Below, piece by piece: positions 1 through 35,997 of a stretch of DNA of 35,997 bases (positions are counted from its first letter, which is position 1; each line of letters opens with the position of its first letter). Made by a program: the position numbers and the translations under genes. The notes below the pieces were generated by a model. The model made no database searches. It was not told where the DNA came from and saw nothing but the letters and a program-made list of their open reading frames with translations. The stretch is from Heterotrichella gracilis. Its lineage: Eukaryota > Sar > Xanthophyceae > Tribonematales > Xanthonemataceae. The stretch spans positions 1 to 35,997 of the forward strand of contig JAULBX010027561.1 in the NCBI GenBank assembly GCA_032358255.1, read 5' to 3'.

Positions 1-430
1 AACCTGAGCCAGCTCATCACCATCCCCCCAGGCACCACTGGTGGGTTTGAGGGTGGTGCATGGGGGTGTTTAGGGTTTAGGGTTCAACCTGAGCCAGCTC
101 ATCACCATCCCCCCAGGCACCACTGGTGGGTTTGAGGGTGGTGCATGGGGGTGTTTAGGGTTTAGGGTTCAACCTGAGCCAGCTCATCACCATCCCCCCT
201 GGCACCACTGGTGGGTTTGAGGGTGGTGCATGGGGGGGGTTAGGGTTGAGGGTTGAGGGTTTAAGGTTCAACCTGAGCCAGCTCATCACCATACCCCCAT
301 GCACCACTGGTGGGTTTGAGGGTGGTGCATGGGGGGGGTTAGGGTTGAGTATTGAGGGTTTAAGGTTCAACCTGAGCCAGCTCATCACCATACCCCCAGG
401 CACCACTGGTGGGTTTGAGGGTGGTGCATG
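1..430. repeat. Minisatellite, about five copies of an 85-99 bp unit
   Basis: Copies of a unit beginning AACCTGAGCCAGCTCATCAC start at 1, 86, 171, 270 and 369, so the period is 85, 85, 99 and 99 bp and the last copy is partial. Each unit ends in a G-rich stretch containing one or two TTTAGGG-like heptamers. The longer units carry an added GGGTTGAG-type segment. Open frames run through it on both strands, but they simply follow the repeat period and are not supported as coding. The array may continue beyond the left edge and could lie in an intron or 5' flank of the gene at 707-2010. Confidence 0.9.
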
Positions 431-706
431 GGGGTGGGGGGGGAGTAGATGGGGTGGCGCTTTGATGTTGGTGTTGGGTTGTTCTTGACCTGTGCTGCGG
501 TGTGCGGGGATGTGGATCTAGGTACAGATACTTGGGGTCATATAGGGTGTTTGGCAAATTGAATGTATTACTAGACATTCACATGTATTGGGCCATGTAG
601 CATGGCTAATCGAAGTCACCACATCATGCTTGAAGCAGCTCTAGGTTGGCAAGCCACCCCCATCAACCCCCGCCACCTGACCCCACCGCCCTCTCCCCCC
701 CTGCAG

Positions 707-2010
707 ACATCACCCCGGCCGCCTGCAGCGCCGCGGAAACCAACTTCAAATCCCTTCTTGGGGCCACCTTTGCCGACATCGTGGACAACATCCTCTCGGA
801 GGTGTGCGCAGGCGCCGGCGCAATGGCGCCCGGGGCAGCACCGATGGGCTCGACTATGCCCATGGCCTCACCCGCACCAGGGCCCGCCGCGGCTGTGAAT
901 CTGCCAGGTAGGGTTCAGGGTGTTTGGTGGGAGGGTTTGCAAAGGGGGTGCGCTTGCAGCTCATGATTGGGGTGTGGCATGTGGCATGCTTACCAAATAA
1001 GACTTTGTGCCCACAACCTTGAAACCCCGCCGTTCATGTGCCTGTTGATGGGTGGGTGTGCCACAGATGCTCAGGCCCTACATGCGCCAGCCAATGGCAT
1101 CTACCTGCCCCTAAACCCTACACCTTAAGCCCTAAACCAATGCCAGGCACCCACGCCAGCCCACCGCGCATTGCATCGCCTCATAGAGCAACGCAAAAGG
1201 CGCTGCCAGCTTAATGCTCAACCCCCACGCCCACTATCACCCCCTGGCACACCCAGTGCACCACCACCTCCTCCCATCCCTTTACTACCCCCCTTACACC
1301 ACCACCTCACCACCCACCCAACCTCCCACCCCGCGCAGCCAACGTCCTGGCCATCATTGCCACCGTCGCCGCATCCGGCCCCACCACCGACATCGCCAAG
1401 CTTGGGGGTGATTTGTTCAACGCTCTGCTTAAGGATGTGAAGTCAGGCGCTCTCACTGAGGCCCAGCTTGGCACCGCCCTCCAGACGCTGTCCAAGAATA
1501 GCAAGCTCACCAACGACCAGCTGGCGTCGCTCTTTGCAGGTAAGGCAGGTGGTGGGTGGAGAGTAGGGATCCAAAATGCCACGCATTTCCAAAAAGTAAA
1601 TACGTAATACCCTGTAATACCTAGGGATTGAAAATACCATGTATTGCCGAATTTTGTTTTTTGAGAAGAGGCAGGGCGAGAATTTCTAGAGATAGGAATT
1701 CAAGCTCTGACCCTATTGTTTCATCCCAATAAAGTTAAGTGGGATACATCTGCATTTTCCTCATATCAACGTTATGCATTTTCCTCACATCAACCATCCC
1801 CCCTGCTCAGGCTCCCTCAACGCCTTTGCCAAGGTGCCACCTGGCGACTCCGCAGCGGCCAGCCACATCCTGACCACACTCACCTCAACGCCCGGCGGCG
1901 ACGGCAACGTCATCGACGTGGGCGCCATCATCCCCTTGGTGCTGCCAAAGCTGGATGCAGCCACCATCCCAAAGCTGCTGCCGCTGCTCGGGGCCCTGGG
2001 GGGCAGATAG
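707..2010 (+). CDS. Unrecognised protein, three 3' exons (5' end not found)
   Basis: Three exons join in frame: 707-907, 1339-1539 and 1811-2010 (TAG). Every acceptor is a CAG after a pyrimidine tract, both donors are GTAGGG or GTAAGG, and both introns are phase 1. The first two exons are exactly 201 nt and the last is 200 nt, about 67 residues each. The product is Ala/Leu/Thr-rich and looks helical, with segments such as LGGDLFNALLKDVKSG, LTEAQLGTALQTLSKNSKL and IIPLVLPKLDAATIPKLLP. I see no catalytic motif or known family. The first exon also carries a Met/Pro/Ala-rich low-complexity stretch. No start codon fits the phase of exon 707-907, so one or more upstream exons are missing, perhaps inside or left of the minisatellite. 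Function unknown. Confidence 0.7.
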
Positions 2011-2260
2011 GCGCCACACGCTTTCCAGGAAAATGAAACGAATAAGAGGGCGGATCTCTGGGAGGCGAGCAGGCGGTGTGCGGTAACCCACTAGGATTGA
2101 GAACCCACCCAGTCTGTAGGCGAGGCGTTCCCAAGGGGCCAGATGGTGATTCTATAATAAATATGAAGTTTTCATGTTAGTGCATTAACTGGTCACTGAG
2201 ATGAAGACCGCATAATATACCCCTGAACAAGGGGCCCGAGACATTGTCACCCAATAAATC

Positions 2261-2302
2261 TTTTTTATTTCTGAAATGAAAATTTTTTATTTCTGAAATG
2301 AA
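2261..2302. repeat. Two direct copies of a 22 bp AT-rich unit
   Basis: TTTTTTATTTCTGAAATGAA occurs at 2261 and again at 2283, back to back, in the intergenic DNA after the gene ending at 2010. No function is apparent. Confidence 0.85.
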
Positions 2303-2453
2303 TCATGCATGCCGCAAAATGTCATTTGAACTTCAACTTGAAAACTAGACAGCCACTGTTGCGCTGTTAAGATATAGGTGAATCAAGTGGCCTTCACACC
2401 ACTTGTCAAGGCACTAGACTAGTGGCCTCTTAACTCCGCCTTTGCGCGTCCCC

Positions 2454-2472
2454 TTCTTTCTTTCTTTCTTTC
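2454..2472. repeat. (TTTC)n microsatellite
   Basis: A short run of CTTT/TTTC units in convergent intergenic DNA. Confidence 0.85.
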
Positions 2473-2959
2473 AAAGAGTCTTCATTCTATGATCTGTTGG
2501 GATTCTGTAGTTATGAAGTTCAACTGTAACAGTTGCCCCCCGGGTTCTGAGAACCAAACTGCCAAGAGCCTAGCAGCGGCCATGTGCACATTGCCACAGT
2601 GGAACCGGTTGACTCAATTCGGAATGGGCCATGTGCGCCAGGTGGTGAGCACCACTTGGGCGGGCCCAACTAGCTGTTTGACATTGCAACATTGTGTGTT
2701 CGGCATATGCCATGTAGCATGTGGCGCCCGGCGTGATCACATGCATGAATAATTCATGAAGTATAATGATTATACAAGTCACTGGATACGGTATTATGAA
2801 TTCACTTCCAAGGTTACAACGGTTAACCGGGTTACCAATTGGAAATGAGTACCGTACCCAGCCTGAAGCCACTGCGGCACTGCCTGTGGATCCATGGTCA
2901 ACCTACTACGCGTGCGGCACCTGGCCCAGGGCCTGCAGCAGCTGCCGCTAGAATACCAG

Positions 2960-3115
2960 AAAAACATTGCATCCATCATTATTATGACCTACTCCAGCAG
3001 GACCTCAAGTCGCGTGGAATCAATAAGTGGTTCAAACAGTGCCAGGAAAGAGCTGCGTGGCGCCGCATATGCAAGACTGACTGCTAATCTGTATTGCTGG
3101 AATGCATGTAACTAA
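2960..3115 (+). mobile_element. Possible 5'-truncated non-LTR retrotransposon 3' end
   Basis: An open frame ending at 3087 finishes with a Trp/Arg/Cys-rich tail (KWFKQCQERAAWRRICKTDC then TAA). The stop and following sequence (GACTGACTGCTAATCTG...GCTGGAATGCATGTAACTAA) recur at 26187-26250 and 32163-32252. The copies begin at different points but end in the same place, and two of them finish in repeated TAAC units. Variable 5' ends, a shared 3' end and a short tandem tail are typical of LINE or SINE insertions. The basic WRR...C tail resembles C-termini of some LINE ORF2 proteins, but no reverse transcriptase is present, so the class is an inference. Confidence 0.5.
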
Positions 3116-3508
3116 ACTGTAATGATGAAAGCCCGCCGTGCGCAGCGCAAAAGCGCCGTAAACAACTCCTGGGCAGGGCAGTTTCCCAATGGCTAGCCCA
3201 GCCACGAGCCACTTACTGTACATGTATCATATCCCTGATCTGTGCTCCATTGGCATACCAGTCATGCCATGTAGCATATCCCTGGTACATCCTGCGTGGG
3301 CATACCAACCGTCGCAACATAATCCAAGCTGGCAGCTGCCTTAGAAGCTGCCACTCGATGCACCCCACCACCATGGTGTGGCATTCGCTGCGCCAGTCCT
3401 TGTGCTTGGTTTGAAGGTTACGGTCAAGGCTGATTTGTGGCTACCGGCAAACGGTGTACCTCCTGGGTAGCTTCACCCCAGATTCCAAAGCCATGGCTTG
3501 ACTTTGAT

Positions 3509-6108
3509 CTAGAGGCCCTCAAGAAAATCTACCTGCAGCAGCAGCTGCTCCTGACCACCCAGGCTCCCCCAGCACCTGGCATCGCCACCGCCTGTCAGCA
3601 CCCATGCGCACCACCAGTGACACCCGCCAACTCTCACCCTCGCTGGCGCCCCCGTCCTTTGCATGGCCCCAAACCACCAGAACCCCCGCCACCGCCACCA
3701 ATGAGCAACCCCCGTGCACCCCTCTCCCTCCCCCACACCACCGCCAGTGCCCCCCACATTAAACGGTCCCCTTTCCTTCCCCCTCCATCTTGTCAGCTGC
3801 TCCCCGAGGCAGCCAGGCATGCATCAGTCGCCGCCTGCAGTCAAGAGAGCCAATGGGGGATGATCAGGCCATGCGCCAGTTGGCATGCTGCTATATGTTG
3901 GGATGGGTACGGGTGGAGGTGGGAGGAAGTATTATGGACGCAGTCCCATGTGGCATTGAGACTTGCTGCTGCATGAGGAGGCAGTAATGATGCATGTGGA
4001 TTGCAATGCATGTGCCACCGCCATTACAACCTCGACCACAGATGCAGCGATACCTGCAGGTCGTTGCTGTACTTTACTATCCCCCCAGGACAGGCCACCA
4101 TCCTCATCCCAACCCCCACCGCCACCCCCATCACCAGCCCACCACCACCTCCACCACCCACCTGCAGGTCGTTGTCGTATTTCACAAGCGCCCCCACGAC
4201 GAGGTCAGCAGTGCACCCATCATCATGACTACAATCACCCTCCCCACACCCAACCCCACCGCCACCACCGTCCCCGCCACCAGCCCCATCACCCGCACCT
4301 GTAGGTCGTTGTCGTATTTCACCAGCGCCCCCACGATGAGGTCTGCGGTGAATCCCATGGAGTGCAGCTGCTTGTAATGCTCGCAAAACTTGGCAACCTG
4401 GAGCCAGGCAAGGGTGAATTTTATTCGTAAAATTGCTTACAGATTTATTCATAATGTTCTACTCTAGTCTTTTGTAGCCCATGGCAGCCCGTGGCAGGTT
4501 CTACTGGGCAAGAAAAGGTTTTCTTTTCTATTCCGGCATGGTAAGGGTCAATCCCAGGAGTGGAGCTGCTTGTAGTGCTCGCAGAATTGGGAGTGAGTGG
4601 CAGGGTTTCAATGGGCAAAAACGGGTATAAGGAGGCTGGCGATGCCTTGCGGGTGGCGCAACCTAGTGGGGTTGTACCATGCATGTTGCTCCATCTGCTG
4701 TTCAAGTAAATGCCGCAACCCTATAGGAAGCCCTGTGCCCTTAGGGCTAGCATTACGCACTAGGGTTTAGGTTTTAAGGCTGTGCCCCACCTTGTCGCTT
4801 GCCGCCACGTCTGTGCCTGCATATGCCAGCCCAAATGCGGCCTCTTCCTCGCCAAAGCCCATTTTGGTGAACCGGTCAAGGGCCTGGGTGTAGGGGTTGC
4901 TGGGGTTGGCCTGGGGAGGGGTGGAAGGGGGGTTGAGGGGGGGATTAGGAGGGGATGCTGGAGGGTGCAGCTAGGCGGGTGAGGGATGAAATGGGGTTAA
5001 GGTCGGGCATCCGATGTGCACTAAGAGACTGCAGGGCTAGATCAGTGGGTTGGATACAACCTAGCAGAATAGGAAATTTGTAGTTTTTGGGCTTCAAGCC
5101 TCCCCTGACGGCTTCCTCATGCTCTGCAGCGCCCGGGAAGGGTTTACAGTCTGCGGTTTTACGGTATAAATTAGGGTTTAGGGTTTTGCACTCACCGTGA
5201 CCGCCTTGGTCAGCCTCTGCAGCGCCTGTTGGCTCACTGTGGTTGAGCTGTGGGCGCCCACATCGGCTAGCAGCTTCCTCTCCAGCTCAAAGTTGAAGGT
5301 GAACTGCGTGGGGGCAGTTTCCTCGACAGGGGGCGGAGGCGGGACCTGGGGATGGGGTTGGGGTAGGAAGCTCACCTTTTTTGGTGTTGGGAGTAGAGTG
5401 GATGCAAGCCAATCTCGGGAAGAGGAGGGGTGGTAGATGGGCGCATTCATGCAAAGGAAAAGAGAATGCATATCTACAAGGACGTGGCACAGCAAAGTCG
5501 TCCCGGGGGCTGAAACTGCCCCGGCACAGACTTGAAAGCGCACCCGGTGCCACCAGAAAAAAGGAGTATGCATGGGCAAGGATTGTGCCGGGGCGTTTAT
5601 GTTGTATGTGCAGAAGTGGCCCCACTAAGTCGAGGGCACATTCATGCATCCTCCAAATCCCACATGCATGCATATGGGCAGGCTGGTTGTCAGCAATGGT
5701 GGATAGGATGCGACAGTCACAGCTGGTGGAATAAACCACTGAAAGCTCCAGAAACCCGCGTCCCCAGTGTGCCAAGGGCAGGATAAACAAGGCAGGCTGC
5801 ACGAGGCACTCCAGGTTGAGGGGTTGCCAAGAGGGTGCGGGTGTCAGCAAGAGTCTCACCGGTCTACTGATGCTGTATCTATCTGCCACCTTGACCTGCA
5901 GCAGCGGTCGCGGTGGTTCGGCGGGCGGCTGCGGTTGGGCGGGGCCGTTCGGCTGCTGCTGCGATGCAGGGCGAGAAGGCTGTGCGTGGTGCATTGATGT
6001 GGAAGGGTACAGGCTGGTTGGGTAGGGTGCCGCAGAGGGTGGGGGCGGGCGTGGCAACACCGACGAGGGAGAAGGGTCACTCCCCGCGAAGTTGACCGCT
6101 GGATACAT
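3509..6108 (-). CDS. Proline-rich protein with two UBA-like domains (possibly ESCRT-I UBAP1-like)
   Basis: Five exons on the minus strand: 6108-5896, 5345-5196, 4910-4791, 4397-4299 and 3532-3509. All introns are phase 0 and the product is 201 residues. Residues 1-75 are Pro/Ser/Gln-rich and disordered. Exon 2 has a conserved-looking stretch (FTFNFELERKLLADVG). Exon 3 holds a UBA-like segment, ALDRFTKMGFGEEEAAFGLA, and exon 4 a second one, QLHSMGFTADLIVGALVKYD, with the MGF loop and the AL...NDLQ helix. UBA domains bind ubiquitin. The tandem pair at the C-terminus after a disordered N-terminus resembles the SOUBA arrangement of ESCRT-I UBAP1, but that name is tentative. The last exon is only 24 nt and supplies VDFLEGL-stop, which completes the third UBA helix. 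It is the least certain exon. The first Met is at 6108; an in-frame stop lies a few codons upstream. Confidence 0.72.
4050..4606 (-). repeat. Partial echoes of UBA exon 4
   Basis: The intact exon 4 (4397-4299) has three degraded neighbours on the same strand. At about 4606-4556 its 5' part recurs (FCEHYKQLHS, then broken). At about 4216-4160 its 3' part recurs (TADLVVGALVKYDNDLQ followed by GT). At about 4095-4050 a shorter 3' part recurs (VKYSNDLQ followed by GT). The two 3' copies keep a donor-like GT after CAG. They are pseudo-exons or alternative exon ends inside the introns, not extra genes. Confidence 0.8.
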
Positions 6109-6808
6109 GGGGTGAAATTGCTGAGGAGGTGCCCGGGAAAAAGCCTATCTGTATGTGTCCACTCGAAAACTGAACGTTGGGTCGCAAACTGCACAACAGT
6201 GCCAGAACGGCTGGATGTCTCACGACCTGGAGGCGTCAAGGCGTGGATATTGTGCAGAGGAGACCCTGGTGTGCGCCACTGGACGAGACTGGACTGGCTG
6301 CAGTTGCGGGGTTGCTGCACATGTGGTGGTGCAATGCATGCATGCCTCCCAGGACCCAAACCACGATGAAGCCAAAGCTACACAGCGGTTAGAATAACGT
6401 GGGTAACACAGCAGATAACGCAAACCTGAGTGTACACATATCCTGTCTACTTTTGCCGGCAAAAGGTTGCAACATAAAAGCATGCTGCAGCTTACAGGGT
6501 CCGCAGTGCCTGTGGTGGACACCTAGGTCTCGGTGAAAAGTCTACAACACCATTTTTAGCACTTGCAGCACTTGCACGCAGAAGGCTGTGTCCCTTCCGT
6601 GCTCACCTGTGTCCAGTAGGGTCCAGTTGGCTTACCGGTGTTCGGCCCCCAACCCACCTCGACTTCGTGAAAGGACCTTTCTTTGGTTGTGGCACGCTGT
6701 GGCTGTGCATGCGTCAGTGATGCCCACTGGCCCTAGCCACAGCTAGGACACCCGCTGCGCTTGGCAGTCCCTTCAGTGGTGTTTTTGTAGGCGTTACGTC
6801 TAGTCGAG
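6109..6808. promoter_or_regulatory. Divergent intergenic region with probable promoters
   Basis: About 700 bp separate the start of the minus-strand UBA gene and the start of tandem gene A. It must hold at least gene A's promoter and probably both. It includes ATGCAT-containing runs near 6338 and 6709. No TATA box or initiator can be assigned with confidence. Confidence 0.45.
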
Positions 6809-8884
6809 ATGATAGTGAGGGGCATTGGTGGAGCAGTCTCGAGCAGTAGCGGTCCATTGGCATGCATGCACCCTCGCCCCATCGTGGGCATTTCTATCCG
6901 TACCACACCACACAGCTTGACAAGGAGCTTCAGGTTCTTCGCGCCAAATACAATACACCATAGGTTGACTGTGGAAGCTAGCTCCGGCGGGAGTGGAGCC
7001 TTCGACTTCAGCAAGAAAGACGTGACTGCCGGAGACTTTTTCATGTACGTGCAGTGCCAGTGGGTGGCGTCTCAGGCTCGAGCAGTATAGCGATGCCGTG
7101 CCTTTCTACCTGAAATAAAAGGCCAAGCTACTTACTGTAGATATTTCATCAGTTGGTCACCACGCCTGGGAACGAAGCCCTTGGTACTTGTGGAAGCCTC
7201 ACCATGCCCACTTGAATTGCATGCATGGTTAGTTAGTTGCATGGCAACAGTGACCGCCAGGCTCACAGTAAGCACTACACAAGCATGCGCCACTCGTAGC
7301 CACCCTGGCTTTGCGTGTGCCTCGTTTGTACGCGCCAACACTGAACAGGAGGCGTGCAGTGGCCAACTGCTGCCAGTGTTTGAGACCCTAAACTGGGATT
7401 TTTGCATGTCCTCATCCTCCTGGTGACTGGGTCCCGCAGGGTGCTCTCTGAAACCGCCGAGGTGACCCGCCTGGTCCCCAAGTTTGCCAATTTTGACCTG
7501 GAGGGCAAGAAAATTCTGGCCAGCAAGGTGCGTGGTTTTAGGGTTTAGGGTGCCCCTGTGCCAGCGTATCTGCCTATGGCTGATGAGCCACGGCGGGTAC
7601 TCATCATTATTCTTATTCTTATGCTATTCCTAGTAAGTTGGTTAGTTGCATGGATTCCAGCAATGCAGCCAGTTTAGCAGTCAGTCTTGCTTGCACATGC
7701 GGCGCCAAGCAGCCCTTTCCTGGCACTGTTTGAACCACCTGTTGATTCCACTCCGCCTTGGGAGTACTCAACCCCCAAGTCGACTTGATGTCCTGCTCTA
7801 TCGTATTCTTATTCTTATATTATTCTCATTCTGAGTTTGACCTCATTTTCCTAAGGTGCGGGAGCTGTCGGAGCGATTCTTTGTGGTGTTCAACCAGTGC
7901 AAGCTGAGCCAAGACCCCGAGGTGAAAGAGATGATGCGGCTGCAGAACGTGCAGTTTTTGGAGGCAGGGATGAGCCCTGATGTCTACTACAAGACGTGCG
8001 TGTGCTAGCCTGCAAACCCTAAATTATGAACTCTAAACCCTGTACCCTGATGTCCTTGCTAGGCTGCATACCCTAAACCCTGAACCCTACACCCTGCACA
8101 ATGGAAAGCCAAAGCGTACCGTCCCTGGGGCTGGGACGAGCCATCCAGTATCCTGCAAAAAGTGGGAGGTAGCTTTGCTGACTACCCACGTATTTTCCAT
8201 CATTTTGTATCATGTTTAATTTAATATCCACTCATTTATCATTCAATTCCCGACCTCTTTGCAGCATGCTGGACGACCTGGGCGAGCAGCTTGACTACTT
8301 CATCGCTCATGAGCAGAAGTACCAGAACAACCCCGACGCACTCAACATGCTCCAGGCGCAGATGAAGACCGGCCTACCCGAGGAGGATGACATCCCCGAT
8401 TTCAATGACTTCATGAACGACCCATCCATGGAAGTGGCCATGCAGGTAAAGAATTTTATTCGCTGGAATTGCAATATTTATTTTCAGGTTTTTTGCAAGT
8501 TGCGTCGACCTTCTCCTTCTCTGCATCCCCAGGTGCCCCCCACCTGTTTCGCATGTTCCTACCTGCATGCGCCGTTGCTTCCCCGTCAATATCCTCGTAC
8601 TGCATTTCCGTGATCGAGCAGGTCTACATGCAGGACCCCCTCAGGGCCTGGTTCATGTTGGCCACCAAGAATGTGCTGGATGACCCCAAGAATGTGTGGT
8701 ACTGAAAACAAACAATGTAGCTAAAAATTGACAGAGTAGGTATTCCTACGTGCAGGACCCTCTCTTCATGCTTGCCACCAAGCAGGTGCTGGATGACCCC
8801 AAGAACCTGCAGACCTACCAGGACAACGCGCGCCTGTACCCATTCCTCAAGAAGCTAGCGGGGCAGAGCCGGCGGGCCAGATGA
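6809..8884 (+). CDS. Tandem gene A: putative plastid-targeted protein with STI1/DP-like C-terminus
   Basis: Five exons: 6809-7044, 7440-7527, 7856-7995, 8265-8445 and 8756-8884 (TGA), giving 257 residues. Exon 1 begins MIVRGIGGAVSSSSG, is rich in Ser/Arg/hydroxylated residues and reaches VEASSGGSG, a V-x-A pattern typical of chloroplast transit cleavage sites. The middle exons encode the domain shared by all four paralogues: RLVPKF...DLEGKKILASK, LSQDPEVKEMMRLQNVQFLE. The last exons encode DDLGEQLDYFIAHEQ and then DPLFMLATKQVLDDPKN plus LYPFLKKL. The final DP...NP...pattern resembles STI1/DP domains of Hop and Tic40, which bind client segments; that match is by eye. Unlike B, C and D, this copy has an extra intron at 7528-7855. 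An alternative terminal exon lies at 8622-8705. The same leader-domain-tail order in four neighbours supports the model strongly. Exact function unknown. Confidence 0.82.
7528..7855 (+). other. Copy-specific intron in gene A flanked by an 8 bp direct repeat
   Basis: This phase 0 intron interrupts a stretch that is continuous in B, C and D (ASKLHQL in C, ASRLRELC in D). AAGGTGCG occurs across the donor at 7525-7532 and again across the acceptor at 7853-7860. Splicing leaves one copy and restores the paralogous sequence. That is the expected trace of an intron gained by insertion with target-site duplication. The intron starts with TTTAGGG-like sequence and has AT-rich TTATTCTTATTCTTAT runs near both ends. 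Confidence 0.75.
8622..8705 (+). pseudogene. Echo or alternative terminal exon of gene A
   Basis: After an acceptor (GAGCAG) the frame reads VYMQDPLRAWFMLATKNVLD, then DPKNVWY and TGA. It copies the start of the true last exon at 8756 (DPLFMLATKQVLDDPKN). It is in the right phase to follow exon 8265-8445. Using it would give a protein that lacks the LYPFLKKL end. It may be a decoy, an alternative exon or a dead copy. Confidence 0.75.
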
Positions 8885-9379
8885 AGGGGCGTGGTGCGCC
8901 TAGTGCGCCAGGGCTGGGTTTTCAAATGAGGGGATTTTCGGGTCATGATAACCCAGCATTGCAGGGCGCAGCACTTGGTGAAGGGTGGCGTGGGGCAGAG
9001 GAATGGCGCGCAAGGTGACAGGAGGGTGGCATGTGGCGGGGGAGTGGTGCACCAGGGCTAGGTTTTCCCAGGGCGGGGGGATATTGGAGATTTGAAGTTT
9101 TGGAAAATTTGGTCATCAAAAAATGCAGACCAGGGCATGTTGTTTGGTTGTGGACCTAGGCCTTGCGTGATTTGCGTCAAAATTGGCTGACCAACAGCGG
9201 CGTTGGTGATGTGGCAGAGACAGCAAGACTGTGTTCCTGTGGCACCCGCATGCACCCATTGGTGAAGGCATTGGTGGGGTTAAAGTGTTTAGAGTGTAGG
9301 CTTTTATAATGTGTTGTTTCCCTGGGTTGGTTGCTCCCGTTTCAAATCCATCCCCCTGTTGCTCTGACACCCTCAGAGG

Positions 9380-9510
9380 CTTTTTTACAGCTGCTCTAGC
9401 AAGCTTTTGTCAGCTGCTTTAGTATACTGTTGGCAGCTGCTCTAGCGAGATTTCGAGCCACTTAGCTGCATACACCATTTCAGAACACAAGGACCAGCCG
9501 CAGGCTTGCC
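9380..9510. repeat. Intergenic duplicate shared with 12460-12590
   Basis: The region downstream of gene A shares ordered blocks with the region downstream of B, such as AGCTGCTTTAG, CACCATTTCAGAA and ACAAG followed by CGCAGGC or TGCAGGC. Further along, 9600-9860 matches 12750-13040 (GGCAGGC...TTGGCCA, ACAGTACACA/AAAGTACACA, CATGCATGCATCTGC). So the duplicated unit covers gene plus spacer, not the gene alone. Confidence 0.75.
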
Positions 9511-9599
9511 ATGTGTGGGAACGTTGAGACTCTTTTGCAACTGTTGTGGGGATACCCTGCCTAGAAAGGTGGATGATATTCCATGTCATCTCCTTTTGC

Positions 9600-9965
9600 A
9601 GGGAGGCAGGCAGGCGTTGGCCATCGCTCTGCGTGAAGTTGAGCAGGCATGGCATTGGGTTGAACCCTAAAGTTAAACCCTAATTTACTGCAACAGTCTG
9701 TGGAATGTGTCAAGGTTAAAGATTCAGCCTGCTTTTGTTTTACAGCGCCTGCTTTCTCGGTGCACAGTACACATTCAGCAGGTGCAACCCCAAGTAACCC
9801 TTCCTGTAACAGGTTACGCCGGAAAACTCCCAATTCCGAGCGTGGGGTTCATGCATGCATGCATCTGCCTCGTGATACTCTGCTGCGTATTGTAGACAGC
9901 GTGAACGCAAGCGACCAGCTGGTACTCACCTCTTAAAGACGCGAAGCAGCTATCCAATCATACTG
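9600..9965 (+). promoter_or_regulatory. Probable promoter of gene B, related to those of C and D
   Basis: Blocks shared upstream of B and C include the GCAGGCAGGC box, a GTACACA box and a CATGCATGCATCTGC run about 100-130 bp before the start codon. C and D further share GAAAACGAAAGCGGCTGACG-type sequence 60-80 bp before their ATG. Conservation of these blocks between diverged copies suggests regulatory use. CATGCA is the core of the plant RY element, but this role is not shown here. Confidence 0.5.
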
Positions 9966-12049
9966 ATGAGCATCGGTGCTCTAGCAGTCGCGAGCAACAG
10001 CGGGCAAAATGCATGCATGCGTATGCCATCTCTGGCCCGGGGTACTACAACCCACAGCCCGGCAAGAAACTACAGGCCAGTCGCACCAAGGATCCTCCGG
10101 AGTGAGCTTGTGCCAGCAGGACGGAGGCTGGTTGTGGAGGCTAGTACCTCCTCGCGGGGTGGAGGGTATGATGACTTACCAAACAGGGAAGATGGGCGTA
10201 CACCTCATGAAGTACTGTCAAGGTGCGTGCCAAGCGACATTGCCACTGTGTGAATTGCCCACTGCAGGCTGTCCAGCACCAACCATCACACCGACACACC
10301 AAACCTGCATCCCTTACTACCACTTGTGCCACAAGTTGTGGGTTTCTTCCTGCCTGGCTTTACAATCGCCTGGCTCAACATGTGGCAGCAGTGACTTGCT
10401 CATGACCTGATAAAAACTGAAAAGTCTGAAAGTGGAAGGAAGGTCCTACTGAACAATCTTCTGGTGACTATTCGGAGAAAATGCCTTAGCGAGGTTTGAG
10501 TTTTATTGACCACCTGTTACAAAACCCTCGTGAATGACGCTTGCAATATTGATATTACTATTGCAATATTGCAATTAATATATTGCAATATTGGTTTTAA
10601 TTGCAGGTTGGTATTTGACGTCGAAGAGGTGTTTCGGCTGGTGCCAAAGTTCCCCGGCTTGGACTTGGAGAGCAAGAGGTTGCTGACGCACAAGCTCAGC
10701 CAGCGAGCGTTCGCTCTGGATCAGAAGAACAACGAGATCTCGCAGCTCTTGATGAGCGAGGAACCTGAGGGGATACGTGAGGTGCCCCTTTGGTACATGG
10801 ATACACCATCATTGGAGACTGGTCTAAGCCCTGCGTATGTCCTCAAGATACTACGGGTATATGGGTACGTACCTCCGGTGGTGCACGCGTCTTGCCGGAA
10901 TGTAAACCCTAGACTTTGACCCCAAAACCCTACACAGTGCTTGCCGGAGTGCCAACCCTAAAATATGAACCCCATAGGCCACAAAGTCACATCAATTTCT
11001 TACGATTCACTGTCATCGTGCCTGTATACCTGCTTACAATTAGTCATTTAAAACCCATGAACCTTACATAAGTCACGTGGAAAATCCATTGTATTATGTG
11101 CATCAACATGCCGTGCGTCCAGGCCACCTTGTCTGCATGGTGTCCTTAGTGTAGTGGAAGTGTTGCCAAGCATGCTCAGGGCGTAGAGTACCCGGAGCGA
11201 GCCTGTATCGATACACCTGCTCTATTTCATATACCAACTATATTATACAGGTGTTTCTTCAAATATTATATCATTATCAGAATTGAAAAACACTTATATT
11301 ATATGGCTGGTATTATGGAATACGGTATAGCAGGTATAATTTTAATTATCATATTATTATTTACTTTATCCCCACACCCCCCTCCTGGGCGCCAAGCTGG
11401 AGCGCTTCATCCGGGAGGAGCAACTGCAGCAGCACAACCCCGAGGACATGGAGTTGCTGCGAGAAACATGCAGGTGGGCCAGGCTGCAGTTGGCAAAACC
11501 CTAAGTTAGGGTTTGACCCACAAATAAGGCTGTGTGCACTAAGTAAATGCCAAAACAGAGTCACCTAATGGACCATGCACAGGATGAGCCTGTGGTGATG
11601 GTCAAGTGGCTACGTACAGCTGTGACATTGTAGACAAGCGAATAGACTGTTGCACATGACTTTTGCTCTCCAGAAGATCCGTCAAACACTGGTGCGTGCG
11701 CATATCTAGAAGTTCTGCGGACAGATGCTATTCCACTCCATTACGTTAACGATTTAGACGTGCAAGCATTATACATTGCGTCTTGCACATATACAATGAC
11801 TGCAGTTGTAGACCGGCAATACATGGGCAGGCCAGCCTCAATGAACAACTCCTCTTCCGCGACTACCTCACAACACATGATGGGCCGATTGTGGAGGCCG
11901 CCATGCGGGACCGCCACTTTGCGCAGGCCACCCAGGAGGTGATGGCCGACCCCCGGAGCGTGGAAAAGTACAACGGCCACCTCACCCTGTACCGCTACCT
12001 GAGGCAGCTGCTGGACCTGCGGGGGCACCGCGTGCTGTATTGGAGATGA
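9966..12049 (+). CDS. Tandem gene B: most diverged paralogue of the family
   Basis: Proposed exons: 9966-10222, 10607-10856, 11397-11473 and 11836-12049 (TGA), 265 residues. Exon 1 gives MSIGALAVASNSG... and ends in LVVEASTSSRGG, again a transit-like leader with a V-x-A site. Exon 2 matches the family (LVFDVEEVFRLVPKFPG, LDLESKRLLTHKLSQ) but its second half is unlike the paralogues. Exon 3 reads LERFIREEQLQQHNPEDMEL, aligned with DDLGEQLDYFIAHEQ of A. Exon 4 holds IVEAAMRDRHFAQATQEVMA and then DPRSVEKY, the STI1/DP-like tail. The usual acceptor before LGAKLERF is missing (no AG there), so I placed the junction four codons later and the donor earlier to keep phase. This makes the exon 2/3 join uncertain. 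It could be a decaying copy. Confidence 0.65.
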
Positions 12050-12233
12050 CGCGGCGCCTAGGGTTTAGGGTTTAGGGTTGCAGCGGCTGGACCTGCGGGG
12101 GCACCGCGTGCTGTACTGGAGGTGCCTTTCTTCTAGGGTTTAGGGGTTCAGGTTTAGGATTGCAGCTGCTGGACCTGAGGGCGCACCGCTTGGTGTATTG
12201 AAAGTGACGGGGCATCTAGGGTTTAGGGTTTAA
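12003..12233 (+). repeat. Triplicated 3' end of gene B with telomere-like spacers
   Basis: The end of gene B's last exon (CAGCTGCTGGACCTGCGGGG...) recurs at about 12081-12122 and 12162-12208. Each copy is followed by runs of TAGGGTTTAGGGTTT. The first copy carries the functional TGA, and the others are diverged. The unit is about 80 bp. Confidence 0.85.
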
Positions 12234-13159
12234 GGCTTGTCTCCGCCACTGCCACTGTCTCTGCCACATCACCTACGCTGCTGCTGCTATGCCATTTCAC
12301 AGATTTAACGCACTGGTGGTGTTTAGGGTTTAGGGTTTAGGTTTGTGAAAGTTTCCAAACGTGTTTGTTTGCTTGATTGGTTGCTCCCAATCAAGGCTAA
12401 CCCCCTGTTGTGATGAACTCTAGGCCTTTGGCTGCTGCGCAGCATGCTCCAGCAATTTCATGACAGCTGCTTTAGCAGTTTTTTTGGCATCTGCGCATGC
12501 GCTATAGCTAGTGAGCTTTTGATAGCTGCGCTGGCGAGCTTTCGTCCCTTAGTGCACCATTTCAGAAAACAAGAGCCCGCTGCAGGCTTTGCGTGTGCGG
12601 GGCCGTGGAGGTGCTGTTGTAATTGTTGAAGGGAAACCCTTTTCCAAAAAGGTGTGCGTTCTTCCCTGGCCAGGGCCTGCCATCTCCTGCACTGCGGCAA
12701 CCTATGGGCTAGCACGCTATATATACCAAAGCATAATACCCTTCTGCATCCATGCAGGCAGGCACTGGCCAACGCCTCTGCGTGGGTATTACCAGTTGCC
12801 ATTAAATGCAGCAAGTATAGGGTTTAGGGCATGATATTAGGGCAAATTGCTTGAACCCTAGGCCCTAAACCCTACACTTGCTTGCAACGATCTGTAATCT
12901 ATCCAAGACTTCGCCGGATTCTGGGTACAAAGTACACACTCCGCAGGAGCAACCCCTAATGTAACAATTCCTGCGTGTAGAAGGTTGCGCCGTACTTCCG
13001 GGGTTCGTGCATTTGGAATGCTGTGCATGCATGCATCTGCTCTCCACCATCGAGGCTCACAGTTCCAGGCAGCTTGAAAACGAAAGCGGCTGACGTTGCA
13101 GTCACTGGTTATTACAAGGGAAATTCCTTCTGAAACGCAAACCAGCTAGCCGTGGCAGT
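12050..13159 (+). promoter_or_regulatory. Spacer between B and C including probable C promoter
   Basis: About 1.1 kb without a gene. The left part holds the triplicated gene B end and TTTAGGG runs (12061-12078, 12218-12233, 12318-12340). The middle is a duplicate of the A-B spacer. The right part has CATGCATGCATCTGC near 13026 and GAAAACGAAAGCGGCTGACG at about 13076, matching the region upstream of D. Confidence 0.5.
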
Positions 13160-15051
13160 ATGATCGCGAGGAGCATCGGTGGAGCTGCTCCAGCAGCAGT
13201 GTCGAGGAGTATCGGGCCATCGGCAATGCACCCTCGCCCATCACAGATGGCCCCGTCTAACACAGCACACAGCCTGGCCAGGAAGTTTGTTTCAAAGTTT
13301 GAAGGTGTACCACAAGCCCGGAAGGTGCTTGTGAGTGCTGGCTCAAGCGGGAGCGGAGGGCATGGCGACTTTGCCAACAGCGATGGCCATGGGCCCTCAC
13401 TGACAGCTGGAGAGTTTACGAGGTACGCGCCAAGCACCTTAAGCAATATTTCCACTGTATTAATGCAAGTTTCAACCACCATTCCATCAATCCAAGCATT
13501 CCTCCCTGGCCCCTACTGCATTGGATGTTTCCAAACACTGCCATGCATACATGTGCCCAGTAAACCCAATGGCGATGTGTTCACTGCAGTACAGGTCAAT
13601 GAGCTTTAAAAAGACCTACATATAGATTGCAAACCACTGCATTGGCAAATACCCACTGCGCCTCAATCCTTGGTGGATTGGGTCGTTGTCACGCCCTCTC
13701 AAGAAGGGTGGCGGCATGCCAACTGGGTCACGGTGTGCTAAGACAACCCCTGGCAGCCGCCTTAGGTTGGAATGTTCAGCTTCTGGCAGATTCCTTTGGG
13801 AGCATACAATCCGCAGGGGTGATCTCGAGAAGTCAAAACACAAATAAAAGTGCGTGAACTACACCCTGGTCAGTGCGTGCCTGCAGGGAGTTCTTGCGGC
13901 ATAACGCCCAGTGGACACCAGTCATGTAAAACAGTAAAACTTAATAATGAAAACGAATAAGAAAGTGGTTCCTGCAGGGCGGTGGGTGATGTGGAGGACG
14001 CGCTTCTGCTGGTCCCAAAATCCCCAGCACACTTTTCATGTAAAAATAGAAAGCAAAAGAAATGCTTTTTGCAGGGCGGTAGGTGATATGGAGGATGCGC
14101 TGCTGCTGGTCCCAAAATCCCCAGCACACTAGTCATGTAAAATTAGAAAGAAAAAGGAATGATTTTTGCAGGGCGGTAGGTGATGTTGAGGACGCGCTGC
14201 TGCTGGTCCCCAAGTTCCCCGACATGGACCAGGAGGGCAGGAGGCTACTGGCAAGCAAGCTCCACCAGCTGGCTGACACCCTCTTCATCACGTTCAAGCG
14301 GAGCCAGGTCAGCGAGGACCCCGAGATGAAGCGCATGCTGCGCCTCCAAACCACACAGTTCCAGAAGACGGGGGGCAAGCATTGAGGGGTACTACAGGAC
14401 GTACGTGTGCTGGTCTGCAAACCCTAATCCCTACACCATGAAGACCCTGCATACCCTTAACCCTACACCCTACACCCTGCGCAAGTTTTGAAAGCCCAGT
14501 GCATACAGTTCCTGGAGGTGTACTACAGAACGCGACATGTGCAAGTCCTTGCTGGGCTGAGTAAATCCTTGATAAACGCTACACACTGCGCAGTTTTGAT
14601 GGCTATTTATTGACTGCGCTCCCCTTCGCAGCGTGCTGGGCGACCTGTTGCGACACATTTTATTATTATTGAGCGTCACAATATAAGAAAAGTGATTTTA
14701 TTGTTTATTTGATTGCGCTCCCCTTTCTGCAGCGTGCTGGCCGACACAATGAAGCAGCTGGACTACTTTGTTCTGCACGAGCAGTTCTTCCACGACAACC
14801 CAGAGGCACTGAACCGTCTGCGAGCGGACATGGTGGCCTATTGCCAGGACAACTGCACATTCACGAGGGTCGCCCAGGCCTACGAGCGTCTGGACAAAAC
14901 CCTGGCGGCAGCTGCCATGCGCGACCCCCTGTGCGTGCTGGCCGTCAAGGAGGTGCAGCAGGACCCCGAGAATGTGCACAAGTACCGGGACAACCCGGTC
15001 CTGTACCCCTTTCTGAAGCAGCTGGTGGAGGGGTTGTGGGGCAGGGGATGA
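13160..15051 (+). CDS. Tandem gene C: family member with a one-base frameshift
   Basis: Exons 13160-13422, 14172-14400 and 14733-15051 (TGA). The leader MIARSIGGAAPAAVSRSIGP ends in KVLVSAGSSGSGG. Exon 2 gives AVGDVEDALLLVPKFPDMDQ, then ...DTLFITFKRSQVSEDPEMKR. Exon 3 is intact: DTMKQLDYFVLHEQFFHDNP, LAAAAMRDPLCVLAVKEVQQ, DPENVHKYRDNPVLYPFLKQ. Compared with D, exon 2 has one extra base, most simply in the G run at 14370-14375. As written, the frame ends at TGA 14383-14385. Removing one G restores IEGYYRT and the correct phase into exon 3. All other splice sites and the whole of exon 3 remain intact, so a recent mutation or a homopolymer sequencing error are both possible. Function as for the paralogues: plastid-targeted, unknown, with an STI1/DP-like end. 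Confidence 0.72.
13919..14216 (+). repeat. Tandem echoes of the gene C exon 2 start
   Basis: The acceptor and first about 50 nt of exon 2 (GCAGGGCGGTAGGTGATGT...GGTCCC) occur three times, at about 13975, 14070 and 14170. They are separated by TCATGTAAAA-containing spacers that are also repeated. The first two read into CCAAAATCCCCAGCACAC and break the frame, while the third continues into the real exon. All three keep a usable-looking TGCAG acceptor. Confidence 0.88.
14505..14655 (+). repeat. Exon fragments in the second intron of gene C
   Basis: CAGTTCCTGGAGGTGTACTA at about 14508 copies the end of exon 2. GCAGCGTGCTGGGCGACCTG at about 14628 copies the start of exon 3, including its acceptor. 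Both are in the same orientation as the gene and are too short to encode anything on their own. Confidence 0.75.
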
Positions 15052-15900
15052 GCGGCGTGGCGTGCGGCAGGGGTGTGGCCCGGGCGGAGCTTGCCCAAGG
15101 GGAGGAAAGCTTTGCTGGCAAGCGGGGGGAGGAAAACATACCTTGAGCCACCATGGAATGGCCTCTACCAACAAATCATTGTATATATAGCATATAGCTA
15201 TAATAGTGCTGGCCACCAATGAGGTGCTGGATGATGATGCATGGTAGCTATTGACCTAGGCTTGATGGCCATGGTATAGTCAAAAATGAAAAGTACGGTT
15301 TGGTGTTTGCGTTACCCATGCGTAGTGTGTGTGTCCAGGGCCCGCATGAGGGTCGAAAATGGGCAACATTTCTTGGACAACGTTCTCCTGCAGGAGAACG
15401 TCAGCTGTACCCCTTTTTGAAGCAGCTCCATTTGCAGTTGGTGCAGCTGCGGTGGGGCAGGTGACATCATGGGGTATGGAGTAGAAAGGGAGGGCCCGTG
15501 ACCCTGCCATGCACAGGGTCACATTACCCTAGTGACCCTGGGATGCCTGTATGATGAATTCTTCGACAGGAGATTTCACTTGGGGCGTTTGGTGCGCGTC
15601 ATAAATTGGGCATTTGTTGCCTTTGAGCTTGAGAAGGCTTTACAAGCCAGAGCATGGCATCTGGCATGGCATCATGAACTGAATCATTGTAGTACAGATT
15701 GTGTCCCTCATCAAACTTGTGCCCTTCAGGAGCAACTTGTGCTGGGAATCCCATGGCGGCGCTAATAATGGCTAGCCTCCTGCTGAGCCATGTTAAGGAA
15801 TTGCACTTTCTTAAGTTTGGTTGGTGATCGGCAAATTGGTAATGGCGGGAATGGCGTGGCCCCAATACCACTGTGGCACGCCATAGCCCTCTAGAGTACT
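15052..15900 (+). other. Spacer after gene C with 3' exon echoes
   Basis: Fragments of the last exon recur at about 15207-15240 (GTGCTGGCCACCAATGAGGT, GCTGGATGATG) and at 15404-15428 (CTGTACCCCTTTTTGAAGCA). I see no independent gene. Short open frames at 15280-15871 have no splice logic. Confidence 0.6.
15380..15401. repeat. Perfect 22 bp palindrome
   Basis: ACGTTCTCCTG is followed directly by its reverse complement CAGGAGAACGT. The right arm runs into the echo of the gene C last exon (about 15404). It could be a fold-back made when the echo arose, or a protein-binding site. Confidence 0.9.
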
Positions 15901-15924
15901 AACCTGTTTCGGGTACCTAAACCC

Positions 15925-15994
15925 AAATCCTACCCTACCCTAAACCCTAAACCCTAAACCCTAAATCCTACCCTACCCTAAACCCTAAACCCTC
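15925..15994 (-). repeat. Interstitial telomere-like array (CCCTAAA)n
   Basis: This is the longest such run in the window: two blocks of three or two clean CCCTAAA units joined by CCTACCCTACCCTAAA. It lies next to the DUF3253 exon relic at 16004. A related run sits next to the matching exon of the intact gene (20210-20235, 20305-20320), so exon and array were probably duplicated together. Confidence 0.85.
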
Positions 15995-16003
15995 ATATCC
16001 TAC

Positions 16004-16141
16004 CTGCGGGTCGCCTCGCTGGGTCAGCATGTCGCATCAGGCTTGTAGTTGGACAAGATCTTTAGGATGGTGCCTCCAGCTGGTGGTCGATGGGCCGCAG
16101 CTCGGGGACAGGACCTGTAAAGATTTGCGCTGCGCAATCTG
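16004..16141 (-). pseudogene. Relic of DUF3253-like exon 2
   Basis: On the minus strand this aligns along its length with exon 2 of the gene at 19713-21136. It reads GPVPELRPIDHQLEA, then a one-base deletion near 16071 shifts frame, then TILKILSNYKPDATC, TGA (16024-16026), PSEATR and a donor GTAGG. The frameshift and the lack of other exons nearby mark it as non-functional. The TGA is in the same place as in the intact gene. Confidence 0.8.
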
Positions 16142-16572
16142 TCCCACAAGTGGGCCCCCAACCCAGCGCCAGACTGCCCCTCCGCACAGGTATACTCCCC
16201 TGTGCACAGATTTTATCCAGGGTCGGAAAATATGGTGGGTATACGACTGCATAGAAGGAAGCAGTCCGCCAAAATAAAGTTCCACAGTGCCCGCATGGTG
16301 CAACCATTGCATGCTGGTGCACATGCGAACAATATACCGCGCACACATACATACTACTCCTTCCTGCATACCTCTTCAATTCTCAACGTCGCAAAGAGTT
16401 TTTAAGACATCAGAGGAGACGACGGGCACTGCCAGTTGCAACGTTCGTATTTGTGCAAGCATGCATGCATCTGTTGGAACTGCAGTTCGGAAACGAAAGC
16501 GACTGACGCTGCAGTTGCTGATTACTGTACTAAAAACTTGTATTGGTAGGCAAAACACCTAGACGTGGCGAT

Positions 16573-18010
16573 ATGATAGTGCGGAGCATCCATGGAGCCC
16601 TCTCCAGCAGCAGCGGGCCACCTGCATGCATTACATGCATGCACCCAAGGCCACCACAGCTGGTCCCGTCTATTACAGCACACAGCCCGGCCAGGAAGGT
16701 TGGACTACATTTAAGACTTGCTCCACCAGCACGGAGGCTGCTTGTGAGAGCTGGTTCCAGTGCGAGTGGAGGGAATGGCGACTTTGATGGGCGCTCATGA
16801 CTGACTCAGCTCATGGGCGCTGATCAGTGACTGCTGGAGAGTTTGCAAGGTGCGTGCCAAGCGCCTCCTCCACTGTATGTATGCAGTCAGCTTCAACCAC
16901 CACGCCCACGAACCTGTGTTCCCTGGGAACTTGTTGCAATGGGTCTTCCTGCCTTCTTATGCCGGCATGCCCACTGGGTCTGTTGGGTGGGACCAATGCA
17001 ATGTCTGGCAGCCTCACTCTGTTGGGAAAACTTCTGGGAGCCTCCTCCGTATGGAACAGCTTCTGGCAAACTTCTTGAAAGAAACGTGCGAATTTGTAGG
17101 GTGAGAAGTTGGAGCTCAAAAGTGCTTTCTCTACACCCTTGTGAGTGGGTGCCTGCAGGGAGTCCTCATGGCATCCCGTCCACTGGACACTAGTACCAAA
17201 ACGGTTCCCTGCAGGGCCCTCAGTGAAGTGGAGACGACACTGCGGCTGGTCCCCAAGTTCCCTGACTTTAACCAGGAGGGCAGGAGGCTACTGGCAAGCA
17301 GGCTGCGCGAGCTGTGTCACAGCCTCTTCATCACCTTCAAGCGGTGCTTGGTGAGCGAGGACCCCGAGGTGAAGGACCTGATGCGGCTGCAGAACGTGCA
17401 GTTCCTGGAGGCAGGGATGAGTCCCGAGGAGTATTACAGGACGTACGTGGGCAATTCTGCAAACTCTAGGGTTAAGGCCTGGATCCCACTCCCTGAAGTC
17501 CTTGCTAGGCTGCAATCCTTATGCCCCAAACCCTACACCCTGCACAATGGAAACTATAGCGAACAGTTCCTGGAGGCTGGGTTGAGCCTAGGGGGTACTA
17601 GAATATGCGTGTGCAAGTCCTTGTTAGGCTTCAAACCCTGCACCCTACACAATCTCATGATGTTTTTTTAATATTGACTGCGCTCCCCTTTTTGCAGCGT
17701 GCTGGGCGACACTTTGGACCAGCTGGACCACTTTGTGCTGAACGAGCAGATCTACCAGCACAACCCAGCGGCCCTGAAGCAGCTACAAATGGACATGAAC
17801 GCCTTTTGCAAAGACAAACCCACCAACAACCCCCAGGACTACATCAAGAAGCTGGATCCAGGCTTGATGGCAGCGGCCATGCATGACCCGCAGTACATGT
17901 ATGCCATCAAGGAGGTGCTCACCAACCCCGACAATGTGCACAAGTTCAAGGATAATCCGCGCCTGTACCCCTTTCTGAAGCAGCTGGTGGTGGTGCGGCA
18001 GCGCGCGTGA
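16573..18010 (+). CDS. Tandem gene D: family member with intact core and disrupted leader exon
   Basis: Core exons 17215-17442 and 17698-18010 (TGA) are intact: VETTLRLVPKFPDFNQEGRR, LVSEDPEVKDLMRLQNVQFL, SPEEYYRT, then DTLDQLDHFVLNEQIYQHNP, LMAAAMHDPQYMYAIKEVLT and NPDNVHKFKDNPRLYPFLKQ. The last part is the clearest STI1/DP-like segment of the four copies. The leader exon starts at ATG 16573 (MIVRSIHGALSSSSG, later LLVRAGSSASGG) but meets TGA at 16798-16800 within a small internal duplication (GGGCGCT...GGGCGCT). It does so before reaching the family donor AAG/GTGCGTGCC at about 16850. Either an unpredicted splice removes this stretch, or translation starts elsewhere, or the copy no longer makes a targeted protein. 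Downstream GTG/ATG use cannot be judged from sequence alone. Confidence 0.72.
17560..17610 (+). repeat. Echo of gene D exon 2 end
   Basis: GAACAGTTCCTGGAGGCTGG followed by TTGAGCC...GGGGTACTAGAATATGCGTG copies the exon 2 edge (GTGCAGTTCCTGGAGGCAGG, ATGAGTCCC...AGGACGTACGTG). It lies about 140 bp further into the intron, and its donor context is degraded. A similar last-exon fragment (GTGCTGGCCATCAAGGCTGT) lies at about 18091. Confidence 0.8.
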
Positions 18011-19712
18011 GGAGCGGCATGGCATGTGGCAGGGGCGTGAAGATGGCTGAGCTTGCCAAGGGGAGGAAAATATGGTTCGCCAGTGAGCAGTGCTGGCCAT
18101 CAAGGCTGTGTTCAATGATGTGCGAGGGTTTTGAAGAGGATAAACCATGTGGAGATCATCTATGTCTGTGGTATTGCTTATGGGTGCTGGCAGGAAGCAT
18201 TTAACCAGTCTCTTCACATGATGCCGCATGCGGGCTGGCAAGCTGTGCCACACGTCATGCTTTGGGGGTTGATTTCACAATGTACGTCCTACAAGGACAA
18301 TCATTGGCCAGTAAATCACTTGTATACATTCTTATTGCTGGTCTATGTATGCAACGTCAGTTGTCTAGGCTTAAACTAGGAGCTTCAGTGCCTGTAGTAA
18401 TCACTATGCGACACTAAGAAAAATCCGCCATGATGCCATTCAAAGTAGGCGCCTTGTTTATGGCATTGCCTTCAAGGACATCAGGAGCATGCGTGCAGTA
18501 GGCAAGGGCATCAATGCAATGTTCAATACGCATGCCATGCAATACTATTAGACACGTCGTGCACGCGCGGTTTTCTTCTTGCACGCCGGTGCGGCAGCAG
18601 CAGCGCTGTAGTACAGCGGCTGCCCTTACATCATAATCTGATCCAAATTGGATGAACACGTGTGTAAACATTTAAATGATTGTTGCTCCACTCGACGAGG
18701 CATGTGATTGCATGCACATGCAATGTGCACATCAGATTCGAAACGATCACCAAAGCATTGGTGATCCATTCACTGGCTATATCATAATCTATCATATTCC
18801 ATTAGGGATTATGGTAAATCCAATGTGATATAATATACAGTATTACTTGATCAGTAATAAATAATTTTACGGATTGCAGTGCCTGCAAAGCCTCCCGGGT
18901 TGAACCATGAACTTGATGAACTGGCATTCAGGCTGCACTGCAGATGATCTGACATCGAGTCCAGATTCTAGTAGGTAGTACCGGCAAACTTGGCCTACAG
19001 CCTTGAATCTACAAAATATGATCCCCACCAATCAGCGCCTCAAGCCAGCGAGTGCAGCGGCTACAGCATTGTGCTCTAGCCTGGTGCGCCACAATAGCGT
19101 GGTTTGGCAACCAGGCTGTCATGTATGCTGACCCCGCTGCAGCCCTGCCTGTGCCATCCAATGTAGAAAAAAGAAACTTAACGCCAACCGGTTTAGTAGA
19201 TGCGGCGGCATAGCCAAGGACAGAAGACGAAGGGGGCAAATGAAAAAAATTGGGAACGGCAAGCACCTGCCAGGCGCTCTGCCAACCACAGGGGACTCCG
19301 AGCCCTGGCTCAATTGTGATTTCTTCCCCTTAGCTCAGCCAGCTCAGTGTGCAACGTTGCTTATATTTAGGTGTGTAGATATGGGCCAGCCCTTGCCGGG
19401 CATCCCAGGCTGCAGCATGGCAAGGCCGGGGTCCGTGCATGCATGCCAAGGCCAGGGCCATGCCAAGGCCATGGCCCTCTGATGACAGCCAGGATGCACC
19501 ACAGCCACCTGGAGCAGGTGCTCTTAGACATAGTCTGCCAACCCCTCCACAGTGGCGATTGCTCACTGCAGCACTGGAACACATGTTCTGCACAGTGCGC
19601 TGAACACGCATCCTCCATAACCATTAAGCACCTTTCACATGCCAGCCATCAAACGTGTCTCCCCACCACCACATGAGCCAATGAGCCAGCCCCGCCCCAT
19701 TACCAATCCCGC
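18011..19712. other. Convergent intergenic region
   Basis: About 1.7 kb between the 3' ends of gene D and the minus-strand DUF3253-like gene. The part from 18660 to 18860 is AT-rich, with overlapping ATGCA/TGCAT and CACATGCAATGTGCAC inverted motifs. No coding unit is supported. The minus-strand half (19200-19712) is where a 3'UTR element for the DUF3253-like mRNA would have to lie. By eye I found no convincing SECIS element there. Confidence 0.45.
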
Positions 19713-21136
19713 CTAGCCGCTCTTGAGGCGCAGCCTGATCGGCCCCTTGAAGGCGTGCGGGTCCACCACCTCCCCCTTTTGTGTTATCTCCACCTTGCCA
19801 AGGGCCACAAGCCTCCGGGCTGCTTCGCGTGTGGCGCCCATCAGGTCCCGCCAGCTGGACGGGAAAACCCTGCGGGGTGTGGGCACAGACCACTTGAGTA
19901 AGAAGGAAAGGAGAAGTTCTGGCGACGCACAAGCTGGGCTTTGCCAACATGCGCACAACCACTGCCTTCATCCTGCCATCAACATGCACTAAGAAACCCA
20001 CCTTGCACACTGGAACAAGGAGGCGGGAGGCGGGGTGAAGGATGCCGCCGCCATTGCTCAAGTGGGAACACACAAAAAAAGAGGTGCTTGCGCTGTATCA
20101 GTGCAATGACGGCAAGGACCCATTGACCATTGCGCCAGACCATGGCCCCATACCTGCTGGGCGCCTTGCTGGGTCAGCATGTTGCACCAGGCCACAGCCC
20201 CCTGCCCTCCCTTAAACCCTAAACCCTAAACCATACCTGCGGGACGCCTCACTTGCTCGGCATGTCGCGCCAGGCCATAACCCCATACCCTACCCTACAA
20301 TGAACCCTAAACCTTAAACCCTACCTGCGGGGCACCTCGCTGGGTCAGCATGTGGCACCAGGCTTGCGCTTGGACAGGATTTCTAGGATGGCGGCCTCCA
20401 ACTGGTGGTTGATGGGCCGCAGCGCCGGGCCATCACCTCCTGGAGCTTCAGTTGCGCATTTTGCCTGAAACACCCCACAAAATACAAGATTTACGAAAGA
20501 GTTCGACAACTGTGCCCCAAGATAAGGGGCTGGAGCTTGCGCCCCGCATTTCACCTGAAACACCTTGTAATTGGGCCCCAACTCAGGGCATTATATGTTG
20601 AGTTCACATAATTCATACGAACAGTTGCCCACACACTTTATTTATTAATTCTTTATTCTTTTATCCGTGCTCGTCCAGCACAAAATTGATGCAAGAGGCG
20701 GTGTGCGGTGCGGGACAGTGGTTGCTGGCACCAACGCACTTGCGCACTACAGAGCAGGTAGTGAAGCTTATTGCTGTACCATAATAATGCCGGGTAATTG
20801 CATATACAACGGGTTTACATAGTGTGACAGAAAATGGAAAATAATGTATAGAGGTCCCTGTAGTTCTCCTGTATTGCCAGCGACTACGACTATGCAAGAA
20901 GGTACCTGTTTGTGCTTCTGCGTTCCCTCAGCCCCACCACCTGCCGCCCCGCTTGTCCACCCACTGGAGGTGGAGGCATCAGCCTCGGCCCCTTCCCCTG
21001 TTTGAGATCCACGCTTTGAGCGTTGCGCCCTAGTGCCGTGGGCTTGGGTGACTGGCAGGGCTTGAGAATCGCTTGCGTCTGGGCTGGTGCCACCTAGTGT
21101 TGAACCGTCCAAATGCTTGCGTTTCGCCTGGCCCAT
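19713..21136 (-). CDS. DUF3253-like protein with in-frame TGA; candidate selenoprotein
   Basis: Three exons on the minus strand: 21136-20906, 20464-20325 and 19869-19713 (TAG), 175 residues counting the TGA as one. Phases agree (0, then 2/1). Residues 1-77 are basic then Ser/Gly/Ala-rich (MGQAKRKHLDGSTLGGTSPD). Residues about 90-175 match the bacterial and plant DUF3253 pattern: NHQLEAAILEILSKRKPGAT, C, TGA, PSEVPR, VFPSSWRDLMGATREAARRL, VEITQKGEVVDPHAFKGPIR, LRL. From memory the family has G-x-T-x-C-P-S-E-x-A-R here, so the TGA (20345-20347, residue 117) sits on the conserved cysteine. Family function is not established; the fold looks like a small winged helix. Selenocysteine is the simplest explanation of a frame open on both sides. 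A nonsense mutation is the alternative. A DUF2256 zinc-binding domain often precedes DUF3253 but was not found upstream. Confidence 0.7.
20154..20279 (-). repeat. Two partial copies of DUF3253-like exon 2 end
   Basis: In the intron after exon 2, its last about 42 nt plus donor recur at 20279-20237 and 20195-20154. The nearer copy reads PGATC, CGA (20257-20259), ASEASR. The farther reads PGATC, TGA (20174-20176), PSKAPS. Both end in a CAG/GTATG donor. CCCTAAA-type repeats separate the copies. Another echo, of the exon 2 start (acceptor TTTCAGGTGAAATGC), lies at about 20578-20520. Confidence 0.82.
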
Positions 21137-22418
21137 GGGGTTATATACCTGCGGGTTAAGTCCAATCCTGATTGGACCGAGGTTGAAGACTGCTTCTTTA
21201 CAAGCGACGTTGACTAGTTTGGGCAGGCACGCTTGGCGGGGTAGGATTGTGAAATACCTGCCGCATGCATGCATATGGTGTGACGGTGGGTTGTGTGGGA
21301 GTACGGCACAGACGTTAGAACAACCCACACGATGATCTGAGGAACTCAGTGTACCTGTTAAGAGCTATGCCTCAGTACGTGGGCAGGCCTCGCTGAATCC
21401 CGATCCCAATGTGCTCCCGCATGCCTAGACCAGGTGACACGTGGACTACCACCATGCAGCTGGCAAGCAAGAGAAAGAATGGCTTACAACGTTTGCTAGC
21501 AGGGTAACGTATCTGTTCTAACCAGAATAAACCTCGGTGTGCTATATATCTCTGACAATAGAAATAAAATTGCCGCAAATGACGTGGCACCCACCCAGCA
21601 ACGCAATATGCATGCATAAGGCAGCACCACATATATGTGTAAACTATTTGCAAACTGCCGTTCCATAACGCGACTGGGTACTGCCATGCTTTCCTGCCTG
21701 TTCTTTACTATCAGAGCCGTATTTTATTTGCAACTGTATCTGGCTTTCACCCTAGCATATCAGTCGGTGCAGGTACTGCAGTAAAGGCGGTGCTATGTTG
21801 AGTCGGTATTCGTCGCTCGTTGGCGACACCCAGGGCGCTGTACGACGGGTGGGGCAGGCAGCTTGTTTAGCAGCAACAGAGAGGTAAACACCTGTGGCAT
21901 TTGGGGGTAGATCATTGACTAATCCCCACCTTCCTTGCAATGCTCCAGCCATGGTTCTCCACCGGGTGTGGTGGGGCTTGTCTCGTGTATAGGTAACCTT
22001 GGAGTGTACTGCTTTTGTAATGGCATCACACAGCATTGAGATATGTTCCTGCTTGAGGTGGCCGGTGGTGGGCAGGGATATACAGGGGGAAAAGCTGTCT
22101 GTATGGTGCATTCATAACCCTTCATTTCCTGGTCTGCGAGTGTCTGGTGAGGCCTTGTGTTCAGGTCTCTCAGGTTAGCAGCTGAATAATGAGTGAATGT
22201 GGTGAGAGGGTCGCTAGGTTTTCACTTAGAAAGGCATGCGGGGTCACCTCGCACTTGACTAGGGTTTAGGTGGGTGACCTTCTCCTACCAGTCCTGTTAC
22301 AGAGACAACCCAGAACATCTGTCACACATACAAATGCAAGCAAGGTTCCCCCAGTAAGGTTTCTGCCTCCCTCACCCTATAATCCCTAAATTCTAAATTT
22401 GTAACCCCCGCCTTGCAG
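21137..22418. promoter_or_regulatory. Divergent intergenic region
   Basis: About 1.3 kb between the DUF3253-like gene (minus) and the first recognised COQ8 exon (plus). It should contain both promoters and the missing first exon(s) of COQ8. A minus-strand open stretch at 21752-22111 is long but has no recognisable motif and no splice partner. An ATGCATGCATATG run occurs at 21264. Confidence 0.4.
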
Positions 22419-25400
22419 CTGCAGCACACCAGCCCTCGCCCTCACCACCACCACCACAGCCCCCACTGCTCGCCATTTTTGCACCCCTCCACCCCACCCA
22501 CCCACTACCCACCATCATGGGTCACAATACCTAGCTGCCAGCCACAGAAACCCTCCTTTAGGGTATCAGCCTGTAGCCAGTGCGCGCCACCTGGCGACAC
22601 ACGCTGCGCCACCGCCAATACCCCCTACCTCCATTACCAGCCAACCAGCCAATGACGCCACGTCAGGTGGTAGCCAGGCGACCAGTGAGCCCACGCCAAG
22701 TGGCAGGCCATCAGGTGAGGCAGGGTGGGTGTGGACACGCACATGACCCTAAAGGGATTGTGTCTAGGGTTTCCCCTAGAGTTTCTCCTAGGGTCGACAT
22801 TAGGGTCTCCCAAGAGATGTCAGTGGACAGGCAAATGACCCCACGGGTAGTTCAAGGGGTTTCATGGGGTTGTCAAAAGGGTTTTTTTCCTAGGGTTCTC
22901 ATTAGGTTCCTCCCTCCTTTCCCTGCAGGTGACGGAAGGGTACCGGTGGACACCCGGGGTCAGATCCCACGTGGCGAGCCCAGGAAGCAGATGCGCGAGC
23001 GGCGGGTGCCCTCCAGCCAGATGGGGCGGGTGGCGGGGTTTGCGGGTCTGGGCGCCAGCCTCCTGCTGGGGACTGTCACCGATTCGGTGTCCAGGCTGTT
23101 AGGGTAAGCGGCTAAACCCTAAACCCCAAGTGCAAACCACCATGACCCTCAACAATTATAACAGTTACCATCAGCGTTATATAATGAGCGTGCCACAAAT
23201 GTGGGGTGTATACGACTCTATAGCCACATGCACCCCCTACACTGCCAGCAGCACACACCCCACTCCCCACTCCTACCCTCTCATCCTTCCCACTACTCCC
23301 CCATTTGACCAACCACACTCACGCTCATCACCTCCCCTCCTGCAGCGGAGGTGCACCCCCCCTCACCCAGCAGGCGCGGCCCGGCCAGCCCACCCCCCAC
23401 CCCACCAGCGCCTTTCTGAGTGAGGGCAACGCTGAGCGCTTGGCCAATGCGCTGTGCCGAATGAGGGGGGCTGCACTCAAGCTGGGCCAGATGCTGTCTA
23501 TCCAGGATGAAAACATGCTGCCGCCGCAGGTAAGCAAAATATATTACGTATGTAAAACAGAAAAAAATGATTGAGGATGGGAACGTGCTGCCGTCGCAGG
23601 TAAAGAATGGTTTAGGCGAGGGAGGACCTACAAGAAGTACTGATAGAGCCATGTGAAGACTTGTAAACAGGATCCAGGCATGCATGCATGTGCGTTTGGG
23701 TGCAGTTCTGGAGCATGTACGCAGGGGTGCAGATAAGGAATGGTCTAGGCAAGGGAGGGACCACAAGTGACAAGATAGAGCAAGGCATGGAGCAGCATCC
23801 CAGCGCTCGTGGCCGTGCATGTGCTTGTTCTACTGCATGCCCCGCAAACAGTGCTATATTGGTTGTACGGCGAGGAAAGGAAGGAAGGAAGGGATTGCAT
23901 ATCACACTAACAGAGCAATGTGAGACAGCCTCCAAATCATGCATGTGTGTGCAGTTTCAAGCCGCGCTGGAGCGGGTGCGTGTGGGCGCAGACTACATGC
24001 CCTGGCAACAGCTGGAGGAGTGTGGTCCATGTATCATACTAGAAAGAAATGTGGAAAAAACGGAAATGCAAACAAGGAAGGAATGTAGGACAATGGGAAT
24101 TACAGCATCCCGTGACTTACGCATGTGTATTTGTGTGCAGTTCCAAGCCGCGCTGGAGCGGGTGCGTGCGGGCGCAGACTACATGCCCAAGCAACAGTTG
24201 GAGGAGGTGATTTCCGAGGATCTGGGACCAAATTGGCGGTCCCTGCTGAAGGAATTTGATGACCGGCCAGTGGCAGCAGCTTCAATTGGCCAGGTAGGTA
24301 TCACATGACTACGATTACGATTATAATCATGCTCAAAAATACAAGTACACCGTCACCTGCAATGACAACCACCACGATCACCTCATTTGTGATCCAGTTC
24401 TGCTCTTCAATCCTTTACCCAAAGCAGACCCTTGATATCCTGGAGCGTTGGCCAATGTTCCAGGTGTGTACGGTGTGTTCTGTTGCATCTCCACCCATAC
24501 CGTGTCCACCCCTGTGCAGGTCCACTCTGCAGTGCTGCCCGATGGCCACCACGTGGCAATGAAGGTCCAGTACCCTGGTGTGGCGCGCAGCATCGAGAGC
24601 GACATCACCAACCTCATGCGCCTGGTGCAGATGGGGAACATACTGCCCCCGGGGCTGTATGCGCAGAACGCGGCACGGGTATGTATGAGGTGGCACCTGG
24701 GTGGGCCTGAGCGTATATTAGGGTCTAGGGTCTAGGAACTCGTTTGGAGCATGGGCACACATGGTGCATGCTTGTGGGTCAAGGAAGTACATGCGGTGTG
24801 TGGGGAGGTGGGGGCTGTGTGCAACTCATGCGCCTGGTGCAGATGGGGCACCATACTGCCTCCTGGACTGAACGAGCAGAACGCGGCACGGGTAGGTCTT
24901 GCTAACTGTGTTATGCATACCTGGGGTGGGTGGGTTCAAGTACAGTGTCATGTGAACCTGGGGAGTGGTTTGAAGTACATATACGCAACACGCTTATAGT
25001 GGCAAAGAAGACTATGCTTGCACAATTGGCGATGCGTGAGGTGGCAATGGAGTGCGATTATACCTAAGAGCTGACCCCACAGCAGCAATTCGTGCAGCTA
25101 CCTGCCTTTGCGCCAGTCTATGCATGCACTTCCACCTCTGCAGACAAATTGATGTATGTACTGAGGGAAACTTTACTGCACAGGTGGCGCAGCGTGAGCT
25201 GGCAATGGAGTGCGACTACGCCCAGGAGCTGGCCTCGCAGCAGCGGTTCAAGCAGCTTGTGGCCTCCGACCCCTACTGCGCGGCGCACTTCAACGTCCCT
25301 GGTGTGGTCCCCGAGCTGTCCTCGGCCCACGTGCTGACCTCCGAGTGGGTGCAGGGGGTGCACATAGACAAGCTGGCGGATGCGCCGCAGGAGGTGGGTG

Positions 25401-26652
25401 GGTGTGGGTGGTGTGGGAGAGGGGGGACGGCGTGGCTGCTGTGTGCGCATGCGTGGTGTTTGCCGAGTAGTTGCCCCATATTCCGCTGGGAACCCCTGCA
25501 CAGGTGGGCATTGCTGGGCACCCGTCTGCTGAACTCGCCTCAAAGGATATTTTCACAGTGGCACTTCATGCTGCTTGACTGATGCCCTAGGGTTCAGTGC
25601 GTACGCCACATACATGGCGGTTCTCCCTTCCCCACACAACCCAGGTACTACCATCGCCCCTGGAACCCCACTAAATATGCCGCATTTTCACAGGTGCGCG
25701 ACGCGCTTGGCACCCGCCTGCTCAAGTTGACCCTCAAGGAGCTGTTTGAGTGGCGCTTCATGCAGACAGACCCTAACTGGGGTAATTTTCTGTACGAGGC
25801 GGACACTGACACCCTGCACCTCATCGACTTTGGCGCGGCGCGTGAATACCCTAGAGGGTTTGTGGATGACTATTTGGAGATGGTGAAGGCCTGCGCTGAG
25901 AAGGATGGCCCCCAGGTGGTGGCCAAGTCACTCAAGCTGGGTTTCCTCACAGGTGCGTAGGAAAAGGGGTGTTTATCCAAATCTGTCATGATGTTTGGGA
26001 GGGCTGGTGATTGCAGAGGCAGTCTTGCAACAGCAGTAAATATAAGATGAATTGTTGTAATATGATCTGAGGTGTGATTTTATATCAGGATCGACTATCA
26101 ACAGAATGCACCAGAGCATCCAGCCACTCCCTGCCGTGTGTGCCATCTACCCTTGTGTAAGCGCGTTCCACCCCTCCCTTCCCCCCTGACTGACTGCTAA
26201 TCTGGCTATTTTGCTGGAATGCATGTAACTAACTAACTAACTAACTAACCCCTCCCTTCCCCCCACACCTTCATCAGCCTTTCCACCCCCCAAACCCCCC
26301 CGCCACACCACACAACCCCCATGCAGGCGACGAGTCCAAGGTCATGCTGGATGCGCACACCGAGGCTGGCTTTGCTGTGGGGACGCCCTTTGCATCCCCG
26401 GGACTCTACGATTTCGCCACCCACGGCGGCCTGACCCGCAGGGTGACCCAGCTGGGCGCCACCATGCTGGAGCACAGGCTGACCCCCCCTCCTGAGGAAT
26501 CATATTCTCTCCACCGCAAGCTCAGCGGCGCCTTCCTTGCCTGCATCAAGCTGCGGGCCGCAGTGGCCTGCAGGGATTTGTTTTATGAGGCGTATGACCT
26601 GGCGCGGGGTGGCGCAGGCGGCGGGAGTGGCGCGGCGGGGCAAGCAGCTTGA
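22419..26652 (+). CDS. COQ8: COQ8/ADCK3-type ABC1 atypical kinase (5' end incomplete)
   Basis: Eight exons join in phase: 22419-22714, 22929-23103, 23346-23529, 24141-24293, 24520-24678, 25184-25393, 25694-25952 and 26327-26652 (TGA), 586 residues plus a missing N-terminus. The ordered family motifs are all present. [20 protein letters not shown] comes first, then the KxGQ motif ([19 protein letters not shown]), the Ala-rich loop [10 protein letters not shown] and the lysine strand [10 protein letters not shown]. These are followed by the ECDYAQE helix, [22 protein letters not shown] and LIDFGAARE (metal-binding DFG). Near the end are [20 protein letters not shown] and CIKL. This C-terminal signature and KxGQ are characteristic of COQ8, an ATP-binding protein of the mitochondrial inner membrane that supports the ubiquinone biosynthesis complex. 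Exon 22419-22714 is Thr/Pro-rich and poorly conserved, and is accepted because it is open and its phase 1 donor fits. No Met lies in it, so the start and mitochondrial presequence are upstream. Plastid ABC1K proteins are less likely given the motifs. Confidence 0.88.
23568..24020 (+). repeat. Exon echoes in the third COQ8 intron
   Basis: At 23568-23600 the end of the KxGQ exon recurs (EDGNVLPSQ plus GTAAAG donor). At 23955-24020 the start of the next exon recurs with its acceptor ([23 protein letters not shown]), 186 bp before the true copy at 24141. Flanking intron sequence is repeated too: AATGGTTTAGGCGAGGGAGG at 23606 and AATGGTCTAGGCAAGGGAGG at 23738. The 23955 copy could serve as an alternative, frame-disrupting exon. 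Confidence 0.85.
24822..25071 (+). repeat. Exon echoes in the fifth COQ8 intron
   Basis: At 24822-24891 the end of exon 24520-24678 recurs (LMRLVQMG, then a frame shift, then GLNEQNAAR with a GTAGGT donor). At about 25017-25071 the start of exon 25184 recurs in mutated form (AATGGAGTGCGATTATACCT versus AATGGAGTGCGACTACGCCC). Both lie in the intron between the exons they copy. Confidence 0.85.
25504..25582 (+). repeat. Echo of the DFG-containing COQ8 exon start
   Basis: After an acceptor the sequence reads [24 protein letters not shown] (one frame gives ...[19 protein letters not shown]) and ends in TGA at about 25580. It copies [20 protein letters not shown] of the exon at 25694. It would truncate the kinase before DPNWGNF if used. 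Confidence 0.8.
26187..26250 (+). mobile_element. Dispersed repeat tail with (TAAC)n end
   Basis: This is the second member of the family described at 2960-3115. It begins CTGACTGACTGCTAATCTGG, ends GCTGGAATGCATG and is followed by about six TAAC units. It is inserted in the last COQ8 intron and lacks the coding part. Confidence 0.65.
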
Positions 26653-26664
26653 GTAGCACAGGCT

Positions 26665-26760
26665 GCCCAACCCCCCTCGTGAGAAGAAGAGTCCTATTGC
26701 CTGCGCCGCAAGCTCAGCGCTGCCTTCTTGCAGTGCCCTGTGATTATCTGTTCTACAAGG
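26665..26760 (+). pseudogene. Echo of the last COQ8 exon downstream of the gene
   Basis: Just after the COQ8 stop, ACCCCCCTCGTGAGAAGAAG through CGCCGCAAGCTCAGCGCTGC and TGATTATCTGTTCTACAAGG copies the [20 protein letters not shown]...DLFYEA part of the last exon. It carries substitutions and deletions that break the frame. Confidence 0.8.
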
Positions 26761-28918
26761 CTATTTCCTCAAGGCGCCATGAGGCTACTGGGACTCAGCA
26801 GCTTCCAAAACAGGACCTTATATTGTGCGAGGTCAGCAAGAAATGCCAGCAATGAACTGTGGCAGAGCGCGTGTGGACAGGCAGTGCGGTCCAGGGTACG
26901 GGGCGGCAGCAATGAATGGGGAGGGAGGAGGGGCGGGGTGTGAGAGCTGGTGGATGTGCTAACATGTAGGGGAAGGGGCGATGGTCAGATGAAGCCAGTG
27001 CCATCTTTCAATGGGGCAATAGGTGTGGGTGATGCTGCTGGAGGTTGAGGGCAGTGTCTAGGGCAATCTGATCCCAGACAACATTTCTGTTGCAATCCAT
27101 CATGGCGCGGTGCATTGCAAGGGCTGACAGCCCTGGCTGCTATGGTAAGGACCTTGGACCCGCGTAATCCTGACCTATTGAATACCTGGTGTATTGCGGC
27201 TAGACAGCATTTAAGTGGGTGGCAGAATGTGTGAAGGGCCAGCTGGCTGTGTCTGATGGAAGGTATCATGATGTAACGTTGCTGTTACAGGCCTAAAACC
27301 CACTGTGGCTGTGCACTAAAACCCATGCCGGCTGAAACCAGTGGTGCTACCATGTAGTGGGCAGGGTGCAAGCTGTTGCTGACATCAGAACCTGACCAGG
27401 AGTTAGCCAGCTAACTGGGAGGGTGCCTAGCTGTGACACCATGAGCAAACGTTGCATGCAACGTGCTTTGGCGCCAGCCCAGCTGGCCAGGCCATTCGGC
27501 GTCGACACACGTGTGGACATGTGGCAACGTGGACATGTGGGCATTCCACGTGTGGATAATGGAATATTAATGCGTACCAGGTTAAAAGGAGCAGTACAAC
27601 TTTTGTCCCCGATTGCATCCCCGGGATGATGTTCTTGCTCCAATGGATTTTGCATGTGAGCCGTTTGTGGCACATGTGAACGGTGGAGGGAGGAGCCTCT
27701 CGCTGGCAATAAAACTTGGCAGTAAAGCAGGTGAGGTGCAGCAAAAACTGTCATACTCACCACTGGGAAGAGGAGATTGGTTTGGAAACGTGATAGGAGT
27801 GTGGCGTTTGATCGCAAGCACGCTCGTCGGGTTTATTGCTGGGCTGTGTTGGCGGACGGCTTGGCGTAGTGAGCAGGATATCAGTGGCGTGCTCAACGAA
27901 ACAAGGGTCCGAGGCATACGGGACTCTCGCCTGCAGCAACCCAACGGCCACAACACAGCGAGATGGCGTGTAGGGAGTGGTGACGGGAGATTGAGCTTCA
28001 GCCTGCACCGATAAGGTACTTGCTGCACTGCCCAGTTTCCTGCTTGGGTACACACGGGTCGTGGGCCGAGAGTGGGGGCCCATGAGGAAAAGGCGAATGG
28101 GCAGCCACTTGTACGACCTTTCTAGCAGCTTGGATAGCTGTTTCCGTGTTTACTACCTCGATGCGTCCTCGTTTCGTTTCGATCAAGCCTGCCTGGAGCG
28201 GTAACCGTCTGGTTTTGCGAAGCTGCAGTGAGCCATGACTGATTCATTATTTGTACAGTTGCAACCTGGCTTTGCAAGGCTATGCAAAGCCTTGCGTGGG
28301 AGGGTTTGCAGATACGCTCCAGAAACTTCTCTTTTGGGGCGTTGCGTTCCTAGGCGAACCCTGCCGTTTGCTACTGGTACCAACAGGGCTCTCGTTCGCC
28401 TCGTCACATCTGGCAAGGGTTCCACCCTGGTGTTCGAGGACATTCGGCTAACTGCTTTCACACAGTCCGAAAAGTGTTGAGTTTTGTGCTTGTATATCCG
28501 TTTCCTTCGTACGAGAGGGCCCTCCTGTGTTTTGCACAGCTTCAATGGCTTGTTGGCACTACTTCCAGCTTTCGCCTGCGTGTTAGTAACAGGGCGACTC
28601 ATCACGGCCTACTACTAACCACTGGTGTGTTAGTAACACAGCTTGCCGAGCGGTACGGGGAATGATCGGCCATTCGTGAACGCACGGGTGGCAAGCGTTT
28701 GCTGGCCCCCGCTGCAACCCCACTTTCCTCATTCCTGCCGTGGGAGCGCCGTCCATGCATCCAGGAGGCCCAAATCGTTTGCCTAGGGCATGCCTCGACC
28801 CCCGCGTGGACAGCTGCAAGCTGGCACCCACGACACTAACGGGCCTGTGATACCCGTGTGCGATCTGTAGCACCTATGTCGAGCTCCTTGGTGTGCCCCA
28901 CAGGTCGTGCTTTTCACA
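26761..28918 (+). other. Intergenic region between COQ8 and the PP2C gene
   Basis: About 2.1 kb without a supported gene. At 27500-27556 there are clustered CACGTG/ACATGTGG motifs (CACACGTGTGGACATGTGG, ACGTGGACATGTGG, CCACGTGTGG), which resemble G-box sites. At 28270-28291 GCAAGGCT and AGCCTTGC form a short hairpin. At 28579-28637 GTGTTAGTAACA occurs twice. Open frames at 27347-28055 run on both strands but show no domain, splice partner or codon bias. The right part should hold the PP2C promoter and perhaps a 5'UTR intron ending at about 28903 (CCCCACAG). Confidence 0.4.
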
Positions 28919-31900
28919 ATGGCATCTCCCCGCCTCGACAACCCGGGGGAGTTTTGCTCTGGAAACGGAAAAGTGAGGGGGGCTTCTTTGTACCTAGCAG
29001 CAGCATACCACAACTCGGACAGCAGCATCAGCCCTCCTTCAAGCAGAGCTTCGATATCCAGCACTGACAGCCGGAGCTTACCCAGGAACGGCTCTGGTCT
29101 CCTGCTCGAGTCAGAAGGGCCAGCCACATCATGGACTTGCTGGGGAAGACAAAGTAGGTTACTATGAGTTATACTAGGCCAAAAAGGCTGACGTCTGCAC
29201 TTGAAAACGTTCCAACTACAGCAATGCACACAACCCCCAGCTTGAAAGCAACCTAGGCACTTCAGCAGCTGCCATACACTTCTCAGCTTAAGAAGCATTT
29301 CAACGCACCGTAAGAAACGCTGCATACCCTGCCCAGCTTGACTATGCCAACTTTTACCAAGTCACTGCTTGCTCCTCTGCAGGTGCCCCCAAGGCCCCCA
29401 CACCTTCACTGGTCACCGCCTGCGAAGTCAGCATACGACCCAACTTCTATTGGTGAGTGGACTTCTGGGTTTCGTGCTTTGGCAAGGGGTGGTATTCCTT
29501 CAGGGTTCTTTGTCGTGGACTTTTTGCTTACTCTGGGTGTTTTGTGGCAGGTTCGAGGGAGAGATGTCGTGTCATGAGCGCACGTTAGCTGAAGCCTCGG
29601 CCCGCAGCATCAAGAACGAGTGCCAGGACGATGCGTTGGCGGTGCGGGGCTTTGGAGGGGATGCAAGCTGTACCTTTGCAGGTAAGCTTGCGGGGTTTTG
29701 TGGGCTGCAGACTCTCACACCCTGTTACTCTTATCCTGGCACGCTTTGGGGGCGCAGCCAAGTTGGCTATACACACATGCACGTTCCATCCCCACCTCCC
29801 TCCCGCACCACCATCCCACACAAACCACAGGCTTGCCAGCTGTACTGGTGTTTGCACCATCTCCCATTGCCAATACCGGCTGAACACCCCCTCCCTCCCC
29901 ACTGCAAACCACAAGTTGACTCCCCCGCAACAGACTCCCTGCCACCTGCCCCACGCACCTCCTCATCCATCACACCTTACCTCTGATTTTGACAAGGTGT
30001 CACCCTCCCCTGCAGGCGTGTTTGACGGGCATGGCGCCCATGGCGGCAAGGCAGCCAAGTTTGTCCGCGAGGTGCTCCCCAAGTCCCTGGCTGGCTCCAA
30101 GTCCTTCAAGCACCCCAAGCCCCAGAAGCGGCTCAAGGCGCTCAAGGCCGCCTGCGCCACCACCAACGCGCAGCTGCACGACGCCTCGGCCTGCAGGTTT
30201 GACAGCGCGCTGAGCGGCACCACCGCCTGCTTTGGCGCGGTGGTGGGCAGCACGCTGCTGGTGGCGAACATAGGTGGGTGCGGGGTTGGGAGGGTGCGCG
30301 GATGGCGGGGTGGGTGCAACACCTGATGGTGATTGGGTCTCGTCACTGTCATCGCAGAGTGGGTGCAATGCGCACATTCATGCAGCATACAAGTGTGGGT
30401 GAAGGGGTGGGTGGGTGCAACACGCATCCAACCGTCAAGCCTGCACCTTGCCAATCCTTTTACACAACTCACTGGCTACAGCTCACATGCCTGCTCTGTT
30501 GTACCAAAGAACCAGCCACCCTCTGTGCTCACCCTTGCGCCCCCTCCTGCGGGCCGCCTCCCTCCCATCCCCCCCCCCCACCCCCCCACACACACACCCT
30601 GACCCCCCACCTCCTCCCCCGCAGGCGACTCCCGCTGCATCATCGGGCGCCGGAACGCTGCCGGCAGCGCCGACGCCGTCCCCGTCACCTGGGACGCCAA
30701 GCCCGAGCAGCGCGAGGAGTTTGCGCGCATCCAGCGCTCGGGCGGGGTGGTGGGCCAGCTCCTGGATCCTGAGGGCAGCAGCTGCGGCGCGTACCGCGTG
30801 TTCCAAAAGTCGGGCGGGATGCTGCCCGGCCTGGCCATGTCTCGCTCCCTGGGCGACAAGTTTGCGCACTCGGTGGGGGTCACAGCTGAGCCGGTGCTGC
30901 ACCAGGTGCAGCTGACGGAGGACGACCTGTTTGTGGTGAGTGGCGCGGCAGGGGGAAGGGGGGGGGCATGCATGCGGGAGCAGCAGTGGGATGCACTGCT
31001 GCGGTGCGTCTGCAAAGTGCTTGATGGATAGGGGGCATACAAGCGCTCCTTGACACTACTTGTCCGGTGTAGAAAGTAAATGTAATGCATTTTCTAATGT
31101 TGTCTACCCCTTCCACCGCTTCCAACTCCCCGGTTACCACCTTGCAGGTTTTTGCCACCGACGGGGTGTGGGACGTGCTTGACAGCGATGCAGTGGCCGA
31201 CTTTGTTGCGCGCTACAAGGAGGACCGCTACGAGCAGCTGTCGTGTGCGCATGCGCTGACCCTGCACGCACAGGAGGCATGGAAGCGCGGTGCAGAGGAG
31301 GTGAGCGTTATATACCGTGCTCACAAAACTGGGTTTGGTATCATTGACAATACCTGAGAGCTGCCAGTCTTGCACCAGCCGGGGGTGGTGAGAAACGTGG
31401 TTTATAAATGCCTACAAGCATAAAGATGTGGTACAAACACCAGAAAGGGTTACAAGCCGGAACATGGGGCCTTGCTTCCTCTGCAACATCCTCCTGGCGC
31501 ATAATTCTGAATGACATGGGTGCGGTTGTGGTGAATCCCGCCTCGCCAGGTCCATTGAAACCTGGAGATTTCTCAATTAAATATGCAAATAACGGTGTGG
31601 CATGTGGCACTTATTCCATCTGCTTCTCCCCAGGTGATTGTGGACGACATGGGTGCGGTGATTGTGCACCTGGCGCCCCTCCCCCCCGCCAGGCGGAGCC
31701 ACCCAGTGCCTTCCTACTGGCTTGGGGCGGGTGGGCTGGAGGATGCCAACCGGCTGATGGCCTCATGGGAGACGCACGTGGACCTGCACCCCGCGCTGTG
31801 CCCGCCAAAGACCATCTTTGATTACCTGTATGAGGTAGGTGCTCTGGCAAGCATGCTTAGTGTGTCAGTTGTATAACACCTTTGCATGGTGTCCAGCAAC

Positions 31901-34063
31901 ACAGCATTCAGGAGTTTGATGTTCGTATCAGTTAGCGCATTTTTGCCCTCATTCTACTTTTTGCTTTATCTTGCAAGGTCAAAAGTCCTGGTTCACCGCA
32001 TCCGGCTGCTTTTCATGCTAGTGCTGTGTAGTATTTCGTATAACCTTGCATCGTCCTGAGCCGGTAGTTGACCAGGTAGACCTGGCGCACACTCCGTACC
32101 CAGGCCAATTCTACTGGTTAACAGCAATAGATTGATGCATTATTCCTATTCTTTGCCTGTGCTAGGAAACAGCTGCGTGGCGCCGCATGTGCAAGACTGA
32201 CTGCTAATCTGGCTGTATTGCTGGAATGCATGTAACTAATTAACTAACTAAGTATTCTTTTCCTTGCAGCGGCCCGAGCAGGTCGAGGACCAGTTTGACC
32301 TGGCGCACCCCATACCGGAGGCCAGTGCGCACGCCGAGGAGTTCCCCGCGGGCCTAATCTCCCTCAAGATCAACCACATGCACTCACCACCCACCCACGG
32401 GCACGCGCAGTCCCCGCTCAAATCCACAGACAGGTGAGCTACGAGCAGGGCTGTACCTCACGACAGGGTGTGCTTGGCTGAGTGGGGACGGTTCACCAGC
32501 TCAGCCCCTTGCTTGCACATCATGTGTTATGTAGGGTGAAGGGTTTAGGGTTTATGTTGCCACCCACCCCTCGAGCTTACCCAGCCCCAATCGCACTCCC
32601 TGCACGGCTGCGCCAATGACCCCTCTCCCCCCTTGCAATGATGCTTCCAACTCATCAATCTTTGCCTGTCACGCCTTTTGCCTCCCCCTTGGCCCCTGCC
32701 TCCCCTCACCCACCCACCCCCCTCCCTCCCATTGCAGCGACGACTCCAGCGCCCGCGCCCGCGCCTCCACCGCCTTCTCATCGCACGCCTTTGCCTTTGA
32801 CCCCCCCTCCTTCGACCCGCCCTCCACCTCGCGCAACGCGCAGTCGGCGCTGTGGCGCTCGGTGTCCGACCCCGAGATGGGCCTGCAGCCAATCTGCAAG
32901 GTCCAGTCCCGGGGGCTGCTGGCGTGGCCCACGGAGGGGTCCCCCGCATCCACCAAGGGGTCGCTGGAGCTGGTGCGTGCAGTGTAAACCCTTAACCCTA
33001 AACAGTAGCAAGTGCAACCATAAGCGCATGGGTCACCTGCAACACACACTCACACACACTCAATTCCTGCTAGTCTGTCACCGTCTCTTGGCTGCACTCA
33101 AGTTCCGGATCTGTTACAAGAATTGCTTCACACCCCCCCTCACACACCCGGCTCACCACCCCCACCCGCGCAGGATGCCGCCCTCTCCGAGCGCTCCGCC
33201 TCCCTCTCCACCGCCACCGCCAGCCTGCAGCGCGTGGAGACCCTGGAGTGCCAGGTCCGCGGGGGCATCCCGCGCTCCGCATCGGTCAGCGTGCTCAACC
33301 CCAACAACCCGCCCGACTCGCCCCTCCTCGGCTCCTTTGGGAACCAGCGCCTGTCCCTGGAGGAGGCGGCGACAGATTCCATCGACGGCTCGCCCGCCCC
33401 TTTGGGCACGGTGTCAGAGGACTACCCTGTGGCCAAGGCCCCAAAGGGCTCCATCCCGCAGCTGGACAGCTTTTCCCCGCCCACGGTGCTGGCCGCCAGC
33501 TCAAAATTTGAGGAGGGGGGCTTTCGGTTCGACTCGGCCCACAGCTACAGCGGGGCCTCCTCCCGAGATAGCAGCGGGAAGTATGGGTCGGACGGGTGCG
33601 AGCCCTCGCTCTACCCCGCATGGGACGGCGCCAACACTGCCTCGCACAGCTTGGACATGGCCATCCCCCCCACCGCCAGCGGGGTGCGCATTAGCCTGAA
33701 GCTGCTCGACCTGAGCCGCGCGACCAGCAACAGCTTGGACAGAACGGTGGCCGCTCAAATGGTGGCCAACCAGGCGATGGGAGGGAGGGCGAGGTGGGTG
33801 TTTAGGTCTTGGGGCGTGGGTTATGGGGCCATGGAGGGTGTGCAGGGGTCGGGGTTTCTGTATTTTGGGCGGTGGCTGTTCTTGAAGCTGTGGAGCTCCC
33901 CGAGGGGGCTGTACAGAGGGCAAGGAGTGTGCCGTGCTGTGTTGTGGACTGTGTCTGTGTTGTGGGCTTAGGGCTCCCGTCAGGTTTCCTGCTGTCTGTG
34001 GTTGCATACCACATTAACACTGTGCCAGTCCTGACATTGCCGCTTGGTCTGTGCAGGGACTGA
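28919..34063 (+). CDS. PP2C-family Ser/Thr protein phosphatase with long C-terminal extension
   Basis: Eleven exons join in phase: 28919-29153, 29383-29452, 29551-29681, 30016-30273, 30625-30935, 31148-31300, 31634-31834, 32270-32433, 32738-32972, 33174-33793 and 34057-34063, giving 794 residues. PP2C motifs appear in order. They are CQDDALAV (about residue 126), VFDGHGAHGG (147), SALSGTTACFGAVVG and VANIGDSRCIIGRR (about 230). LPGLAMSRSLGD (about 298), VFATDGVWDVLD (336) and VIVDDMGAVIV (387) follow. The Asp residues of GVFDGHG, FATDG and VDDM are the metal ligands of this Mg/Mn-dependent fold. The usual final DN is replaced by DD, which also occurs in some plant-type PP2Cs. From about residue 450 the protein is Ser/Pro-rich, disordered and unrecognised. 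The last junction is uncertain: the best donor (GAG/GTGGGT) gives R-D-stop. A weaker phase 0 donor would add about 64 residues ending at 34248. Substrate unknown. Confidence 0.85.
31495..31560 (+). repeat. Echo of PP2C exon 31634
   Basis: ATTCTGAATGACATGGGTGC followed by GGTTGTGGTGAATCCCGCCT copies GTGATTGTGGACGACATGGG TGCGGTGATTGTGCACCTGG of the true exon. It changes VDDMGAVIVHLAP to LNDMGAVVVNPAS. It lies about 130 bp upstream in the same intron and has no good acceptor directly before it. Confidence 0.85.
32163..32252 (+). mobile_element. Dispersed repeat, third copy, in a PP2C intron
   Basis: GAAACAGCTGCGTGGCGCCG, CATGTGCAAGACTGACTGCT and GGAATGCATGTAACTAATTA match the copy at 3049-3115, including the AAWRRMCKTDC-stop coding end, and finish in TAAC units. 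The insertion ends only about 20 bp before the acceptor of exon 32270, so its TAAC tail abuts the polypyrimidine tract. Confidence 0.65.
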
Positions 34064-35997
34064 ACCAGGCACCAAGCGGCTCCCCTGGACAACATTACCA
34101 GGCGGGAGCAGAGCGCGCACTAGCTACCCGCAAGCCCCGGCTCCCCTCCCCTTCCAGCATGACTTTGCTATCGATGCTGGGCGCCTGGCGCTCGGGATCC
34201 CTCACAGTATCTGCATTGGTAGCAGCCTCAAATTCATATATCCCCTAGGTTGCACGTTGCTGCATTGGCGTTGGCATCAAGTAAGATGGGTGGCTGCCCA
34301 CCCCTATAGGAGAATGTGTGAGGTGTAGGGTTCGTAGGGTTACTTCAGGTTGGTATGGCACTTTGACGGGCCCTCAAAACCGCTAGAGGGTTCTCTTTGA
34401 GCGGACAAAGTCATGTTGAGCAGGGTTCTGATCAGGGCCCTGGGGACACCGTCAGGGCACGAGGTCTTCTGCTGTTGGTTTCCACCTCACTTTCTTTTCA
34501 CAGGGTATTCCCCTTTGTTTTCCCCTATCCTGATTTGGTTTCACCTCCCTGGCACTGCCAAGGCGTGAGAGCTTTCTGTGTGTAGGACACAGCAGGACGC
34601 CTTGTGCAAATAGAGTGTCTAGGATGGAATTTTTGGTGATGATGGGCGGCTTGTCTGTCACAAGCTATGAATACTTTTAAAAAAGAGTTATGCGTTTTGC
34701 TCGAGGCTGGGGTGGGCCTGATTGACCTCGCTTCAAGTCCTCGTCAGTAGTCTGCCCATCCGGTTGGTCAGGCTTGCCTTTTTCCTGCTTTTCCAGCTTG
34801 GCTCTTGTCCTAGCCAGGAAATCTGTTTTCTCCGTCGCACACTACACCTGCAATTTGCTATACATGCTCTGCTTTGGAGTGGTGCGCTTAGATTGTCGCC
34901 TATTTTAGCTTGATGTGTGCCAGCACTGGTTTTGGGCAGGCACTGCGGATTTAAACATACTCCATCTAGTTGCTAGATAGTCAGTTCTCGCTTTTTTAGA
35001 TGCTCCCAGCTTTTCTGGCGGCATTGGTACTGCTATAGTTTCCGCCGCTGGGCCTTTCTGTACCAGCCTTCACAGCGCACAGGGTATCACCAGCTCCCAC
35101 AAACTTGTGGACAGGGTTTTAGGGTTTGTGATTGTGCATGCGAACCCTAATCCGGAACCCTGAGCGGGTCGCTTTTCCCTGAGATTACCATAAACATTGG
35201 ACTAATCGCCACCTGTGCAGCAAGGGGCTCTGGTTGAGAGTGCTTTTCTTGAGGTTACTGGGATTGCACAGCAGCTTCTGTATTTTGTGCAGATGCTTTG
35301 GTTAGGCGCTTGGTGCAGGGGACTACACCACAGTCGGTGGCGTGTTTGTTGTTGCATGGCGCATCGTAATGACGGTGCACATTGGGAGATGCCTCAGGCG
35401 CATGCAGCAATGCACCGGCAATGCCCGCGCAACAACACGTTGAAAATGCCAGTTTTTACACCTGGCCAGGTTTTAACGCATGCTGGCAAGATGTTTGTAT
35501 TGGTTTTTTCCAACGTAGGTTCAACCATCAGATGCAGTCCAGCAGGCCTCCCCAGTTTTCCTTTAGTTAACTAATTTAATTTGATGGTGTCCACTAGAAG
35601 ATGATACTACCTAGTCTTTCAGTGAATAGAAAATCCAGGCTGATAGGCTGTGCTAGTCCCGTTGCGACTATGTCGTGGCATGCATTGCAGCAGCTGCGGC
35701 ATGCATGGGTCAGACAGGTCCTGGAGCGTGCTGCTTTATTTTGAGCGACGCACGTGCAATAATTGGCTGTAACGTTTCTGTGATGTCATTCAATTTGAAG
35801 CAAGTTTTGCTGAGTAAGAAATACACCATTCTGCACTTTCGTGACCACTTGGCCCAGGACTGGCGCGCTGCCAGCTGACAGTGTAGCTAGCTCATCAAGT
35901 AGATTTTGAGTTTTGAGTGATGATGCGGGACTGTTATTAGAAATAGTGAACATTTAGGGTATTGATTAGGGTAATAGTACCAAGGTTGAGGATCATA
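34064..35997 (+). other. Downstream region, no gene recognised
   Basis: The first about 200 bp could be an alternative PP2C last exon (frame GLNQAPSGSPGQHYQAGAER to TAG near 34246). Beyond that I see only short open frames without motifs. The longest, 35215-35574, has atypical composition (many Trp/Cys/His) and no splice partner. TGTAA occurs at about 35769. A short CCCTAAT/TTTAGGG run lies near 35119-35152. Confidence 0.45.

Follow-up and report, generated by a model that had tools for sequence, protein, structure and literature searches.

A conserved cysteine codon replaced by TGA, with a downstream SECIS element, in a probable DUF3253 selenoprotein gene

The question raised by this locus is whether a TGA codon within a DUF3253 gene is a stop or a selenocysteine (Sec) codon. 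In the window, that is, the whole stretch of 35,997 nucleotides analyzed here, we modeled a three-exon gene on the minus strand with one in-frame TGA at 20345-20347. The codon context of the TGA on that strand is GCC ACA TGC TGA CCC AGC GAG. The gene has the following parts:

20906..21136, minus strand: exon 1, with a putative start ATG at 21136 and a low-complexity N-terminus of 77 codons
20465..20905, minus strand: intron 1, GT-AG
20325..20464, minus strand: exon 2, encoding the first part of the DUF3253 domain and containing the TGA
20345..20347, minus strand: the TGA, the codon proposed for Sec, at residue 117 of 175 in the model and at a column that holds Cys in homologues
19870..20324, minus strand: intron 2, GT-AG, phase-2, containing the exon-2 end in two diverged copies, from 20274 and 20191
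19713..19869, minus strand: exon 3, encoding the second part of the DUF3253 domain and ending in TAG (PF11625, E 3.1e-15, 62.1 bits)

The splice sites and exon 1 are predictions. The frame of exon 1 is open from its inferred start up to a GT donor in the correct phase, and this exon has no support from homology. Joining exons 2 and 3 across the phase-2 intron gives ...ILEILSKRKPGATC-U-PSEVPRR-VFPSSWRDLM...GPIRLRLKSG*, a frame with no further stop besides the TGA. Translated with Cys at the TGA, the joined protein scores 93.7 bits against PF11625 (cut-off 22.1, E 8.1e-27). DUF3253 is its sole Pfam match, with none to PF01035. The first-pass annotation had described the frame as family-like on either side of the TGA, with a phase-correct intron following PSEVPR. 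Both descriptions hold, given the joined score, the match of exon 3 alone (E 3.1e-15), and the GT-AG, phase-2 intron from 20324 to 19870 that joins the two exons. Searches of the 68.5 Mb assembly with the family model and with the protein found this locus and no second one.

We then compared the TGA position with relatives of the protein. Three protein searches, the last represented by the best 120 of 1067 matches, provided 133 distinct proteins. In their alignment, the TGA column holds Cys in 130 of 133; one protein (P0072) has Trp, and two (P0019 and P0020) do not cover the column, as their predicted starts lie downstream of it. Late starts like these could arise from a gene caller stopping at TGA, and the Trp of P0072 is possibly a TGA that a gene caller translated as Trp. 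A query with the C-terminal part for truncated relatives returned P0020 only. Among 376 confirmed loci of the prokaryote collection, the best 80 all carry Cys (70 scored by script and 10 by eye), in a locus search that was biased to Cys, as one of its two patterns includes that residue; in 39 of the 80, the other pattern alone is present. The conserved Cys before the PSE motif, which the first-pass annotation had given as a feature of the family, is borne out by 130 of 133 proteins and by all 80 loci kept of the 376. This Cys is a feature of the homologues outside Pfam's definition of the family, and the window protein has TGA in its place.

In 29 of the 133 homologues, the residue before the TGA column is also Cys. 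Among these 29 are the proteins of Monoraphidium minutum (P0003) and Chlamydomonas sp. UWO 241 (P0031), both named green algae, which have CC where the window has C-TGA. The pair is not confined to eukaryotes, because P0007 (Myxococcaceae) has it as well. Monoraphidium minutum is the closest named eukaryotic relative among the matches listed. This relative, the introns, and the TTTAGGG-like repeats point to a green alga as the probable source of the gene. A Cys form in Monoraphidium would fit the exception made for M. neglectum among green algae with full Sec machinery, as stated in the excerpted text of PMC6627142. The Cys-form proteins, such as PDB 2NS0 (ASICPSD) and the M. minutum protein (ATCCPSE), are alike to the window protein over the whole domain and the motif, whereas the window gene has TGA for the Cys codon, plus a SECIS element. 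Among the relatives examined, TGA at this column could not be proven for any further species, which we count against the Sec reading. The DUF3253 domain contained no stop in eight of eight bacterial genomes, a collection of viral contigs yielded no DUF3253 relative, and no NCBIfam model matched P0003, P0006, P0002, or P0007.

The placement of the TGA exactly at the conserved Cys codon is more than chance. When the TGA codon is treated as TGC, 23 single-base changes in the 98 codons of exons 2 and 3 create a stop, and one of the 23 gives TGA at the Cys codon.

Decoding of TGA as Sec calls for a SECIS element, which the first-pass annotation had not found by eye. We located one on the minus strand with a scanner custom-written for the ATGA...AAA...GA architecture, and with a covariance model (described below):

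19055..19142, minus strand: SECIS element with an apical mini-helix (ATGA 19122-19119, AAA 19105-19103, GA 19076-19075)
18626..18630, minus strand: TGTAA, a possible polyadenylation signal, the only TGTAA from the TAG to 17800, about 490 bases past the SECIS quartet

The SECIS element lies about 590 bases past the terminal TAG. The TGTAA pentanucleotide is the polyadenylation signal of green algae; none occurs between the TAG and the SECIS element here, nor in the corresponding interval of four control genes. A 104-base stretch containing the element folds at -49.6 kcal/mol into helix I, internal loop, helix II, and apical mini-helix, with a z-score of -3.03 and none of 200 shuffles equally stable. 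Strict scanning of both strands of the window gave one match, at 19122, under limits chosen after that match was known. The same scan gave 46 matches in 131.5 Mb of dinucleotide-shuffled minus strand (0.35 per Mb), none reaching -20.4 kcal/mol, and no matches in 178 kb of strand from other parts of the genome. With loose settings, there were 15 matches over both window strands and, at 19338, a further and weaker candidate in this region. The window's SECIS element was found once in the genome. Rfam reported no SECIS at the locus, either at the gathering threshold or at E up to 10; genome-wide, its SECIS_1 model found the C19 element described below, under the cut-off, and no other, so that three of four controls were missed as well.

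The controls are elements of the same design downstream of four other genes of this genome: SelW (C193, CGAU), SelT (C395, CSSU), the gene for an Rdx protein (C475), and a gene on C19. SelW and SelT have an in-frame TGA, and the C19 gene has a candidate one; in the C475 Rdx gene, an in-frame TGA was not located. SelW and SelT thus share with the window gene both the in-frame TGA and a like SECIS architecture, but they belong to the Rdx family, whereas the window protein matches DUF3253 only. The strict scan recovers three of the four control elements and misses that of C19, and is to that extent an incomplete test. Two features of the window element count against it: its AAA is spaced one base farther from the quartet than the AAA of each control, and its distance of about 590 bases from the stop compares with 43 to 404 in the controls.

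Several loci were set aside when the controls were assembled. Loose-scan matches in the control loci L023, L025, and L027 were not counted as controls. A Sep15/SelM-like gene on C39 showed no downstream element like the others when scanned with loose settings, and a GPx locus on C135 with one TGA was rejected as a Sec GPx (motif NVASQCG, by eye). The C19 gene (L027 2150-3075), which matched nothing in Pfam at E up to 0.1, reads ATPAEHGQ-U-AKGFLAKV across its in-frame TGA and has its SECIS element downstream; from its sequence, it is a candidate for a second selenoprotein.

To score the window element against the controls, we built three covariance models. MAFFT gave no useful alignment of the SECIS cores, and model R1 was made from the SelW element only, its sequence entered twice, with the other elements then aligned to it. 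Under default filters R1 matched only itself. Without filters, the other three controls came 2nd to 4th of its 25 matches in 27 kb, and the window element 12th of 20, which we count against the element. An alignment of the five elements, which was fitted to the structure, has 96.3% standard pairs, with both sides changed in 21 of 22 pairs. Model R2, built from the four other elements with that of the window excluded, placed 19055-19142 at the top of the window (25.3 bits, E 1.3e-5; next match, 11.9). Model R3, a leave-one-out model of three sequences with C19 omitted, gave 21.8 bits to the omitted C19 element and 18.4 bits to the window element (E 0.011; next match, 13.3). The window element therefore scores close to a real SECIS that the model had not seen. 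In 89 kb of background, at E up to 1, R2 had one match, of 20.5 bits, at L017 2670-2722 (C447), on the same strand as a GSHPx exon and about 1 kb downstream of it. A TGA could not be shown in this GSHPx gene, and the match may be a real SECIS or a sign that 20 bits is not exclusive.

The genome also contains components of the Sec machinery. We found a tRNA-Sec (77.1 bits) whose anticodon, as judged by eye in the alignment, is UCA, four exon-wise matches to SepSecS, and an eEFSec domain. An SPS-like gene on C80 is split by introns, each exon scoring under the model's cut-off. On C1 and C111, selD genes without introns lie far inside long contigs, and because of these two contigs, the assembly probably contains bacterial sequence as well.

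We weighed other explanations of the TGA against this evidence. In a decaying gene, translation would indeed stop at the TGA to give a truncated product, and the resemblance of the hairpin to a SECIS would be coincidental. The locus has been rearranged, as the tandem duplicates of the exon-2 end in intron 2 show, but exon 3 is intact and strongly conserved at 62.1 bits, the joined frame lacks any other stop, the stop falls exactly on the conserved Cys, and the downstream element scores like the left-out genuine one. We consider decay improbable.

The intron copies also bear on whether a Cys codon was turned into TGA by a sequencing or assembly error or by a polymorphism. TGA is one base from TGC, and relatives have Cys, as this explanation would expect. 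However, one of the two copies in intron 2 reads TGA (39 of 44 positions identical to the exon-2 end), and the second reads CGA (35 of 44). Because neither is a Cys codon, a lone miscalled base is unlikely, and an error would not bring a SECIS element with it; we give this explanation very little credence. The TGA in the copy suggests that this codon predates the duplications of the exon-2 end; alternatively, gene conversion would account for it. Diverged tandem copies of adjoining exon ends, together with TTTAGGG-like repeats, occur in introns at 20191-20362, about 20470-20560, and 1-434, and the C135 GPx locus appears to resemble this, as judged by eye.

Removal of the TGA through alternative splicing is likewise highly unlikely. 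There is a GT just upstream of the TGA within the exon, but by inspection the nearest AG (CCCAG) would define an intron of only about 19 bases, and if intron copy 2 were used instead, the Cys column would hold Arg. Least probable of all, to the point of near dismissal, is a variant nuclear code that reads TGA as another amino acid: the frame would be open if TGA were a sense codon, but the genome has a tRNA-Sec with a UCA anticodon and Sec-motif genes with SECIS elements, and the SelT frame appears to be TGA-terminated, in which case TGA also serves as a stop.

From the sequence evidence, we consider it highly probable that the TGA is a Sec codon and that the protein therefore has Cys and Sec side by side. 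The original proposal of Sec in place of the conserved Cys, beside a normal Cys, is supported by the SECIS element on the right strand and by the Cys of relatives. The in-frame TGA stands where the CPSE motif has its conserved Cys, and the gene probably encodes a 175-residue DUF3253 selenoprotein. Following established eukaryotic biology, the 3'UTR SECIS would recruit SBP2 and eEFSec with Sec-tRNA, and the ribosome would put Sec at the UGA and continue to the TAG. The product would then bear the adjacent Cys-Sec of ATCUPSE, compared with Cys-Cys in the two named algal relatives.

The role of such a pair is less certain. The solved-structure relative by sequence is PDB 2NS0, whose fold we take to be a winged helix, and there is a weak profile match to RpaA (E 0.98). 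With low confidence, the Cys-Sec pair may sit at the start of a helix in a small winged-helix-like domain, where a reactive thiol/selenol, as a redox switch or an electrophile/metal site, might tune nucleic-acid binding. A redox or metal role of the pair, as the first-pass annotation envisaged, is plausible. Our best inference for the protein, at low confidence, is a winged helix that binds nucleic acids and carries a redox-reactive site.

DUF3253 looks like a new eukaryotic selenoprotein family, in a comparison made by name only with MDP, Hypo, and the Ostreococcus hypothetical proteins, and it may have been described earlier as MDP or Hypo. The term DUF3253 was not found in the open-licence PMC papers searched, and the papers listed there on selenoproteins that are algal or new, on DUF2256, alkyltransferase, and winged helix, and on Trebouxiophyceae included none of this kind. 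The sections available of PMC7539508 list 42 algal selenoprotein families, including MDP and Hypo, and report three new families from 137 algae; about half of the algal families there have a thioredoxin-like domain, whereas the window protein matches DUF3253 only. Three Ostreococcus hypothetical selenoproteins appear in the part of PMC2375036 at hand. Adjacent Cys-Sec, as in the window protein, also occurs in the bacterial CU-motif selenoproteins KCU-star and SaoL, although these belong to other families and use bacterial decoding, going by the passages seen of PMC13188914.

The MDP selenoprotein has PF01035, unlike the window protein. The two families may be linked, as P0072 (224 aa, ENA source), the homologue with Trp at the Sec column, has a PF01035 alkyltransferase-like domain fused to DUF3253. 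This fusion is a weak hint to nucleic acids. Tentatively, and with more doubt than belief, DUF3253 could be a winged-helix selenoprotein family whose vicinal Cys-Sec pair detects or repairs electrophilic or alkyl lesions in nucleic acids, with P0072, P0019, and P0020 as further Sec members. If true, these three proteins would tie selenium to DNA repair or redox-controlled regulation in other lineages. New eukaryotic selenoprotein families are rare. Since exchange between Sec and Cys identifies a residue as catalytic or reactive, the codon points to the functional site of DUF3253, and the functional site of a widespread family becomes directly testable.
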